NCBI RefSeq assembly: GCF_900128495.1
Contig: NZ_LT635801.1
Span: 1,003,997-1,067,996 of the forward strand
DNA: 64,000 nt
Direction of reading: 5' to 3'
Source: Bacteroides ilei
Lineage (GTDB): Bacteria > Bacteroidota > Bacteroidia > Bacteroidales > Bacteroidaceae
Below the pieces are notes generated by a model. It was not told where the DNA came from. It ran no database searches and saw only the letters and a program-made list of their open reading frames with translations. Shown in pieces: positions 1 through 64,000 of this stretch. The position numbers and the translations under genes were made by a program. Every line of letters starts with the position of its first letter. Position 1 is the stretch's first letter.

Positions 1-1
1 T

Positions 2-271
2 GAGTGTCCGGAAGATTTGTCTGGCGTCAGAATGTCTGTAGGTTCGAATTCTGCTTCCATGTGGTGGCTCAACGGGGAGGAGGCTGTTCTGTTGTCTGGT
101 GACCGTCGAATGGTAGTGGATGATTGTCTTTCAAGACGGCTTACATTGAAAAAAGGCAAGAATGTTATTTGGGGGGCTGTTATCAACGGACCGGGAATGA
201 GTGATTTTTGTCTTCGTTTCCTGGATGAAAATGGAAATCCCATCAAAAATATTACTGTCAGTTACAAATAA
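2..271 (+). CDS. C-terminal fragment of an unidentified secreted protein, probably carbohydrate-active
   Basis: The reading frame is open from the window edge to a TAA at 269-271, so only about 89 C-terminal residues are visible and the start lies outside. The segment reads like a beta-sandwich carrying a substrate- or sugar-binding loop (WWLNGEE, DDCLSRRLTLKKG, INGPGMSDFCLRFLD). I have seen this pattern at the C-terminus of Bacteroidetes esterases and glycoside hydrolases, but no catalytic residue is visible. It ends 35 bp before the GH43 gene on the same strand, so it is probably co-transcribed and belongs to the same polysaccharide locus. Family assignment is not possible from this fragment. 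Confidence 0.6.
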   Translation, partial: ECPEDLSGVRMSVGSNSASMWWLNGEEAVLLSGDRRMVVDDCLSRRLTLKKGKNVIWGAVINGPGMSDFCLRFLDENGNPIKNITVSYK

Positions 272-306
272 ACACTATATACTATCTACTACTTACAAAT
301 AAAATT

Positions 307-1758
307 ATGAAAACAAAAGTTATATTTTGGGGTATGGCTGCCCTTTTACCTTTTATGATTTCAGAAAAAGCCGTAGCACAGATTGGTGAACCTTATATAC
401 ATGATCCTTCTACTATAATGGAATGTGATGGAAAGTATTATACTTTCGGTACAGGTGGCGGTGGATTGATTTCTGAAGACGGGTGGACATGGAAAGGTGG
501 AGGTGTAAGACCGGGCAGAGGAGCAGCTCCCGATGCTATAAAAATAGGAGACCGGTATCTTATTGCTTACAGTGCTACCGGGGGAGGCTTGGGTGGAAGC
601 CATAGAGGGGAAGTTTTGACTATGTGGAACAAAACGCTGGATCCTGCTTCTCCTGATTTCAAATATACTGATGCGGTGGTGGTTGCTATGTCGGAAGATG
701 GTGATGACTGTGATGCCATTGATCCGGGATTGTTGCTTGATCCCACAGATGGACGTCTGTGGTTGTCGTATGGTACATATTTTGGTTTTATCCGGCTGGT
801 TGAACTTGATCCTGCTACCGGTAAGCGGATAGAGGGAAATGAACCTATCAATATAGCTATCGATTGTGAAGCTACTGATCTTATCTACCGTAACGGTTGG
901 TATTATCTGCTTGGTACGCATGGAACATGTTGTGATGGTCCTAACTCTACTTATAATATCGTAGTTGGACGTTCACGTAAAGTTACGGGACCTTATCTTG
1001 ATAATATGGGTCGGGATATGTTGGAAGGCGGTGGAAAAATGGTACTTGCTGCTGGAAACCGTCAGACCGGTGCCGGTCACTTTGGCCGCTTTATCGAGAC
1101 AGAAGGCGTGGAGAAGATGTCGTGTCATTTTGAAGCGGATTTCGACCGTGGAGGTCGTAGCGTGCTTGCCATACGCCCGCTTTTATGGAAGAATGACTGG
1201 CCGGTGGCCGGTGAAGTCTTCAAGGAAGGTACTTATGAAATAGAATCAGAGCGAAGAGGTTATGGACTTGAACTGTGTGTTGACTTCATACGTATGGAAG
1301 GAGGAATGCATCGGTTCTGGGAAAAGACAGAAGAGCCTATTGTGCCGTTAAAATCGCAGACACTGGAAGATGTGATTGATACATGGCCGAAGGGTAATAT
1401 AGACGTAAGGATCGGTGACTATATGTTCCGGCCTCATCAAAGATGGACTATTACTGCTGTACCCGATGCCGGCGGATATCTGGGAGCTCCTTATTATAAG
1501 ATTGTGATTGAAGGCACAAACCGTGCTTTGGCGGCTACGTCTGATGCGGAAGTAGTGACTGTTCCTGAATTTACGGGGGCTCCTGAACAACTTTGGCGGA
1601 TAGAACAACTGACCGATGGAACTTATCGTATTATGCCGAAAGAGATACCGGGTGTAGACGAAGAATTAGTATTGGTGTCTGTTGGTGATAGTACTCCTTC
1701 ATTGGGTAAGTTCGATATGAACAGTGATAATTCCAAATGGAATTTCCGTGACCATTGA
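307..1758 (+). CDS. GH43 family glycoside hydrolase (endo-arabinanase-like) with C-terminal ricin-like region
   Basis: A 483-residue secreted enzyme with a signal peptide ending near AVAQ (residue 25). Three acidic positions fit the GH43 five-blade propeller catalytic set: D33 in IHDPS (general base), D139 in AIDPG, and E188 in CEATDLIYRNG (general acid). The stretch HFGRF...RSVLAIRPLLW...WPVAGE resembles the C-terminal part of arabinan endo-1,5-alpha-L-arabinosidases, so arabinan or arabinosyl side chains are the likely target. Residues about 360-480 resemble a ricin-type lectin fold (WTITAVPDAGGYLGAPYYKIV, then repeated W-containing motifs) and may bind sugar. It sits upstream of SusC/SusD in the same direction. 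Substrate preference within GH43 cannot be fixed from sequence alone. Confidence 0.85.
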   Translation: MKTKVIFWGMAALLPFMISEKAVAQIGEPYIHDPSTIMECDGKYYTFGTGGGGLISEDGWTWKGGGVRPGRGAAPDAIKIGDRYLIAYSATGGGLGGSHRGEVLTMWNKTLDPASPDFKYTDAVVVAMSEDGDDCDAIDPGLLLDPTDGRLWLSYGTYFGFIRLVELDPATGKRIEGNEPINIAIDCEATDLIYRNGWYYLLGTHGTCCDGPNSTYNIVVGRSRKVTGPYLDNMGRDMLEGGGKMVLAAGNRQTGAGHFGRFIETEGVEKMSCHFEADFDRGGRSVLAIRPLLWKNDWPVAGEVFKEGTYEIESERRGYGLELCVDFIRMEGGMHRFWEKTEEPIVPLKSQTLEDVIDTWPKGNIDVRIGDYMFRPHQRWTITAVPDAGGYLGAPYYKIVIEGTNRALAATSDAEVVTVPEFTGAPEQLWRIEQLTDGTYRIMPKEIPGVDEELVLVSVGDSTPSLGKFDMNSDNSKWNFRDH

Positions 1759-1854
1759 TGCCGGGTTGTAGCGTCAGATTAAAGAACCTTGTTAACCTTA
1801 AATGCTATTTAAAAAATACCGGAAATGGGATTTCCGCATTCCATTTTGTGCTGT

Positions 1855-1887
1855 TTTGTCAGATGTTTTATTTGACTATTATATGTG
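1855..1887 (+). promoter_or_regulatory. Candidate promoter for susC/susD
   Basis: TTTG at 1855-1858, 21 bp, then TATATGTG at 1880-1887. This matches the Bacteroidetes consensus TTTG-N19-21-TAnnTTTG with one mismatch in the -7 box. It would give a 5' UTR of about 195 nt, which contains the stem-loop at 2025-2049. Confidence 0.35.
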
Positions 1888-2024
1888 TTATACGATTCAA
1901 AAGAACCAGAGGGTTCAGGTCATTGTAATCGGATAGTTATTATTAAAATGATATAGAGACAGATAAATGTTTTAATGTTAACCTTAATAATTAAAGATTA
2001 TGAAATGTAAGTATGACGATGGTT

Positions 2025-2049
2025 AGCCGCTGTTGCAGCAATAGTGGCT
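2025..2049 (+). promoter_or_regulatory. Stem-loop in the susC 5' UTR
   Basis: A 12-1-12 dyad: AGCCGCTGTTGC, A, GCAATAGTGGCT. All twelve positions pair if two G-U wobbles are allowed on the + strand RNA; the innermost pair would open to give a three-base loop. The wobbles favour an RNA structure over a protein-binding DNA palindrome. It ends 41 nt before the susC start and could affect mRNA stability or translation. Confidence 0.4.
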
Positions 2050-2090
2050 GATTTAAACAAGAAAACACACAATTATTAATCCTTAAACTA

Positions 2091-5000
2091 ATGGTAATGA
2101 AAAATGTAATTAAGAAAATTCAGAAAATTCCTTGCCTGTTTATGTGTATGCTTTTTACATGTGTATCAGCATATGCTCAATTCCAGGTTAAAGGTTCGGT
2201 CGTGTCGGCCAAAGATTCTGAGCCTATGATTGGTGTGGCTGTTCTGGAAGAAGGGACAAGCAATGGTACGATTACTGATTTTGACGGTATTTTTTCGCTT
2301 CAGGTTCAGAGTGAAAATTCGACACTGGTTGTGTCTTTTGTCGGTTATAAGACACAGACTATCAAACTTAATGGACGTAATTCTTTGGATATTCGTTTGG
2401 AGGAAGATTCCAAGTTATTGGATGAAGTGGTTGTTGTAGGTTATGGTGTCCAGAAAAAAAGTGACCTTACCGGTTCAATTGCTTCTGTCAATGGGGATGA
2501 TATCCAAAATTTGGCTACGGTAGATGCTGCAGCCGCTCTTCAAGGTAAGGCTTCCGGTGTCCAGATTCTGAATACTTCCGGTGCTCCTGGTGCAGGGGCT
2601 TCCATCCGTATCCGTGGTTATTCATCAAATTCAGATAAGTTAGGCCCTCTGTTGATTGTTGATGGTTTGAAAGTTGATAATATCCAGTATCTGGATCCTT
2701 CCATGATTGAATCAATCGAAGTTTTGAAGGATGCTGCATCGGCTGCCATTTATGGAGCCCAGGCAGGTAACGGTGTTGTCCTCATTACGACAAAAACCGG
2801 TAACGGTGAAAACGGGCGTCCGAAAATCACGTATTCTTTCAAGGCTATCAATCAGAGTCTCGGTAAGACTCCTGAAATTTTCGGTGCCAAGGACTGGATA
2901 AAATATAAGGAATTGTCGGGTTATGATATGAAGACTCTTTGTGCAACCAATGGAGTGGATTATGACAATCCTCAGGAAACGAATTGGGTAAAGGAAGTTT
3001 TCGGTAACAGTTGGGCTACCCAACATTCGCTCACATTCCAGGATGGTAATGACAAGGGACATTTCTTTACATCTGTAAACTATGTCAACAATGATGGTAT
3101 TGTACGTGGAAAGAAAGATACTTATACCCGTCTTACCGGTCAGCTTAATGCCGATTATCAGTTATATAAATGGATTAAGGTAGGAACGAATACTTCTATT
3201 GAAAAATGGGAGACTCGTAATATCAGTCATCAGAGTGCTTATGGTTCCATGTTGGCTCCTGCACTTTTGCTTGACCCGCTGACTCCGGTATATTGGGATA
3301 GTGTAGATGACTTTACGACAGATATGAAGGAACAGTATGCCATTGCTCCCGAAACCATTCTTATAGCTCCGAACGGGAAGTACTATGCAACTTCAAAATT
3401 CCAGATGGATGATAATGGTAACCCTCTGCTTCAACGTGACCGGCGTAATGCGAAAAGTTCCGGTTTTACAGTCCGTGGAACCGCCTTTATGGACCTGACT
3501 CCGTTCGACGGCTTTGTGTTTACATCACGTTTCTCATATCGTATCGCACAGACCAATAACCACGATTATTCTGAACCTTATTATATGAACGGTCAGGCCA
3601 AGGCTACTGATTACTCCATTTCGGCTTCGGCATATAATAATCATTATTATCAATGGGAAAACTTTGCGAATTATAACAAAACGTTTTTGGAGAAACACAA
3701 TGTAGGTGCCATGATCGGTATGTCGTATACAGAATATCGTACAGATGATGTTTCAGGTTCGGCAACCGGTACAGGTGGAAATAAAATTCTTACCGGTGAC
3801 ACTCCGAATTTCCAGTATCTGAATTTTGTAAATTCGGCTGAAACAACGACAAAGTCTATTGGAAATCTCCCTGGACTTTCTACAAGTCTTTCTTATTTTG
3901 GACGTTTCCTTTATACGTATGATAACCGTTATAGTGTGCAGTTCAATTATCGTGCCGATGCATTCGATACTTCTAAGCTTCCAGCAGACAAACGTTGGGG
4001 AAAATTCCCTTCTGTTGCTGTAGGATGGAATATCAGTAATGAAAAGTTTATTTCGGAGAATATCAGCTCAAGCGTAATGTCTTTCTTGAAGTTCCGTGCT
4101 TCCTGGGGACGTAACGGTAATGTCAATGTGCTCAATAATTATCCGTATATATCACCTATCAGTTACAATGCTGCTTGGTATCAGTATGGTGATGATCCAG
4201 CTTTGCATTATGGTTCTTATCCTTCCGGACTGGCTAATCCAAACCTTAAATGGGAGACTTCCGAACAGTTGGACCTCGGTCTTGACATGCGTTTCCTGAA
4301 CGATCGTTTGACTTTTAGTCTCGATTATTATAACAAGAACACGAAAGACCTTTTGATATCCATAAATCCGGTTCCTGAAGTTTATGTGAATTCTACCACA
4401 GTCAACGCCGGAAAGATAAACAATAAGGGTTTTGAATTCGAAGGCAGTTGGCGGGACCATATCGGTGATCTGGAATATGGTATCAATGCCAATTTCTCAA
4501 CGCTGAAGAACGAGGTGACTTATCTGTATGATGACATTACCCGTATCATCAGTAATCAGGGTGGTGTAGACGGAACTAACAATATGGTATGTACCGCATT
4601 TGAGGAGGGACATTCTATCTGGTATTTCCGTGCATATGATTATGCTGGAGTTAATAGAGAAACAGGTGAGCCTCAATTCCGTAACCATAACGGTGATATC
4701 GTTTCATCTTCTGAGCTGACAGACGGAGATATGACCGACATAGGTAGTGCTATTCCTAAGTTCACTTACGGTGTGACTCTTAATTTGGCTTATAAGGGAT
4801 TTGACTTTACCGTATTCGGTACCGGTGTGGCAGGAAACAAGATTTTCAACCTTCTTTACCGTGCAGATACTCCGATGCGTAATTCTCTGAAATATTATAT
4901 GGACAATGCCTGGAGTGAAAATAACAGAGATGCTTCTATGCCGTCTGTAGCTAGTGTAGCTCACGACCGTTACTTCTGGAGTTCAAGTGCATCTATGTTC

Positions 5001-5246
5001 AACGGATCTTATTTCAAGATTAAGCAGATGCAGCTGGGGTATACATTACCTAAGAAACTGACTCAGAAGATTGCAATTAAGGATGTACGTTTCTTTGTTT
5101 CTTTGGATGATTTCTTTACATTCTCCAAATATCCGGGTATGGATCCGGAAACAGCAACGACTTCTAACAATGGTGGTGCGGGCTTCGATATCGGTACATA
5201 TCCTACTATGAAGAAATGTACTTTCGGTGCAAGTATTTCATTCTAG
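2091..5246 (+). CDS. SusC/RagA-type TonB-dependent outer-membrane transporter
   Basis: A 1051-residue outer-membrane transporter for oligosaccharides. It has a signal peptide (cleavage near AYAQ), an N-terminal carboxypeptidase-regulatory-like domain (about residues 32-115; VVSAKDSEPMIGVAV...), the characteristic SusC plug signature LDEVVVVGYGVQKKSDLTGSI near residues 110-130, a plug domain with AAALQGKASGVQI and RIRGYSS, and a 22-strand barrel ending in a C-terminal phenylalanine (GASISF). It pairs with the SusD homologue 40 bp downstream; together they form the lidded import complex. No N-terminal sigma/anti-sigma (STN) domain is visible, so the protein itself does not look like an ECF-coupled transducer. 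A second ATG six bases downstream could be the real start. The glycan cannot be named from the transporter; neighbours suggest arabinan, xylan or pectin. Confidence 0.95.
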   Translation: MVMKNVIKKIQKIPCLFMCMLFTCVSAYAQFQVKGSVVSAKDSEPMIGVAVLEEGTSNGTITDFDGIFSLQVQSENSTLVVSFVGYKTQTIKLNGRNSLDIRLEEDSKLLDEVVVVGYGVQKKSDLTGSIASVNGDDIQNLATVDAAAALQGKASGVQILNTSGAPGAGASIRIRGYSSNSDKLGPLLIVDGLKVDNIQYLDPSMIESIEVLKDAASAAIYGAQAGNGVVLITTKTGNGENGRPKITYSFKAINQSLGKTPEIFGAKDWIKYKELSGYDMKTLCATNGVDYDNPQETNWVKEVFGNSWATQHSLTFQDGNDKGHFFTSVNYVNNDGIVRGKKDTYTRLTGQLNADYQLYKWIKVGTNTSIEKWETRNISHQSAYGSMLAPALLLDPLTPVYWDSVDDFTTDMKEQYAIAPETILIAPNGKYYATSKFQMDDNGNPLLQRDRRNAKSSGFTVRGTAFMDLTPFDGFVFTSRFSYRIAQTNNHDYSEPYYMNGQAKATDYSISASAYNNHYYQWENFANYNKTFLEKHNVGAMIGMSYTEYRTDDVSGSATGTGGNKILTGDTPNFQYLNFVNSAETTTKSIGNLPGLSTSLSYFGRFLYTYDNRYSVQFNYRADAFDTSKLPADKRWGKFPSVAVGWNISNEKFISENISSSVMSFLKFRASWGRNGNVNVLNNYPYISPISYNAAWYQYGDDPALHYGSYPSGLANPNLKWETSEQLDLGLDMRFLNDRLTFSLDYYNKNTKDLLISINPVPEVYVNSTTVNAGKINNKGFEFEGSWRDHIGDLEYGINANFSTLKNEVTYLYDDITRIISNQGGVDGTNNMVCTAFEEGHSIWYFRAYDYAGVNRETGEPQFRNHNGDIVSSSELTDGDMTDIGSAIPKFTYGVTLNLAYKGFDFTVFGTGVAGNKIFNLLYRADTPMRNSLKYYMDNAWSENNRDASMPSVASVAHDRYFWSSSASMFNGSYFKIKQMQLGYTLPKKLTQKIAIKDVRFFVSLDDFFTFSKYPGMDPETATTSNNGGAGFDIGTYPTMKKCTFGASISF

Positions 5247-5286
5247 TGAGAATTATGTTTTTGAGGAAAATTAAAAATAGTTCATT

Positions 5287-6951
5287 ATGAAAAAAATAAT
5301 ATATTCCCTTTTAGGTATTGCGTTTCTTTTCAGTGGCTGTGAAGATCGTCTCAATATTGAGCAGAAAGGAGTTATCCCCTTCGATAGCTTTTATAAGACC
5401 GATGATGATGCAGAGAATGCACTCAATAATCTTTATCAGTCGTTTTGTTTGAATATAGCTGGAAATGAGGGTATTTATGTAGCTCTTCCGGTGCTTTTCA
5501 ATGAGGCTGGCGATGATATGTTGGCTGCTGGTAATATGTATGGTGACAATGATTTCGGGGCACAGATTAATGAGTTCCGTTATGATTCACAGAATGAGGT
5601 CATTAAAAATACATATTGGGGACTTTATGGTGTGATTTATGATTGTAACCTCATATTGGACAATATAGAGCCGAATTCTACAGTCAAGAAGCGTGTTTGT
5701 GCCGAAGCACGTTCATTACGTGCTTGGTCACATCTGATGCTTGCTATCGGGTGGAATTGTCCTCCATTAGTCGACCATATTCTTCCGGCAGATGCTAAAC
5801 CGAGTAATTATGAAGGCGGGCACGACGCCCTTTTGGAGTGGTGTGCTACGGAAGCGGAAAGTGCGGTTGCCGATCTTGAGGAACGTGAGAGTCCGACGGA
5901 TAAGGTAGGGGCATCGAAGGTTACAAAAGGATTTGCCCTTACTGTAGCCGGCAAGGCCCGTCTGTTCAAAGGTGATTATGAAGGTGCCAAAAAGAATTTG
6001 AAGCAGGTCATTGATTCTAAGAAATATGAACTTGTGCCAACAGACCGTTGGGCAAACCTTTTCCATGCCTCCGGAGATCTTTGTGAAGAGATGATTTTTC
6101 AGGCAAATGCGCTTGAAAATACCGGTGTAGATGATTGGAGCAATAAGATTCAGCGTACATCCTGGATGTGGATTCAGTTCTGGAACTGGCGTACCGACAA
6201 GTTGGCTTCCAAACCTTCATTTATTGGTCCAGACGGTTGGGGAGGACATGCTATCCGTGCTGATTTTGCAGAACGGATGCTGGCGAATGACGGTGATTCA
6301 CCCCGTCGTAAGGCGACCTTCCTTACCGGTGATGAATTCTTGTATGAAATGGAATGGAACGGAACTAAAGGTCAGAATCTGACTCGTGAAGAATTGGAAA
6401 CATCCGATCAGATCGGTATCAAGGATCCTACGGGGCTTTATGGATTTGCCGGTTATTTTGCAAATAAGTTTGTTGCATGGCCGGAAGATAATGAAAAAGG
6501 ATGGTATGGATTTAAAAATTTGACTATTTTCCGTTACGCCGAAGTGCTGTTGATGTATGCTGAGGCTTGTGCACAGACGAATGACCCTGACGGGTTGCAG
6601 TATCTGCAGGAAATTCAGAAACGTGCAGGTTCGGCACATATCTCAACAGAGCTTACATTGCAGGAAGTAAAGAATGAAAAGAGTTACGAAATGTGGCTTG
6701 AAGCTGTACGTTTCCCGGATATGGTACGTTGGGGAGATACAGACGGTATTGTAAATAACGGTAAGGATATTCCGTCTACTATGGATGCTTTCTTCTCCAA
6801 AGGTGAACCAAAACATCGTCTTTATGTTGAATATGCAAACCCGAACAAAGGCAAGACTGGTTTTGTAAAAGGTAAACATGAATATTTTGCATATCCGTAT
6901 GCAGCGACTTCAATCAATCCTAATTTGAAACAGAATCCGAGCGGAGAATAA
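5287..6951 (+). CDS. SusD/RagB-family surface glycan-binding lipoprotein
   Basis: A 554-residue lipoprotein. The N-terminus has a lipobox ending at C18 (LLGIAFLFSGC) followed by acidic residues (ED), a pattern compatible with surface export in Bacteroidetes. The body shows SusD features: the N-terminal helical segment with DSFYKTDDDAENALNNLY, the TPR-like central part (SLRAWSHLMLAIGW, TKGFALTVAGKARLFKGDYEGAKKNL), and the C-terminal FRYAEVLLMYAEA and SYEMWLEAVRFPDMVRWG motifs typical of the family. It forms the lid of the SusC transporter encoded 40 bp upstream. No SusE-like surface binding protein follows, since the next gene is an enzyme after a terminator-like hairpin. Confidence 0.95.
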   Translation: MKKIIYSLLGIAFLFSGCEDRLNIEQKGVIPFDSFYKTDDDAENALNNLYQSFCLNIAGNEGIYVALPVLFNEAGDDMLAAGNMYGDNDFGAQINEFRYDSQNEVIKNTYWGLYGVIYDCNLILDNIEPNSTVKKRVCAEARSLRAWSHLMLAIGWNCPPLVDHILPADAKPSNYEGGHDALLEWCATEAESAVADLEERESPTDKVGASKVTKGFALTVAGKARLFKGDYEGAKKNLKQVIDSKKYELVPTDRWANLFHASGDLCEEMIFQANALENTGVDDWSNKIQRTSWMWIQFWNWRTDKLASKPSFIGPDGWGGHAIRADFAERMLANDGDSPRRKATFLTGDEFLYEMEWNGTKGQNLTREELETSDQIGIKDPTGLYGFAGYFANKFVAWPEDNEKGWYGFKNLTIFRYAEVLLMYAEACAQTNDPDGLQYLQEIQKRAGSAHISTELTLQEVKNEKSYEMWLEAVRFPDMVRWGDTDGIVNNGKDIPSTMDAFFSKGEPKHRLYVEYANPNKGKTGFVKGKHEYFAYPYAATSINPNLKQNPSGE

Positions 6952-7036
6952 CCATCAGTTTTAAAAGGTCACATCTGTGGCTGCAAATTCTTTTGTCGCC
7001 ATTTTGAAAAGTGACAGCTTAAATGAGTCTATAAGT

Positions 7037-7077
7037 GAAAGGTGAGGATTTTCCTGTAACGTGGAGCCTCACCTTTC
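7037..7077 (+). terminator. Terminator-like hairpin after susD
   Basis: Perfect 11-bp stem GAAAGGTGAGG / CCTCACCTTTC with a 19-nt loop, followed by TTATTTTTAAT. It lies 86 bp after the susD stop. The rest of this 299-bp gap is AT-rich, and I see no strong consensus promoter for the following GH3 gene. Confidence 0.55.
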
Positions 7078-7250
7078 TTATTTTTAATCTGTTTATAAGT
7101 TTATGTGGAATTATAAAGTGTTTATGGAACGGTATGTAATGTAAATGAAAGCTTATGTTACATGGATAATGGCATTAGTTATAAAAAAATTCGTTCTTTG
7201 CATATGTTTATCATCGTATGATATACTAGTTTATAATATTATAATTTACT

Positions 7251-9836
7251 ATGAAAAAACTTTTTTTATGTGTGGCTTGTGTGCTTTGTACACTTGTCGG
7301 TAAGGCCGAGAAATTTCCTTATCAGAACCCCGACCTGAGTCCGACAGAAAGAGCTAAGGATTTACTTTCCCGTCTTACTTTGGAGGAAAAGGCTATTCTG
7401 ATGTGTGATGATTCGGAAGCTATTCCACGGTTAGGTATCAAGAAGTTTAATTGGTGGAGTGAGGCACTTCACGGAGTGGCTAACCAAGGAAATGTTACTG
7501 TTTTCCCGGAGCCGGTAGGGATGGCGGCTTCCTTCAATGATGATCTGGTATTTGATATCTTTACTGCCACTTCCGATGAGATGCGCGCCAAGTACAATGA
7601 ACGTCAGCGTAACGGATTGGAGGATGAACGTTTCCATAGTCTGTCGGTCTGGACTCCGAATGTGAATATTTTCCGTGATCCGCGTTGGGGGCGTGGGCAG
7701 GAAACTTATGGTGAAGACCCGTATCTGACGTCCCGTATGGGAATAGCTGTCGTAAAAGGTTTGCAGGGACCTGAAGATGCCAAATACCGGAAGCTGTTGG
7801 CATGTGCCAAGCACTATGCAGTGCACAGTGGTCCGGAATGGAGCCGTCATTCAGTCAACCTGAATAATGTGAGTCCGCGTGATTTGTGGGAAACTTATCT
7901 GCCGGCTTTCAAGGCATTGGTACAGGAAGCTGATGTACGTGAGGTGATGTGTGCTTACCATCGGCTGGATGATGATCCTTGTTGCGGAAACAATCGGTTG
8001 CTCCAGCAGATTTTGCGTGACGAATGGGGATTCAAATATATGGTAGTATCCGATTGTGGTGCTATTTCCGATTTCTATACGTCACATAAGTCTTCGTCCG
8101 ATGCAGTACATGCAGCTGCTAAAGGTGTATTGGCCGGTACAGATGTAGAATGTGGATATAACTATGCTTATAAGGAATTGCCGGATGCTGTCAGACGTGG
8201 ACTGATTTCTGAAGAGGAGTTAGACAAGCATGTGCTCCGTCTGCTTGAAGGACGTTTTGAATTGGGTGAAATGGATGATCCGTCTTTGGTGTCGTGGTCA
8301 GCTATTCCGGCATCGGTCATCAATTGTAAGGAACATCGGAATCTGTCACTTGAGATGGCCCGTCAGACTATGACTTTACTGCAAAATGAAAATGGTGTGC
8401 TGCCTTTGGCGAAGAACCGTCGTATAGCAGTGATAGGTCCTAATGCCGATGAAAAGACGATGCTTTGGGGTAATTATAATGGTACTCCTAACAGTACTGT
8501 AACAATTCTGGACGGTATCCGGAGTAAGATCGGCAAGAATAAGGTCACTTATTTGCGAGGTTGTGATCTGGTGAACGACAAGATTCTTGAATCTTATTTT
8601 GACCAATGCAGTATAGACGGGAAACCGGGAATCAAGGCTACTTTCTGGAATAATCCCGACCGTTCAGGTGACCCCGTATCAACTATACAGGTTACTTCAC
8701 CTATTAATGTCACTACTTACGGACAGCATGCTTTCGGTCCGGGTGTGAATCTGGAAAAGTTTTCGGCTTGTTATCAGACGGTATTCCGTCCGAAGGAGTC
8801 AGGTAAAGTGTTACTCAGTCTGGAAGGATGCAGTTATTTTGAATTGCTGGTAAACGGTGAATCAATGACAAAGCACCGTACATGGCGTACAACTGATACC
8901 CGTACTGAAATACAGGTTGAGAAAGGAAAGGAGTATAATATAGAGATACGTTATGCACAGGTGGAAAACTGGGCAGCTAACCTGAAATTCAATCTGGGAA
9001 GAGAAAGAGACATTGATTATGCACAGACCATTGAACATTTGAAGGGTATTGATGTCGTTGTTTTCGTGGGAGGCATATCTCCACAGCTCGAAGGTGAGGA
9101 AATGCCCGTAAAACTGCCTGGATTCAAAGGTGGTGACCGTACCGACATCGAACTTCCTGCTGTACAGCGTAATTTCCTGAAAGCACTGAAAGAAGCGGGT
9201 AAGAAAGTGGTGTTTGTCAATTGTTCGGGTTCTGCCATCGCTTTATTGCCTGAAACTAAGACTTGCGACGCTATCCTGCAGGCATGGTATGGCGGTGAAC
9301 TGGGTGGAACAGCTGTTGCTGATGTTTTGTTTGGTGATTACAATCCTTCAGGAAAACTTCCGGTAACATTCTATAAATCAACCGACCAGCTTCCAGACTA
9401 TGAAGACTATTCAATGAAGGGACGTACTTACCGTTATATGTCGGATGCTTTGTTCCCATTCGGTTATGGGTTGAGTTATACTACATTCCAGGTAGGTGAT
9501 GCCCGTATGGATAAAGATGCAATGACTATTACGGTTCCGGTAAGTAATACCGGTAAGCGTGAAGGGACAGAAGTTGTACAGGTTTATGTCCGTAAGATAG
9601 GTGATACGGATGGTCCGTTAAAAACGCTGAAAGCTTACCAGCGTGTAGAACTTAAGGCTGGTCAGAGTAAGGATGTTGTGTTGAAGCTGGATTCAGGCGC
9701 ATTCGAATTCTTTGATCCTGCAACAAATACTATGCGTGTAGACCCTCAGGCAAGTTATGAAGTGCTTTATGGAAACAGTTCCAGAGACTGTGACCTGAAG
9801 AAGTTTGTCCTGGATGGGGTAGCCATGAATAAATGA
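7251..9836 (+). CDS. GH3 family beta-glycosidase with PA14 insert (beta-xylosidase/beta-glucosidase type)
   Basis: An 861-residue secreted enzyme with signal peptide (cleavage near GKAEK). The N-terminal GH3 barrel carries WSEALHGVA, WTPNVNIFRDPRWGRGQETYGEDPYL, CAKHYAVHSGPEWSRH (KH...H substrate motif) and the nucleophile motif VVSDCGAISDF with D268. The GH3 C-terminal alpha/beta sandwich follows and is interrupted by a PA14-like domain at about residues 455-585 (KATFWNN...; ELLVNGESM; IRYAQVENWAANLKF). A fibronectin-III-like domain closes the protein (about 745-850; VPVSNTGKREGTEVVQVYV). The WSEALHG and VVSDCGAI forms are common in xylosidase-like GH3s of Bacteroidetes. It was probably co-transcribed with the downstream esterase before an IS landed 18 bp after its stop. 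Confidence 0.92.
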   Translation: MKKLFLCVACVLCTLVGKAEKFPYQNPDLSPTERAKDLLSRLTLEEKAILMCDDSEAIPRLGIKKFNWWSEALHGVANQGNVTVFPEPVGMAASFNDDLVFDIFTATSDEMRAKYNERQRNGLEDERFHSLSVWTPNVNIFRDPRWGRGQETYGEDPYLTSRMGIAVVKGLQGPEDAKYRKLLACAKHYAVHSGPEWSRHSVNLNNVSPRDLWETYLPAFKALVQEADVREVMCAYHRLDDDPCCGNNRLLQQILRDEWGFKYMVVSDCGAISDFYTSHKSSSDAVHAAAKGVLAGTDVECGYNYAYKELPDAVRRGLISEEELDKHVLRLLEGRFELGEMDDPSLVSWSAIPASVINCKEHRNLSLEMARQTMTLLQNENGVLPLAKNRRIAVIGPNADEKTMLWGNYNGTPNSTVTILDGIRSKIGKNKVTYLRGCDLVNDKILESYFDQCSIDGKPGIKATFWNNPDRSGDPVSTIQVTSPINVTTYGQHAFGPGVNLEKFSACYQTVFRPKESGKVLLSLEGCSYFELLVNGESMTKHRTWRTTDTRTEIQVEKGKEYNIEIRYAQVENWAANLKFNLGRERDIDYAQTIEHLKGIDVVVFVGGISPQLEGEEMPVKLPGFKGGDRTDIELPAVQRNFLKALKEAGKKVVFVNCSGSAIALLPETKTCDAILQAWYGGELGGTAVADVLFGDYNPSGKLPVTFYKSTDQLPDYEDYSMKGRTYRYMSDALFPFGYGLSYTTFQVGDARMDKDAMTITVPVSNTGKREGTEVVQVYVRKIGDTDGPLKTLKAYQRVELKAGQSKDVVLKLDSGAFEFFDPATNTMRVDPQASYEVLYGNSSRDCDLKKFVLDGVAMNK

Positions 9837-9849
9837 TATGGAATAACTG

Positions 9850-9869
9850 ATCTACCTAAATTCCGCAGC
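9850..9869 (+). repeat. Left target-site copy and left terminal inverted repeat of the IS
   Basis: ATCTA at 9850-9854 is one copy of the target duplication. It is followed by the left terminal repeat CCTAAATTCCGCAGC (9855-9869), which matches the reverse complement of the right end at 12 of 15 positions. Confidence 0.8.
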
Positions 9870-9896
9870 ATTTTAGTTTAACTTATTTTATAAGTA

Positions 9897-9921
9897 CCTG
9901 AGCAACAAAAAGTTGCTCAGG
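9897..9921 (+). terminator. IS-internal hairpin upstream of the transposase
   Basis: A perfect 10-bp stem CCTGAGCAAC / GTTGCTCAGG with an AAAAA loop, followed by ATTTTG. Its position just inside the left end suits a terminator or structure that blocks transcription entering from the host GH3 gene. The T-tract is short, so termination strength is uncertain. Confidence 0.4.
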
Positions 9922-9922
9922 A

Positions 9923-9954
9923 TTTTGCCATGTCAGATTTTTCACCTATCTTAG
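9923..9954 (+). promoter_or_regulatory. Transposase promoter candidate
   Basis: TTTG at 9923-9926, 20 bp, then TATCTTAG at 9947-9954, one mismatch from TAnnTTTG. It starts directly after the hairpin and would give a transcript beginning about 30 nt before the transposase ATG. An 8-bp inverted repeat (GCCATGTC 9927-9934 and GACATGGC 9989-9996) spans the start codon. Only transcripts that enter from outside contain the first arm, so these could hide the start codon. Confidence 0.5.
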
Positions 9955-9990
9955 TGTTGCAAATCAAAATATGTATCAAACCCGACAGAC

Positions 9991-11277
9991 ATGGCAAAGG
10001 TAGCAATAAAATCTGAGAAACTCTCTCCTTTTGGAGGAATTTTTTCAATAATGGAGCAATTTGACTCCAATCTCTCATCTGTAATCGACTCAACCCTCGG
10101 TATGAGATGTAGGCTGTATGGTTATCAATACAGCGAAATCATCCGTTCGCTTATGAGCGTTTATTTCTGTGGCGGCTCATGCATAGAGGATGTCACCACT
10201 CATCTGATGTATCACCTCTCGCTTCATCCGACACTTCGCACATGCAGTGCCGACACGATTCTCAGAGCCATAAAGGAACTGACCCAGGATAACATTTCCT
10301 ACACATCCGACACTGGCAAGACCTACGACTTAAACACGGCAGACATGCTGAATACACTGCTCCTCAATTGCCTATTGTCCACAGGGCAGCTGAAAGATGG
10401 CGAGGGGTATGACGTTGACTTCGACCACCAGTTCATAGAGGCTGAGAAGTTTGATGCGAAACCCACATACAAGAAGTTTCTCGGATACCGTCCTGGCGTG
10501 GCGGTTATTGGCGACTTGATTGTCGGCATTGAGAACAGCGACGGCAACACAAATGTCCGTTTCCACCAGAAGGACACGCTGAAGAGGTTCTTTGAAAGGT
10601 TTGAAAAGAACAAGCTTATGATCAACCGTTTCAGAGCTGATTGCGGCTCGTGTTCTGAAGAGATAGTGGAAGAGATTGCTAAACACTGCAAGACCTTCTA
10701 TATCCGTGCCAACCGATGCAGTTCGCTCTACAATGACATCTTTGCCCTCAGAGGTTGGAAGAAAGTGGAATTGGGCGGCATTGAGTTTGAGCTGGCCTCC
10801 ATTCTCATCGAGAAATGGAAAGGGAAGGCATACCGTCTTGTGATTCAAAGACAGAAGCGGATAGACGGCGAACTCGACCTGTGGGAAGGAGAATACACCT
10901 ACCGCTGCATCCTTACAAATGACTACGAGTCTTCCGAGAAAGAGATTGTCGAATTCTATAACCTCCGTGGAGGGAAGGAACGCATCTTCGATGACATGAA
11001 TAACGGATTCGGCTGGAACAGGCTTCCAAAATCCTTCATGGGAGAAAACACGGTGTTTCTTCTGCTTACGGCACTCATACGCAACTTCTATAAATTCATC
11101 ATGGCGAGGCTTGACGTGAAGAGGTTCGGACTCAAAGCAACAAGCCGCATCAAGGCGTTTGTCTTCAAGTTCATCTCTGTGCCAGCCAAATGGGTCAGGA
11201 CATCAAGGCAGTATGTGCTGAATATCTATTCATGCAACAACGCTTATGCTGATGTGTTCCAGAATGACTTTGGATGA
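9991..11277 (+). CDS. IS1380-family transposase
   Basis: A 428-residue DDE transposase. Visible landmarks are the N-terminal SPFGGIFSIMEQFD and YGYQYSEIIRSLMSVYFCGGSCIEDV, the first catalytic Asp region VDFDHQFIEAEKFDAKPTYKK, the second Asp in INRFRADCGSCSEEIVEEI, and the C-terminal YNLRGGKERIFDDMNNGFGWNRLP, which carries the Y-x2-R-x3-E type signature. Length is normal for the family and there is no internal stop. It is read in the same direction as the host genes. The codon use is ordinary for the phylum, as expected for an IS circulating in Bacteroidales. Confidence 0.93.
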   Translation: MAKVAIKSEKLSPFGGIFSIMEQFDSNLSSVIDSTLGMRCRLYGYQYSEIIRSLMSVYFCGGSCIEDVTTHLMYHLSLHPTLRTCSADTILRAIKELTQDNISYTSDTGKTYDLNTADMLNTLLLNCLLSTGQLKDGEGYDVDFDHQFIEAEKFDAKPTYKKFLGYRPGVAVIGDLIVGIENSDGNTNVRFHQKDTLKRFFERFEKNKLMINRFRADCGSCSEEIVEEIAKHCKTFYIRANRCSSLYNDIFALRGWKKVELGGIEFELASILIEKWKGKAYRLVIQRQKRIDGELDLWEGEYTYRCILTNDYESSEKEIVEFYNLRGGKERIFDDMNNGFGWNRLPKSFMGENTVFLLLTALIRNFYKFIMARLDVKRFGLKATSRIKAFVFKFISVPAKWVRTSRQYVLNIYSCNNAYADVFQNDFG

Positions 11278-11433
11278 CACCGACAACTTATGGTCGTGAT
11301 TTTGCGTATTGCCTCAAGTCGCATGGTGGGGTAAGGGGATTTAATGCGTCTTTGTGGCGATTTTTGCTGCGTTGCACCCTCTTTTGCCACAGTGTCGCTA
11401 CCTTTTTGACCTCTGTGTCATCTTATGAGGGCG

Positions 11434-11453
11434 GTTGCGGATTTGAGGATCTA
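11434..11453 (+). repeat. Right terminal inverted repeat and right target-site copy of the IS
   Basis: GTTGCGGATTTGAGG (11434-11448) is the right terminal repeat and ATCTA (11449-11453) the second copy of the target duplication. The esterase ATG follows 12 bp later. Confidence 0.8.
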
Positions 11454-11456
11454 TAA

Positions 11457-13403
<1,947 letters not shown>

Positions 13404-13410
13404 TGTATGT

Positions 13411-13442
13411 CTGTTCCGAATTAAGTTAAAGTAATGGAACAG
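13411..13442. terminator. Inverted repeat between convergent genes
   Basis: CTGTTCC (13411-13417) and GGAACAG (13436-13442) with an 18-nt AT-rich loop lie between the esterase stop and the convergent peptidase stop. There is no clear T-tract, so it is only a weak terminator candidate. Confidence 0.3.
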
Positions 13443-13443
13443 A

Positions 13444-14754
13444 TCAATTCAGCCCGTTTGTTCCGGTATCTGTATGTACCGGGACAGACGGGATAATTGT
13501 ATCTATTGCCGACAACTTTCTGATCAAGGAGTCACGCAGTATGGTAAATTGTGGCATGTTGGCCGGACTGATCGGTTTCTTGGGCTGTGACTTGATTAGC
13601 AGCGGATTGATAGGCTTACCGTTTTCGAATACACGGAAATCCAGGTGTGGACCCGTAGAAAGTCCGGTTGAGCCTACATAACCTATCACTTCTTTCTGTT
13701 TTACTTCCGACCCTACCTTGATTCCTTTTGCAAATCTAGACAGATGCATGTAGGTGGTGACGTACACACTGTTATGTCTTATTTTCAGAAAATTCCCACC
13801 TCCGTTGGCCTGGTATCCTTTCGCTATTACCTTGCCGTTTCCTATACTGTAGACCGGTGTACCTGTTGGAGCGGCATAGTCTACTCCGTGATGGGCACGG
13901 TAACGTCGGAGTACAGGATGGAAACGGCTGTTCGAAAAGCGGGATGTTATCCTGTAGAAATCCAGCGGGGCTTTCAGAAATGCACCCTCCAGGCTGTTTC
14001 CGGTAGCTCCATAATATAATTCTTCACCGTCTTGCACGAAGGGGATAGCGTAATATAGACTGTCCGAATACCGGAATGATGCGGCCAGGATATGGAAACT
14101 GTCCAGTTCCTTGCCCTCCACACATTCCTGCTCGTAGATAACCCGGAATTCATCTTCTTTCTGAAGGCTGAAGAAATCGATAGTCCATCCGTATAGATTG
14201 GACAGTTCCATGGCCAGCAGAGGGGATGTGTCCAGCTTCTGCATGGCTACCCATAGGGATGATTCCACCTTACCGCGGATTTCCTTCTGTCTCCATTCTA
14301 CCGGATTTTCTCCACGGTATACTTTACATTCATTGCGCAGGTCGAACACAATGTATGACTTGGGGTTTTCTTCATATACGAAGAAACGTACCAGACGGGT
14401 ACTGTCAGGGCGTAGAAATACGGCATACGATTGTCCGTCGCGGATTTTCCGTACATCAAAAACCCCTTTTGCCTTTTCGTTCAGTTGATGTATTTCTTCT
14501 GTTGTTACCCCATGGTCTTTCAGAATGTTCGACAGATTCTGCCTGGGTTGTACGATACCATATTTGATGTCGTAACGGTCTACCGGTATTCCGTATTTGC
14601 AGACTATTTCTTCCACTTCGGTCGAATCGGTTATTTCCACTTCATCCAGCGGGGTATTTATCTGTGATTTCAAGCAGAAAATCAGTACTAATACTGCTGC
14701 AATGAGGACAAATATTCCTCCTATAGTTATTTTTAATGTCAGATTCTTTTTCAT
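13444..14754 (-). CDS. M23 (LytM-type) murein endopeptidase, membrane-anchored
   Basis: A 436-residue periplasmic peptidoglycan hydrolase. I place the start at 14754 (MKKNLTLKIT), since the longer reading frame would overlap the upstream gene by 20 bp. An N-terminal transmembrane segment (IGGIFVLIAAVLVLIFCL) is followed by a LysM-like or OapA-like segment with periodic hydrophobics (about residues 60-150) and a C-terminal M23 domain with the zinc motifs H-HGVDYAAPTGTPV, YMHLSRFAKGIKVGSEVKQ and GPHLDFRVF. The overall shape matches MepM-like DD-endopeptidases that cleave stem-peptide crosslinks during wall growth. It is probably co-transcribed with the ureohydrolase 28 bp upstream, although no functional link is evident. 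Confidence 0.9.
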   Translation of the reverse strand: MKKNLTLKITIGGIFVLIAAVLVLIFCLKSQINTPLDEVEITDSTEVEEIVCKYGIPVDRYDIKYGIVQPRQNLSNILKDHGVTTEEIHQLNEKAKGVFDVRKIRDGQSYAVFLRPDSTRLVRFFVYEENPKSYIVFDLRNECKVYRGENPVEWRQKEIRGKVESSLWVAMQKLDTSPLLAMELSNLYGWTIDFFSLQKEDEFRVIYEQECVEGKELDSFHILAASFRYSDSLYYAIPFVQDGEELYYGATGNSLEGAFLKAPLDFYRITSRFSNSRFHPVLRRYRAHHGVDYAAPTGTPVYSIGNGKVIAKGYQANGGGNFLKIRHNSVYVTTYMHLSRFAKGIKVGSEVKQKEVIGYVGSTGLSTGPHLDFRVFENGKPINPLLIKSQPKKPISPANMPQFTILRDSLIRKLSAIDTIIPSVPVHTDTGTNGLN

Positions 14755-14782
14755 GCGGGTAAAGTTAAACATTATATCTGTA

Positions 14783-15562
14783 TCATTTGCATGGGTTTTC
14801 AAACAAATATGCCAGTTGCAGGTTTATTGCGTTATCTTTTCTGATATTGGGATCCAGCATTCCCGCGATGGAATAGTTACATTCTCCACAGATATCTACT
14901 CCTATCAGCCGGTCATGCTTGAGCAGAATGAGCAGAAGTCTTTTCAGTTCCTGTAGGGTTGTTTTTCCTTGGTCCCAGTTGGTCTTGTCTTCTCCAGTGT
15001 CCAGGACATCTTTGTCTATAGAGATGTAGATGGGCAGGTTCAGGTGTATGGAATAGAAGTCCTGCCAGGCTTGATGGTCTTCCAGCTGTGATTCCTTGAA
15101 TTCGATGATTCTGTCCAGATATCTGGGCTCGATTTTTTTCAGCAGGTCGTCCGATGTTCCGATCAGAAGGACCTTTTTCAGATGCCGGTTGGTATCCAGG
15201 GCTGCCTTTACCCATGATCCGCATGTGAGGAGTTCATCAAAAAGAGACGGCTGCATGTCGGGATGATGGTCGAATACCACCAGTATGAAATCCTCCTGTA
15301 TCTTGTCGGTAAAGAATCTAGATATATAATGATAATTACCCGAATCTATGAAATGGATGCCTTGAGGTTGCAGATGCTGTATCTTCCGGGAGATTGTTGC
15401 CGAAGCTTCTTCATCACAGAAGCAGTCAGATCCTTTGATATCTGTACAGTCTATCCATTCTATATGTTCGTTTTTATAGAATGTTTCTTCTGTATAGACA
15501 TTCGAAAAATTCATTATGACTATTTTGTTCATGTCTTTTTGGACTGTTTCTTTTATTGACAT
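14783..15562 (-). CDS. Arginase/agmatinase-family ureohydrolase-like protein
   Basis: A 259-residue protein of the ureohydrolase fold. The binuclear manganese motifs are recognisable: DSGNYHYIS (GxxH type), VVFDHHPDM (DxHxD) and SIDKDVLDTG (SxDxDxxDP-like, with T in place of the usual P). Length is slightly below that of agmatinases (about 300) and the substrate loops differ, so arginine, agmatine, formiminoglutamate and guanidino compounds are all possible. An alternative start lies at 15532 (MNKIVIMNF); the 15562 ATG has the A-rich upstream sequence common here. It is transcribed leftward ahead of the M23 peptidase, with 28 bp between them. Confidence 0.8.
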   Translation of the reverse strand: MSIKETVQKDMNKIVIMNFSNVYTEETFYKNEHIEWIDCTDIKGSDCFCDEEASATISRKIQHLQPQGIHFIDSGNYHYISRFFTDKIQEDFILVVFDHHPDMQPSLFDELLTCGSWVKAALDTNRHLKKVLLIGTSDDLLKKIEPRYLDRIIEFKESQLEDHQAWQDFYSIHLNLPIYISIDKDVLDTGEDKTNWDQGKTTLQELKRLLLILLKHDRLIGVDICGECNYSIAGMLDPNIRKDNAINLQLAYLFENPCK

Positions 15563-15818
15563 TTTATTGTATTTTATTCGATCGTTTCTGCTATTAGAGT
15601 TACCTTCTGCCGAATGGTTTAAATTGCTTCTTTTCTAAAATAAAGATATTATAGGTATATATCTCGGAATATTTTGACTTTTTTAAGACTTAATATGCAT
15701 TTCTTGTTTCTGTTTTCGATACTTTTACTGACATTATGTAAATATAAGATATTTATTTTATGAATGTTAAAATCAATACAATGAAAAAACAATTTTTTTA
15801 TTTCTCTTTTTATGTGGA

Positions 15819-18800
15819 TTGGGGAGTTACTTGTGGGCTGCAGATGACGTAACTGTAAAATCTTGGCAGGGTATCCACCAGACGACTTTGGCACAAATGG
15901 AAGATGTTTTTGCCGATCCTCCCGCTACGTTTGCCAATCATGTCATTTGGGGTTGGAACGGACAGATGGATAGAAAAACCATATGCAATGATTTGGATTC
16001 TATTAAAAGTAAAGGTTTCCGTGCCGTCATTTTTGAGGCGGGTTACCAGCTTCCGTTCAAATATTTGTCCGACGGGTGGTTTAAGGCCGTCCGTACTGCT
16101 GTACTTGAAGCCAAGAAAAGAGGGTTGAAGGTATGGATTATTGATGAGGGTAAATATCCGAGTGGATTTGCCGGCGGAAAATTTACCCAAGAACGTCCCG
16201 ACTTACGTATGCAGGCTTTGGTTGTAGATGAACGGATTCCGGTACGACGAGGGGAAACATGGGTCGGGAAGGAAGTGCCGGCTGGAGTCATCAGTGCAGT
16301 GGCTGTAAGCAAGAGCGGAAAGCCGAACCGTACCGTGGAGCTCAAGGACGGGAAACTGGATTTCAATGCCGGAAATGACGATTGGGAAATACTGCTTGTC
16401 CGCAGTGATTTCCGTACTGCTGTTACGCGTGCCGTCAATAATCCGACAGGAGGAAAGGATACAAGCAATTCCTTGTGCGACTATTTGAATCCGGTAGCGG
16501 TACAGCAGTTTGTGGACTGGACGCATGCCCAGTATAAGAAATATCTGGGTAAGGAATTGGGGACTACTGTACTGGGGTTCCGTGGCGACGAGCCCGACTA
16601 TGCCCACATGCCTTGGACGCCGGAAATCATTACTGTGTTTAAACAGATGAAGGGGTATGACCCGACCCCTTGGCTGGCTTCGTTCTTTACACCGGTGCTT
16701 ACAGTGGCAGAACAGCGTGTCAAGGCCGATTATTGGGATGTATGGTCGACTCTTTTTGCAACTCATTTCTTCAAGCTTCAGGCCGACTGGTGTGAAGCGA
16801 ACGGTGTGGCGTATATCACTCATCTGAACAAAGACCATTACATGCCCGACTGCATACGTGCCGAAGGGGATTTCTTCCGTACCTTGAGTAAAGTCCAGAT
16901 TCCGGGTGTTGACGCTATCTGGAACCAGATTTTTCCTGATACGGTCAATAACTTCCCGAAACAGGCCTCTTCTGTGGCACATGTATATGGAAAGCCTCGT
17001 GCATTCAGCGAAAGTTTTGCTGCCTATTATACATCTCCTTCTATCCGGCAGGCGAAATATGTTGTCGATTACCAGATAGTAAGAGGCATCAACTTCTTTG
17101 AATTCATGTTTTGGGGTGCGGGTTCCCGGCAGCCGAACTGGATGTCGGATCCGGGAATGAAAGATTTGAATGACTATACGAACCGTACCACTTATTTGAT
17201 GACGCAGGGAAAACCCGGGGCACGTATCGCAATGTATTATCCGGTTTCAACTATGTGGACGGGAAATAATGCTGTCTATCCGGATATCAAGGCTTGTACG
17301 CAACTGTTGCTCGACCACCAGCGGGATTTCGATTATGTCAATGAGGACGCATTTTCCGAAGCCTTGAAAGTGGGGCCGGGATACCTGGAAAACATGAGCG
17401 GCCAGCGTTACTATACATTGATTATACCTTCGGCCGATGTAGTTATGGAGAAGGCGTGGGAAAAGATCCGGGAGTTTGTTGCCCGTGGAGGTAAGCTTTT
17501 GTTCTGGGGAAGAAAGCCGGCATCGGTGGTAGGGCAGAGCTTTATGACCCCGAAGCCTTTGCCCGAGGTGGACGCTTATGTATATGAACCGGCTGTGAAA
17601 TGGACTCCGAAAGTGGAGGCTTGTATGCCCGAACCTGAAATGTCTGTCCTGCAGAATCCGGATCCGGATATCCAGTATACCCGTCGGGTGATGTCCGACG
17701 GTGACCTGTATTTTATATTCAACCAAGGGAAGGAAGCCGTGACATTTGTTGCTGCTTTTGATAAAGTCGGTACGGTACGTGAATGGGATACTTCTGATGG
17801 AACGCTCCGGAATATCCAGGCATCTGCAGTCGGAGGCCGTACCCGTTTGGAACTGACATTACAGCCATGGGAGAGTCGGATTATTTCTATTGAAAAGTGT
17901 AACCGGATCTATAATGTCAAGGATGCCGGAGTGAAAGGCGATGGTGTACAGGTGGAGACTGTTGCCATACAGAAGGTAATCGATGAAGCGGCATCACGAG
18001 GTGGAGGAAAGGTCGTTTTTCCTGAAGGGACTTATCTTACCGGTGCATTGTTTTTTCCCCGTGGTGTAGACCTGCATATAGATAAGGGTGCAACATTGGT
18101 AAGTACGGTCAATCCTGATGATTTTCCGGTAATCCCTACACGTTTTGAAGGTGTTGAACGTAAATGGCGTTGTGCTTTCCTCAATTTTACCGGCTCCGAA
18201 GGAGTGATTGTCGATGGTGAAGGGACTGTCGACGGGAAAGGGGTAGAATGGAAAGATATACCGTTCGGAGATTCCGGGCGTCCCCGGATGTTCTGTTTCA
18301 CCGATTGTCCAGGTGGAAGAATTTCGGGACTGAAAATGGTCAACCAGGCATCCTGGTGTCTGCATGTGCTGTATACTGATGGTTTTGACATTGACGGGGT
18401 GGACATCCGGGCTTTGGAATACATTCCGAGTTCGGATGGTATTGACATCGATTCTTCTAATGATGTCAACATCCTGAACTGCCGGATAGAGGCTCATGAT
18501 GACTGTATATCAATCAAATCGGGAAAGGATGAAGACGGTCGTAGGGTAGCACGCCCAAGCGAGAATATTCTGGTAGAAAATTGTCATTTTGCCTATGGAC
18601 ACGGAGGTGTGGCTATGGGTAGTGAAGTTTCGGGCGGCATACGCAACGTTACGGTACGTTCCTGTTTCATGGACAATGAAAACTGGAATCCTTTACGTTT
18701 CAAAAGCCAGCCCAGCCGTGGAGGAGTGGTAGAGAATATTCTGTTTGAAGATGTAACTATCAGGAATGCACGTAATCTGTTTGAAATCAATATGGAGTGG

Positions 18801-19058
18801 CGCATGGTCCCTCCCTTGGCTCCGGCTTGTCCGCAGCTTACGGTGTTAAGGAATATCTGTTTCAGAAATATATATGCCGAGACACAGTCTGCAGGGATGA
18901 TACACGGATTCAAGGATGCTCCTTTCACGAAAGATTCTTTCCGTTTCGAGAATTGTACAGTCAAGGCACAGAAAGGTCTGCGGCTGGCCAATGCGGATGA
19001 AGTCTGTTTCGACGGATTGAATCTGGAAGTGGCCGAAGGTGAGAAATTTATCCGATAA
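15819..19058 (+). CDS. Fusion of a GH106-like glycosidase domain and a GH28 polygalacturonase-type domain; signal peptide out of frame
   Basis: At least 1079 residues. Residues about 15-650 resemble GH106 alpha-L-rhamnosidases (HVIWGWNGQMDRKTICNDL, FKYLSDGWFKAVRTAVLEAKKRGLKVWIID, SGFAGG), but the match is from memory and distant. Residues about 695-1079 are a GH28 right-handed beta-helix with its catalytic motifs: SSDGIDID (about 871), DDCISIKSG (about 893), GHGGVAMGSE (about 926) and PLRFKS (about 957). In frame, the first usable start is TTG at 15819. However, an ATG at 15781 begins MKK and is out of frame by one base; adding one base in the A6 or T7 run joins it to a perfect signal peptide (MKKTIFLFLF..., ending LWAADD). 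The true gene probably runs from 15781 and is either frameshifted, phase-variable or affected by a homopolymer sequencing error. Together the domains would attack rhamnogalacturonan. Confidence 0.85.
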   Translation: MGSYLWAADDVTVKSWQGIHQTTLAQMEDVFADPPATFANHVIWGWNGQMDRKTICNDLDSIKSKGFRAVIFEAGYQLPFKYLSDGWFKAVRTAVLEAKKRGLKVWIIDEGKYPSGFAGGKFTQERPDLRMQALVVDERIPVRRGETWVGKEVPAGVISAVAVSKSGKPNRTVELKDGKLDFNAGNDDWEILLVRSDFRTAVTRAVNNPTGGKDTSNSLCDYLNPVAVQQFVDWTHAQYKKYLGKELGTTVLGFRGDEPDYAHMPWTPEIITVFKQMKGYDPTPWLASFFTPVLTVAEQRVKADYWDVWSTLFATHFFKLQADWCEANGVAYITHLNKDHYMPDCIRAEGDFFRTLSKVQIPGVDAIWNQIFPDTVNNFPKQASSVAHVYGKPRAFSESFAAYYTSPSIRQAKYVVDYQIVRGINFFEFMFWGAGSRQPNWMSDPGMKDLNDYTNRTTYLMTQGKPGARIAMYYPVSTMWTGNNAVYPDIKACTQLLLDHQRDFDYVNEDAFSEALKVGPGYLENMSGQRYYTLIIPSADVVMEKAWEKIREFVARGGKLLFWGRKPASVVGQSFMTPKPLPEVDAYVYEPAVKWTPKVEACMPEPEMSVLQNPDPDIQYTRRVMSDGDLYFIFNQGKEAVTFVAAFDKVGTVREWDTSDGTLRNIQASAVGGRTRLELTLQPWESRIISIEKCNRIYNVKDAGVKGDGVQVETVAIQKVIDEAASRGGGKVVFPEGTYLTGALFFPRGVDLHIDKGATLVSTVNPDDFPVIPTRFEGVERKWRCAFLNFTGSEGVIVDGEGTVDGKGVEWKDIPFGDSGRPRMFCFTDCPGGRISGLKMVNQASWCLHVLYTDGFDIDGVDIRALEYIPSSDGIDIDSSNDVNILNCRIEAHDDCISIKSGKDEDGRRVARPSENILVENCHFAYGHGGVAMGSEVSGGIRNVTVRSCFMDNENWNPLRFKSQPSRGGVVENILFEDVTIRNARNLFEINMEWRMVPPLAPACPQLTVLRNICFRNIYAETQSAGMIHGFKDAPFTKDSFRFENCTVKAQKGLRLANADEVCFDGLNLEVAEGEKFIR

Positions 19059-19085
19059 ACGTCGGTGGTGACAGATAGCAGATTG

Positions 19086-19141
19086 GAAAAAGCCCTTCTC
19101 CGGAGTCCCGTTTGGGATGGTAGGAGAAGGGCCTTTTTTTA
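19086..19141. terminator. Bidirectional terminator between convergent genes
   Basis: A perfect 10-bp GC-rich stem GCCCTTCTCC (19092-19101) / GGAGAAGGGC (19123-19132), with AAAAA before it and TTTTTTT after it. It serves both the GH106-like/GH28 gene and the convergent CobW gene, whose stop lies at its edge. Confidence 0.85.
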
Positions 19142-20407
19142 TTCCAGACATTCGTCCAGGTCGTGTGCCAGTTGTTCCTTGTCCAGGTGTTGGCCAATGA
19201 ACACGATTTTCTGCATACGGTCGCCGTATTTTTCATCCCAGTCACGCAGCAGTCCCGGTTCTTGCTTCATCAGTTCGATCAGATCTTTTTCCGAAGCGGT
19301 GGCGTACCATAATCCGGCTTCTGTAAGCTGTTTCTGGATGCCGGCCTGCTCAAACAGGTAAGACATGTCGCGGTTATGTGCGAAATAACATACACCCTTG
19401 GCACGTATTACGTTGCGCGGCCATTTGGTTGCAATGAACTGGTCGAACTTATGGATATCGAAGGCTGGCCGGCGGTAGTATACATAGGTCCCGATTCCGT
19501 ATTCTTCCACTTCTCCGCCTTCATGGTGATGATGGTGATGGTGGTGATGCCCTTCCCCTTCTTCGTGGTCGGAGTGATGTTCATCTTCGTCATGGTCATG
19601 ATGATGTCCGTGCTCTTCTTCATGATGATGTTCATGCGCTTTTGCGTCTTCTTCCTGTTCGTCGGTGATCTGTTTTTCTATTTCGCGGATCCATCCGGCC
19701 GAAGTTGCTACATCACCGAAATTGAACATGTTTGTGTGGATAATCTTGTCGAGGTCCACGTCGGCGTAATTACATTCAATGATTTCTGCGTTAGGCTGCA
19801 GCGCTTTGATGATGTGTTTGATACGGTCCAGTTCTTCGGGTTTCACTTCCGATGCCTTGTTCAGCAGAATAATGTTGCAGAATTCAATCTGCTGGATAAT
19901 CAGATTCTCGATGTCTTCTTCACCGATATTCTTACGTGTCAGGTCATTACCACAGGCGAATTCACTTTCAAGGCGTAAGGCATCGACTACGGTGGCGATA
20001 CAGTCCAGCTTGGCTGTTCCGTATTTTGTATAGGTGCCTCCCATACTCGGGATAGAACAGATAGTCTGTGCAATAGGTCCCGGTTCGCAGATACCGCTGG
20101 CTTCGATTACGATATAGTCGAATCGCTTCATTTTGAGGATATCGTTCAATTGCTCTATCAGGTCCATTTTCAGTGTGCAGCAGATACATCCGTTCTGCAA
20201 GGCCACCAGGCTGTCGTCCTTTTTGCCTACGATACCGCCTTTCTGGATCAGGTCGGCGTCGATGTTCACTTCACCTATATCATTAACGATTACAGCAAAT
20301 TTGATTCCCCGTTTATTGGCGAGGATATGGTTTACCAGAGTTGTTTTTCCACTGCCCAGATAACCGGTCAGAAGCAGTACTGGAGTTTCTTTTGTTTCCA
20401 TTGTCAT
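19139..20407 (-). CDS. CobW/COG0523-family GTPase with His-rich loop (putative zinc chaperone)
   Basis: A 422-residue P-loop GTPase. It has a Walker A motif GYLGSGKTT at residues 15-23, the conserved metal site GCICCTL, a switch region with EASGICEP, and NKASE as the guanine-specificity motif. A dense His/Asp/Glu stretch at about residues 255-300 (HEHHHEEEHGHHHDHDEDE, then a run of nine His) precedes the C-terminal CobW_C domain (GTYVYYRRPAFDIHKFDQFI). Members with CxCC and a His-rich loop deliver zinc to metalloenzymes under zinc starvation, and many are Zur-regulated; a role with other metals is possible. The gene stands alone. A -7 box TACTTTTG lies 34 bp upstream, but I could not define a Zur site. 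Confidence 0.9.
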   Translation of the reverse strand: MTMETKETPVLLLTGYLGSGKTTLVNHILANKRGIKFAVIVNDIGEVNIDADLIQKGGIVGKKDDSLVALQNGCICCTLKMDLIEQLNDILKMKRFDYIVIEASGICEPGPIAQTICSIPSMGGTYTKYGTAKLDCIATVVDALRLESEFACGNDLTRKNIGEEDIENLIIQQIEFCNIILLNKASEVKPEELDRIKHIIKALQPNAEIIECNYADVDLDKIIHTNMFNFGDVATSAGWIREIEKQITDEQEEDAKAHEHHHEEEHGHHHDHDEDEHHSDHEEGEGHHHHHHHHHEGGEVEEYGIGTYVYYRRPAFDIHKFDQFIATKWPRNVIRAKGVCYFAHNRDMSYLFEQAGIQKQLTEAGLWYATASEKDLIELMKQEPGLLRDWDEKYGDRMQKIVFIGQHLDKEQLAHDLDECLE

Positions 20408-20839
20408 ATAGAGTTTTCAGTAATTGTCATTATTGTCATGCAAAAGTACAGTTTATTTTGATATGTGGTATATCCGTTTTTTATATTCTGAGCGAAAAAA
20501 CTTAAAAGGCTTTAGCCTTCCGGTTGAGTGTATATAAATATAATATGTAAATATATTTAACTGGATAAAATTTTGTAGGTCATGCCTGGAAATCTTCCTG
20601 GAGAGTGCCGGGAAAGAACTTGAAGAATGAGTGGAAAGATTTTCATCTTCTTGATAAAAGAACTTGATCTTTTATGAAAATATGAAGTTCTTTTTTGGGG
20701 AGTAAATAAATCCGGTCTACAGATGCTTCTGAAGGAGATTTCTGGTAGCAGGTAACGGGATTGGGAAAAAACAGGTTAGAAAGTTTGTTCTTGTGGTATG
20801 TAAATTTTATTTTAGTGCCGGAATAATTGGAAGGAGAGT
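20408..20839. other. 432-bp divergent intergenic region (cobW / NUDIX)
   Basis: No ORF with coding character is present. On the minus strand TACTTTTG (20441-20448 read in reverse) is a -7 box for the CobW gene. Also present are a short inverted repeat AAGGCT-TT-AGCCTT (20506-20519), an AT-rich stretch, a region of overlapping dyads around 20640-20690 (ATAAAAG / CTTTTAT with an 8-nt loop), and the NUDIX promoter candidate at 20784-20815. Confidence 0.5.
20784..20815 (+). promoter_or_regulatory. Promoter candidate for the NUDIX gene
   Basis: TTTG at 20784-20787, 20 bp, TATTTTAG at 20808-20815 (one mismatch from TAnnTTTG), 25 bp before the ATG. Confidence 0.45.
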
Positions 20840-21385
20840 ATGGAAGAACAGAAATATTGTTATAAATATCCACGGCCGGCAGTGACGACCGACTGTGTGA
20901 TTTTCGCTTTCGACGGAAATAAGTTACAGGTTTTGCTGGTAGAACGTGGACGTGAGCCTTATAAGGGACATTGGGCGTTTCCGGGAGGTTTCCTGAATAT
21001 GGATGAAGATGCCGGTGAAGGTGCCCGCCGGGAACTGGAAGAAGAGACAGGCTTGCAGACAGTTTATGTAGAACAGCTACATACGTTTACAGAAGTGGAA
21101 CGCGACCCGCGCGGACGGGTGATTTCCATTGCTTATTATGCTTTAGTCCGGATGGAAGATGTGAAAGGAGGTGACGATGCTGCACAGGCACGTTGGTTTG
21201 CTGTAAATGAGATTCCGACACTTGCTTTCGACCATGACCGGATTCTCCGTGCGGCTCTGTTGCGCCTGTATGAGTTGCTCCGTTTCAGGCTTTCGGGATT
21301 TACAAGATTGCTGGACATTTTTTCGGTCGACGAACTTCAGTCTCTGTGCAGGCTGCTTCAGGCTTATGTGACGGAAAGTAAATAA
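20840..21385 (+). CDS. NUDIX hydrolase
   Basis: A 181-residue NUDIX protein. The Nudix box is complete: GGFLNMDEDAGEGARRELEEETGL, matching G-x5-E-x7-REUxEExGU. The N-terminus (YPRPAVTTDCVIFAFDGNKLQVLLVERGREPYKGHWAFPGGF) is the form found in ADP-ribose pyrophosphatase-like enzymes and in the N-terminal domain of NrtR-type regulators. About 50 residues follow the Nudix fold (LLRLYELLRFRLSGFTRLLDIFSVDELQSL), helical in appearance and too short for a full winged helix. The enzyme would hydrolyse a nucleoside diphosphate derivative, perhaps ADP-ribose or 8-oxo-nucleotides. It stands alone, convergent with GH28. Confidence 0.88.
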   Translation: MEEQKYCYKYPRPAVTTDCVIFAFDGNKLQVLLVERGREPYKGHWAFPGGFLNMDEDAGEGARRELEEETGLQTVYVEQLHTFTEVERDPRGRVISIAYYALVRMEDVKGGDDAAQARWFAVNEIPTLAFDHDRILRAALLRLYELLRFRLSGFTRLLDIFSVDELQSLCRLLQAYVTESK

Positions 21386-21450
21386 TATGGATGAATGTTT
21401 CCGGAATAACCATGTGTCCGGATAATGGAAGTACGGCTCTATGGATACAG

Positions 21451-21488
21451 CAAATGCGGACATCCTTTTTAATGGTTGTCCGCATTTG
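21451..21488. terminator. Bidirectional terminator between NUDIX and GH28 genes
   Basis: A perfect 12-bp stem CAAATGCGGACA (21451-21462) / TGTCCGCATTTG (21477-21488) with a 14-nt loop. The stem can be extended outward with one mismatch. It lies between two convergent stop codons. Confidence 0.75.
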
Positions 21489-21505
21489 TTGTATGGATTA
21501 TTTCT

Positions 21506-22930
21506 TTATTTGTCGAAAGTGACAAATTTTGTTCCGGAAATCTTTAAGTCTGCTGTTTCGTCGGTATCGATATCTTTTTCTGTATAGAAGAAAGTACTGT
21601 TATCGATGGTTATGCCGTGTACGCAGTCCAGTCCTGGAAGTCCGTGAGCCGATATCGCAGTTTTTGCCCCTCGGCATATTACATCCGATATGTGGATATC
21701 GGTAAATTCAGGAGCGAAAGGAGCGTCTTTGATTACTGCCGACTTTTGTCCGTCTTCTTTTACACTGTATTTTTTATCAATATAGCTACATTCGAAGATG
21801 ATGGCTTCATCCTTGATGTCGGTCATGTAGATGTTACTGATATAGATATTTTCTGTCTTTCCTCCGCGTCCTATTCCACTTTTGAAACGCAGTCCTGTAT
21901 CAGTTCCGCTGAAACGGTTGTTACGTACCACAATATTTTTCATTCCGTTGGAGAATTCCGAACCGATGACAAAGCCTCCGTGAGCATGGAATACAGCATT
22001 GTTTTCAATCAGGATATTTTCGCACGGGCCGTCTTCGGGGGAGTTGTTCCCGACCCCTCCTTTCATGCAGATACCGTCATCACCGGCATCGATAGTGTTG
22101 TTTATAATCAGTACGTCCTTGCAGCAGCTGATGTCAAGGGCATCACCGTTCTGGGCGTTCCATGGGCATCGGATAGTCACTCCGTCTACAATTACATTTT
22201 GGCAGTGTGTCGGGATAAGGTGGAACTTAGGTGAATTCTGTATGGTTACTCCTTCCACCAATACATTCTGACAGTCGGTAAGACGGATCAGGTGCGTACG
22301 CATCTTTTCCTGTGCTTCCGGAGTGGAAGCGATGTTTCCGTAATGTTTCAGGTTGAATGGGAACCAGAGTTTCCCTCCGTCCGTTTCGGTTCCTCCCATT
22401 TCTTTGAATTCATTCCATTCGGTATCGCTTACTTTTGAACGTTTTACCGGTCGCCAGTAGGCTCCGTTTCCGTCTATCACTCCTTCACCGGTAATGGCGA
22501 TGTTCTTGCGTTTGCTGGCTGTGATCAGTGGGGTGCATTTGCTGTCTTTTTTACCGTTCTTTTCTTTTATGAAGAGACTTCTTTCAGGCGATGCCATAAT
22601 GATGGCATTCTTTTCGAGATGCAGGTCTATATTGTCTTTCAGAGAGATGAGTCCTGTCATCCATACACCGGCAGGAACAACCAGACGGCCACCTCCTTGT
22701 TTTTCCAATGAACTGATGGCTTTTTTGAAAGCTTCGGTGTTGAGAGTGATTCCGTCACCTACAGCCCCGAAATCTTTCAGATTTACTGTATTTTCGGGAA
22801 ATACGGGTGCACTGACTGACGGCATGGGTGTAGGCAGATTCCGATAGTACGTTGTGTAGTCTTTTGCCTGTATCTCTGTGCACAGGAAAAGCAGAAGAGA
22901 GACTCCTAAAGCGGATAATTTTTTCATCAT
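21506..22930 (-). CDS. GH28 family glycoside hydrolase (exo-polygalacturonase type)
   Basis: A 474-residue secreted enzyme with signal peptide (MMKKLSALGVSLLLFLCTEIQA). The N-terminal NLKDFGAVGDGITLNTEAFKKAI and GGGRLVVPAG motifs start the beta-helix. Catalytic motifs are present: NGDALDISCC (N-x-D equivalent), AGDDGICMKGG (the DD pair), HAHGGFVIGSE (the catalytic His) and GLRFKSG (RIK equivalent). The insertion around GAYWRPVKRSKVSDTEWNEF is common in Bacteroides GH28s acting on pectic galacturonan or rhamnogalacturonan. It stands alone with its own promoter (22959-22989). It differs clearly from the GH28 half of the fusion 2.5 kb upstream, so this is not a recent duplication. Confidence 0.92.
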   Translation of the reverse strand: MMKKLSALGVSLLLFLCTEIQAKDYTTYYRNLPTPMPSVSAPVFPENTVNLKDFGAVGDGITLNTEAFKKAISSLEKQGGGRLVVPAGVWMTGLISLKDNIDLHLEKNAIIMASPERSLFIKEKNGKKDSKCTPLITASKRKNIAITGEGVIDGNGAYWRPVKRSKVSDTEWNEFKEMGGTETDGGKLWFPFNLKHYGNIASTPEAQEKMRTHLIRLTDCQNVLVEGVTIQNSPKFHLIPTHCQNVIVDGVTIRCPWNAQNGDALDISCCKDVLIINNTIDAGDDGICMKGGVGNNSPEDGPCENILIENNAVFHAHGGFVIGSEFSNGMKNIVVRNNRFSGTDTGLRFKSGIGRGGKTENIYISNIYMTDIKDEAIIFECSYIDKKYSVKEDGQKSAVIKDAPFAPEFTDIHISDVICRGAKTAISAHGLPGLDCVHGITIDNSTFFYTEKDIDTDETADLKISGTKFVTFDK

Positions 22931-22958
22931 TAGAGTTGTTTTTTTATGTTTGATGGCG

Positions 22959-22989
22959 CAAATTTAGCGGTTGATATTGAATTTTCAAA
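22959..22989 (-). promoter_or_regulatory. GH28 promoter, full consensus
   Basis: On the minus strand TTTG (22986-22989), 19 bp, TAAATTTG (22959-22966): both boxes match the Bacteroidetes consensus exactly. The -7 box ends 28 bp before the GH28 start codon. Confidence 0.7.
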
Positions 22990-23184
22990 TATTTTTCTGT
23001 AAGTGATGAGGGGTATGTCTTTTCCTCTTTTTTATTTTGTTATGGATAGTCTATATAATATATTTAGGTGTATGATGGAATTCACATTTTGAACGTAATG
23101 AGAGAAGCGACTTTTCTATTTCTCTGAAATAAAGTATGTTATGATTATTTTGAATAAAATTTATGAAAAAAGTTTTTGCAAATA

Positions 23185-23216
23185 TTTGCAAGTCTCAAAA
23201 AAAGTCCGTAATTTTG
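23185..23216 (+). promoter_or_regulatory. Strong rRNA-type promoter pointing toward the CRISPR array
   Basis: TTTG (23185-23188), 20 bp, TAATTTTG (23209-23216), an exact consensus match with A-rich upstream DNA. A boxA-like GATCTTTGA follows at 23241-23249. The arrangement resembles Bacteroides rRNA operon leaders, but no rRNA follows. Resemblance to rrn leaders is from memory, not from alignment. Confidence 0.6.
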
Positions 23217-23221
23217 CAACC

Positions 23222-23470
23222 GCTTTCGAAAAGGAAGCAGGATCTTTGAAAGACTTTAGATAAACAAACAAGATGTAGTACAAGAAGGTCATGACCCCTT
23301 GGGGTTGTGATTGAATGAAAGAACCGTCAATACTTTATAGTAATAAGGTAAAGAAATCGGCATCCTGGACAGAGCAAAACAAGATATGTACCTTCGGGTA
23401 TGTGTCTGAAAAAGATATTCTACAAACTGGTAGAGGTCATATACCTCCTGATAGTTTACTTTTTCTTTTG
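23222..23470 (+). ncRNA. Candidate structured non-coding RNA downstream of an rrn-type promoter
   Basis: Four hairpins are visible on the + strand: GCTTTC-GAAAA-GGAAGC (23222-23238); TCATGACCCC-TT-GGGGTTGTGA (23289-23310); ATATGTACC-TTCG-GGTATGTGT (23384-23405), closed by a stable UUCG tetraloop; and GAGGT-CATAT-ACCTC (23433-23447), extended outward by AAACT/AGTTT and followed by ACTTTTTCTTTT, a terminator-like tail. The first three need G-U wobbles that exist only on the + strand RNA (they become A-C mismatches on the minus strand), which supports a + strand RNA of about 245 nt. The alternative is a remnant rrn leader, or the antisense small ORF described separately. I do not recognise a known RNA family. 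Confidence 0.35.
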
Positions 23471-23480
23471 CCATAATCAT
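23289..23480 (-). CDS. Possible small protein (63 residues), unrecognised
   Basis: The ORF starts ATG-ATT-ATG with an A-rich leader and has a near-consensus promoter 20 bp upstream (23501-23532). The first half looks protein-like (MAKEKVNYQEVYDLYQFVEYLF, an amphipathic helix), and the second half is poor in conserved-looking features. It lies exactly opposite the candidate + strand RNA, so one of the two may be spurious, or they may form a sense/antisense pair. I do not recognise a family. Confidence 0.3.
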   Translation of the reverse strand: MIMAKEKVNYQEVYDLYQFVEYLFQTHTRRYISCFALSRMPISLPYYYKVLTVLSFNHNPKGS

Positions 23481-23500
23481 TATTGTTAAAGGTTACGGCG

Positions 23501-23532
23501 CAAAGGTAGGGTTGTGAATAATGTGCGTCAAG
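23501..23532 (-). promoter_or_regulatory. Minus-strand promoter candidate for the 63-residue ORF
   Basis: CTTG (23529-23532 read in reverse), 20 bp, TACCTTTG (23501-23508), one mismatch in the -33 box and an exact -7 box. It lies between the array trailer and the small ORF and reads away from the array. Confidence 0.45.
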
Positions 23533-23565
23533 GCGGAAAATAGTATGCTTACATTTATATCCACA

Positions 23566-26386
23566 GTTTCAATTCCATAAGGTACGATTAAAACGCAGAT
23601 GAAGATGATGACGAAAAACCGACAATCGGGTTTCAATTCCATAAGGTACGATTAAAACCGCTTAATACATCCTCTGCATATTGTATGTATTTCTTGTTTC
23701 AATTCCATAAGGTACGATTAAAACTACAACACCTATTGCCGCTCCTGCTGCTGAACCAATGTTTCAATTCCATAAGGTACGATTAAAACCCAGGAAGGTG
23801 GAACCACATCTGAATTCAGTTACGAGTTTCAATTCCATAAGGTACGATTAAAACTAAGTACCATATTCAGCAAGATATTCCAACATGTCATGTTTCAATT
23901 CCATAAGGTACGATTAAAACTCTGTTGCACCGTTTCATCCCTTTGTTCGTTTACCTGTTTCAATTCCATAAGGTACGATTAAAACTGTTACAACAAGACA
24001 GCAGAGCATAAATCTAAGGTTAGTTTCAATTCCATAAGGTACGATTAAAACACAGCGCGGAGCTGAAGAACGTGCTTACCTCCTCCAGTTTCAATTCCAT
24101 AAGGTACGATTAAAACAATCGTGAAATTTTGAGACGATAAACTGACGAAATGTTTCAATTCCATAAGGTACGATTAAAACTGTGCAACAACAGCTTCTGC
24201 GTCCGCAATCAATCCTGTGTTTCAATTCCATAAGGTACGATTAAAACTCTGACTGATTTTCAAGAAATGTGCTTGCAGCAGATTGTTTCAATTCCATAAG
24301 GTACGATTAAAACGATAATTGTGCTATTGATACGCATTGATTATACAAAGTTTCAATTCCATAAGGTACGATTAAAACTGCATTACTATCATTCCTTATT
24401 TACCGTATATCAGTGTTTCAATTCCATAAGGTACGATTAAAACAGAAACGATCACCCCTTATATATCAATAGATATGCATGTTTCAATTCCATAAGGTAC
24501 GATTAAAACTCATCATCGTTCTTCTTACCGCCATCTTCCGACAGTTTCAATTCCATAAGGTACGATTAAAACTTTTCGGAGCCGAAGGATATGGAGGTAA
24601 TCTTACTGCGTTTCAATTCCATAAGGTACGATTAAAACTATGACCAGTTTCAGTATATCCTTCCAGTTCATTTTCAGTTTCAATTCCATAAGGTACGATT
24701 AAAACGGAGCGAAACGAAGGGGGGCGCCAGCCGGGTGGAGGGTTTCAATTCCATAAGGTACGATTAAAACCTTCTTTAGTCTCCAACTTTATTACATTTG
24801 CTTTAGTTTCAATTCCATAAGGTACGATTAAAACCGAGAGCGGTTGTAATACTATTAGTATATCATAAGTTTCAATTCCATAAGGTACGATTAAAACTAT
24901 ATAGAGTTGTTGATGACAAATCTACTGTAGTCCCGTTTCAATTCCATAAGGTACGATTAAAACAAAGGGAGCGGGCTTTATAGTTAATACCCTCCCCCTG
25001 TTTCAATTCCATAAGGTACGATTAAAACCCGGTGTTGCACCGCTCGAATATTATTTGCACCTTGTTTCAATTCCATAAGGTACGATTAAAACAAGGCAGA
25101 GGGAATGGATATACTGAACATGTCTACGTTTCAATTCCATAAGGTACGATTAAAACAGCGGTACCTGGATAACTTCAAGGCATACCGGTTCAGTTTCAAT
25201 TCCATAAGGTACGATTAAAACACCGAAAAGCCACCTTTGCGTTTCCATTTGTAAAGTGTTTCAATTCCATAAGGTACGATTAAAACAGAAACACCGTTGT
25301 TCAAACGTGTATTTACCGTTGTTTCAATTCCATAAGGTACGATTAAAACCCGGTAAACTGACCGTCACCGACAACAACAATTTGCGTTTCAATTCCATAA
25401 GGTACGATTAAAACCCGGATTCAGTGCGTGACGCAATTTACAAATGTGAATGTTTCAATTCCATAAGGTACGATTAAAACATTGAGAGACCCGGAAGGTG
25501 AATCAAATTATTTCCTGTTTCAATTCCATAAGGTACGATTAAAACACTGGAAGGATATACTGAAACTGGTCATAAACGTACGTTTCAATTCCATAAGGTA
25601 CGATTAAAACCACCTTTTCCCGGTTGATCTTGAAACGCCTCATCTTGTTTCAATTCCATAAGGTACGATTAAAACTCATCTTGGTGCGTTGAACTGCCTG
25701 CGTATAGCTTCGGTTTCAATTCCATAAGGTACGATTAAAACTCAGCAGAAAACTTCAGATCTGTTGAACAACCACGTTTCAATTCCATAAGGTACGATTA
25801 AAACAAGAAGGGCAGGCAGCTTCATTCCAGATAGCAAAGTTTCAATTCCATAAGGTACGATTAAAACCGGGGGAGCACGCACCGGAGCCCGGCTGGCGGC
25901 ACGCGTTTCAATTCCATAAGGTACGATTAAAACATAATCCACTTCAACCATCTGACCTACTGCTAGCCACGTTTCAATTCCATAAGGTACGATTAAAACA
26001 AACCGAGCAAGCAGTTTGAAGAAAAGAAAATAGAGTTTCAATTCCATAAGGTACGATTAAAACATTAATGGCTGCAAAATCAACTGTTAAAGTATTTTCA
26101 GTTTCAATTCCATAAGGTACGATTAAAACAGTATATATCCGACAAGTTCAAGTTCGTCATTACCAGTTTCAATTCCATAAGGTACGATTAAAACGAATAA
26201 ATCACATCTCAATTCAATTCTTTTTCTATGTTTCAATTCCATAAGGTACGATTAAAACCGTTACATCAATCTCCCTTTGCGTATTGGTAGTCATGTTTCA
26301 ATTCCATAAGGTACGATTAAAACCCAGAGTGAACCGGTTATTGATAGAATTGATATCGTTTCAATTCCATAAGGTACGATTAAAAC
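23566..26386 (-). CRISPR. CRISPR array, 44 repeats and 43 spacers, type I-B-like
   Basis: I counted 44 repeats of 29 bp (given on the + strand: GTTTCAATTCC...GATTAAAAC), all identical by eye, separated by spacers of 34-38 bp. The transcribed orientation is the minus strand: there the repeat ends in ATTGAAAC, the 8-nt 5' handle typical of Cas6-processed type I-B crRNAs, and the AT-rich leader with a promoter lies at the high-coordinate end next to the cas genes. The leader-proximal repeat is 26358-26386 and the oldest is 23566-23594. Even the terminal repeat is perfect, so the trailer end may be the result of a deletion, or repeat decay is slow. Spacers 24639-24676 and 25546-25581 target the same 29 bp on opposite strands. 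Confidence 0.98.
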
Positions 26387-26460
26387 CCCTATAAAATAGG
26401 GATAATAATATATTTGATTTTTAACTATTTATGTGTTTACAAAGATAGGGAAAAAATTGA
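26387..26460 (-). promoter_or_regulatory. CRISPR leader with promoter and palindrome
   Basis: An AT-rich 74-bp leader. On the minus strand, TATCTTTG (26440-26447 read in reverse) is an exact -7 box, placing transcription start about 45-50 bp before the first repeat; the -33 box is not clear. A perfect palindrome CCCTAT-AAA-ATAGGG (26387-26401) touches the first repeat, and a further ATAGGG copy (26445-26450) overlaps the -7 box. These could position Cas1-Cas2 integration or fold at the 5' end of the pre-crRNA. Confidence 0.7.
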
Positions 26461-26468
26461 ATTAAAAG

Positions 26469-26508
26469 TGTCGATTGCCAGTGATAAAAGAAGTACCGGC
26501 AATCGACA
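26469..26508 (-). terminator. Terminator at the end of the cas operon
   Basis: A perfect 11-bp stem TGTCGATTGCC (26469-26479) / GGCAATCGACA (26498-26508) with an 18-nt loop, followed on the minus strand by CTTTTAATTCAATTTTTT. It lies about 95 bp after the cas2 stop and separates cas transcription from the array promoter. Confidence 0.65.
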
Positions 26509-26603
26509 ACTTCAATAAGTTATTGTGTTTCAATAAGTCAAAGATCTTTTGATGTAGAAATGCTAATATAGATGAATATTTAGATATTTCATCGACAATA
26601 AAG

Positions 26604-26867
26604 TTAAAGGAAAATATCAATCCTACTTCGCTCTTTTCCGATAATCTGTTTGTCAAGGGCTTTTTGGGTATGACCGCTGAAGATAATGATACTATCTTCA
26701 TTTTTTTTCATAAATTTATCACTTTGCATTAGCAATTCTTTTAGTCTCGCTTCGGAAATTTCTCCTTCGAATACAGAATTCTGTATCCAGTTCAGATATT
26801 TCCGACAGAGTTTGAGCATTTTATTTACCCGTTTCTCTCCAAAATCATATACTAGAATTACATACAT
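26604..26867 (-). CDS. cas2: CRISPR adaptation endoribonuclease-like protein Cas2
   Basis: An 87-residue protein. I place the start at 26867 (MYVILVYDFGEKRVNKML), since Cas2 proteins begin directly with beta-strand 1 and the active-site Asp (here D8 in VYDFG). The ferredoxin-like fold continues with RKYLNWIQNSVFEGEISEARLKELL and DSIIIFSG. Cas2 dimerises as the scaffold of the Cas1-Cas2 integrase that inserts new spacers. It lies 16 bp after cas1, last gene of the operon, followed by a terminator and then the leader. Confidence 0.95.
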   Translation of the reverse strand: MYVILVYDFGEKRVNKMLKLCRKYLNWIQNSVFEGEISEARLKELLMQSDKFMKKNEDSIIIFSGHTQKALDKQIIGKERSRIDIFL

Positions 26868-26883
26868 ATATTGTTTCCTATTT

Positions 26884-27903
26884 TTACCAATACATTTTAA
26901 ATGGTTTATACTCTTCCATCGCAAGAAGATGTTTAGCCAGCTTGTAACATTCCAGTTTTATCAAGTGCCGGTAGCTGACTGAGCGTTTCAGAGAACGATG
27001 CTGAATGGTTTCTTGGAGTCGGTCTTCCATTGATTTGATGAAAATCTTTTTACCGGAAGTATTCAGTAGGCATCTGTTCAGTTTTCGGTCAAAATGTTTG
27101 GCCTGAATTTCTTTTTTGTTGAGAACTTTAAAGACTACACGGTCTACAATGATGGGTTTGAAAATTTCAGCAATGTCTAAAGCAAGTGAATACCGGCGCT
27201 CTCCTGGTTTATGCAGGTAGCTGATAGTCGGATTCAATTGTGTCTGATGGATAGCTCGTAGACATAAAGTATAGCATATCATGTTGCCGAATGAAATTAG
27301 AGCATTTACCTCGTTAAGGGGAGGCTGCTTGGACCGGTTTCCCATCTCGAAATTATTGATTATTAGGTTGAAAGCTTCATAATAATATTGCCGGATTTGC
27401 CCTTCTATTCCCATCAGTTCTTCCACACTTGTAGTATTTTTGATTTTAGTACCAAGTTGTTCGATGGGGGAGATGATATCTATCATATCCTTGCCACGAC
27501 GGTCATAGTATTTCAGGTTCTTTACCATATTATAGGCCGCTCCTTCAATGAATTTTCGGGCAATGACCAGTCGTTTCTTCTTGTCTTGATAGTGAGTGGT
27601 TTGTGCCAACAGCATTTTTCCGGACAGCAGCGAGTCACGGGGCATGAACGAACCGGTGTAGTTTTCATAATAATCGAAGAAGTGTACCGCTATATCTTTT
27701 TGTCCAAGAAAATTAAATAAGGCACTATTGGCCCGTAGACTTCCGAAAACATAAAATTCGCTGATGTCTTCTACCGGTAGGTAACGTGATTGGGCATCCG
27801 GAGACGGGGATTCTCCATCTTCAGATGCTACAGGCGTGAACTTTAGGGTATTGTCCTTACGTTCCAGTATTCCCGGGTTGAACAGGTAAAATGTCTTTTT
27901 CAT
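26884..27903 (-). CDS. cas1: CRISPR integrase Cas1 (type I-B)
   Basis: A 339-residue integrase. The N-terminal beta domain begins [13 protein letters not shown] and includes [24 protein letters not shown], typical of type I-B Cas1. The helical C-terminal domain has the metal-binding acid in [15 protein letters not shown], the H in [22 protein letters not shown] with its conserved D/E, and a C-terminal KPFKMYW. A low-complexity loop ([12 protein letters not shown]) early in the protein is unusual for the family. Its start overlaps the cas4 stop by 4 bp (ATGA), showing translational coupling. Confidence 0.96.
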
Positions 27904-28412
27904 TCTTCTTCCTCCCGACTATAACAAAATTCATAATAACTGCAGTTTTTACAGATACTTTTTTTCTGCAGGGGCGGACACGTATCATCGGAAATGATTC
28001 GGGCGATGTCTGCTTTCATACGTTCGATTTCTGATGTGTCCAAATCGCTTAGTATAACTTTTTGTGTCCGACGGAGAGTAGGGTATTCCAGTATGCCGGT
28101 CACATCTTTTATTCCGTTCTGTCCGAATACATAAAGATAATATTTCAGTTGCCATTCATGTGCGATTTCCACTTTATTCGATTTTTTGATTTCATGGATA
28201 ATTTTGTTCTTGGCATCGTAGAAATCAACCTTGATGCCATCCAGTTCTATCTCTTCATACCTGGCTGCACGTTGCGGGTAACTTTCTTCGTGAATAAGCT
28301 TTCCCTCGAACACCAGATCGGACGTATGTTCGAAATTAATACCGTTGGCAAACAGCCATAACTTGCGTTTGCATACTTGGTAGTAGTTGAAGTGTGTGCC
28401 TATAATTTGCAT
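27900..28412 (-). CDS. cas4: CRISPR adaptation nuclease Cas4
   Basis: A 170-residue RecB-like nuclease with an iron-sulfur cluster. The first cluster Cys is in [15 protein letters not shown] (C14) and the other three are in [12 protein letters not shown] near the C-terminus. The nuclease motifs are [22 protein letters not shown] (the ExK motif) and [12 protein letters not shown] (QxxxY motif). Cas4 trims prespacers and selects PAM-containing DNA for Cas1-Cas2. It is separated from cas7 by a 58-bp gap holding a perfect hairpin, so the adaptation genes may be expressed at a lower level than the interference genes. Confidence 0.96.
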
Positions 28413-28423
28413 GTAAAATCAAA

Positions 28424-28459
28424 ATGTACCAATAACTTTTTGAGAGGTCATTGGTACAT
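28424..28459 (-). promoter_or_regulatory. Hairpin between interference and adaptation genes
   Basis: A perfect 10-bp inverted repeat ATGTACCAAT (28424-28433) / ATTGGTACAT (28450-28459) with a 16-nt loop, followed on the minus strand by TTTGATTTTAC. It fills the only sizeable gap in the operon (cas7-cas4) and could be a leaky terminator, a processing site or a stability element. Confidence 0.5.
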
Positions 28460-28470
28460 GTATTTAGTTA

Positions 28471-29571
28471 TTATAATTGATGCTCATAATCAAATGACAT
28501 CATTCTATTCACAAGGGATTTTTTAGCATTCTCCAAAGCATCGACTGATTCCGATTCTGTTAATATATAGCTAGCACAAGGTAAAGTAACGTACAATTCA
28601 GCTCCAGCATTTTCATCCACAATCGGTTTAGCTTTAGGTTTTTCACCATCGTCAATCAATTTCGCCCGAATAGCAGAAGCTATCGTGTTGGCATTATCAC
28701 TTATGGCTACAGCCAATGTTTCCATCAAACTGAATGTACGGGCTTGATTAGAAGTGATTCTCCAGTTGAGCAATGCATCTGCCAATGCTGGAATAACTTT
28801 CTCACGTTCCTCTTTGGGTAGAACCAAACAATGCCCAAAAACATTCTGACTTTCTACCCAACCTTTTTCTTTTAAAGAGCTGATCATTTCTTTTGTTATC
28901 TCTGGCTCATGCTGATTTGTAGAGACACAAAACAAAGTACGTAAGTCAATAGCAATATCATAAACAAAGAGTCCAGTTGTTCTTTTATTATCTGGAATCC
29001 AAGTTCTACGGGATAAAGAACGATTGTTTTCATTCAAGAAATTTTCTATTTCTTCTTCCGTCAATACTCTATCAGACCCGGCCATTCGAACTTTTACAGG
29101 ATGATAATCTGGTCTATCGCTTCTATCAAAGGTAATATTTTCTTTTTCAATTCCAGCTAATAAAGGATGCAAAGGTCTCATGGCAGATATTGACAAAGGG
29201 CTTCTGCGTTTCAGAACGCTATTTTCCTTTGCTTGTTCTGATTCTTTTTCCTTGCTTTTTCCAGAAGTAGTCTTTGCTCTCATCCATCCTCCTAAAAGTT
29301 GATCGATATAGGTAGGATCACATGGTGACCAAGGTTCCTTATTTTCCAGTTCTTTATTCGTAGTAATATTGTAATTAAAGGTAATAGGGGCTACTGGAAC
29401 ATTTAAGCTATCCGTAAGTGATTGAAGTACAGATCTTTTAATCTGTTGGCCGCTAGAAAAAGCTAAAAGCCTTCCAAATTGGGTATCAAAATAAGTTTTT
29501 TGACCATCTTCAACACAAAAAACTGTATGTTCTGCATGCTTTAATGCGCGTAAATAAATGTAAGGATTCAT
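28471..29571 (-). CDS. cas7: Cascade backbone protein Cas7
   Basis: A 366-residue RAMP-type backbone subunit that coats the crRNA spacer. The N-terminal motif FDTQFGRLLAFSSGQQIKRSVLQSL corresponds to the conserved Cas7 GQQ(V/I)KR RNA-contact segment. A charged linker (SGKSKEKESEQAKEN) and the thumb-like insertion near SISAMRPLHPLLAG follow, and the C-terminus has WRITSNQARTFSLMETLAVAIS. Size and motifs fit the type I-B (Csh2/Cst2-like) group. It lies 2 bp after cas8, within the same transcript. Assignment to the Cas7 superfamily is firm; the subfamily is inferred. Confidence 0.88.
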   Translation of the reverse strand: MNPYIYLRALKHAEHTVFCVEDGQKTYFDTQFGRLLAFSSGQQIKRSVLQSLTDSLNVPVAPITFNYNITTNKELENKEPWSPCDPTYIDQLLGGWMRAKTTSGKSKEKESEQAKENSVLKRRSPLSISAMRPLHPLLAGIEKENITFDRSDRPDYHPVKVRMAGSDRVLTEEEIENFLNENNRSLSRRTWIPDNKRTTGLFVYDIAIDLRTLFCVSTNQHEPEITKEMISSLKEKGWVESQNVFGHCLVLPKEEREKVIPALADALLNWRITSNQARTFSLMETLAVAISDNANTIASAIRAKLIDDGEKPKAKPIVDENAGAELYVTLPCASYILTESESVDALENAKKSLVNRMMSFDYEHQL

Positions 29572-29573
29572 AA

Positions 29574-30872
29574 TTATTTCTTTTTTGTATTAGTAAATAT
29601 TGCGTAATGAAATCTGATTAAAGTTAGAAAATAAGGAACATTATCAGAAGGCATAGCATTAACGATAGAAGCCATTTCTTTCATTTTTTCTACATTCTCT
29701 ACATCGTCAACAATATCAGCCATACCCTTCATAAAATTCATCTTGTTATTTGCCTCCAACACCATCTTTACTTTGTTTACATTTACAGTCTTAGCTCTGT
29801 TACCACTCGAACTGTATTTATAAAGCTCAGATGCAAACTCTTGAGCTTTATCCCATAAATCTTGATTGTTTAACATTGCCATAATCCAACTTTGATATAC
29901 ATTAAAACTTATTATTTGTTCTTCTTTATTTGATAATTTGGGCATTTTACCATTTTCTATATAATCTCTTAACCCTTTGGGTTCCATCGCACGAAGACCG
30001 ATAACACCTGCTTGACACGCTTTATTAAACCCCATAGCTGTTCCCCATAATTTATCAGCCTCATGCCCAGAATTCATACCAAAAAATTTTTTATATAATT
30101 GAATAGGACGTGAAATCTGAGATAAATCGAAAGGTATAAAGCCTATAGTTGTGTTAGTTTGACCATAGCTATATACATATCCTATTATCTGTTTATTAGG
30201 ACATTTTTGAGCTATTCCAATTAAAATTTTAGTCCATGAGATTGTATCAATGGAAATTTCATTATTCTTTATCGTATAAGGATTAAAATCAGACAAACAA
30301 TCCCGGTCATTAAAAATACGGCTATATCTATGGGCTAACCATTGCCCATTCCAAGTCAATATTTTATTTCCAGGAAATTTATCTATATTGTCTATGGACT
30401 TTCTATACCATTTCCATCCTTCATATACATTTAAAAGAATGTCGACATTATAAAATAATATAGATAATCCTCCTTGGACTCCAATTCCTAGTGCAGAACC
30501 AAACCACGAAAAATATACGTCGTCCTTAAATATAGGGAAAGCCAAATTAGAAACCTGTCCAGAAGTCGTTGCATATTCTTTCTCTTCAGAAGCAGGATAA
30601 CCAATGGCAATACTTGCATCTGAAACTCCGCTATTTATTTTTTCAATGAAATTATCCAGCTTTTCTTTTCTTTCATCAGGTGTTAGTTTCTCAACCTTTT
30701 GCCCCTTTTTCATTTGGACAAAGGGAGAATTCTGTACCCAATACAGATATTTATTACTATTAAAAAACAATGGATAAAAGACTTCCAAGAAAAACTGTTC
30801 CGCACTATACGAGGTACCATATCTCGCATTATATGCATCTAAAAATATTTTACCAATTACAGATGTTACCAT
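29574..30872 (-). CDS. Cascade large subunit, Cas8-like (divergent)
   Basis: A 432-residue protein if started at 30872 (MVTSVIGKIFLDAYNARYG), which leaves a 4-bp gap to cas3; a start at 30917 would overlap cas3 by 41 bp. The N-terminus, with FFLEVFYPLFFNSNKYLYWVQNSPFVQMKKGQ, resembles Cas8 proteins of Bacteroidetes type I-B systems. The rest has few recognisable motifs; SSGNRAKTVNVNKVKMVLEANN sits near the C-terminus. Position between cas3 and cas7 and size support the large subunit, which recognises the PAM and recruits Cas3. No zinc-finger Cys cluster is visible. Identification depends mainly on context, as is usual for Cas8. Confidence 0.75.
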   Translation of the reverse strand: MVTSVIGKIFLDAYNARYGTSYSAEQFFLEVFYPLFFNSNKYLYWVQNSPFVQMKKGQKVEKLTPDERKEKLDNFIEKINSGVSDASIAIGYPASEEKEYATTSGQVSNLAFPIFKDDVYFSWFGSALGIGVQGGLSILFYNVDILLNVYEGWKWYRKSIDNIDKFPGNKILTWNGQWLAHRYSRIFNDRDCLSDFNPYTIKNNEISIDTISWTKILIGIAQKCPNKQIIGYVYSYGQTNTTIGFIPFDLSQISRPIQLYKKFFGMNSGHEADKLWGTAMGFNKACQAGVIGLRAMEPKGLRDYIENGKMPKLSNKEEQIISFNVYQSWIMAMLNNQDLWDKAQEFASELYKYSSSGNRAKTVNVNKVKMVLEANNKMNFMKGMADIVDDVENVEKMKEMASIVNAMPSDNVPYFLTLIRFHYAIFTNTKKK

Positions 30873-30876
30873 ACAT

Positions 30877-33015
30877 TTACATAATTTCAAATTGTTTATA
30901 GAATTCTGGTTTAGCATAAGCTAAATCCAACCCCAGACTTTCTGTATAACTTTTATCCGGTACTACAAATGGATACGTTCCCATTTTAATTACTTGTAGA
31001 TGATTAAATCCAACAGATTTAAAACTCATAGGTATTTCCATTTTAGTTCGTTCATTACTATCTCCCTCTTTATACAATTCTACATCCGATTCCAAGATGC
31101 AAGAAACAGAATTGATATTCAGTGCTTCCAATAAAGCGGATTTGGCACAATGACACAATTTTTTAAGTATCCATTGATTATCTTTGAAAATAACACCTGA
31201 ATAATCAATATTCATAAAACGGGTATCTGGATAGACTTTATCCAACATCTGCTGAACTTTATTTTCTTCTAAAACTGCACCATTGGGTAAAACATCATAA
31301 CTTCTCCGAAGAACATCCTCATCGTATGGCAGTGCATCAGTCCCCCCATAAGGTACTATTACATAAATCGGTTTATAATGTCCTATCGTTTCACGAGTAC
31401 GTTTTCTATTCACACGTCCAAATCGCTGAATTAACGCATCAATTGGAGCACATTCCGTTATCATCATATCAAAACTAATATCAAGACTAACTTCAACAAC
31501 TTGAGTCGAGACTACTATACAAGCCTCACTCCTGACATTATAATGATTTGTTAAACTTTCCTCTAAACGCTGTCTGTCTACCCTTCTGAAATGACTATGA
31601 ATTAACATGATAGGAACATTTGGATAATCTTCCTGAAGAGACAAATAAATAGTTTGTGCCCTTTTCACCTGATTGCATACCACAAGTATCTTTTGATTCT
31701 CAGAAAGAGCCCTTCCAATTACTGAGCGAACCTCTTCGAATTTTTTTATTTTATAGATTTCATGTCTGTTGAATCCATCTAATTCATCAGGAGAAAGAAA
31801 AACTTCATAAACATTTGATGCACCACCAAGTATCTCCAATATTCGATTATACAAAATCCGAGGCATTGTGGCTGTCCCTACGTGTATCTTACATCCAATA
31901 CTGACCAAAATTTCAATGATTCGCAAAACGATAGCCTGTATTTCACTGGAATAAGTATGTATCTCATCTAGTATAACATCACATCCATACAAATCTACCA
32001 ACATTGCTTCATATCCCTTTACACCATAGATAATAGAAGCCATCTGATGAGGAGTAATCACTTTAATGGAAGCTCCTATGTGCCTTTGCATAATACGTTC
32101 TTCCCACTTCCCTTCTTCCAATTTTAGATTAGAAGCTGCATGCAAAAGACAGATTTGAGCATTAGTATTTTTTAAATCTGATTTCAAACGATCATACATA
32201 GCATTTATAGATGCTTGAAAAGGCAAAGTATAAAAGACTCGTCCGGTGCATCTTCTCAATAAAAAATCCGTTTTGCCAGCGCCTGTCGGTGCGGTAACGA
32301 GGGTATGTTTACGTGAATCATTTGCTTTGTACAAAGACAAAGGATACAAACTATTTTGTCTGCAATAGAATGATAAATCAGGTAAAATAAACAATTTACT
32401 AATTTCTTCCTGAGTCTTATTGCCTAAAGCTGATGCCAAATGATCAGCTCCCATCAGCACCCCTTTCCACACAGAGAATCCTAAACCAACTTTTTCACAA
32501 TAAGAAACTGCATAATTATAATTGTCTTCTGCCTCATCTAACGTTATTTCATGAACGGTAAACCCCAACAAAGACAATATGCCTAAAGCATCAAGAACCC
32601 ATAAATCAAAGTCTTTGGAATGAATTCCAAAACTGTCTTCTAAATCTTCTAAATCCAATATTCCCAGTTCATGGACATCATTATAGATAGATTTGTGATG
32701 AGCCGCAATCATTTCTATTGCTATATTCTTTTCTTTCTCATTATTTAAAAGCGAAAGGAAGAATAGAGATGCTATTTCATGTCTGAATATAAAATTATAA
32801 GGACGTATATAACCATGTTTAAGTGTCTTTTGAAAGACAGAACTAGCTTTACCTATATCATGTAATATTGCACCTTTTTTTGCAATAGAGGTATCAAGGC
32901 CCATATTACTTGCTATAGCTTCGGCGGATATTGAAACCCAATATAGATGGGTTAATAATGGCATTGAACCATCGTCTTCGTGTTTTGCTAATATATAATC
33001 GTATTTTTCATTCAT
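30877..33015 (-). CDS. cas3: CRISPR nuclease-helicase Cas3 (HD-helicase fusion)
   Basis: About 712 residues from the start at 33015 (MNEKYDYILAKHEDDG), which leaves 4 bp to cas5; longer in-frame starts would overlap cas5 by up to 98 bp. The N-terminal HD nuclease has LLTHLYWVS, GAILHDIGKASS (HD pair) and AAHHKS. The superfamily 2 helicase has Walker A TAPTGAGKTDFLL, motif II VILDEIH, motif III VGTATMP, and motif VI LIQRFGRVNRKR. Cas3 unwinds and degrades the target DNA after Cascade binding. HD fused in front of the helicase is the standard arrangement, and all metal ligands I can identify appear intact, so the nuclease should be active. Confidence 0.95.
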   Translation of the reverse strand: MNEKYDYILAKHEDDGSMPLLTHLYWVSISAEAIASNMGLDTSIAKKGAILHDIGKASSVFQKTLKHGYIRPYNFIFRHEIASLFFLSLLNNEKEKNIAIEMIAAHHKSIYNDVHELGILDLEDLEDSFGIHSKDFDLWVLDALGILSLLGFTVHEITLDEAEDNYNYAVSYCEKVGLGFSVWKGVLMGADHLASALGNKTQEEISKLFILPDLSFYCRQNSLYPLSLYKANDSRKHTLVTAPTGAGKTDFLLRRCTGRVFYTLPFQASINAMYDRLKSDLKNTNAQICLLHAASNLKLEEGKWEERIMQRHIGASIKVITPHQMASIIYGVKGYEAMLVDLYGCDVILDEIHTYSSEIQAIVLRIIEILVSIGCKIHVGTATMPRILYNRILEILGGASNVYEVFLSPDELDGFNRHEIYKIKKFEEVRSVIGRALSENQKILVVCNQVKRAQTIYLSLQEDYPNVPIMLIHSHFRRVDRQRLEESLTNHYNVRSEACIVVSTQVVEVSLDISFDMMITECAPIDALIQRFGRVNRKRTRETIGHYKPIYVIVPYGGTDALPYDEDVLRRSYDVLPNGAVLEENKVQQMLDKVYPDTRFMNIDYSGVIFKDNQWILKKLCHCAKSALLEALNINSVSCILESDVELYKEGDSNERTKMEIPMSFKSVGFNHLQVIKMGTYPFVVPDKSYTESLGLDLAYAKPEFYKQFEIM

Positions 33016-33019
33016 TGAT

Positions 33020-33571
33020 TTATAAGATAGATTGTCCATCGATTTCCAGCCATCCATACATAGGGGAATTATCGAATCTGTTATATCCAACCATAAATGA
33101 TTTATCGGACTTTCCAAATCTTAATTCAAACCCTTTTATAGAATTGAAACTATCTTCATCCATTTCTTTTATCAAAGAATCTGGAAGTAAAATATCTTCG
33201 TTGCGGCACAAGCAAATATGTAATTTACTCGCTTGTAAAGCGTCAGTGTAATCTTTAAACGCTAAATATAATATGGGATCAACCATAATGCCTCGTTTCA
33301 AAACAGATTTGTCTCGTGTCTTTTTTTTACCGTTGAATCCTCTTGTTTGAGTTTGTTCTTGCTGTACATCAATGGATGAGTAAGATAATCGATAACGTTT
33401 TATTTTACTGATTACACCATTCTGAGAAAGTGTTTCGGGAAATAATCTTTTTTCTATACCTTCTAATGTTGATGGAGACAAAAATTGTTGGCTATAAGTT
33501 AATCCGTCACGAACTGCCGTCCAAGGTTTTATGAAACCGAACTTTCCTGTATATTTGACAATATAATACAT
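33020..33571 (-). CDS. cas5: Cascade subunit Cas5
   Basis: A 183-residue RAMP protein. The motif GKFGFIKPWTAVRDGLTYSQQFLSPSTLEGIEKRLF at residues 9-44 matches a Cas5 group seen in Bacteroidetes type I-B loci. The C-terminal half contains FELRFGKSDKSFMVGYNRF. Cas5 holds the 5' handle of the crRNA (here AUUGAAAC) at the base of Cascade. It is shorter than many Cas5 proteins (200-250 residues), and the usual C-terminal region is reduced. It lies 23 bp after cas6 and 4 bp before the favoured cas3 start. Confidence 0.85.
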   Translation of the reverse strand: MYYIVKYTGKFGFIKPWTAVRDGLTYSQQFLSPSTLEGIEKRLFPETLSQNGVISKIKRYRLSYSSIDVQQEQTQTRGFNGKKKTRDKSVLKRGIMVDPILYLAFKDYTDALQASKLHICLCRNEDILLPDSLIKEMDEDSFNSIKGFELRFGKSDKSFMVGYNRFDNSPMYGWLEIDGQSIL

Positions 33572-33594
33572 AATATATTGATTGTTTTTTTAAG

Positions 33595-34260
33595 TTAGTA
33601 TATTGATCCAAATCCAATACCCGTAGAGTTCCCTATCCCGACATTCCAAGCAAAGGCTTTTGTTTCAGGAGTTCCTTTTATATAGATCGGACATAAACTT
33701 GCTTTGTTCCTTATATTATGGTAATTGATGTATTTGATTTTTTTCTTTTCATACGTTAAGTCAAAACCTATTTCAAGCGTCTCATCAGTTGGTAAACCAG
33801 CCATGTGCATTTTATGAAGTAAGGTTTCTTTCATTAAATTGTTTGATTCAGGATCTTCGAAAGTGTAATGTTTATTTGTTAGATTACCAGGAAAGGATCT
33901 TTTAAGAAAAATGGGACTGCCTAGAGAAAAAATTTCTTTAGAATTGAAATCTGGAGTTTCTTCTATTGATATATCTGTTACACTCATTCCATTGAATATT
34001 TCTGGGAATTTTCGTATTTCATTGATTATTACTTTAAGCTTTTTATTGTCATAAAAGCTTATAAACCAATATGCTCCATTCGGAAAATCGAATCCTTTTT
34101 CAATTTGTTTACCATTATGTAGCCATGAAAAAGAATACAAAGACATGATATCATGCAGCTCGTTTTTTCCTAACCATTTATGTATTGTTCCGACTAATTT
34201 TTGTTGATAATTAAAAGGTACAATTTGAGTATTTGCTGTGGTTCGTAAATGTATTCTCAT
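33595..34260 (-). CDS. cas6: pre-crRNA endoribonuclease Cas6
   Basis: A 221-residue protein with two ferredoxin-like halves. The C-terminal glycine-rich loop GIGNSTGIGFGSIY matches the Cas6 signature GxGxxxxxGxG. The N-terminus MRIHLRT...IVPFNYQQKLVGTIHKWLG is typical of the family and includes H27 in TIHKWL as a catalytic candidate. Cas6 cuts within the repeat to leave the 8-nt handle. It is the first gene of the operon. I find no strong consensus promoter in the 227-bp divergent gap upstream; TAGCCTTG (34307-34314 read in reverse) is one mismatch from a -7 box. Confidence 0.93.
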   Translation of the reverse strand: MRIHLRTTANTQIVPFNYQQKLVGTIHKWLGKNELHDIMSLYSFSWLHNGKQIEKGFDFPNGAYWFISFYDNKKLKVIINEIRKFPEIFNGMSVTDISIEETPDFNSKEIFSLGSPIFLKRSFPGNLTNKHYTFEDPESNNLMKETLLHKMHMAGLPTDETLEIGFDLTYEKKKIKYINYHNIRNKASLCPIYIKGTPETKAFAWNVGIGNSTGIGFGSIY

Positions 34261-34454
34261 TTGTTTCAGTTTTTTTATGTCTAAATTATATAATTTTTTT
34301 GATATTCAAGGCTATTTTTTATAAACTTTGTCATTATATCAGGAAAAATAAAATCTTGATATTTATAATAATTAGCGGGATATTGGATAATTTATCTTTG
34401 AAATTAAGGTGATTATTTCGGTTCCTTGGGCAGACAGGTTATGTTTTTTTGCTG

Positions 34455-34462
34455 TAACTTTG
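34455..34462 (+). promoter_or_regulatory. -7 box for the MATE gene
   Basis: TAACTTTG, an exact TAnnTTTG match followed by CCGC, 25 bp before the ATG. A second exact box TATCTTTG lies at 34393-34400. Neither has a clear TTTG at the ideal distance. Confidence 0.45.
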
Positions 34463-34487
34463 CCGCGATTTTGATAAAGGTAAAGAG

Positions 34488-35864
34488 ATGGATAACAACA
34501 ATGTGAGCAGTAAACGTGCCGGTAGTAATGAGATAGATATGCTGAACGGACCGTTGTTCAGGAAAATCCTGCTGTTTGCCCTGCCGTTGGCGGCCAGCAG
34601 TCTGTTGCAGGAACTTTTCAATTCGGTTGATGTGGCGGTAGTGGGTCACTTTGTAGGAAGCGAGGCCCTTGCGGCTGTAGGAAGTAACGCGCCGGTCATA
34701 GGGCTGCTTATCAATCTGTTCATGGGTATTTCCATGGGTGCCTGTGCCATTATCTCCAACCACATAGGCCAGCATGACGACAGGAGCATACGTAACGCCA
34801 TCAACACGGTGCAGCTGGTGTCTGTTATCAGCGGATTCTTCTTGCTGGTGCTGGGGCAGGTGGCGGCCCGTCCGATACTGGACTGGATGGGTACTCCTCC
34901 CGATGTGCTGGACGAGGCGGTGGTTTACCTGCGCATCTATTTCCTGGGGATGCCTTTTATCATGGCGTATAATTTCGGGGCCGCCATATTGCGTAGCATG
35001 GGCGATACGCGGCGTCCGCTGTATATACTGGTGGCGGCGGGTATAGTCAATACGCTGCTCAACCTGCTGTTTGTAATCTGTTTCCAGATGGGTGTGGCCG
35101 GTGTGGCGGTGGCCACGGGAATAGCCAACGCCGTGAGCGCTACCCTGATTATCCGGTTGCTGCGCAAGGAGAAGGAACCGTTCCGGCTGCATTTCGACCG
35201 GATGAAGATCCACCGGGTGGAACTGAACCGTATGCTGCGTATCGGGGTGCCGGCCGGCATACAGGGCATGATCTTCTCCATCTCGAATGTGGTGGTGCAG
35301 TCGTCTATCAACAGTTACGGGGCCGATGCGATAGCCGGTTCGGCGGCGGCTGTCAACTTTGAATATTACTGTTATTTCATTATCCAGGGCTTCAACGGGG
35401 CGGCCATCAGCTTCATTGCCCAGAACTATGGGGCGGGAAAGATGGACCGTGTGCACCGTATATTCTGGATCTGTATGGGGGCCAGCCTGGCTTTCAGCGC
35501 GTTTTTCAACTGGCTGTTTGCCCTGGAGGCCGATTTCTTCCTGGGTTTCTTTTCCAGTATGCCGATGGTACACCATTACGGTGCTATCCGTATGCACATT
35601 GTGCTGGCCTTGCAGTTCATTGCCTGCAGCTACGAGATTGCGGGTTCTTCCATGCGGGGAATGGGGAAATCGCTTACTCCCGCCTTGCTTACGGTGTTCG
35701 GTACCTGCCTGTTGCGTATCGTGTGGGTATACGGGGTATCGTCCGTATGGCGCGGATATGATGTGCTGATGACGGTCTATCCGGTATCATGGATTGTGAC
35801 GGGTATTCTGGTGGTCACGGCCTACTGGATGGCAGTACGGAAAAAACCGGTACGGATAGGGTGA
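34488..35864 (+). CDS. MATE family multidrug/toxin exporter
   Basis: A 458-residue inner-membrane protein with about 12 hydrophobic helices in two similar halves. Family features include LFRKILLFALPLAASSLLQELFNSVDVAVVGHFVGSEALAAVGS at the N-terminus, with repeated G/A-rich helices (GISMGACAIISNHIGQHD) and the second-half start LRIGVPAGIQGMIFSISNVVVQSSINSYG. It exports cationic compounds in exchange for Na+ or H+; the substrate cannot be deduced. The gene lies 66 bp upstream of the hydrogenase start in the same direction. Base composition rises sharply in GC compared with the cas genes, marking the end of the AT-rich CRISPR island. Confidence 0.92.
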   Translation: MDNNNVSSKRAGSNEIDMLNGPLFRKILLFALPLAASSLLQELFNSVDVAVVGHFVGSEALAAVGSNAPVIGLLINLFMGISMGACAIISNHIGQHDDRSIRNAINTVQLVSVISGFFLLVLGQVAARPILDWMGTPPDVLDEAVVYLRIYFLGMPFIMAYNFGAAILRSMGDTRRPLYILVAAGIVNTLLNLLFVICFQMGVAGVAVATGIANAVSATLIIRLLRKEKEPFRLHFDRMKIHRVELNRMLRIGVPAGIQGMIFSISNVVVQSSINSYGADAIAGSAAAVNFEYYCYFIIQGFNGAAISFIAQNYGAGKMDRVHRIFWICMGASLAFSAFFNWLFALEADFFLGFFSSMPMVHHYGAIRMHIVLALQFIACSYEIAGSSMRGMGKSLTPALLTVFGTCLLRIVWVYGVSSVWRGYDVLMTVYPVSWIVTGILVVTAYWMAVRKKPVRIG

Positions 35865-35930
35865 TCGGTATTGCTTTTTCCGAATATTTTTTGTATCTTT
35901 AGTGAAAGATACAATTTATCTCTGTTACCT

Positions 35931-37838
35931 ATGAAAAGTATCACTGTCTCCGATCTGGAATTGCTCCGCAGGAAGGCGGGGCAGGAGTTGGACCTGAGAG
36001 AAAGAAGCGACACGCTGGCAGGCGGGGCGTGCTGCGGGCTTTCTGTGGGAACTGAAAAGATACAGCTGCTGGTGTGCGGCGGGACGGGCTGCAAGGCTTC
36101 GTCGGGCGCACTCATAGCGGAGCGGCTGGAAGAGAAAATCTGCAAGGAGGGTATCTCCGCCCGTGTGGAGGTCATCACCACGGGATGTTTCGGGTTCTGT
36201 GAAAAGGGCCCTGTCGTTAAGGTTATTCCCGACAATACGTTTTATGTGCATGTCACTCCCGATGACGCGGACGAGATTATCGGCGTCCATGTGATGGGAG
36301 GAAGGCGGGTGGAGAGGCTGCTGTATGTCGACCCGCGTACCGGACATACGGTCAGTGATTCGAAGCACATCGAGTTTTACCGCAAGCAGATGCGCATTGC
36401 GCTGCGTAACTGTGGGTTCATTGATCCGGAAAGGATTGAGGAGTACATTGCACGCGACGGTTACAGGCCGCTGGCGCATGCGCTTACGGAAGGTTCGCCG
36501 GAGGAGGTCATCGATGTGGTGAAACGCTCCGGGCTGCGGGGACGCGGAGGGGGAGGTTTCCCCACCGGACTGAAGTGGGAGCTGACCGCCAGGCAGCGGG
36601 CCGGGCGGAAGTATGTGGTGTGCAATGCCGACGAGGGCGACCCCGGGGCGTTGATGGACCGTTCCATCATGGAGGGCGACCCTCACTCCATTGTGGAGGC
36701 CATGGCGCTGTGCGGTTATGCCATAGGGGCCTCGGAAGGGCTGGTGTATATCCGTGCCGAATATCCGCTGGCTATCCGGCGTCTGCGGGTGGCCATAGCG
36801 CAGGCCAGGGAGTACGGGCTGCTGGGTGAGCATATTCTGGGTACGGACTTCAGTTTCGACATCAGCATCAGGTACGGGGCGGGAGCCTTCGTGTGCGGTG
36901 AAGAGACGGCGCTGATCCATTCCATGGAGGGGAAGCGCGGCGAGCCTACCCTGAAGCCTCCTTATCCGGCGGAGGCGGGCTACAGGGGGATGCCTACGAA
37001 TGTGAACAACGTGGAGACGCTGGCCAATGTGCCCGCCATCCTGAACAGGGGGGCGGAATGGTTTGCGGGCATCGGTACGGAACGGTCGAAGGGTACGAAG
37101 GTGTTCGCGCTGGCCGGGAAGATCAATAACGTGGGACTGATAGAGGTGCCTATGGGGACTACGCTGCGGGAGGTGATATTCGACATCGGCGGCGGAATCA
37201 AGAACGGGAAGAAGTTCAAGGCGGTGCAGACGGGAGGCCCCTCGGGAGGCTGCCTTACGGAGAAGCACCTGGATATCCCGATCGATTTCGACAATCTGCT
37301 GGCGGCAGGCTCCATGATGGGTTCGGGCGGCATGATCGTGATGGACGAAGACGACTGTATGGTGTCGGTGGCCCGGTTCTACCTCGACTTTACGGTAGAG
37401 GAGTCGTGCGGCAAGTGTACGCCGTGCCGTATCGGGAACAAGCGCCTGCTGGAGATATTGAACCGGATTACGGAGGGGAAGGGAAACCTGGACGACCTGA
37501 AGATGCTGGAAACGCTGGGGAAGGTCATCAAGGATACGGCCCTGTGCGGACTGGGGCAGACTTCGCCCAACCCGGTGCTTTCTACGCTGGAGAATTTCCG
37601 CGACGAATATGTGGCGCACGTTACCCGGAAGGTGTGTCCGGCCAAGCAGTGCAAGGCCCTGCTTACCTATGCCGTAAACCCGATGAAGTGTATGGGCTGC
37701 GGACTGTGCGCGAAGAACTGTCCTGCCGGAGCCATTGTGGGCACGGTGAGGAAACCTCATGTGATACATCCGGAAAAGTGCATCCGCTGCGGGATGTGTA
37801 TTTCACGCTGTAAGTTTGACGCAATTGTAATCTGCTGA
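35931..37838 (+). CDS. Bifurcating [FeFe] hydrogenase, NuoF-like flavoprotein subunit (HydB/HndC type)
   Basis: 635 residues from ATG 35931 (MKSITVSDLELLRRK); an upstream in-frame start would add an implausible 20 residues. Domain order: a thioredoxin-like [2Fe-2S] domain (CGGTGCKASSG...TTGCFGFCEKGP, residues about 42-110), the NuoF FMN/NADH core (RGRGGGGFPTGLKWE, NADEGDPGALMDRS, GAFVCGEETALIHSMEGKRGEPTLKPPYPA), an SLBB domain, the NuoF [4Fe-4S] motif SCGKCTPCRIG, and a C-terminal ferredoxin domain with two [4Fe-4S] motifs (CMGCGLCAKNCP; CIRCGMCISRC). This is the standard layout of the NAD(P)H-binding subunit of electron-bifurcating hydrogenases. It is followed after 3 bp by hydA. Confidence 0.93.
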   Translation: MKSITVSDLELLRRKAGQELDLRERSDTLAGGACCGLSVGTEKIQLLVCGGTGCKASSGALIAERLEEKICKEGISARVEVITTGCFGFCEKGPVVKVIPDNTFYVHVTPDDADEIIGVHVMGGRRVERLLYVDPRTGHTVSDSKHIEFYRKQMRIALRNCGFIDPERIEEYIARDGYRPLAHALTEGSPEEVIDVVKRSGLRGRGGGGFPTGLKWELTARQRAGRKYVVCNADEGDPGALMDRSIMEGDPHSIVEAMALCGYAIGASEGLVYIRAEYPLAIRRLRVAIAQAREYGLLGEHILGTDFSFDISIRYGAGAFVCGEETALIHSMEGKRGEPTLKPPYPAEAGYRGMPTNVNNVETLANVPAILNRGAEWFAGIGTERSKGTKVFALAGKINNVGLIEVPMGTTLREVIFDIGGGIKNGKKFKAVQTGGPSGGCLTEKHLDIPIDFDNLLAAGSMMGSGGMIVMDEDDCMVSVARFYLDFTVEESCGKCTPCRIGNKRLLEILNRITEGKGNLDDLKMLETLGKVIKDTALCGLGQTSPNPVLSTLENFRDEYVAHVTRKVCPAKQCKALLTYAVNPMKCMGCGLCAKNCPAGAIVGTVRKPHVIHPEKCIRCGMCISRCKFDAIVIC

Positions 37839-37841
37839 GTT

Positions 37842-39611
37842 ATGGAAGAGAAGAAGATGGTAGGCCTGAAGATTGACAGGCACGACATTTCGGTGCCCGA
37901 AGGGACTACGGTGCTGGAGGCGGCGAGGCTGCTGGGGATAGACATTCCTACGCTGTGCCATGTGGACCTGAAAGGGACCTGTATAAAGAGTACGCCGGCT
38001 TCCTGCCGCATCTGTGTGGTGGAGGTGGAGGGACGGAAGAACCTGGCGCCTGCCTGCTCTACGGAGTGCAGGGAGGGGATGGTGGTGAGGACCAGTACGC
38101 TGCGGGTGATGAACGCCCGGAAGGTGGTGACGGAACTGATTCTCTCGGACCACCCGAACGAGTGCCTTACCTGCCCGAAGTCGGGCGACTGCGAGCTGCA
38201 GAACCTGGCCCTGCGGTTCAATATACGTGAGATGCCTTTCAACGGAGGGGAGCTTTCGCCCCGCAAGCGGGAGGTTACGGCTTCCATTGTGCGCAACATG
38301 GACAAGTGTATCTTCTGCCGCCGGTGTGAGACGGTGTGCAACGAGGTGCAGACGGTAGGGGCGCTGGGAGCGGTGAGAAGGGGGTTCAATACCACGATTG
38401 CCCCGGCGTTCGACAGGATGATGTCGGAAAGCGAGTGTACGTACTGCGGGCAGTGCGTGGCGGTCTGTCCGGTAGGGGCGCTTACGGAAAGGGACCATAC
38501 CAACCGGCTGATGGAGGACCTGAGCGACCCGGACAAGGTTGTGGTGGTGCAGACGGCTCCGGCGGTACGCGCCGCACTGGGGGAGGAGTTCGGCATGCCT
38601 GCCGGTACGCTGGTTACGGGTAAGATGGTCACGGCCCTGCGGGAACTGGGCTTCGACTATGTGTTCGATACCGATTTTGCCGCCGACCTGACGGTGATGG
38701 AGGAGGGGAGTGAGATTCTGGAGAGGCTGGAAAACCACCTGCACGGCGACGCGACGAGCAAGCTGCCTATCCTTACTTCCTGCTGTCCGGCATGGGTGAA
38801 TTTCTTCGAGCATTATTTCCCCGATATGCTGGATATCCCGTCGACCGCCCGTTCGCCGCAGCAGATGTTCGGGGCGGTGGCCAAGCATTACTGGGCAGGG
38901 AAGATGGGTATTCCCAGGGAGAAGCTGGTGGTGGTTTCCGTCATGCCCTGCCTGGCGAAGAAGTACGAGTGCGACCGTCCGGAGTTCCGGAGTGGGGGGA
39001 TTCCTGATGTGGACTATTCGCTGTCTACACGTGAGCTGGCCCGGCTCATCAGGCGGTCGAACATTTCGCTGGAGAACATGCCCGACGGGGAATTCGATTC
39101 TCCGATGGGGGAATCGACCGGTGCAGGAGTGATATTCGGCACTACCGGAGGGGTGATGGAGGCTGCCCTGCGCTCGGTCTATGAAATCTATACGGGAAAG
39201 GTGCTGGAGGAACTGGAGTTCCGGCAGGTAAGGGGGATGGAAGGTATCCGCGAGGCGGAGGTGGATCTGGACGGCTTTAGCCTGAAGGTGGGCATCGCCC
39301 ACGGACTGGGTAACGCCCGGAAACTGCTTGACGATATCCGTGCCGGAAGGAACCATTACCATGTAATCGAGATCATGGCTTGCCCGGGTGGCTGTGTGGG
39401 AGGAGGCGGACAGCCAATCCACCACGGCAATTCGGACATCCTGAGAGCCAGGGCGGAGGCGCTTTACCGGGAAGACCGGCAGAAGCTTTTGCGCAAGTCG
39501 CATGAAAACCCGTTCATCACCCGGCTTTACGAGGAGTTTCTGGGAAGGCCTCTGGGCGCAAGGTCGCATGAACTGCTGCATACACATTATTTCAACAGAC
39601 GGAAGGACTGA
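37842..39611 (+). CDS. hydA: [FeFe] hydrogenase catalytic subunit (HydA/HndD type)
   Basis: 589 residues, cytoplasmic. N-terminal plant-type [2Fe-2S] domain (CHVDLKGTC...SCRICVVEVEG...CSTEC), the His-ligated cluster motif HPNECLTCPKSGDCELQ, two [4Fe-4S] motifs (CIFCRRCETVC; CTYCGQCVAVCP), then the H-domain with its three signatures: L1 TSCCPAWVNFFE, L2 MPCLAKKYE, L3 EIMACPGGCVGGGGQP. All H-cluster cysteines are present, so it should be active once matured by HydE, HydF and HydG, none of which is encoded here. It makes H2 from NADH and reduced ferredoxin together. It lies between the flavoprotein subunit and the NuoE-like subunit. Confidence 0.96.
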   Translation: MEEKKMVGLKIDRHDISVPEGTTVLEAARLLGIDIPTLCHVDLKGTCIKSTPASCRICVVEVEGRKNLAPACSTECREGMVVRTSTLRVMNARKVVTELILSDHPNECLTCPKSGDCELQNLALRFNIREMPFNGGELSPRKREVTASIVRNMDKCIFCRRCETVCNEVQTVGALGAVRRGFNTTIAPAFDRMMSESECTYCGQCVAVCPVGALTERDHTNRLMEDLSDPDKVVVVQTAPAVRAALGEEFGMPAGTLVTGKMVTALRELGFDYVFDTDFAADLTVMEEGSEILERLENHLHGDATSKLPILTSCCPAWVNFFEHYFPDMLDIPSTARSPQQMFGAVAKHYWAGKMGIPREKLVVVSVMPCLAKKYECDRPEFRSGGIPDVDYSLSTRELARLIRRSNISLENMPDGEFDSPMGESTGAGVIFGTTGGVMEAALRSVYEIYTGKVLEELEFRQVRGMEGIREAEVDLDGFSLKVGIAHGLGNARKLLDDIRAGRNHYHVIEIMACPGGCVGGGGQPIHHGNSDILRARAEALYREDRQKLLRKSHENPFITRLYEEFLGRPLGARSHELLHTHYFNRRKD

Positions 39612-39615
39612 AGGT

Positions 39616-40092
39616 ATGGCTGAAACAAGACTAGCCTGCAACATCGTCTCCCAGGTGGAGGCGATCTGCGACAGACATCGTAACGACTCCGGGGAACTGA
39701 TCAACATCCTGCATGAGGCGCAGGGGTTGCAGGGGTATCTGCCGGAAGAGATGCAACGCGTCATTGCCCGGAAGCTGGACATTCCGGTTTCGAGGGTGTA
39801 CGGGGTGGTGACTTTCTATACGTTCTTTACCATGACTCCGAAGGGGAAGTACCCTATTTCGGTGTGTATGGGTACGGCCTGTTACGTGAGGGGCGGCGAG
39901 AAGCTGCTGGAGGAGCTGAAGAGGAGGCTGGGGATTGATGTGGGGGAGACTACCCCCGACGGGAAATTCTCGCTCGACTGCCTGCGCTGTGTGGGGGCCT
40001 GCGGACTGGCTCCGGTGATGATGGTGGGCGAAAAGGTGTACGGACGCCTACAGGCGGCGGATATCAAGGCTATCCTTGACGGACTGGAATGA
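39616..40092 (+). CDS. Bifurcating hydrogenase NuoE-like [2Fe-2S] subunit (HydC/HndA type)
   Basis: 158 residues from ATG 39616 (MAETRLACNIVSQ), 4 bp after hydA. A thioredoxin-like fold with the four cluster cysteines in CMGTACYVRGG and CLRCVGACGLAP, and the family motif LPEEMQRVIARKLDIPVSRVYGVVTFYTFF. It completes a trimeric HydABC-type complex. The order flavoprotein-catalytic-NuoE-like differs from the frequent NuoE-NuoF-HydA order. A longer in-frame ORF starting inside hydA is not credible. Confidence 0.94.
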   Translation: MAETRLACNIVSQVEAICDRHRNDSGELINILHEAQGLQGYLPEEMQRVIARKLDIPVSRVYGVVTFYTFFTMTPKGKYPISVCMGTACYVRGGEKLLEELKRRLGIDVGETTPDGKFSLDCLRCVGACGLAPVMMVGEKVYGRLQAADIKAILDGLE

Positions 40093-40118
40093 GGCTGTGT
40101 GCCGGCCGTATAAAATTT

Positions 40119-40152
40119 CAGGCGCTCCGGAGGTATGTTACCGGAACGCCTG
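40119..40152. terminator. Hairpin between hydrogenase operon and NifX-like gene
   Basis: A 12-bp stem CAGGCGCTCCGG (40119-40130) / CCGGAACGCCTG (40141-40152) with a single mismatch and a 10-nt loop, between two convergent genes. T-tracts are weak on both sides (AAATTTTA on the minus side). Confidence 0.5.
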
Positions 40153-40175
40153 GAAGCTGCTATGGCTGTTTTCTG

Positions 40176-40592
40176 TTATTTGAGCAGCGTGTATTTCTTT
40201 ACTGCCTGTATGGTCTTTTTGAGGATGCTTTCATTCTCGTGGTGGTGGCAGTCGTGATGGTCGCACACCTGTGCGTTGTCTACCAACTTTCCGTCGAGGT
40301 AGGCCTGGGCCACTTCCTTTATTTCACCTTTGCATCCGCGTATTACCGTAATCCCGTTTTCGGACAGCTTGTTTACCGCACCCTGGCCTATGTTTCCTGC
40401 CAGCATGACGGTCACTCCCATCTCGCGCAAGGTGGATGCGATGTTCGACTTGCATCCGCAGCCTTCGGGCGATTCGACGGTTCCGGTCGATGCGATCCGG
40501 TTGTCTTCATCGGTTTCTACTATCGTGTAGTAGGCACAGTGTCCGAAATGGTCGTCTACCATGCCGTCTCTTGTAGGAATTGCTAGTTTCAT
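40176..40592 (-). CDS. NifX/NifB-like metal-cofactor-binding domain protein (dinitrogenase iron-molybdenum cofactor family)
   Basis: A 138-residue protein of the DiNase_FeMo-co fold: MKLAIPTRDGMVDDHFGHCAYYTIVE, then EGCGCKSNIASTLREMGVTVMLAGNIGQGAVNKLSENGI. In nitrogen fixers relatives carry cofactor precursors; stand-alone members in anaerobes bind metal clusters of uncertain use. The C-terminal CDHHDCHHHENE is a plausible extra metal site. No nif genes are present. It lies 83 bp from the hydrogenase operon but faces it, so a role in hydrogenase metallocluster handling is only a guess from location. Confidence 0.85.
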   Translation of the reverse strand: MKLAIPTRDGMVDDHFGHCAYYTIVETDEDNRIASTGTVESPEGCGCKSNIASTLREMGVTVMLAGNIGQGAVNKLSENGITVIRGCKGEIKEVAQAYLDGKLVDNAQVCDHHDCHHHENESILKKTIQAVKKYTLLK

Positions 40593-40750
40593 GATATTTT
40601 GATTTTTTTGTTTGGTTAGGGCGGTAAAGATACGAAAAACAGCAGATAAGTAGGGCGTAAACCGGAAGGAAATGTGCCTTGGAGGGTTGTTTTTTTCAAT
40701 GAAAATGGGTTCCTTTGTAGAGTTTGTAATCTTTTAATCGGAAAAAAGTT

Positions 40751-41755
40751 ATGATAAATCCTGTATATGCCGCAGCCCCGGACCGTTATGAAAACGGGAT
40801 GAAATACCGGAGGGCCGGTAAGAGTGGTATTCTGTTGCCGGAGATTTCGCTGGGACTCTGGCATAATTTCGGTGATGTGGATACGCTGGCCGGCAGTGAA
40901 CGCAAGCTGCATTACGCGCTCGATCACGGCATCACGTATATTGACCTGGCAAACAATTACGGACCTTCCTACGGGTCGGCCGAAGAGACTTTCGGTCAGG
41001 TGATGAAACGTTCGCTGGCACCGTACCGCGACGAGCTGTTCATAGCTACCAAGGCGGGGCACGACATGTGGCCCGGACCCTACGGCAACTGGGGGTCGCG
41101 CAAGTCGCTGACGGCCAGTCTGGACCAGAGTCTGAAACGGATGAACCTGGATTATGTGGATATCTTCTATTCGCACCGCTATGATCCGGAAACACCGCTG
41201 GAGGAGACGTTGCAGACGCTGGTGGATATGGTACGTCAGGGGAAGGCGCTTTATGTGGGAATCTCGAAATACCCGCCCGAGGCCGCCCGTTTTGCCTACC
41301 GGTACCTGAAGGAACGGGATGTGCAGTGCCTGCTGTACCAGGGACGGTATAACATGCTGGACCGGGCTCCGGAAGAGGCGGGGATACTGAAGGAGGCCCA
41401 GGAGAATGGGGCCGGTTTTGTGGCCTTTTCGCCGCTGGCGCAGGGATTGCTTACCGGACGTTACCTGAACGGTATTCCGGAAGATTCGCGTATAGCGCGC
41501 GGAGGTTTCCTGAAAAAAGAGGCGCTTACGGAAGACATGCTCCGCAAGATCAGAGACCTGGACAGTCTGGCTGCACGCCGCGGACAGACGCTGGCCGAGA
41601 TGGCTCTGGCCTGGCTGCTGAAAGACGGGCTGGTGACTTCGGTTATCGTGGGGGCCAGTTCGGTGGAACAGTTAGCCGATAACCTGAAGGCCTTGCGGAA
41701 CACCTCGTTCGATGCCGAAGAGCTTCAGGCTATTGACACTGTCATAAAGGGATGA
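40751..41755 (+). CDS. Aldo/keto reductase (YghZ / potassium-channel beta-subunit-like)
   Basis: A 334-residue NADPH-dependent reductase. Catalytic tetrad candidates are D and Y in TYIDLANNYGPSYGSAEETFG, K in IATKAGHDMW and H in DIFYSHRYDPETPLEETL. The C-terminal VTSVIVGASSVEQLADNL is the cofactor-binding loop. The N-terminal form KYRRAGKSGILLPEISLGLWHNFG and the ...YNMLDRAPEEAG segment match the L-glyceraldehyde-3-phosphate reductase (YghZ) group, which detoxifies aldehydes such as methylglyoxal. It stands alone and ends 4 bp from the convergent esterase gene. Confidence 0.9.
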   Translation: MINPVYAAAPDRYENGMKYRRAGKSGILLPEISLGLWHNFGDVDTLAGSERKLHYALDHGITYIDLANNYGPSYGSAEETFGQVMKRSLAPYRDELFIATKAGHDMWPGPYGNWGSRKSLTASLDQSLKRMNLDYVDIFYSHRYDPETPLEETLQTLVDMVRQGKALYVGISKYPPEAARFAYRYLKERDVQCLLYQGRYNMLDRAPEEAGILKEAQENGAGFVAFSPLAQGLLTGRYLNGIPEDSRIARGGFLKKEALTEDMLRKIRDLDSLAARRGQTLAEMALAWLLKDGLVTSVIVGASSVEQLADNLKALRNTSFDAEELQAIDTVIKG

Positions 41756-41759
41756 GACG

Positions 41760-42860
41760 TCAGTCCCATCCTGTAATCCGGCGGAGGTAGGCGGTGAGCT
41801 CGGCCGCCATTTTCATCTGCTGCCGGCGGCTCGGGTGATAGGATGCCCCGTAGCCGAGTGATCCGGTCTGCGGTGACATGTCGAAGCGGTATATCTCCGT
41901 GTCGCCTTCCTTTCTGCGCTCGTCGGCCACGGTATCCATGGCTTTCTTTACGTCGGCAAGCTGCCGGCCTCTCATCATGGACCCGCTGAGCAACACGATC
42001 TTGGCGTGTGGATAATGCTGGCGGAGGCGTTTCAGGAACTGGCGGTATGCGTCGGTAAGCAGGCGCATGTCGTATTTGCCGGCGCCGGTATCGTTGGTAC
42101 CCAGGTTGATACAGACTACATCGGGGGTGAACCGGCTGTGGTCCCATTCCTCCGAAGGGTCGGTAAACAGGGTCTGTTCATACATGGCGGGCAGGCAGTC
42201 GGGGCTTCCGGTTACGGGGCCGTTATAGTTACGGTAGATTCCGATGCCGGAGCGGGCCACCACCAGGTGCTGTGCGTTGAGGGCGCGGGCGGTAAGGGCC
42301 GCATAGGTGTAGTAATGGTTCTCGGTCTCGTAAGTGAACGGGTCGCGGGGATTCTCCGACTCCACGCCGTAGCCGCAGGTGATGGAGTTGCCTATGAATT
42401 CGATGCGTCGTCCGGGCAACTGGGGGGCGGGGGCGAGCTTGCGTCCCTTGTCGAGGTAGAAGCCCAGGAAGGCCGGTTTGATGCGATACCCTTCCAGTAC
42501 ATACATGATGCGTGCGCTGTGTACCGTATCTGCCAGTCCTTCGGCCAGCGTGACGACGGAATCGTTCTGGTATGCCGTAACACGGATGGCCGGCTGGCGG
42601 TCAATCTCGACCATGAACGACCCGCTTCCACGGCGTGTCTTCATCTGCAGGAAGGTGCCTTCGAAATTGGCGGATATGGTTACTCCCGGGTAGGTGAACC
42701 GCACGGAATCGGGGTAGGTATGGCTGGTGCGTCCCATATACACGATCTGTTCACTGCTTGCGGGGAAAAAGCTTTTCCCGGTCTGGGCCGCAGCAACGGA
42801 AAAATGGCTGCTGCCCAGAAGGGCGGCAGCCATGTATGGTAGAAGCAGTCTGCTTTTCAT
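41760..42860 (-). CDS. SGNH/GDSL esterase, CE2-like, secreted
   Basis: 366 residues from ATG 42860 (MKSRLLLPYMAAALLG); a TTG five codons earlier is in frame but less likely. The signal peptide ends near VAAAQ. The N-terminal beta-sandwich (residues about 30-125: YMGRTSHTYPDSVRFTYPGVTISANFEGT) and the SGNH domain with nucleophile in EFIGNSITCGYGVESENP, the block III VVCINLGTNDTGAG, and the catalytic H in GASYHPSRRQQ resemble CE2 acetyl esterases, which deacetylate xylan or mannan fragments. It lies 16 bp after the C1B peptidase gene and may share its transcript. Confidence 0.87.
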   Translation of the reverse strand: MKSRLLLPYMAAALLGSSHFSVAAAQTGKSFFPASSEQIVYMGRTSHTYPDSVRFTYPGVTISANFEGTFLQMKTRRGSGSFMVEIDRQPAIRVTAYQNDSVVTLAEGLADTVHSARIMYVLEGYRIKPAFLGFYLDKGRKLAPAPQLPGRRIEFIGNSITCGYGVESENPRDPFTYETENHYYTYAALTARALNAQHLVVARSGIGIYRNYNGPVTGSPDCLPAMYEQTLFTDPSEEWDHSRFTPDVVCINLGTNDTGAGKYDMRLLTDAYRQFLKRLRQHYPHAKIVLLSGSMMRGRQLADVKKAMDTVADERRKEGDTEIYRFDMSPQTGSLGYGASYHPSRRQQMKMAAELTAYLRRITGWD

Positions 42861-42876
42861 GAGCGGTCTCTTCAAA

Positions 42877-44055
42877 TCAGTTGATACCCAGTTTTTTCTT
42901 CATCTCTTTTGTCAGGGCATCCTTGTGCATCAGCACGTAGATGGTCTTGGCGCGTACGAAGCTTTCCGACATGTTGAGATAACCGCCGAAGGCGTTGCGT
43001 TCCGTACCCCAGGAGTTCTTGGTGATGTAGTACTTGGTACCGTTCTGGTCCTTGGCTATTCCGGTGAGGTGCATCAGGTGGTCGTCGGTCGTTGCGCCCG
43101 ATTCATAGCCGGCCTGACGGATTTCGGGAGTCACGTTGACTTCCGGATATGGCTGCTTGAACTTGTAGATCTCTTCCAGGCGTTCGTTCGGATCCATCTT
43201 CTCGAAGCGGGCACGGTCGGTATCCTTGAACTCGTCGATGTTTCCCACTTCCGGGTTGATGGCTACGCCGTTCTTGAAGGAGAATCCTTTTTCACTCACG
43301 TCACCGTCCCAGGCTACGGTATAGCCGCTTTCGAGGGCATGGTCGGTAGCCGCCATCATTTCATCGAGCGGAAGGTTGTACATCCGGGCGTGTTCCCAGT
43401 TGTCGGGAATCTCGACTTCGAACGGGAGGTAATAAGGCTTGTGGGTGAAGCTGGTAAGCATCACGTAGTCGTCGGGGTTGATGCCCAGGCTTTCGGCAAA
43501 GCTCTTCGGGGTATATTCCTTTCCCTTGTAGGTGAACTTTTCGGGGAGCTTGCCCATGTAGATGTCGAACAGGCTGTTGATGAGCTCCTTGTATTCGGGG
43601 CTGGCCTGGCGCAACTTCACGGCTTCCTTGCCGATGGCTGTCAGGTATCCGGCCAGTTCCTTGTGGTTATGTGTCTTGGAATCGTAGTTGATGCCGCTGT
43701 ACACTTCCTCGGGAACGATTCCTACCTGTTCGAAGGCGGTGAACCAGCTCGGTGAGATACTTCCCTGTCCGATGTTACCACGTCCGTGGCGCATGAAATT
43801 GTCTTCCAGCTGGTTCAGGTATTTCTGGCGTACGATGTACATCTCAGACAAGTCGTATTCGCCTTTTCCCTGACGGAGCAGTTCGGCTTCAATGAAGGAA
43901 GTGGTGGCGAAGCACCAGCAGGTTCCTGTAGAAGCCTGGTTCTTTACCGGTGTCACTTTCTGGTTGACGACGGTAGTGAAACGGTAACCGTCTTGTGCCC
44001 ATAATGTTGCCGAAGCGAACAGCAGGGCGGCAAATGTAAGAGTTCTTGTTTTCAT
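42877..44055 (-). CDS. C1B-family cysteine aminopeptidase (PepC/bleomycin-hydrolase-like), exported
   Basis: 392 residues with a signal peptide (MKTRTLTFAALLFASATLWAQ). The papain-like catalytic residues are C in QASTGTCWCFATTSF, H in DDHLMHLTGIAKD and N in YYITKNSWG. The large insertion between them and the C-terminal tail ending KKLGIN match C1B family aminopeptidases, in which the C-terminus projects into the active site and fixes exopeptidase activity. Export is unusual compared with cytosolic PepC of other bacteria but common in Bacteroidetes. It is followed by the CE2-like gene and preceded by the C69 dipeptidase gene, both on the same strand. Confidence 0.92.
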   Translation of the reverse strand: MKTRTLTFAALLFASATLWAQDGYRFTTVVNQKVTPVKNQASTGTCWCFATTSFIEAELLRQGKGEYDLSEMYIVRQKYLNQLEDNFMRHGRGNIGQGSISPSWFTAFEQVGIVPEEVYSGINYDSKTHNHKELAGYLTAIGKEAVKLRQASPEYKELINSLFDIYMGKLPEKFTYKGKEYTPKSFAESLGINPDDYVMLTSFTHKPYYLPFEVEIPDNWEHARMYNLPLDEMMAATDHALESGYTVAWDGDVSEKGFSFKNGVAINPEVGNIDEFKDTDRARFEKMDPNERLEEIYKFKQPYPEVNVTPEIRQAGYESGATTDDHLMHLTGIAKDQNGTKYYITKNSWGTERNAFGGYLNMSESFVRAKTIYVLMHKDALTKEMKKKLGIN

Positions 44056-44095
44056 ATTTTATGCGTTTTCAGTTGTTGGTTTCCTATATTGTCCT

Positions 44096-45694
44096 TTAGA
44101 ATCCGAAGCGGTAGTCGTTCCAGTATTTGGCTGCCATTTCATCCCAGCGGAGTATGGTGGCTCCGATAAAGTCGGTGGTATAGCCGGTAAGGTAAGCCTT
44201 GGCTGCCGTTTCTCCCTCTTCCTTCAGGATGCGCTGGTAGGTAGCTTCCACCGTCGGGAGTTCGGACAGTCCTTTCTTCTCGAAGTGGAGAATGTTCTTT
44301 TCCATGATGCCGCGGGCATTTCCCCAGCGTACGGTAGCCAGCTTGTTGGCGCGGCGGTAGTGCCAGAGGGCTGCGTCTTCGCGGTAGCGGTGGTTTCCGC
44401 AGATCTTGTAGATGGCCGGCAGGTCGGTTGTACCGCAGAAGATAGGTACACGCGGACTCTGTCCCGGATTGTCCATGCTGAACCAGCATACACCGCCTAC
44501 AGCGTCGGGGAGCCAGCCGCGGAGCTGGATGACGGTAGCGTAGGCACATTGGGGTACGGCTATGTTACGGTTGGATGTGACTGCGTTTTCGCGGATGCCG
44601 TTCAGCATCTTGATTTCGTCCGGGCGCATCCAGGGGTTGGCTGCCGGACTGATGATGGTATCTGTCTTTCCTGTCTTTCTGTCCTTCTCGACAACCTTCA
44701 GGTTGCGTATGTTTTCCAGTTCCGTACCTTCATAGGTCTGGCGGAAGAAAGCCAGCACATCGGATACGCTCAGTTTCTTTTCGGGTTTTACGCTGAAGGG
44801 AAGCTCTTCGGCGTCCATGCTCAGCTTGAGCGACGGGGCCAGAGTGCTCAGGATAAAGTATTCACGGACGCTGAAAGCCTTCATCTTTCCGGAGTAGTTG
44901 GGGCCTCCGTAGGCTTTCCAGAACTTGAACGGTTCCTTTCCGTCCCAGAGTTTCAGTTTCTTTGCCACGCTAAATACGTTTTCCGAAGCCATGTAGTTGT
45001 CTTTGTCGTCCAGATTCAGTGTACTGATACGGGGGATGTTGGCCGATACACCCACTTCATCGTCGGGGATACGTACGGCAGCCCAGACACCGCCTACTTT
45101 GTCGGGGCCTTCACCGAACACCTCGAAGTGCCATACTTCTTTCGGGTCGGCAATGGTCAGACATTCGCCGGAATCACCGTATCCGTATTCCTTGATGAGC
45201 TTTCCCATGAGGGTGATGGCTTCGCGTGCTGTGGTACAGCGCTGCAGGGCCACCCGTGCAAGCTCTTCGATGCGGAACATGCCTTTCTTGTTATAGAGGG
45301 TATCGCGTCCGCTGATGGTGGTTTCTCCCATAGCCAGCTGTTTTTCGTTCATGCAGGGATAGGCTGTATCGAGGAATGAATAGGTATGACGTGCCTGTGG
45401 AATGGTACCTTTAATCTTCAGGTTGGTCTGGTCGGTTGCCGATTCGGTATGCATACGTCCGTCGTAAATTTCCATGATGGTATCGTTGGGATAGTCATGG
45501 GCGGGTTCGATGTTCACCCAGGTACGGTACCAGCTGTCGCAGGTATGGCTGGTGATGACGGAACCGTCGGTTGTGGCATTCCGGCCTACCATGATACTGG
45601 TACAGCAGTCCGGATCATAATGGACTGGATTTTGTGCGTTGACAAATTGCGAGAAAGCTAGTCCGATAAGAAGAATTGTGCTATAGACTTTCAT
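44096..45694 (-). CDS. C69-family dipeptidase, secreted
   Basis: 532 residues from ATG 45694 (MKVYSTILLIGLAFSQ); the longer open frame has no signal sequence and is rejected. After the signal peptide (cleavage near NAQN) comes the N-terminal nucleophile region DPDCCTSIMVGRNATTDGSVITSHTCD, as in C69 dipeptidases and related Ntn hydrolases, where a Cys becomes N-terminal after processing. Further family blocks are RIEELARVALQRCTTAREAI, GYGDSGECLTIADPKEVWHFEV and NIPRISTLN. It would finish digestion of peptides together with the C1B aminopeptidase 40 bp downstream. A promoter lies 30 bp upstream. Confidence 0.92.
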   Translation of the reverse strand: MKVYSTILLIGLAFSQFVNAQNPVHYDPDCCTSIMVGRNATTDGSVITSHTCDSWYRTWVNIEPAHDYPNDTIMEIYDGRMHTESATDQTNLKIKGTIPQARHTYSFLDTAYPCMNEKQLAMGETTISGRDTLYNKKGMFRIEELARVALQRCTTAREAITLMGKLIKEYGYGDSGECLTIADPKEVWHFEVFGEGPDKVGGVWAAVRIPDDEVGVSANIPRISTLNLDDKDNYMASENVFSVAKKLKLWDGKEPFKFWKAYGGPNYSGKMKAFSVREYFILSTLAPSLKLSMDAEELPFSVKPEKKLSVSDVLAFFRQTYEGTELENIRNLKVVEKDRKTGKTDTIISPAANPWMRPDEIKMLNGIRENAVTSNRNIAVPQCAYATVIQLRGWLPDAVGGVCWFSMDNPGQSPRVPIFCGTTDLPAIYKICGNHRYREDAALWHYRRANKLATVRWGNARGIMEKNILHFEKKGLSELPTVEATYQRILKEEGETAAKAYLTGYTTDFIGATILRWDEMAAKYWNDYRFGF

Positions 45695-45723
45695 GATTTT
45701 AACATTAAAATGATAACATGAGG

Positions 45724-45757
45724 CAAAAGTAATGAAAAAAAGTATAGGATGAACAAA
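45724..45757 (-). promoter_or_regulatory. Promoter candidate for the C69/C1B peptidase genes
   Basis: On the minus strand TTTG (45754-45757), 22 bp, TACTTTTG (45724-45731). The same TTTG also forms part of an exact alternative -7 box TATCTTTG (45754-45761), so two start sites are possible. Confidence 0.5.
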
Positions 45758-45813
45758 GATATCGGTTAAAATAATGGTTGACTTGTGGTATGATTTATAA
45801 AAAAATTCCGGAT

Positions 45814-45829
45814 TGTAACATAGGTGACA
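45814..45829 (+). promoter_or_regulatory. CRP/FNR-type operator (HcpR-like) upstream of ric
   Basis: A perfect TGTnAC-N4-GTnACA dyad (TGTAACATAGGTGACA). Nitrosative-stress regulators of the HcpR group in the CRP/FNR family bind sites of this type. It is centred about 29 bp before a GATATTTG -7-like box (45851-45858), the position expected for an activator near -44, and 69 bp before the ric start. Confidence 0.45.
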
Positions 45830-45897
45830 GAATTTTCCGTGTAGAATAGGGATATTTGCAGCGTGAAACAAGGAAAAAGGATAAACATTCTATCAAA

Positions 45898-46638
45898 ATG
45901 CATATGGAAAAAGAAAAGATGTATGAAAGAGAAGTAGGAAAAATTGTTGCCGGCAACTATGCTGCGGCCCGTGTCTTCGCACAATACGGAATTGATTTCT
46001 GTTGTCACGGTGACACACCTCTGGAAGCTGCATGTGCCGGGAACGGAGTATCGGTAGAAGAAGTGGCTGCAGCCCTGGAAGCAGCCGGGGATGCCCGTCC
46101 GGTGGCCGGTGAGTTCGCATCGTGGCCGCTTGATCTGCTGATAGACTACATATTGAAGATTCATCACAGAGGAATCCGCAGGGAAGGTCCGGGTATACTG
46201 GAACTGCTGGAAAAGGTGGAGTCGGTGCATGGCGGCAGGCATCCGGAATTGCACGAGGTGAAAGAGCTGTTTGTGGAATCGTTGCAGGAACTTGAGCAGC
46301 ACCTGCAGAAAGAAGAGAATGTGCTCTTCCCTTATCTGCTGGAACTGTTTGAGGCTTCGGAAGCCGGCCGTCCTATCGGACAGATGCATTGCGGTACGGT
46401 ATCGAATCCCATCCGTGTGATGCGTATGGAGCATGAAGGGGAAGGTGACCGTTATCACCGGGTAGCCGGTTTGACAGACAATTTTACGGCTCCGGCCGAC
46501 GGATGCGCAAGCTACCGACTTGTCATGCAGCAGCTGAAGGAATTTGTAGACGCACTCTATGAGCATATCCATCTGGAGAATAACATTCTGTTCCCGAAGG
46601 CTGTGGAGCTGGAACGGAAATGGGTAAGAGTCTGCTGA
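45898..46638 (+). CDS. ric: Iron-sulfur cluster repair di-iron protein (Ric/YtfE/ScdA family)
   Basis: 246 residues from ATG 45898; a second ATG two codons later is equally possible. The N-terminal ScdA_N domain has YEREVGKIVAGNYAAARVFAQYGIDFCCHGDTPL, followed by a hemerythrin-like four-helix domain whose iron ligands appear in LKIHHRGIRREG, ELEQHLQKEENVLFPYLLEL, MRMEHEGEGDRYHR and LYEHIHLENNILFPKAVEL. The protein repairs iron-sulfur clusters damaged by nitric oxide or oxidants and may release iron or reduce NO. It is divergent from the C69 gene and has a CRP/FNR-type operator in the shared region. The bifurcating hydrogenase encoded nearby is the kind of cluster-rich target it would protect. 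Confidence 0.93.
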   Translation: MHMEKEKMYEREVGKIVAGNYAAARVFAQYGIDFCCHGDTPLEAACAGNGVSVEEVAAALEAAGDARPVAGEFASWPLDLLIDYILKIHHRGIRREGPGILELLEKVESVHGGRHPELHEVKELFVESLQELEQHLQKEENVLFPYLLELFEASEAGRPIGQMHCGTVSNPIRVMRMEHEGEGDRYHRVAGLTDNFTAPADGCASYRLVMQQLKEFVDALYEHIHLENNILFPKAVELERKWVRVC

Positions 46639-46692
46639 TGCGGAAGCGGAGAACCTTGAAGTCCGGTAACAGGACAGAAAGATATAATTCAT

Positions 46693-46727
46693 AAAAAACG
46701 CCCCGATTCATGTCGGGGCGTTTTTTT
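46693..46727. terminator. Strong bidirectional terminator
   Basis: An 8-bp GC-rich stem CGCCCCGA (46699-46706) / TCGGGGCG (46713-46720), loop TTCATG, flanked by A6 and T7. It ends both ric and the convergent RNase G gene. Confidence 0.92.
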
Positions 46728-46741
46728 ATGGGTTTTCAATG

Positions 46742-48316
46742 TCATTTGATTTCGAATTCCTCAGTCATGTCTATCTCTTCACCTTTCTCGTTATAGAATT
46801 TATATTCCAGGAAGGCGAGGTTCTGGTTGGGAATCACTTTGATGCCGAATCCATACTTCATCTGCCATTTGCGTTTCAAGGATACGATGCCTTGATTGAC
46901 ATAGGCCGCTACATAAGGATGGATGTGCAACGTAAATTTCTTTACCTTCAGCTTGTTGACCAGGTAGTCAATTTTACTTTCCAGAGTATCTGTAAACAGG
47001 ATGGAAGGTTTGATCTTGCCTTTACCGAAGCAGGTAGGACAGTCTTCGTCGGTCTTCACGTCCATAGCCGGACGTACCCGCTGGCGGGTTATCTGCATCA
47101 GGCCGAATTTGCTCAGCGGGAGGATGTTATGTTTCGCCCGGTCCTTCTGCATGTTCTGGCACATGCGTTCATAGAGTTTCTGGCGGTTTTCGGCAAGGTT
47201 CATGTCGATGAAGTCGACCACGATGATACCTCCCATATCTCTTAACCGAAGCTGGCGTGCCAACTCATCGGCAGCGCCCAGATTGACGTCGAGTGCATTG
47301 GCTTCCTGACCATTGGCCGATTTGGAACGGTTGCCGCTGTTCACGTCGACTACGTGCAGGGCTTCGGTATGCTCGATGATCAGATAGGCTCCGCTCTTGT
47401 AGGAGACGGTCTTTCCGAATGACGACTTGATCTGTTTGGTAATGGCAAAGTTGTCGAAGATGGGAAGCTGACCTTTGTAGAGTTTGACAATATTCGTCCG
47501 TTCGGGGGCGATCAACGCTACATAATCTTTTACTTCGTTGTAAACGGCTTCGTCGTTTACATAAATATTTTCATACGAGGGGTTGAACAGGTCGCGCAGC
47601 ATGGCTACGGTACGGCTTGTCTCTTCGTATACCAGTGAAGGCAGTTTGGTGGCCTTCTGTACTTTTGTGATGGTTTCTTCCCAATGTTTCAGCAACACTT
47701 TCAGCTCGGCGTCCAGCTCGGCCACACGTTTCCCTTCGGCTACGGTACGTACGATGACCCCGAAGTTCTTGGGCTTGATGCTTTGGAGCAGCTGTTTGAG
47801 GCGGGCGCGCTCTTCGCCCGACTTGATTTTCTGAGACACGGAAACCTTGTCGTTGAAAGGGATGAGTACAAGATAGCGTCCGGCGAACGAGAGTTCGCAA
47901 GTGAGACGCGGTCCCTTGGTCGAAATAGGTTCCTTGACAATCTGCACGATGACTTCCTGTCCCTGCTGCAGAACGGATGTTATGGCTCCGTCCTTGTCGA
48001 TGTCGGGCAGCATGGAAGCTTTCGCCATCGGGTACAGTTTCTTTTTGTCGCTGACAACTTGTTTCAGATACTTCTGGTAAGAGTGGAATTGAGGTCCCAG
48101 GTCCAAGTAATGAAGGAAAGCGTCTTTTTCGAAGCCCACATCAACGAAACAGGCATTCAGTCCCGGCATCAGTTTACGGACTTTTCCCAGGTACATGTTG
48201 CCTACCGAGAAGGAAAGATTCCGCTCCTCTTTCTGGAATTCAACCAGGTTCTTGTCTTCAAGAAGGGCTATGGAGATCTCTTTGGGCTGTACGTCTACAA
48301 CTAATTCGCTTGTCAC
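46742..48316 (-). CDS. rng: Ribonuclease G/E family endoribonuclease
   Basis: 524 residues. The N-terminal S1 domain contains NMYLGKVRKLMPGLNACFVDVGFEKDAFLHY with a long insertion (GPQFHSYQKYLKQVVSDKKK) seen in Bacteroidetes members. The catalytic DNase I-like region has VVDVNSGNRS and GGIIVVDFIDMNLAENRQKLYERM with the metal-binding aspartates, and the zinc-link motif is CPTCFGKGK. Length matches RNase G and lacks the long C-terminal scaffold of RNase E. It processes rRNA and mRNA. Upstream are a long hairpin, the 30-residue basic protein and HU on the same strand, perhaps a single transcript with internal control. Confidence 0.95.
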   Translation of the reverse strand: MTSELVVDVQPKEISIALLEDKNLVEFQKEERNLSFSVGNMYLGKVRKLMPGLNACFVDVGFEKDAFLHYLDLGPQFHSYQKYLKQVVSDKKKLYPMAKASMLPDIDKDGAITSVLQQGQEVIVQIVKEPISTKGPRLTCELSFAGRYLVLIPFNDKVSVSQKIKSGEERARLKQLLQSIKPKNFGVIVRTVAEGKRVAELDAELKVLLKHWEETITKVQKATKLPSLVYEETSRTVAMLRDLFNPSYENIYVNDEAVYNEVKDYVALIAPERTNIVKLYKGQLPIFDNFAITKQIKSSFGKTVSYKSGAYLIIEHTEALHVVDVNSGNRSKSANGQEANALDVNLGAADELARQLRLRDMGGIIVVDFIDMNLAENRQKLYERMCQNMQKDRAKHNILPLSKFGLMQITRQRVRPAMDVKTDEDCPTCFGKGKIKPSILFTDTLESKIDYLVNKLKVKKFTLHIHPYVAAYVNQGIVSLKRKWQMKYGFGIKVIPNQNLAFLEYKFYNEKGEEIDMTEEFEIK

Positions 48317-48432
48317 TTGTTACTTAGGTTTAATGTTAATGAAAATAATCATCACGGAGGGCATGAGTTGCAACCATGTCTGGAATGACAGTGCCGCCTT
48401 GTTTCCTCTGTGGTGAATTCAAGACTATACAC

Positions 48433-48483
48433 AAAGAACAAACTTGAAAGACTATCGAAAAGCTCTTTGCAAGTTTGTTCTTT
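48433..48483 (-). promoter_or_regulatory. Long stem-loop between the small basic ORF and rng
   Basis: A perfect 14-bp inverted repeat AAAGAACAAACTTG (48433-48446) / CAAGTTTGTTCTTT (48470-48483) with a 23-nt loop that can extend the stem further (AAAG/CTTT). It is 24 bp after the small ORF stop and 117 bp before the rng start. It may be a terminator for the HU/basic-protein transcript or a control element in the rng leader. Confidence 0.5.
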
Positions 48484-48506
48484 ATTGAAGTCGGACAGAC
48501 TAACAA

Positions 48507-48599
48507 TTATTTTTTGCTTTTATGTCTGTTCTTTCTCAGTCTTTTTTTACGTTTGTGAGTAGACATTTTATGTCTTTTTCTTTTCTTTCCGCTTGGCAT
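48507..48599 (-). CDS. 30-residue highly basic conserved-looking protein
   Basis: ATG 48599 to TAA 48507 encodes MPSGKKRKRHKMSTHKRKKR followed by LRKNRHKSKK, with 19 of 30 residues Lys, Arg or His. I remember near-identical short basic proteins next to HU and RNase G in other Bacteroidetes; they are likely ribosome- or RNA-associated, but I know of no demonstrated function. It is too short for many gene finders. It lies 38 bp after the HU stop and precedes rng, which suits a translation-related role. Confidence 0.7.
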   Translation of the reverse strand: MPSGKKRKRHKMSTHKRKKRLRKNRHKSKK

Positions 48600-48637
48600 A
48601 GCTTCAAAAATTTTATTAGGTTAATACTAAATGTTAA

Positions 48638-48913
48638 TTATTTTTTTACTGAAAGAGTAAATGTCTTAGCTGGTTTGAATGCCGGAATATTGTGTTCCGG
48701 GATAATGATGGTAGTATTTTTTGAGATGTTCCGTGCCGTTTTCTGAGCTCTTTTCTTGACGATGAAACTACCGAAGCCGCGGAGGTATACATTCTCATCT
48801 TTAGACAAAGACCCTTTGACTGAATCCATGAATGCTTCCAGGGTCGTTAATACTGTCTGTTTGTCAATACCTGTGTTTTTAGCAATTTCGTTTACGATAT
48901 CTGCTTTAGTCAT
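48638..48913 (-). CDS. HU-family DNA-binding protein
   Basis: A 91-residue nucleoid protein: MTKADIVNEIAKNTGIDKQTVLTTLEAFMDSVKGSL forms the helical dimer base, NVYLRGFGSFIVKKRAQKTARN the beta-arm entry, and IIIPEHNIPAFKPAKTF the DNA-intercalating arm and C-terminal helix start. Length is typical. It bends DNA and could serve in place of IHF in local events such as CRISPR integration, although nothing here ties it to the array. A -7 box lies 46 bp upstream. Confidence 0.95.
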   Translation of the reverse strand: MTKADIVNEIAKNTGIDKQTVLTTLEAFMDSVKGSLSKDENVYLRGFGSFIVKKRAQKTARNISKNTTIIIPEHNIPAFKPAKTFTLSVKK

Positions 48914-48959
48914 TGCTCCTAATAATTATTGTTATACGTTATCTTAATTTTTTGGACTG

Positions 48960-48967
48960 CAAATATA
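48960..48967 (-). promoter_or_regulatory. -7 box for the HU gene
   Basis: TATATTTG on the minus strand, an exact TAnnTTTG match 46 bp before the HU start. No TTTG lies at the ideal -33 distance. Confidence 0.4.
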
Positions 48968-49043
48968 TAGCTTTTCTTGCTCTTTAAGAAATTTCTCACA
49001 GACAAATTTTATAAAAAAGTATGAAGCTCATCGATAAAAGCCC

Positions 49044-49051
49044 TATTTTTG
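49044..49051 (+). promoter_or_regulatory. -7 box for the mutY-ssb-gldE operon
   Basis: TATTTTTG, an exact TAnnTTTG match 44 bp before the mutY ATG. A -33 box is not clear. Confidence 0.4.
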
Positions 49052-49095
49052 CAGGCGGTTACAGCAGTTTTACATTTTAAAATAATAGGAATCGG

Positions 49096-50154
49096 ATGGC
49101 ATCTTTCGGAGTACGTATAATGGAATGGTATAAGGAAAACGGGCGCGATCTGCCCTGGAGAAATACAAAAGATCCTTATAGGATCTGGGTCTCGGAAATC
49201 ATCCTGCAGCAGACCCGGGTAGCTCAGGGATATGATTATTACTGCAGGTTCATCCGGCGTTTTCCCGACGTGAATTCCCTGGCCGAGGCCGGTGAAGACG
49301 AGGTGATGAAGTACTGGCAGGGACTGGGGTATTATTCGCGCGCCCGGAACCTGCATGCCGCCGCCCGTGAAATAGCCGGAAAGGGGTATTTCCCCGATAC
49401 GTACGAAGAAGTGCGCAGGCTGAAAGGGGTGGGCGACTATACGGCCGCCGCCATCTGTTCATTCGCCTTCGGACTGCCTTGTGCGGTGGTAGACGGAAAC
49501 GTGTACCGGGTACTTTCCCGCTGGATGGGGATAGACATGCCGGTAGATTCGGTGAAAGGGAAGAACTACTTCCGGGAACTTGCCGAAGAACTGCTGGTAA
49601 AGGAAGATCCGGCCTTGTACAACCAGGCGATCATGGATTTCGGGGCGCTGCAATGTACGCCCTCGTCGCCGTCCTGCATGTTCTGCCCTTTGTCGGACTC
49701 ATGTGTGGCCCTTCAGAAGGGATGGGTGGACCGCCTCCCCGTGAAACAGCATAAAACGAAAGTTTCGGAACGTTTTTTCACTTATCTGTTCATTATTTCG
49801 GGCGACTTTACGTTTATACATAAGAGGACCGGAGATGATATCTGGAAAAACCTTTATGAAATGCCGCTGATGGAAACCGCTGCACTGCCCGAAGAAGAAA
49901 ACCTGTCGGGGTCCGAGGAATGGAAAAGACTTTTTGAAGGGTGTACGGTATTGCGGACCGGCCTGGTGGAGAAGAATGTGAAGCACGTCCTGTCACACCG
50001 GGTGATACATGCCTCCTGCTATGAAGTGGAAATACGTGAGGGGGATATGATATGCGGTCCGTACCGGAAAGTGCTGACAGCAGATTTACATAAATTTCCG
50101 GTATCGCGTTTGGTTTCTCGTTTTTTTTCTTTAATTTTGAAACCCAATAAATAG
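49096..50154 (+). CDS. mutY: A/G-specific adenine glycosylase MutY
   Basis: 352 residues. The glycosylase core has LPWRNTKDPYRIWVSEIILQQTRVAQGYDYY (catalytic Glu in SEIILQQT), the helix-hairpin-helix LKGVGDYTAAAICSFAFG with the catalytic Asp in AVVDGNVYRVLSRW, and the [4Fe-4S] loop CTPSSPSCMFCPLSDSC with four cysteines. The C-terminal NUDIX-like domain (residues about 235-350) checks for 8-oxoG opposite A. It prevents G-to-T transversions. It lies 13 bp upstream of ssb in a cluster also seen in Flavobacterium. Confidence 0.96.
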   Translation: MASFGVRIMEWYKENGRDLPWRNTKDPYRIWVSEIILQQTRVAQGYDYYCRFIRRFPDVNSLAEAGEDEVMKYWQGLGYYSRARNLHAAAREIAGKGYFPDTYEEVRRLKGVGDYTAAAICSFAFGLPCAVVDGNVYRVLSRWMGIDMPVDSVKGKNYFRELAEELLVKEDPALYNQAIMDFGALQCTPSSPSCMFCPLSDSCVALQKGWVDRLPVKQHKTKVSERFFTYLFIISGDFTFIHKRTGDDIWKNLYEMPLMETAALPEEENLSGSEEWKRLFEGCTVLRTGLVEKNVKHVLSHRVIHASCYEVEIREGDMICGPYRKVLTADLHKFPVSRLVSRFFSLILKPNK

Positions 50155-50167
50155 AATTAGAAAGATT

Positions 50168-50608
50168 ATGTCATTAAACAAAGTTCAGTTGATCGGAAAT
50201 GTGGGTAAAGACCCGGATGTGAGATATTTGGACAGTGGAGTGGCTGTAGCCACTTTCCCGCTGGCGACGACAGACCGCGGATATACGCTGGCTAACGGCA
50301 CGCAGGTACCCGAACGTACCGAGTGGCACAACATCGTATTGTGGCGCGGACTGGCCGAGACAGCCGAAAAATATGTTCATAAAGGCGACAAGCTCTATAT
50401 TGAAGGCAAAATCCGTTCACGGTCTTATGACGACCAGAACGGTATCAAGCGTTATGTGGTTGAGATCTTTGCAGACAATATGGAAATGTTGACCCCACGC
50501 CAGGCACAGCAGGCACCCGCTTCCCAGCCTCAGCCTTCTGTACAGCCCCAGCCGCAACCTTCAGTGCAGACGCCGGCATCTGACGCTTCGGATGACCTGC
50601 CTTTCTGA
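50168..50608 (+). CDS. ssb: Single-stranded DNA-binding protein
   Basis: 146 residues: an OB fold (MSLNKVQLIGNVGKDPDVRYLDSGVAVATFPLATTD, TEWHNIVLWRGLAETAEKYVHKGDKLYIEGKI) and a Q/P-rich linker (QPQPSVQPQPQPSVQ) ending in the acidic protein-interaction tip ASDDLPF. Genes of this family act as tetramers in replication and repair. It lies between mutY and gldE. Confidence 0.96.
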   Translation: MSLNKVQLIGNVGKDPDVRYLDSGVAVATFPLATTDRGYTLANGTQVPERTEWHNIVLWRGLAETAEKYVHKGDKLYIEGKIRSRSYDDQNGIKRYVVEIFADNMEMLTPRQAQQAPASQPQPSVQPQPQPSVQTPASDASDDLPF

Positions 50609-50639
50609 GTAATTTGATGTTTAACTAAATTTTATTTCC

Positions 50640-51995
50640 TTGGACCCTGACTCGTATTTATCTTTTTGGCAGAATCTGTGTGACGGAGTAACCGTCACTC
50701 CTCCTACCGCAGGAGCTGTCGTAGCTATTATTCTGGCGGCTGTTTTACTGTATGCTTCCGGTTTTGTTTCGGCATCCGAAATAGCGTTCTTTTCCTTGTC
50801 GCCATCCGACCTGAGCAAGATTGACGGAGAGGAACATCCGTCGGATTCGCGTATCAAGGCATTGCTCGGTGATTCGGAATATTTACTGGCAACCATCCTT
50901 ATATCCAATAATTTTGTTAATGTAACCATTATCATGCTGTGCAATTATTTCTTTGCCAGTGTGATTGACTTCGGGAATGCCCAGGTACTGGAATTCCTGC
51001 TGATAACGGTTGTGCTGACTTTCCTGCTGCTGCTTTTCGGTGAGATCATGCCGAAAATCTATTCGGCGCAGCACACGCTTTCTTTCTGCCGCAAGGCAGC
51101 TCCGGTCATCTACTTTCTCCGCTGGGTATTCAAGCCGGTATCGGCGCTGCTTGTACACTCCACTTTTCTGATCAACCGTCTGGCCCAGAAGCAGAAAGCC
51201 CCGAACATTTCGGTGGATGAGCTTTCACAGGCGTTGGAGCTGACCGACAAGAATGAAATTTCGGAAGAAAGCAATATGCTGGAAGGGATAATCCGTTTTG
51301 GGGAAGAGACGGCGAAAGAGGTTATGACTTCCCGCCTGGATATGGTGGACCTGGATATTGACACATCGTTCAGTGACGTATTGAAATGTGTGGTAGACAA
51401 TGCATATTCGCGGATTCCGGTCTACAAGGAGTCGCGTGACAACATAAAGGGCATCCTGTACATAAAGGATCTGCTTCCTTATGTGGATAAGGGCGCTGAC
51501 TTCAAGTGGCAGAACCTGATACGTCCCGCTTATTTTGTTCCGGAGACGAAAATGATCGATGACCTGCTCCGTGATTTCCAGAAAAACAAGATACACATTG
51601 CCATTGTGGTCGATGAGTTCGGCGGCACATCGGGTCTTGTCACCATGGAAGACATCATAGAAGAGATTGTGGGTGAGATAAACGATGAGTATGATGATGA
51701 GGAACGTACCTACGTGAAACTTTCGGAAGGTGTCTATATCTTTGAGGGAAAGACCTTGCTCTCGGATTTCTACAAGGTACTGGATATCGATGCCGATGAA
51801 TTTGAGCGTGTAGCGGGTGATGCGGATACATTGGCCGGCCTGCTGCTGGAGCTTAAAGGAGAATTCCCGGTGCTGCATGAAGTCATCAATTACAATAATT
51901 ACCGTTTTGAGGTATTGGAGATGGATGCCCGCCGTATTGTAAAGGTGAAGGTGGTAGTGAATCCTGTCAAGCCGGAGGTAAAGAAAGAGAAATGA
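50640..51995 (+). CDS. gldE: GldE-like CNNM/CBS-domain membrane protein
   Basis: 451 residues from a TTG start (MDPDSYLSFWQ); no better ATG exists nearby. The N-terminal DUF21/CNNM domain has four hydrophobic helices (AVVAIILAAVLLYASGFVSASEIAFFSL; FLLITVVLTFLLLLFGEIMPK), followed by two CBS domains (residues about 205-325, IRFGEETAKEVMTSR...IPVYKESRDNIKGILYIKDL; IAIVVDEFGGTSGLVTMEDIIEEIVGEI) and a CorC_HlyC domain. In Flavobacterium the homologue GldE takes part in gliding and lies next to ssb and mutY; gut Bacteroidales do not glide, so here it is more likely an ion-transport or envelope factor. gldD does not follow. Confidence 0.9.
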   Translation: MDPDSYLSFWQNLCDGVTVTPPTAGAVVAIILAAVLLYASGFVSASEIAFFSLSPSDLSKIDGEEHPSDSRIKALLGDSEYLLATILISNNFVNVTIIMLCNYFFASVIDFGNAQVLEFLLITVVLTFLLLLFGEIMPKIYSAQHTLSFCRKAAPVIYFLRWVFKPVSALLVHSTFLINRLAQKQKAPNISVDELSQALELTDKNEISEESNMLEGIIRFGEETAKEVMTSRLDMVDLDIDTSFSDVLKCVVDNAYSRIPVYKESRDNIKGILYIKDLLPYVDKGADFKWQNLIRPAYFVPETKMIDDLLRDFQKNKIHIAIVVDEFGGTSGLVTMEDIIEEIVGEINDEYDDEERTYVKLSEGVYIFEGKTLLSDFYKVLDIDADEFERVAGDADTLAGLLLELKGEFPVLHEVINYNNYRFEVLEMDARRIVKVKVVVNPVKPEVKKEK

Positions 51996-51996
51996 T

Positions 51997-52620
51997 ATGC
52001 CTTTGTTGAAGAAGTGGGAGTGTGACGGCGGGACATTTGCCGTATGGCAGGTGCTGGAACAGGCCGGTGAATTGCGTTCCATGCTGCTTTCTTCCCTTCC
52101 GTACGACAGTGAATTGGCCTGTTTGAGGGCTGATTCGCGGAAGATGGAGTATCTGGCCGTAAGGGTGTTATTGAAGCATCTGTGTGGTGGGGAGGAAAAG
52201 CGGATAGGACATTATCCGTCGGGCCGTCCTTATCTGGATGACCGTTCTTTTTCCGTTTCCATATCGCATACCAGAGGTTATGTGGCCGTAGGGATACATC
52301 CGACCGACCGGGTGGGGATAGACATCGAGTATTTTTCAGATCGGGTGAACAAGATTATGCCGCGTTTTATACGTGATGACGAACCGGCACCTACCGTTTG
52401 CCAGAGACTGCTGCACTGGTCGGCTAAAGAAACGATGTACAAGCTGATGGATGAGCCGGAAGTCGATTTTAAGGAACATCTGCGTATTCTGCCTTTCCCG
52501 CTCCACGATGAGGGGATGATGAGGGCCTCTGAATTCCGTACTCCATGGCATTACGCTTTCGGAATACACTATTGGGTCCATCCGGATTTCGTATGTACGT
52601 GGAGTGTCTTGCCCCGTTAA
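51997..52620 (+). CDS. 4'-phosphopantetheinyl transferase superfamily protein
   Basis: 207 residues. The Sfp/AcpT motifs are present: GRPYLDDRSFSVSISHTRGYVAVGIHP, DRVGIDIEYFSDRV (metal-binding GIDIE) and LLHWSAKETMYKLM (WxxKEA-like). It transfers phosphopantetheine from CoA to an acyl carrier protein. It starts 1 bp after gldE and its stop overlaps the convergent histidine kinase by 4 bp. The carrier protein it serves is not in the window. Confidence 0.9.
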   Translation: MPLLKKWECDGGTFAVWQVLEQAGELRSMLLSSLPYDSELACLRADSRKMEYLAVRVLLKHLCGGEEKRIGHYPSGRPYLDDRSFSVSISHTRGYVAVGIHPTDRVGIDIEYFSDRVNKIMPRFIRDDEPAPTVCQRLLHWSAKETMYKLMDEPEVDFKEHLRILPFPLHDEGMMRASEFRTPWHYAFGIHYWVHPDFVCTWSVLPR

Positions 52621-54404
52621 CTGTTTTCCTTGTTCTTCTGTAATGTAAAGACAAATTCCAGTCCGCCTTTCGGATTATTTTTCGCGAAGATGGTTCCTCC
52701 ATGGAAGAGGACGGCATTCTTGACGATAGCCAGTCCCAGTCCGGTTCCTCCGAGTTTGCGTGAGCGTCCTTTGTCTACCCTGTAGAAACGTTCGAACAGG
52801 CGGTTCAGATGTTCTTCCGCAACTCCTACACCGGTATCGGAGAAACTGAAATAATAACATTTTTCATCTTCCCGGAAACAGTCGATTGTGATTTGTACTC
52901 CTATGCCGGCATAAGCGATGGCATTGTCGGTCAGGTTGCGGAATATGGAATATAGCAGTGAGCTGTTTCCCAGAATGGTCAGGTTTTGCGGTAATTTGTT
53001 GACTACCGTCATCTGTTTCTCTTCCAGTCCCATTGCCACTTCGTTCAGCATGTTGGCTACAATCTGGCTGATGTTTACCTTTTCTTTTTCTACCAGGTTA
53101 GGTGCTTCATCCATCCGGGTGAGGACTGAAATGTCTCTGAGCAGGAATGTCAGTCGGTTACTTTGTGCATAACTGCGTTCCAGGAAGCTTCTCATGGTCG
53201 CTTCGGGAAGATTCTTGTTGTTCAGTATCGTTTCGAGGTATCCCTGTATGCTGCTTACCGGAGTTTTCAGTTCGTGTGCGATATTCTGCGTGAGCTGCCG
53301 TTTGAGACGGGCCTGTTCTTCTTCCTGTGTCACGTCGATAATGGAGATTTCGAACGAATGGTCCTGGAAGATAATACATTCTACCGAGAAGGAGCGGCCG
53401 TTCTTGTCGATGTGGAGAGCCAGTCTTTTCTCTTCTTTTCCGCTGTTCTGGTTCTTGTCCAGAAAATTCTTGATAGGGGTAAATTCCGCTATGTCGAATA
53501 CCTCTTCGGTAGACCCGAGATTATGGTCGGAGATGGTATTGGCATATTGGGTAAAGAGGTCGTTTACCAGAATCTCATTCCTTTCTCTGGTAAATTCTCC
53601 CAGTCCTTCGTGGGAAGTCTGCAGGTGTGATATCAGTTTTTCACGTTCTATATAGAGAGCTTCTTTGGCTTTATGCAGACGTTTGTAGATGGTTATGATG
53701 TGCTGGCAGATTTCTCCCAGTTCATTTTTGGGAAATCTTTCCAGAATATCCATGTCGATCGGTTCGTTATGGTCGGCCTTGTAGGCAAAACGTTGGAGCT
53801 GTGTGATGGATTTTCCAAGTTTACGGGTATAGCGGTAAAAGATGGAAATGATCAGCAGGTTGACTACCAGGGTGAACCAAAGGTATCTGGAGTCCACTTT
53901 CAGGTGTTCGCTCATACTCAGGTTATAGGGGAGTGCCGAGCGTATGACCAGTTGTTTCTTGGGAAAATATTGGGCCGAATAGAAGAAATCTTCACCTTCT
54001 ACCGTTTCCGAATGGCGGTTTATTGCGTATCCGCTTCCGTATGACAAGGCTTCCTGCACTTCCTTGCGGGAAATATGGTTCGGAAAGTTGCTCACATCCC
54101 TTTCCGTATTGTCGTAGATCACCCTACCGTCGGGCTCTATCAGAGTGACACGCAGGTTGGGTATCATGTGCATAGCTACGAAATTCTGCATTGAATCAAT
54201 GTTTTCCGTTCCTGTAATCGACAGGAAATCATACAGCAGGACATTGTAGTTCTGGAGTTGGGTATTCAGCAGGTCGCACTTGTATTCCTTCTCTCGTTGG
54301 TACTGGAAAGTCATGAAACATACGGTTACAGCTATGAACAGGAGCATGACCGTAAGGAACAGCCGGCGGCTGAAAGGTAACAGGCGGTACGTTAGCTTTG
54401 TCAT
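52617..54404 (-). CDS. Membrane sensor histidine kinase (PhoR-like architecture)
   Basis: 595 residues: an N-terminal transmembrane helix (LFLTVMLLFIAVTVCFMTF), a periplasmic sensor domain (about 35-160), a second helix (YLWFTLVVNLLIISIFYRY), a HAMP-like and coiled segment, a PAS-like domain (about 265-355), HisKA with the phospho-accepting His in NIAHELKTPVSSIQGYLETIL, and HATPase with NLTDNAIAYAG, DTGVGV and GGTGLGLAIVKNAV. Its partner regulator lies 17 bp upstream in the same operon. The signal sensed is unknown; the layout resembles PhoR but there are no phosphate genes nearby. Confidence 0.93.
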   Translation of the reverse strand: MTKLTYRLLPFSRRLFLTVMLLFIAVTVCFMTFQYQREKEYKCDLLNTQLQNYNVLLYDFLSITGTENIDSMQNFVAMHMIPNLRVTLIEPDGRVIYDNTERDVSNFPNHISRKEVQEALSYGSGYAINRHSETVEGEDFFYSAQYFPKKQLVIRSALPYNLSMSEHLKVDSRYLWFTLVVNLLIISIFYRYTRKLGKSITQLQRFAYKADHNEPIDMDILERFPKNELGEICQHIITIYKRLHKAKEALYIEREKLISHLQTSHEGLGEFTRERNEILVNDLFTQYANTISDHNLGSTEEVFDIAEFTPIKNFLDKNQNSGKEEKRLALHIDKNGRSFSVECIIFQDHSFEISIIDVTQEEEQARLKRQLTQNIAHELKTPVSSIQGYLETILNNKNLPEATMRSFLERSYAQSNRLTFLLRDISVLTRMDEAPNLVEKEKVNISQIVANMLNEVAMGLEEKQMTVVNKLPQNLTILGNSSLLYSIFRNLTDNAIAYAGIGVQITIDCFREDEKCYYFSFSDTGVGVAEEHLNRLFERFYRVDKGRSRKLGGTGLGLAIVKNAVLFHGGTIFAKNNPKGGLEFVFTLQKNKENS

Positions 54405-54421
54405 GATGGGGAAAGTCTGGT

Positions 54422-55108
54422 TTATTCACATTCGAAACAGTAGCCGTATCCCAGACGGGTTACGATATATTTCCCGTATTCACCGATTTTCTTGCGCAGG
54501 CGGGTGATGTTTACATCGATGGTACGGTCAAGCACATATACCTCATCATTCCATACCTTAGCCAGGATATCTTCGCGTGAGAACACACGGCTCTGGTTCT
54601 GTACCAGCAGCAGCAGGATTTCAAATTCTTTCTTGGTAAGCGATACTTCGTTTCCGTCTATGGTCACTTTTTTCTGCGGAACATTGATGACCAGCCCTTT
54701 GTATTGGAGCTGTTCTTCTTCCTTGATATGCACGGAAGCCGTCCGGCGCAGTACGGCCTTTACACGCATGATGACTTCACGGAGGGAGAACGGTTTTGAA
54801 ATATAGTCGTCGGCTCCCAGGTTGAAACCGGTGATGGTATCGTTTTCGGTATCTTTGGCCGTAATGAAAATGATAGGGATATCGGCCGTATCTTTGTTGT
54901 TTTTCATCATACGTGCCATTTTAAATCCGGAAATTTCTCCCATCATGACATCCAGCAGCAACAGGCTATATTGTGTAAGGTCCATTTTGAGGGCTTCTTC
55001 GGCCGAGTTGGCGGTATCCACTCTGTAACCTTCCATTTCAAGGTTGAACTTTAGAATTTCGCAGAGGTCGTCTTCGTCGTCTACAACAAGAATACGGTAA
55101 TCGTTCAT
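54422..55108 (-). CDS. OmpR-family response regulator
   Basis: 228 residues from ATG 55108 (MNDYRILVVDDEDDL); a longer start is rejected. Receiver domain with acidic pocket DDEDD, phospho-acceptor D in LLLLDVMMGEISGF, T in IIFITAKD and K in DYISKPFS. The winged-helix output domain has VTIDGNEVSLTKKEFEILLLLVQNQSRVFSREDILAKVWNDE and DRTIDVNITRLRKKIG. It is activated by the adjacent kinase. It resembles PhoB-type regulators, but target genes cannot be deduced. Confidence 0.94.
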   Translation of the reverse strand: MNDYRILVVDDEDDLCEILKFNLEMEGYRVDTANSAEEALKMDLTQYSLLLLDVMMGEISGFKMARMMKNNKDTADIPIIFITAKDTENDTITGFNLGADDYISKPFSLREVIMRVKAVLRRTASVHIKEEEQLQYKGLVINVPQKKVTIDGNEVSLTKKEFEILLLLVQNQSRVFSREDILAKVWNDEVYVLDRTIDVNITRLRKKIGEYGKYIVTRLGYGYCFECE

Positions 55109-55184
55109 AATTATTCTGTTTTTTGTTTTCTGCAAAAATCGTGGATCTTTATTTCGCCGCTATGAAATATGTATTACAAAAGGG

Positions 55185-56240
55185 TTACAATGCGGGGCGT
55201 GTGAATTCTCCGCAGAGACAATGGCCCATTTCATAGCGTACTTCCTGTGGGCTGAGTCCGTGTCCGAGCAGGAACATCAGCTTGGTCAGCACACATTCTA
55301 CCGTTGCGTCGTATCCGCTGATTACACCGGCATCGAGCAGGTGAAGTCCGGTTTCGTAACGTGCCATTTCCACCATACCTGTCTGACATTGTGTTATGTT
55401 GACTATGACGATGCCGCGGTCGGTCGCTTCTTTCAGCAGGCGGATAAACCATTCCTTCTGTGGGGCGTTCCCCGATCCGAAGGTCTTCAGTACTACAGCC
55501 TTCAGTCCGGGAGTATGCAGGATGGTATTGACCAGTTTCTCCTGGATTCCGGGGAAGATGGTAAGCACCAGTACATTGGTGTCGAATACGTAATGCGGAT
55601 GCAGAGGCAGGTTATTTTTTGCCTTCAGAATCCGGTCGTATTCATATTTGATGTGGATACCTGCTGTAGCCAAAGACGGGTAGTTGTATGAGCGGAACGC
55701 ATTGAAGTTTTCAGCATTTATTTTAGTGGTACGGTTACCTCTCAGCAGTTGGTTCTCGAAAAAGATGCAGACTTCGGGCACTACGGCTGTGCCGTCGGGA
55801 TGTTTGGCGGCGGCAATTTCAATGGAAGTTATCAGGTTTTCTTTTCCGTCGGTACGGAGAACCCCGATGGGTAGCTGGCTTCCGGTAAGGATGACGGGCT
55901 TGCTCAGGTTTTCGAGCATGAAGCTCAGTGCCGATGCCGTATAAGCCATGGTGTCGGTACCGTGAAGGATTACGAAACCGTCGAAATTGTCATAATTGTA
56001 ATGGATGATCTTTACAAGTTTTGCCCACAATGGAGGTTCCATGTCGGACGAGTCGATGGGAGGGGTGAACTGATAGGAAGCGATGCGGTAATTGAAGCGT
56101 TTCAGCTCAGGAACGTTTTCTTCGAGCTGGTCAAAATTAAAGGCTTCCAAAGCCCCGGTTTCGGGGTTTTCGATCATTCCGATAGTTCCTCCGGTGTATA
56201 TTAACAAAACGGAAGGGAAGTCAGGTTCAATTATATTCAT
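55185..56240 (-). CDS. ansA: L-asparaginase, type I
   Basis: 351 residues without a signal peptide, so cytosolic. Catalytic elements: first Thr in IYTGGTIGM, second Thr/Asp in VILHGTDTMAYTASALSF, and Lys in LRTDGKENLITSIEIA. The C-terminal domain includes VLTIFPGIQ and LKTFGSGNAP. It converts asparagine to aspartate and ammonia. A stand-alone gene with its own -7 box, between the two-component system and the trp operon. Confidence 0.95.
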   Translation of the reverse strand: MNIIEPDFPSVLLIYTGGTIGMIENPETGALEAFNFDQLEENVPELKRFNYRIASYQFTPPIDSSDMEPPLWAKLVKIIHYNYDNFDGFVILHGTDTMAYTASALSFMLENLSKPVILTGSQLPIGVLRTDGKENLITSIEIAAAKHPDGTAVVPEVCIFFENQLLRGNRTTKINAENFNAFRSYNYPSLATAGIHIKYEYDRILKAKNNLPLHPHYVFDTNVLVLTIFPGIQEKLVNTILHTPGLKAVVLKTFGSGNAPQKEWFIRLLKEATDRGIVIVNITQCQTGMVEMARYETGLHLLDAGVISGYDATVECVLTKLMFLLGHGLSPQEVRYEMGHCLCGEFTRPAL

Positions 56241-56257
56241 AATGCATTGTTTGCTGA

Positions 56258-56265
56258 CAAAGTTA
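56258..56265 (-). promoter_or_regulatory. -7 box for ansA
   Basis: TAACTTTG on the minus strand, an exact TAnnTTTG match 17 bp before the ansA start. This leaves a very short leader. Confidence 0.4.
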
Positions 56266-56326
56266 GTCTAAATTATTGGTTATATGAAATATTTGTCAGA
56301 AAAAGACTCTTCGGTTCATTGAAAAA

Positions 56327-56397
56327 CAAAAAAAGAAGGCATTGTTTTGTTTCCTTTGAATAAATATGAGATTCAAATACGACAAAACATGCCTTCT
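56327..56397 (-). terminator. Terminator of the trp operon
   Basis: On the minus strand AGAAGGCATGTTTTG (56383-56397) pairs with CAAAACAATGCCTTCT (56334-56349) with one bulge, followed by a T7 run (plus-strand A's at 56327-56333). It starts 26 bp after the trpA stop. Confidence 0.8.
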
Positions 56398-56423
56398 GAT
56401 GTTTATATATTGATTGATGCTGT

Positions 56424-57200
56424 TTACGAATTCAGGGCTTCTTTCAGTCGGTCGACAGCTTTTGCCGCATCTCCTTTTTCCTCCTCCAGCAAGGTTACGA
56501 ATTTGCTTCCGATAATACATCCGGCTGCGTGTGAAGCTGCAGCCTCATAGGTCTGTTTGTTTGAGATGCCGAAACCGATCATACGCGGATTTTTCAGGTT
56601 CATGGCCTCTATCCGGCGGAAATAAGCCTGTTTCTGTTCATTGAAGTCTTTCTGTGCTCCGGTCGTGGCGGCTGAAGAAACCATATAGATAAACCCGTCG
56701 GTATGTCCGTCGATGTTTCGGATACGGTCTTCACTGGTTTCGGGTGTGATCATCATGATGACACGTAGCCCGTATTTGTCGGATATGGGTTTATATTCTT
56801 CCATGTAGTCCTTGTATGGAAGGTCGGGGATGATCATGCCGTCGATTCCACATTCCTGGCAGCTTTTGCAGAAGTTGTCGAAACCGTATTGCATGATCGG
56901 GTTAAGGTATCCCATCAGAATCAGGGGGATGGTTGTCGTCTGCCGGATATCCTTGAGCTGGCCGAACAGTTTACGCAAGGTCATACCGTTTTTCAGTGCA
57001 TGGACGGATGCGTCCTGGATGACCGGTCCGTCGGCCATCGGATCACTGAAAGGTATACCTATTTCAATCATGTCGATACCTTTTTCTTCCAGTGTCCGGA
57101 TAGTCTGGGCAGTGCCCTCGAAAGTAGGGGTGCCTGCACAGAAGTAAAGTGAAAGTATATTGTTTTTTTTCCGGTTGAATAATTCATTGATACGGTTCAT
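56424..57200 (-). CDS. trpA: Tryptophan synthase alpha subunit
   Basis: 258 residues from ATG 57200 (MNRINELFNRKKNN), which overlaps the trpF stop by 4 bp; the longer open frame inside trpF is rejected. Catalytic acids lie in MIEIGIPFSDPMADGPVIQDAS (the E and D pair), and the phosphate-binding region is MIGFGISNKQ with a late glycine motif. It releases indole from indole-3-glycerol phosphate and passes it to TrpB. It is the last gene of the operon, whereas trpB is first, so the two subunit genes are separated by the whole operon. Confidence 0.97.
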   Translation of the reverse strand: MNRINELFNRKKNNILSLYFCAGTPTFEGTAQTIRTLEEKGIDMIEIGIPFSDPMADGPVIQDASVHALKNGMTLRKLFGQLKDIRQTTTIPLILMGYLNPIMQYGFDNFCKSCQECGIDGMIIPDLPYKDYMEEYKPISDKYGLRVIMMITPETSEDRIRNIDGHTDGFIYMVSSAATTGAQKDFNEQKQAYFRRIEAMNLKNPRMIGFGISNKQTYEAAASHAAGCIIGSKFVTLLEEEKGDAAKAVDRLKEALNS

Positions 57201-57814
57201 AGTGCTGATGTTTTGAAGTTCTTGATAAATGTTTTCAATGTCTTTATGTCTTTGAGTGCTGGAGACGTTTCGAATCCGCTGTTCAGATCGATACCCGCCC
57301 ATCGGGGATGATTGAACTGTTTCAGGTCGTCCAGGCTGTCGGGATTGAGTCCACCGCTTAGGATGAACGGGATTCCTCCTTGGTATTCTGCCAGCAGATC
57401 CCAGTTGAATTTCTTTCCGGATCCCCCATAGCTGCTGCACGGGGTGTCAAACAGGAAATAGTCGCAACAGGTAGTGTAAGGACCGGTCTTCTGCAGGTCA
57501 TTTACATTTTCCAGTGAAAAAGACTTGATGATTTTGTATCCTTTTTCCTGCAACCTTCTGCACATTTGGGGAGTTTCATTTCCATGCAGCTGGATGATGT
57601 CCAGTTTCATGTTATCTCCTTGGCGGAGGATATATTCATAGGGTGAATTGACAAACACCCCTACGCGTTTCACCGATTCCGGGAGATAGGCAGGCGGAGA
57701 GGATACGAAACGGGGGGAGCGTTCATAAAAGATGAATCCCATCCAGTCGGCTCCCGATGCTTCTACAGCTCGGATATTGTCCGGATCTTTCATACCACAG
57801 ACTTTGACTAGCAT
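57197..57814 (-). CDS. trpF: Phosphoribosylanthranilate isomerase
   Basis: 205 residues. The catalytic Cys is in VKVCGMKDPDNI, the catalytic Asp in AGIDLNSGFE, and the phosphate loop in FILSGGLNPDSLDD. A TIM barrel of normal length. Fused to trpC in enterobacteria but separate here. It overlaps the trpC end by 7 bp. Confidence 0.96.
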   Translation of the reverse strand: MLVKVCGMKDPDNIRAVEASGADWMGFIFYERSPRFVSSPPAYLPESVKRVGVFVNSPYEYILRQGDNMKLDIIQLHGNETPQMCRRLQEKGYKIIKSFSLENVNDLQKTGPYTTCCDYFLFDTPCSSYGGSGKKFNWDLLAEYQGGIPFILSGGLNPDSLDDLKQFNHPRWAGIDLNSGFETSPALKDIKTLKTFIKNFKTSAL

Positions 57815-58602
57815 GATTCTATTCCTTTTATAAAATTCCGTAATGTTTCTCCGGGATCGTGGGTCTTCATGAAGGATTCTCCTATCAGGAATCCCCGGAA
57901 ACCGGCTTTTCTGAGTTGTACGATGGTTTCCGGACTGGAAATTCCGCTTTCCGAAACCAGCAGCATGTCTTTGGGTAGCTTTTCTGCCAGGCGGAACGAA
58001 TTTTCCACATCGGTGTGGAAGGTTCCCAGGTTACGGTTGTTTACGCCTACCATGTCTACAAATTCATTTACATGCCCTAATTCACTTTCCTGATGGATTT
58101 CCAGCAGTACTTCCAGGTTCAGTTCGTGCGCCTTCTGTGCCAGTGTACGACATTCACCGGTTTCCAGACAGGCGGCAATCAGTAACACGGCATCGGCACC
58201 GGTTGCCTTGGCCTGCAGGAGCTGGTAGTCGCAGAAGATGAAATCTTTTCTCAGAATCGGAATGTCGACTGTAGGACGGGCTGTCTTGATATCTTTCAGG
58301 GAGCCGCCGAAGAACTGGCTGTCGGTCAGTATGGAAAGGGCCGAAGCTCCGGCCGTCTGGTAGCTGTGAGGTATGACGGCAGGATCACCTTCCTGCTTGA
58401 TCCAGCCTTTTGAAGGCGAGCGGCGTTTGAATTCGGCGATGATGCCGGAAGGTGAAGAGGCCAGACTTGATTTCATGCTGCGCAGTTTCTGACAGTCGGA
58501 ACAGTGGGCTTCAAGGAAGTCGTATGATACGACTTCCTGCTGCCGGGCTATTTCCGTACGTTTATGCTCCATGATTTCAGTTAATATATCTTTCTTGTCC
58601 AT
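57808..58602 (-). CDS. trpC: Indole-3-glycerol-phosphate synthase
   Basis: 264 residues. Catalytic Lys and Glu positions are in IIAEFKRRSPSKGWI and PILRKDFIFCDYQLLQAKATGADAVLLIAACLE; the phosphate-binding region includes LLVSESGISSPETI and FLIGESFM. A complete TIM barrel. It closes the pyrrole ring in tryptophan synthesis. It lies 28 bp after trpD. Confidence 0.96.
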   Translation of the reverse strand: MDKKDILTEIMEHKRTEIARQQEVVSYDFLEAHCSDCQKLRSMKSSLASSPSGIIAEFKRRSPSKGWIKQEGDPAVIPHSYQTAGASALSILTDSQFFGGSLKDIKTARPTVDIPILRKDFIFCDYQLLQAKATGADAVLLIAACLETGECRTLAQKAHELNLEVLLEIHQESELGHVNEFVDMVGVNNRNLGTFHTDVENSFRLAEKLPKDMLLVSESGISSPETIVQLRKAGFRGFLIGESFMKTHDPGETLRNFIKGIESC

Positions 58603-58630
58603 GATTCTTTTGTTTTTGTGTAAATAAAGG

Positions 58631-59626
58631 TTAGCTGTTCAATTCAACGAATTTCTTGAATGCTTTCCATGCTTTTCCGCTTTCCAGTGATTCTTTGGAT
58701 ATCCCGATACATTCATCAATGGTTTTCCCCGGTTCCATTGCCTGGATGGCGAAAGAAGCGTTTATGAGCACACATTCGGTCTGTGACCGGGTTGCCCGGT
58801 TCTGCAGGACGGCATCGAAAATCTGTGCCGCTTCTTGTGGGGTATCGCCTCCATACAGTTCATGGCTTTTGGCCATTGAAAAGCCCAGGTCGGTAGGGGT
58901 ATAGATGGTTTCATACAGATTGGTCATGACCTTGAATTCACTGGTCATTGAAATTTCGTCATAACCGTCCAGACTGTTTACTACCGCAAATCCGATACCC
59001 AGCTGCCGTAATGTGTTTGAGTACAGGCGGATTTGGGCCAGATCGGCAACTCCTAATAACTGGTAGGCGGGCAGACACGGGTTGATCAGCGGGCCGAGCA
59101 GGTTGAACAGGGTACGTACCTGTATGGCCTTACGTACCGGTGCCACGTATTTCATGGCAGGATTGAAAAGAGGGGCATGCAGGTAGGCCATGTTACATTC
59201 TTCGATGGAGCGGACCAGTTTCTTTTCATCGTTGGTGAACTTTACTCCGTGTTGTTCCATCACGTTGCTGGCACCGCTGACAGAAGTCGCACCGTAATTT
59301 CCGTGTTTGGCTACGTGATAACCGGCGCCGGCTACTATGAAACAGGCGCAAGTTGAAATGTTGAAGGTGTTTTTTCCGTCGCCTCCGGTTCCTACGATGT
59401 CAATCGGCTTATAGGCGTCAAGGTTGACGGGAATACGGGTTTCGAGCAGTGCTTTCCTGAATCCGATGATTTCATCCACTTTTGCCGAACGCATCTGGTA
59501 GACGGTCAGTAAGGCAGCTATCTGTACTTCGTTATAATTGCCTGAAGTTATGTTCTGCATCAAGCTATATGCTTCGTCCTGTGTCAGCTCTTCATGGTTG
59601 AAGAGTCTTGTAAGTATCTCTTTCAT
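58631..59626 (-). CDS. trpD: Anthranilate phosphoribosyltransferase
   Basis: 331 residues. The PRPP-binding loop is DIVGTGGDGKNTFNIST, and the second site is VAKHGNYGATSVSGASNVMEQHG. The N-terminal helical domain (EELTQDEAYSLMQNI) is normal. Not fused to trpG. It lies 14 bp after trpG. Confidence 0.96.
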   Translation of the reverse strand: MKEILTRLFNHEELTQDEAYSLMQNITSGNYNEVQIAALLTVYQMRSAKVDEIIGFRKALLETRIPVNLDAYKPIDIVGTGGDGKNTFNISTCACFIVAGAGYHVAKHGNYGATSVSGASNVMEQHGVKFTNDEKKLVRSIEECNMAYLHAPLFNPAMKYVAPVRKAIQVRTLFNLLGPLINPCLPAYQLLGVADLAQIRLYSNTLRQLGIGFAVVNSLDGYDEISMTSEFKVMTNLYETIYTPTDLGFSMAKSHELYGGDTPQEAAQIFDAVLQNRATRSQTECVLINASFAIQAMEPGKTIDECIGISKESLESGKAWKAFKKFVELNS

Positions 59627-59640
59627 AATGATAGTTCCTG

Positions 59641-60204
59641 TTAATGGTTTAACCAGTTTTTGATGATTTGTCTGCCGTCGGGGGTGAGGACAGATTCCGG
59701 ATGGAACTGGATACCCCGTATGTCGTATTCTTTATGACGCAGTGCCATGATATAGCCTTGTTTGCTGGTTGCAGTAATTTCGAGGCAGTCGGGCAGTCCG
59801 TCGGTGTCGACAACCCATGAGTGGTAATGCCCGACCAGAATTTCACGGGGCAGATTCTCGAAGAGATAATCGTCGGCGACTATCTTTATTGTACTTTGTA
59901 TTCCATGCAACACATGGTCGAGGTTGGTCAGCTTTCCGCCGAACACTTGTCCGATAGCCTGCTCTCCGAGGCATACTCCCAATATCGGTTTTTTACCTGC
60001 ATAGGTACGGATAACGTCAAGCAGCAGACCGGCTTCTTCCGGGATACCCGGTCCCGGTGACAATAGGATCTTGTCGAATTTTTCAAGTTCGTCCAGTTTG
60101 AATTTGTCGTTGCGCAGAACGGTAACCTCACATCCCAGTTCCTTGACCAGATGCCTGAGGTTGTATGTAAATGAATCGTAATTATCGATGATGACAATTT
60201 TCAT
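59641..60204 (-). CDS. trpG: Anthranilate synthase glutaminase subunit
   Basis: 187 residues of a class I amidotransferase: oxyanion region LLSPGPGIPEE, nucleophile Cys in LGVCLGEQAIGQVFGG, and the His/Glu pair in IQFHPESVLTPDG, with HYHSW before it. It delivers ammonia to TrpE. It may also serve folate synthesis as PabA, since no second copy is visible here. It lies 24 bp after trpE. Confidence 0.95.
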   Translation of the reverse strand: MKIVIIDNYDSFTYNLRHLVKELGCEVTVLRNDKFKLDELEKFDKILLSPGPGIPEEAGLLLDVIRTYAGKKPILGVCLGEQAIGQVFGGKLTNLDHVLHGIQSTIKIVADDYLFENLPREILVGHYHSWVVDTDGLPDCLEITATSKQGYIMALRHKEYDIRGIQFHPESVLTPDGRQIIKNWLNH

Positions 60205-60228
60205 GATTGTATTTGTATTATGATCGGT

Positions 60229-61641
60229 TTAGATTGTTTCTGCCAGTAAAATGGCTTTTTTTAGTGCTCCCAGTTTGTTGTTTACTTCCTGCAGCTCATT
60301 TTCTTCGTTGCTCAGGGCTGTAATACCGCCTCCGGCCTGGAACCAGAGTTCGTTGTTACGGCTGACGAAAGTACGGATGGTGATTGCCTGGTTCAGGTTG
60401 CCGTTCAGTCCGATGAAACCGATACAGCCTCCATATGCTCCACGGCAATGCGGTTCTATTTCGCTGATCAGCTGCATAGCGCGTATCTTTGGGGCTCCGC
60501 TCAATGTTCCTGCCGGGAATGTGTCGATAAAAGTCTTGATGGGGTTGGCTCCGTTGTCCAATGTTCCGCTGACACGGCTTACCAGATGGATTACATGGCT
60601 GTAATATTGCGGTTCCTTATAGAATTCTACGTGAGTGTTGTGGCAGTTGCGGCTCAAGTCGTTCCGGGCCAGGTCAACAAGCATTACATGTTCTGCATTC
60701 TCTTTCGGGTCGGCCAGTAATGTTTCAGTCAGTTTCTTGTCTGTCTCCTTGTCACCGCTGCGGCGGGTTGTCCCTGCAATTGGGTCTATGGTTGCACATC
60801 CATCCTCAATCTTACAGTGGGTTTCGGGTGATGACCCGAAAATGCGGAAACCGCCGAAATCGAAATAGAACAGGTATGGAGACGGGTTGATGCTTCTCAA
60901 TGCACGGTACAGTGTAAAGTCGTCGCCTTGGAATTTCTGGATGAAACGCCGTGACAGGACTATCTGGAATACGTCTCCGCGCAAGCAGTGGGCGATACCT
61001 TTCCTGATGTTGGCCTTGTGTTCGTCATCAGTCAGCGGACTGGTGGTGTTTCCTACGGCATGGAACCGGTAAGTAGCATAGTTACGGTTGTTTATCGCCT
61101 TCTCTATTTCATTGATATGGCTCGGCTCCTGATCGTTCTGCATTTCAATAAGCACCATTTCATTCTTGAAATCGTTGAAAACGATCAGGTATTTATATAA
61201 GATATAAAGGATATCCGGTGCATCGTTACGGAATTCTCGGCTGTCCTTGATCGGTATATTTTCAAAGTAGTGTACTGCATTGAATGTCGTATATCCGTAA
61301 AGTCCGCAGTATCTGGCGTATTCTCCTTCCACATGAAAGCAGGCCAGGAATTTGTTGATGGCGTCTTCTACGCGGAATGTTTCTGTAAGGGGTTCCTTTT
61401 CATGGGTGCCGTCGGGATAAGTATAGGTAACAATACCATGGCTGACGCTTATGTTGGCAATCGGGTTCAGTCCGATGAAAGAACGGTTGTTTTCACTTCC
61501 GTGATAGTCGGAACTTTCCATTAATGCACTTTGTACAAACAGGTCGCGTACCTTCAGGTATGTACTTACCGGAGTATGCAGGTCGCCCAAAATCAGTTTC
61601 TGGGCAGTTGTATATGAATATGTTTTCATGTGGGTAATCAT
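60229..61641 (-). CDS. trpE: Anthranilate synthase component I
   Basis: 470 residues. The feedback-inhibition region appears as [19 protein letters not shown] (the LLES equivalent). The chorismate-binding core has [49 protein letters not shown] and [19 protein letters not shown]. The start overlaps the trpB stop by 4 bp (ATGA); an in-frame ATG four codons later is possible. It converts chorismate to anthranilate and is probably inhibited by tryptophan. Confidence 0.96.
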
Positions 61642-62819
61642 TTATAATAGTTAAGATAAGTTTCGATATCCTTGTCTCCACGTCCGGATACCGTAAGTAC
61701 GACAATGTCTGTCGGTTTGAACTTTACTTTATCGAGTGCTGCCAGGGCATGGGCCGATTCCAGTGCCGGAATGATTCCTTCAAGCCGGGTCAGTTCGTAT
61801 GCCGCCTTTACTGCTTCATCGTCGTTGATGGCAAAGACTGAGGCTCTGTGCTGTTTGGCCAGGTTGGCGTGCATCGGTCCGATACCCGGATAGTCGAGCC
61901 CTGCCGAAATGGAATATGGCTCGGTGATCTGTCCGTCTTCATCCTGAATGATCAAAGTCTTTGATCCGTGTATGATACCCAATCTTCCTAATTGGATGGT
62001 TGCAGCCGACATACCTGTTTCAATACCTTTTCCACCGGCTTCGGCCAGCACTATCTTTACACGTTCATCATCAATGTAATGATAGATTGTTCCGGCAGCA
62101 TTGCTGCCTCCTCCTACACAGGCGAACAGGTAGTCGGGATAATCTCTTCCTTCATGTTCTACCAGCTGTTTCTTGATTTCTTCGCTGATGACAGACTGAA
62201 GACGGGCAACCATATCCGGATAAGGATGTGGACCTACGGTTGATCCGATGACATAGTAAGTATTTTCCGGATGGCAGCACCAGTCGCGGATAGCTTCGTT
62301 CGTAGCGTCTTTCAGCGTCATATTACCCGAAGTTACGGCTTCTACCTTAGCTCCTAGCATTTTCATCTTTTCTACATTTACGTGCTGGCGGGCTACATCG
62401 GTTTTACCCATGTATACTACACATTCCATATTCATCAAGGCGCAGACGGTAGCTGTAGCTACACCGTGTTGTCCTGCTCCGGTCTCGGCAATGATCCGTG
62501 TCTTTCCCATCCTGCGTGCCAGCAGTATCTGTCCGATAGCATTGTTGATCTTATGTGCTCCGGTATGGTTCAGGTCTTCTCTCTTGAGATAGATTCTGCA
62601 TCCGTATTTTTCGGAAAGCCGCTGGGCCAGATAGAGTGGAGAAGGACGTCCCACGTAGTCTTTCAGCAATTGGGCGAATTCTTTCTTGAAATCGTCACTT
62701 TCCAGTACTTTAAGGTATGCGTCTTGCAGATCTTTTACACACTGATGAAGGATTTCCGGAATATATGCTCCGCCGAAATCTCCGTAATAGCCGTCTTGGT
62801 TTACCTGATACGTTTTCAT
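61638..62819 (-). CDS. trpB: Tryptophan synthase beta subunit
   Basis: 393 residues. The PLP lysine is in [13 protein letters not shown], the substrate loop in [12 protein letters not shown], and the phosphate-binding motif in [10 protein letters not shown]. The N-terminal [14 protein letters not shown] is standard TrpB1. It is the first structural gene of the operon, directly after the attenuator, so basal transcription past the attenuator favours TrpB. Confidence 0.97.
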
Positions 62820-62864
62820 AAGTCTTAATTTGTATTTTGAATTGATTATTTCATTAATAATGGT

Positions 62865-62900
62865 AAAAAAATAAAGGCTGTCGTAAGTACGACAGCCTTT
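62865..62900 (-). terminator. trp attenuator terminator
   Basis: A 13-bp perfect inverted repeat (AAAGGCTGTCGTA / TACGACAGCCTTT, 62873-62900), followed on the minus strand by ATTTTTTTA. It lies between the leader peptide and trpB, 46 bp before the trpB start. A leader segment GTCGTAAG (62941-62934) could pair with CTTACGAC in the 3' half and compete with the terminator. Confidence 0.85.
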
Positions 62901-62934
62901 TAATATCTTAATTGTATATACATGACTGATTGCC

Positions 62935-62997
62935 TTACGACTTTGGAAGTAGTAAGTGGCGCCACCAGAACAATGTATTTACAAATGAATTTGTCAT
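62935..62997 (-). CDS. trpL: trp leader peptide with tandem Trp codons
   Basis: ATG 62997 to TAA 62935 encodes the 20-residue peptide [20 protein letters not shown], with two adjacent TGG codons at residues 11-12. It starts about 23 nt from the predicted transcription start and ends 35 nt before the terminator stem. Ribosome stalling at the Trp codons when charged tRNA-Trp is scarce would allow read-through into the operon, as in enterobacterial trp control. Trp is rare, and a WW pair in such a short ORF at this spot is strong evidence for attenuation. Confidence 0.85.
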
Positions 62998-63026
62998 ATT
63001 AATAGTACTTTGTTGATTGTTTGATG

Positions 63027-63057
63027 CAAATATACGTGGATTTTTTATAAATTCAAA
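63027..63057 (-). promoter_or_regulatory. trp operon promoter, full consensus
   Basis: TTTG (63054-63057 read in reverse), 19 bp, TATATTTG (63027-63034): both boxes match the Bacteroidetes consensus exactly, 29 bp before the leader peptide start. Confidence 0.75.
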
Positions 63058-63124
63058 TATTATGGCATTTTTTTTATGATTTTATTGTCATGGTATTTTT
63101 GAGTTTCCCGAAATTTTTCCGGTA

Positions 63125-64000
63125 TTACATATATTTCTTCTTCCATATTTCATATGGTTTCTCCAGTGATTCAGGGGCATAGCTGTACCATGCATATCCG
63201 TTACGGCGTTCGTGTCCTATTTCTGCCAAGGTCTTGCATGGTATGCCGTCACGGTCACAGAAGAACGGCTCTTCTGTCTTCAGGTCGTAGAACCTTGCCC
63301 AGATAGGGGCGGCCTGATTGTCGTTAACCACTTTGGTATCCCGTGTCCCGTTTTTGTCGGTATACCTTTCCAGACGTATTCCATGGATCTGGTGTTTGTC
63401 GAACCATTCCATAGCTCCGTTTATGGAGGCTTTTATCCGTTCATTCGGGTTGGGTATTTCCATCAGCAGCTTAACGAGTGATGCACTTTCCGCCGAACAG
63501 AAAGAAGCAAGTTCAAAAGAACGTGCGGGGGTCGGCTGTAATGTTTCCGGGTCATGCTGTTGACACCATATGGTAGGTTTCCCGTTTACAATAATCTGTG
63601 TATTGAGTATACATTCGATTCCTTTATCGAAAGCTTTTGACAGACGTGCCTTCATGTCGTCATCAATCAGTATGTCGAAAGGAGCCACTTCATCACGCAG
63701 GTCTCGGATAATGCGTAAGGTCTGTACCATGGCATTGTCATTATACGTGATATTTTTCTGATATCCCCGGTTTTCGGGCCAGAACTGTGGCCATCCTCCG
63801 TTGTCATATTGTCCGCTCAGCATAAATTCCACACCTTTCAGGAATGCTTCCTTGTATTGTTCGTCTCCGGTGGCACGGAACATCTTTGCCAGATAAGTCA
63901 TTTCGGTAATTGTGGCGTCATTATCTGTTGTCGAGTCATTCCTGTTGTTCTTGTCACCCAATATGATATCCAGTTCTCCGCCCAATGCACGGTGGATCGG
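63125..64000 (-). CDS. Pectate lyase, PL10-like, C-terminal part (cut by the window edge)
   Basis: The frame stays open to 64000, so the N-terminus lies outside. The visible 292 residues show the alpha/alpha-toroid pattern of PL10 pectate lyases: TDNDATITEMTYLAKMFRATGDEQYKEAFLKGVEFML, GGWPQFWPENRGYQKNITYNDNAMVQTLRIIRDL, and IWCQQHDPETLQPTPARSFELASFCSAESASLVKLL. The C-terminal WARFYDLKTEEPFFCDRDG and YAWYSYAPESL are also family-typical. It cleaves de-esterified polygalacturonan by beta-elimination, fitting the two GH28 enzymes elsewhere in the window. Confidence 0.85.
   Translation of the reverse strand, partial: PIHRALGGELDIILGDKNNRNDSTTDNDATITEMTYLAKMFRATGDEQYKEAFLKGVEFMLSGQYDNGGWPQFWPENRGYQKNITYNDNAMVQTLRIIRDLRDEVAPFDILIDDDMKARLSKAFDKGIECILNTQIIVNGKPTIWCQQHDPETLQPTPARSFELASFCSAESASLVKLLMEIPNPNERIKASINGAMEWFDKHQIHGIRLERYTDKNGTRDTKVVNDNQAAPIWARFYDLKTEEPFFCDRDGIPCKTLAEIGHERRNGYAWYSYAPESLEKPYEIWKKKYM

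Follow-up and report, generated by a model that had tools for sequence, protein, structure and literature searches.

The leader that precedes the trp operon in the analysed stretch of Bacteroides ilei DNA (64,000 nucleotides of contig NZ_LT635801.1, hereafter the window) is most probably a ribosome-mediated Trp transcription attenuator with three competing RNA states, in which a nested antiterminator grips the terminator at two places. The presence of a Trp attenuator at this site is nearly as certain as can be established from sequence. The match to a known RNA family, the tandem-Trp (WW) leaders at all 30 trpB loci examined in the genus, the terminator and the folds of the switch all support the complete element proposed in the first-pass annotation. 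This kind of element is not new, and what the present analysis adds is the switch, that is, the way in which the antiterminator is built. For the trp leaders of Bacteroidales in general, we consider it fairly likely that the antiterminator is unlike the enterobacterial one, with one segment comprising X, a mimic of the upper 5' arm of the terminator and complement of its loop, and Z, a mimic of the lower 3' arm; both halves of the terminator would be gripped as the loop and the 3' arm emerge, and the stop codon would be part of the switch.

All elements of the locus lie on the minus strand, and reading this strand bears out the order given in the first-pass annotation: promoter, leader, terminator with its T tract, and trpB. 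The promoter (63057-63027) likewise reads exactly as claimed, with an upstream TTTG element (63054..63057) and a -7 element, TATATTTG (63027..63034), separated by a 19-nt spacer, a motif which we take to be of the Bacteroidales type. The pattern TTTG/TTG-N17-21-TAnnTTTG recurs in 108 of the 124 homologues described below and the exact TTTG-N19-TAnnTTTG in 67 of them, whereas TAnnTTTG as such is present in 112 of 124, compared to a rate of 3% in single-base shuffles. The leader ORF (62935..62997), recognized in the sequence and by homologue parsing, starts with ATG at 62997 and ends with a TAA stop at 62937-62935; it has the 20 sense codons and the tandem Trp codons ascribed to it, the latter being codons 11 and 12 (62962..62967), the predicted stall site.

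The first gene of the operon, trpB (61638..62819; TIGR00263, 582 bits with a cut-off of 392), starts at 62819, 45 nt past the T tract, and is followed by trpE, trpG, trpD, trpC, trpF and trpA, in that order (56424..61641), so that seven trp genes in total are encoded downstream of the leader. The curated NCBIfam cut-off is passed by trpB, trpG, trpD, trpC and trpA; trpE (407 bits vs 518) and trpF (167 vs 215) are strong matches that fall below every curated cut-off shown. Upstream of the trp leader, a pectate lyase gene is encoded on the same strand and is open at the window end.

Between the leader ORF and trpB, folding predicts an intrinsic terminator hairpin (62873..62900) with a 12-bp stem and the loop ACUU, followed by a single A and then a T7 tract (62865..62871). 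Of the 13-bp stem with T7 originally claimed, the T tract stands and the stem length does not. A terminator scan of the 2-kb region yielded 2 sites compared to 1.7 expected in shuffles, so that the scan alone is no evidence; what supports the terminator is its 12-bp stem, which recurs in homologues. The fold of the entire leader is 5.5 standard deviations below that of dinucleotide shuffles, and none of 200 shuffles was as low.

The leader matches the Rfam family RF01692 (Bacteroid-trp) at 62891-63017 on the minus strand, along the complete model (1-131 of 131), with a score of 55.4 bits compared to the gathering score of 49; both this score and the position upstream of a trp gene place it in the family. 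In the portions of the sources covered here, the Bacteroid-trp leader family (Rfam RF01692) is presented in PMC2864571 (Weinberg et al. 2010), likened to the E. coli attenuator and located before the trp operon of F. psychrophilum in PMC6414381, and leader-peptide attenuation is suggested for amino-acid operons of a flavobacterium in PMC9723704. Given the RF01692 match and the idea of attenuation in print (PMC6414381, in the portion covered), the element is already known, a membership that had gone unnoticed in the first-pass annotation. The words 'trp' and 'tryptophan' are absent from the covered text of PMC7366714, as is 'bacteroid' from that of PMC2965389, and no description of an antiterminator for Bacteroid-trp was found in the covered portions of the literature searched. 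In the Rfam structure, leader codons 6-9 are joined to AUGUAUAUAC, and the WW codons and the stop region are included; this is the hairpin that we denote 1:2, and the same outer hairpin is found in the minimum-energy fold of the window. The RF01692 model ends with ...GGCUUGUC, inside the 5' arm of the terminator, and consequently lacks the loop and 3' arm of the terminator as well as the antiterminator.

In 53 of the 60 genomes of the genus, trpB was detected over the cut-off, and at the best-scoring 30 of these 53 matches, trpB is preceded in every case by a WW leader together with a hairpin of the form GTCG..CG[AG]C; the check for conserved WW leaders that accompanied the first-pass annotation thus has a positive outcome at these loci, and the refuting condition of an unconserved leader ORF does not hold for them. 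Only 15 of these 30 leaders reach the RF01692 gathering score (14 of 17 and 1 of 13); the other 15, which have a WW ORF and a terminator, are missed at this score, and the model could be extended. At E <= 0.001, RF01692 was detected in 26 of 60 relatives, 93 of 399 family genomes and 38 of 393 order genomes, three sets that overlap and fractions that are lower bounds. Altogether, 135 RF01692 loci were read, of which 126 were parsed into leader and terminator, with WW required for parsing, and the other nine, where no WW ORF and terminator were found, were left out. Two of the 126 were identical repeats, which resulted in a set of 124 distinct homologues, the window included; the plain counts over this set take in closely related rows. 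The TrpB motif is present in 105 of the 123 downstream ORFs, and inspection of the other 18 by eye suggests eight TrpE, four TrpD, four TrpB-like and two unclear products.

The segments that make up the predicted switch can be delineated as follows. Hairpin 1:2 consists of an outer arm, GUAAAUACAU (leader codons 6-9, 62973..62982), and a 3' arm, W (AUGUAUAUAC, 62914..62923), both of which appear in the Rfam structure and in the fold, and the hairpin as a whole coevolves. Inside it, the leader codons CUUACUACU (62948..62956) pair X, with a mean probability of 0.85 for the window without a ribosome, and according to the Rfam structure, X and Z are otherwise sequestered with leader codons in this hairpin. 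X (GUCGUAAG, 62934..62941), supported by complementarity and coevolution, spans the leader stop codon and is predicted to pair with X' (CUUACGAC, 62880..62887), that is, the terminator loop and the top of the 3' arm. The second predicted contact joins Z (CAGUC, 62924..62928) and Z' (GGCUG, 62893..62897), the base of the 5' arm, as suggested by the duplex fold, by folding with a ribosome mask and, more weakly, by coevolution. In the window, X (8 bp) and Z (5 bp) together form a nested hairpin, X-Z...Z'-X', of -19.9 kcal/mol as a duplex.

Sequence and computation provide the parts, their conservation and coevolution, and the three folds under the ribosome mask; the mechanism that we propose on this basis is as follows. 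With no ribosome on the leader, the leader codons would pair X, Z and W in hairpin 1:2, and the terminator would form. With a sufficient supply of Trp, presumably the signal, a ribosome that reaches the stop codon inside X would mask X together with some or all of Z, and the terminator would form here too. When Trp is short, a ribosome stalled on WW would break hairpin 1:2 and leave X and Z free; with ribosome and polymerase presumably coupled, the emerging terminator would then be met by Z at the base of the 5' arm and by X at the loop and subsequently at the top of the 3' arm. This two-grip antiterminator would draw both halves of the terminator apart, and RNA polymerase would read into trpB. 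The switch as first described included the X contact, which is supported, and was incomplete, given that the Z:Z' contact and hairpin 1:2 had been missed.

In the window, GTCGTAAG (62941-62934) is a perfect 8-nt complement of CTTACGAC (62887-62880), in agreement with the original claim that an 8-nt segment at the stop codon is complementary to the terminator, the partner being made up of the loop and the upper 3' arm. When the dinucleotides of the window were shuffled 20,000 times, a complement of 8 nt linking the WW-to-terminator stretch to the loop and upper 3' arm arose in 153 cases. In the homologues, a motif of its own served to find X, and the terminator arm set the register for X', with the X:X' pairing unused in choosing either; all eight pairs are formed in 74 of the 124, seven in 28, six in 16, and fewer in 6. 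Strict Watson-Crick runs of at least six pairs are present in 51 of 124 homologues compared to 308 of 2,480 shuffles. Position 6 of X, where the stop alternates between TAA and TGA, faces its loop partner as A-T in 72 homologues, G-C in 22 and G-T in 20, with 10 non-pairs. In three distant leaders, both sides have changed: GUCGUGAA with UUCACGAC in L075, AUUGUGAG with CUCACGGU in L133, and ACCGUGAG with CUUACGGU in L136. In one group (L033, L035-L038, L040), the loop mismatches X (6/8 pairs), no clear X is present in L073, L079 and L130, and L129 and L134 pair badly, probably because they were mis-registered by the script, and are kept in the counts as poor pairings. That X is part of the antiterminator is well supported.

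The UAA or UGA of X is the leader stop in 94 of the 124 homologues, 58 of which have 8/8 X:X' pairs. The leader stops outside X in the other 30, and among these, X:X' pairing is 8/8 in 16, a share similar to the 58 of 94 with the stop in X, and amounts to seven pairs in 6; in 25 of the 30, X is read in another frame (for example, SYNSKSRKG in L006), and 14 of these 25 retain 8/8 pairs. X is thus kept even where it is not the leader stop, which argues for selection on the RNA rather than on the peptide. In nine of the frame-swapped leaders (L006, L008, L009, L044, L057, L060, L081, L091 and L095), X is read as a SYNS..SRKG-like sequence as opposed to LQL..KS and stop, with the nucleotides nearly unchanged; L272 and L274 show the same swap with a slightly altered X (GTCGTAGA). 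As read from these sequences, the natural frame swap appears to point to RNA-level rather than peptide-level selection.

The role of Z in the antiterminator is less well supported than that of X. The mean energy is -10.5 kcal/mol for X:X' vs -6.8 kcal/mol for Z, so that X:X' is the stronger part. Where the 5' arm is GAGCCCUG, Z is mostly CAGUGCUC or CAGCGCUC; with GGCCUG in the 5' arm, Z can be CAGACC (L002, L003), and with GGUCUG, it can be CAGUCC (L004, L055). The fourth position of Z is Watson-Crick in only 1 of the 54 CAG-anchored rows (54 of 104 could be anchored), the pairs being T-C in 18, T-G in 17, C-C in 12, A-C in 4, T-T in 2 and A-T in 1; our guess is that this keeps the antiterminator from excess strength.

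Coevolution was assessed by a swap test on a TrpB tree of 104 rows, a quick tree with many weak forks, where leaders from pairs on separate paths were combined with their own or with the other's terminator; the counts and p values given are medians of 200 random pairings. For hairpin 1:2 (leader vs X-Z-W), the own partner was better in 34 of 42 tree-independent pairs (Wilcoxon p 1.6e-5). For the antiterminator, where the first-pass annotation had suggested a check for compensatory changes, coevolution of leader and terminator is supported both as a whole (23 of 32 pairs, Wilcoxon p 0.005, largest p among the 200 pairings 0.025) and for X:X' (11 of 13, Wilcoxon p 0.003, largest 0.035). Z:Z' alone, with 19 of 30 pairs, a Wilcoxon p of about 0.06 (largest 0.26) and a sign-test p of 0.2, is not significant. 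Controls with reversed partners were null throughout (X 6 of 10, Z 15 of 28, antiterminator 16 of 36, hairpin 1:2 23 of 44). A single-site test on the tree at X6 showed the right direction, with 6 changes on the tree and only 3 pairs on well-supported branches, and because there are at most 3 such pairs, it lacks the power to reach significance. Plain permutation of partners among the 124 homologues, where the observed pairing was better than in any of 20,000 permutations, ignores kinship and was therefore set aside as proof and replaced by the tree-independent pairs.

In folding, the ribosome was represented by a mask that extended 15 nt upstream and 13 nt downstream of the first A-site position, with the RNA out to X'. 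Without a ribosome, the top of the terminator is formed in 95 of the 124 homologues, the antiterminator in 7 and neither in 22; with the A site occupied by the second Trp codon, the antiterminator is formed in 113 of 124; and with the ribosome at the stop, the terminator top is formed in 93 and neither structure in 29. For the window, the succession is terminator, antiterminator, terminator (no ribosome, stalled, at the stop) at all six footprint sizes, and over the homologues, the smallest footprints with the first Trp codon yield the antiterminator in only 66-68 of 124. The terminator top is present, absent and present in these three states in 80 of 124 real leaders compared to 101 of 1084 shuffled ones, in which the WW-to-terminator stretch was randomised. 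When only the window is considered, this terminator pattern persists in 26 of 100 shuffles, and the case therefore rests on the homologues. In computation, then, mutually exclusive helices 1:2, 2:3 and 3:4 are switched by ribosome position, and the earlier proposal that a ribosome at the stop covers X and a stall at WW frees it finds computational support in homologue pairing, mask folding and coevolution.

As the RNA of the window emerges, Z:Z' forms first, when the loop appears, and X then zips onto the loop and the 3' arm. At full length, the terminator wins at equilibrium in every state in the window, and with a mean probability of 0.97-0.98 in the homologues, so that everything depends on timing. 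Full-length equilibrium folding was rejected as a discriminator, as it gives the terminator in every state for E. coli trpL too. The reservation expressed at first, that the 8-bp pairing is weaker than the terminator, is accurate at equilibrium and fails as an objection: the calculation for E. coli trpL gives the same result, and the weaker pairing is thus no argument against the switch. A heuristic search for direct paths, applied to the RNA that lies 3' of the ribosome, puts the barrier for leaving the completed antiterminator at 15.2 kcal/mol for the window, with a median of 14.6 in the homologues and 5.8 in E. coli; for the window, it is only 4.6 kcal/mol as long as the final four bases of X' have still to emerge. 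The decision would hence fall during the emergence of X', and the antiterminator would presumably win in time, not in energy.

E. coli trpL resembles the leader described here in its tandem-Trp leader peptide and its three states, and under the same calculation, the stalled ribosome leads to the antiterminator before the 3' arm is out, with the terminator winning at full length. The two-grip architecture differs from that of E. coli trpL, the sole attenuator compared for grip: the E. coli antiterminator takes only the 5' arm, whereas the antiterminator predicted here takes the base of the 5' arm, the loop and the 3' arm top, and with the loop and 3' arm top involved, the decision would come later in transcription than in E. 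coli. Also unlike E. coli trpL, the stop codon here lies inside the antiterminator segment. An enterobacterial-type 2:3 helix, with the 5' arm paired and the 3' arm free, is not what the model contains, because X pairs not only with the loop but also with the upper 3' arm; the original contention that the design differs from the enterobacterial one is correct as regards this grip, but the logic of 1:2, 2:3 and 3:4 is closer to it than had been claimed. Ribosome-mediated Trp attenuation, as proposed here, is also the mode of action of the trp leaders of Sinorhizobium and Actinobacteria.

An alternative that we regard as unlikely is an attenuator similar to that of E. coli, with an antiterminator made of Z and the 5' arm only, or of another segment, and the likeness of X explained by an old duplication or by the constraint of hairpin 1:2. 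Indeed, X is similar to the upper part of the terminator 5' arm, the one arm that is gripped in E. coli, and the pairing of X with leader codons in hairpin 1:2 would be enough by itself to conserve it. However, in most homologues X is matched by the terminator loop, a part that is dispensable for a plain terminator, and this loop tracks the TAA/TGA changes; the preponderance of own partners for X:X' in independent pairs (11 of 13) as well as the higher stability of X:X' compared to Z (mean -10.5 vs -6.8 kcal/mol) also speak against this alternative.

Sensing of Trp by a protein or a tRNA directly at the leader, in a TRAP-, TrpR- or T-box-like manner and with an incidental ORF, would fit a leader that is long, structured and conserved, but is hardly credible in the face of a WW leader ORF at 30 of the 30 genus trpB loci examined and of 126 of 135 RF01692 loci that parse as WW ORF plus terminator, WW being required for parsing. 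Moreover, searches of the genome yielded 0 matches both to TRAP (MtrB, PF02081), for which the control matches in B. subtilis, and to TrpR (PF01371), for which the controls match in E. coli and B. subtilis; in the window, only RF01692 reached the Rfam cut-off, so there is no T-box match. The idea that the terminated leader (~150 nt) or the peptide additionally acts in trans on other genes has a precedent in peTrpL of Sinorhizobium (PMC7298713, in the portion covered) and is, in our judgement, quite improbable here; the loss of the peptide sequence where the frame shifts speaks against a role of the peptide.

The proposed ribosome-mediated attenuator with the two-grip antiterminator provides RF01692 with a comparatively supported mechanism, stating how the fold that lets transcription continue is probably built, in a form that is directly testable. 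It also exemplifies how an antiterminator can be constructed so as to touch the loop and the 3' arm of the terminator, and for gut bacteria of the Bacteroidales, it offers a natural control element whose predicted response to Trp can be tested.

A pattern scan of the genome contigs for X followed by the terminator detected at least 118 stretches, of which 80 loci were listed. Among the 19 listed loci with WW upstream or a G+C content below 50%, 15 are WW leaders by eye and 4 look like chance matches, and none of these 19 listed matches suggests this design before genes for another amino acid. Two Bacteroid-trp leaders, L098 and L125, are located about 5 kb apart in one genome (G253:C39, at about 110007 and 114978); they precede trpB and trpD, both have 8/8 X:X' pairs, and they represent a duplicated attenuator, perhaps derived from a split operon. 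In G032:C83:48888-50023, the trpB match is in two adjoining pieces with leader L011 intact, which reflects either a sequencing error or a broken gene. L168 (JAMPGY010000008.1), in a record titled Clostridium sp., bears a Bacteroidales trp leader, and this title is probably a misnomer.

The genome that harbors the trp leader also encodes a His leader, MNNNTAHRHHHCPDV, before hisG (L286, G000:C1 about 837,400-837,800), with the terminator GGCUUGCCG-UUUA-CGGUAAGCC. By eye, the 12-nt AAACGGUAGGCU at its stop can pair the whole 5' arm plus loop GGCUUGCCGUUU, so that, unlike the trp leader of the same genome, this His attenuator appears to follow the conventional 2:3 design.
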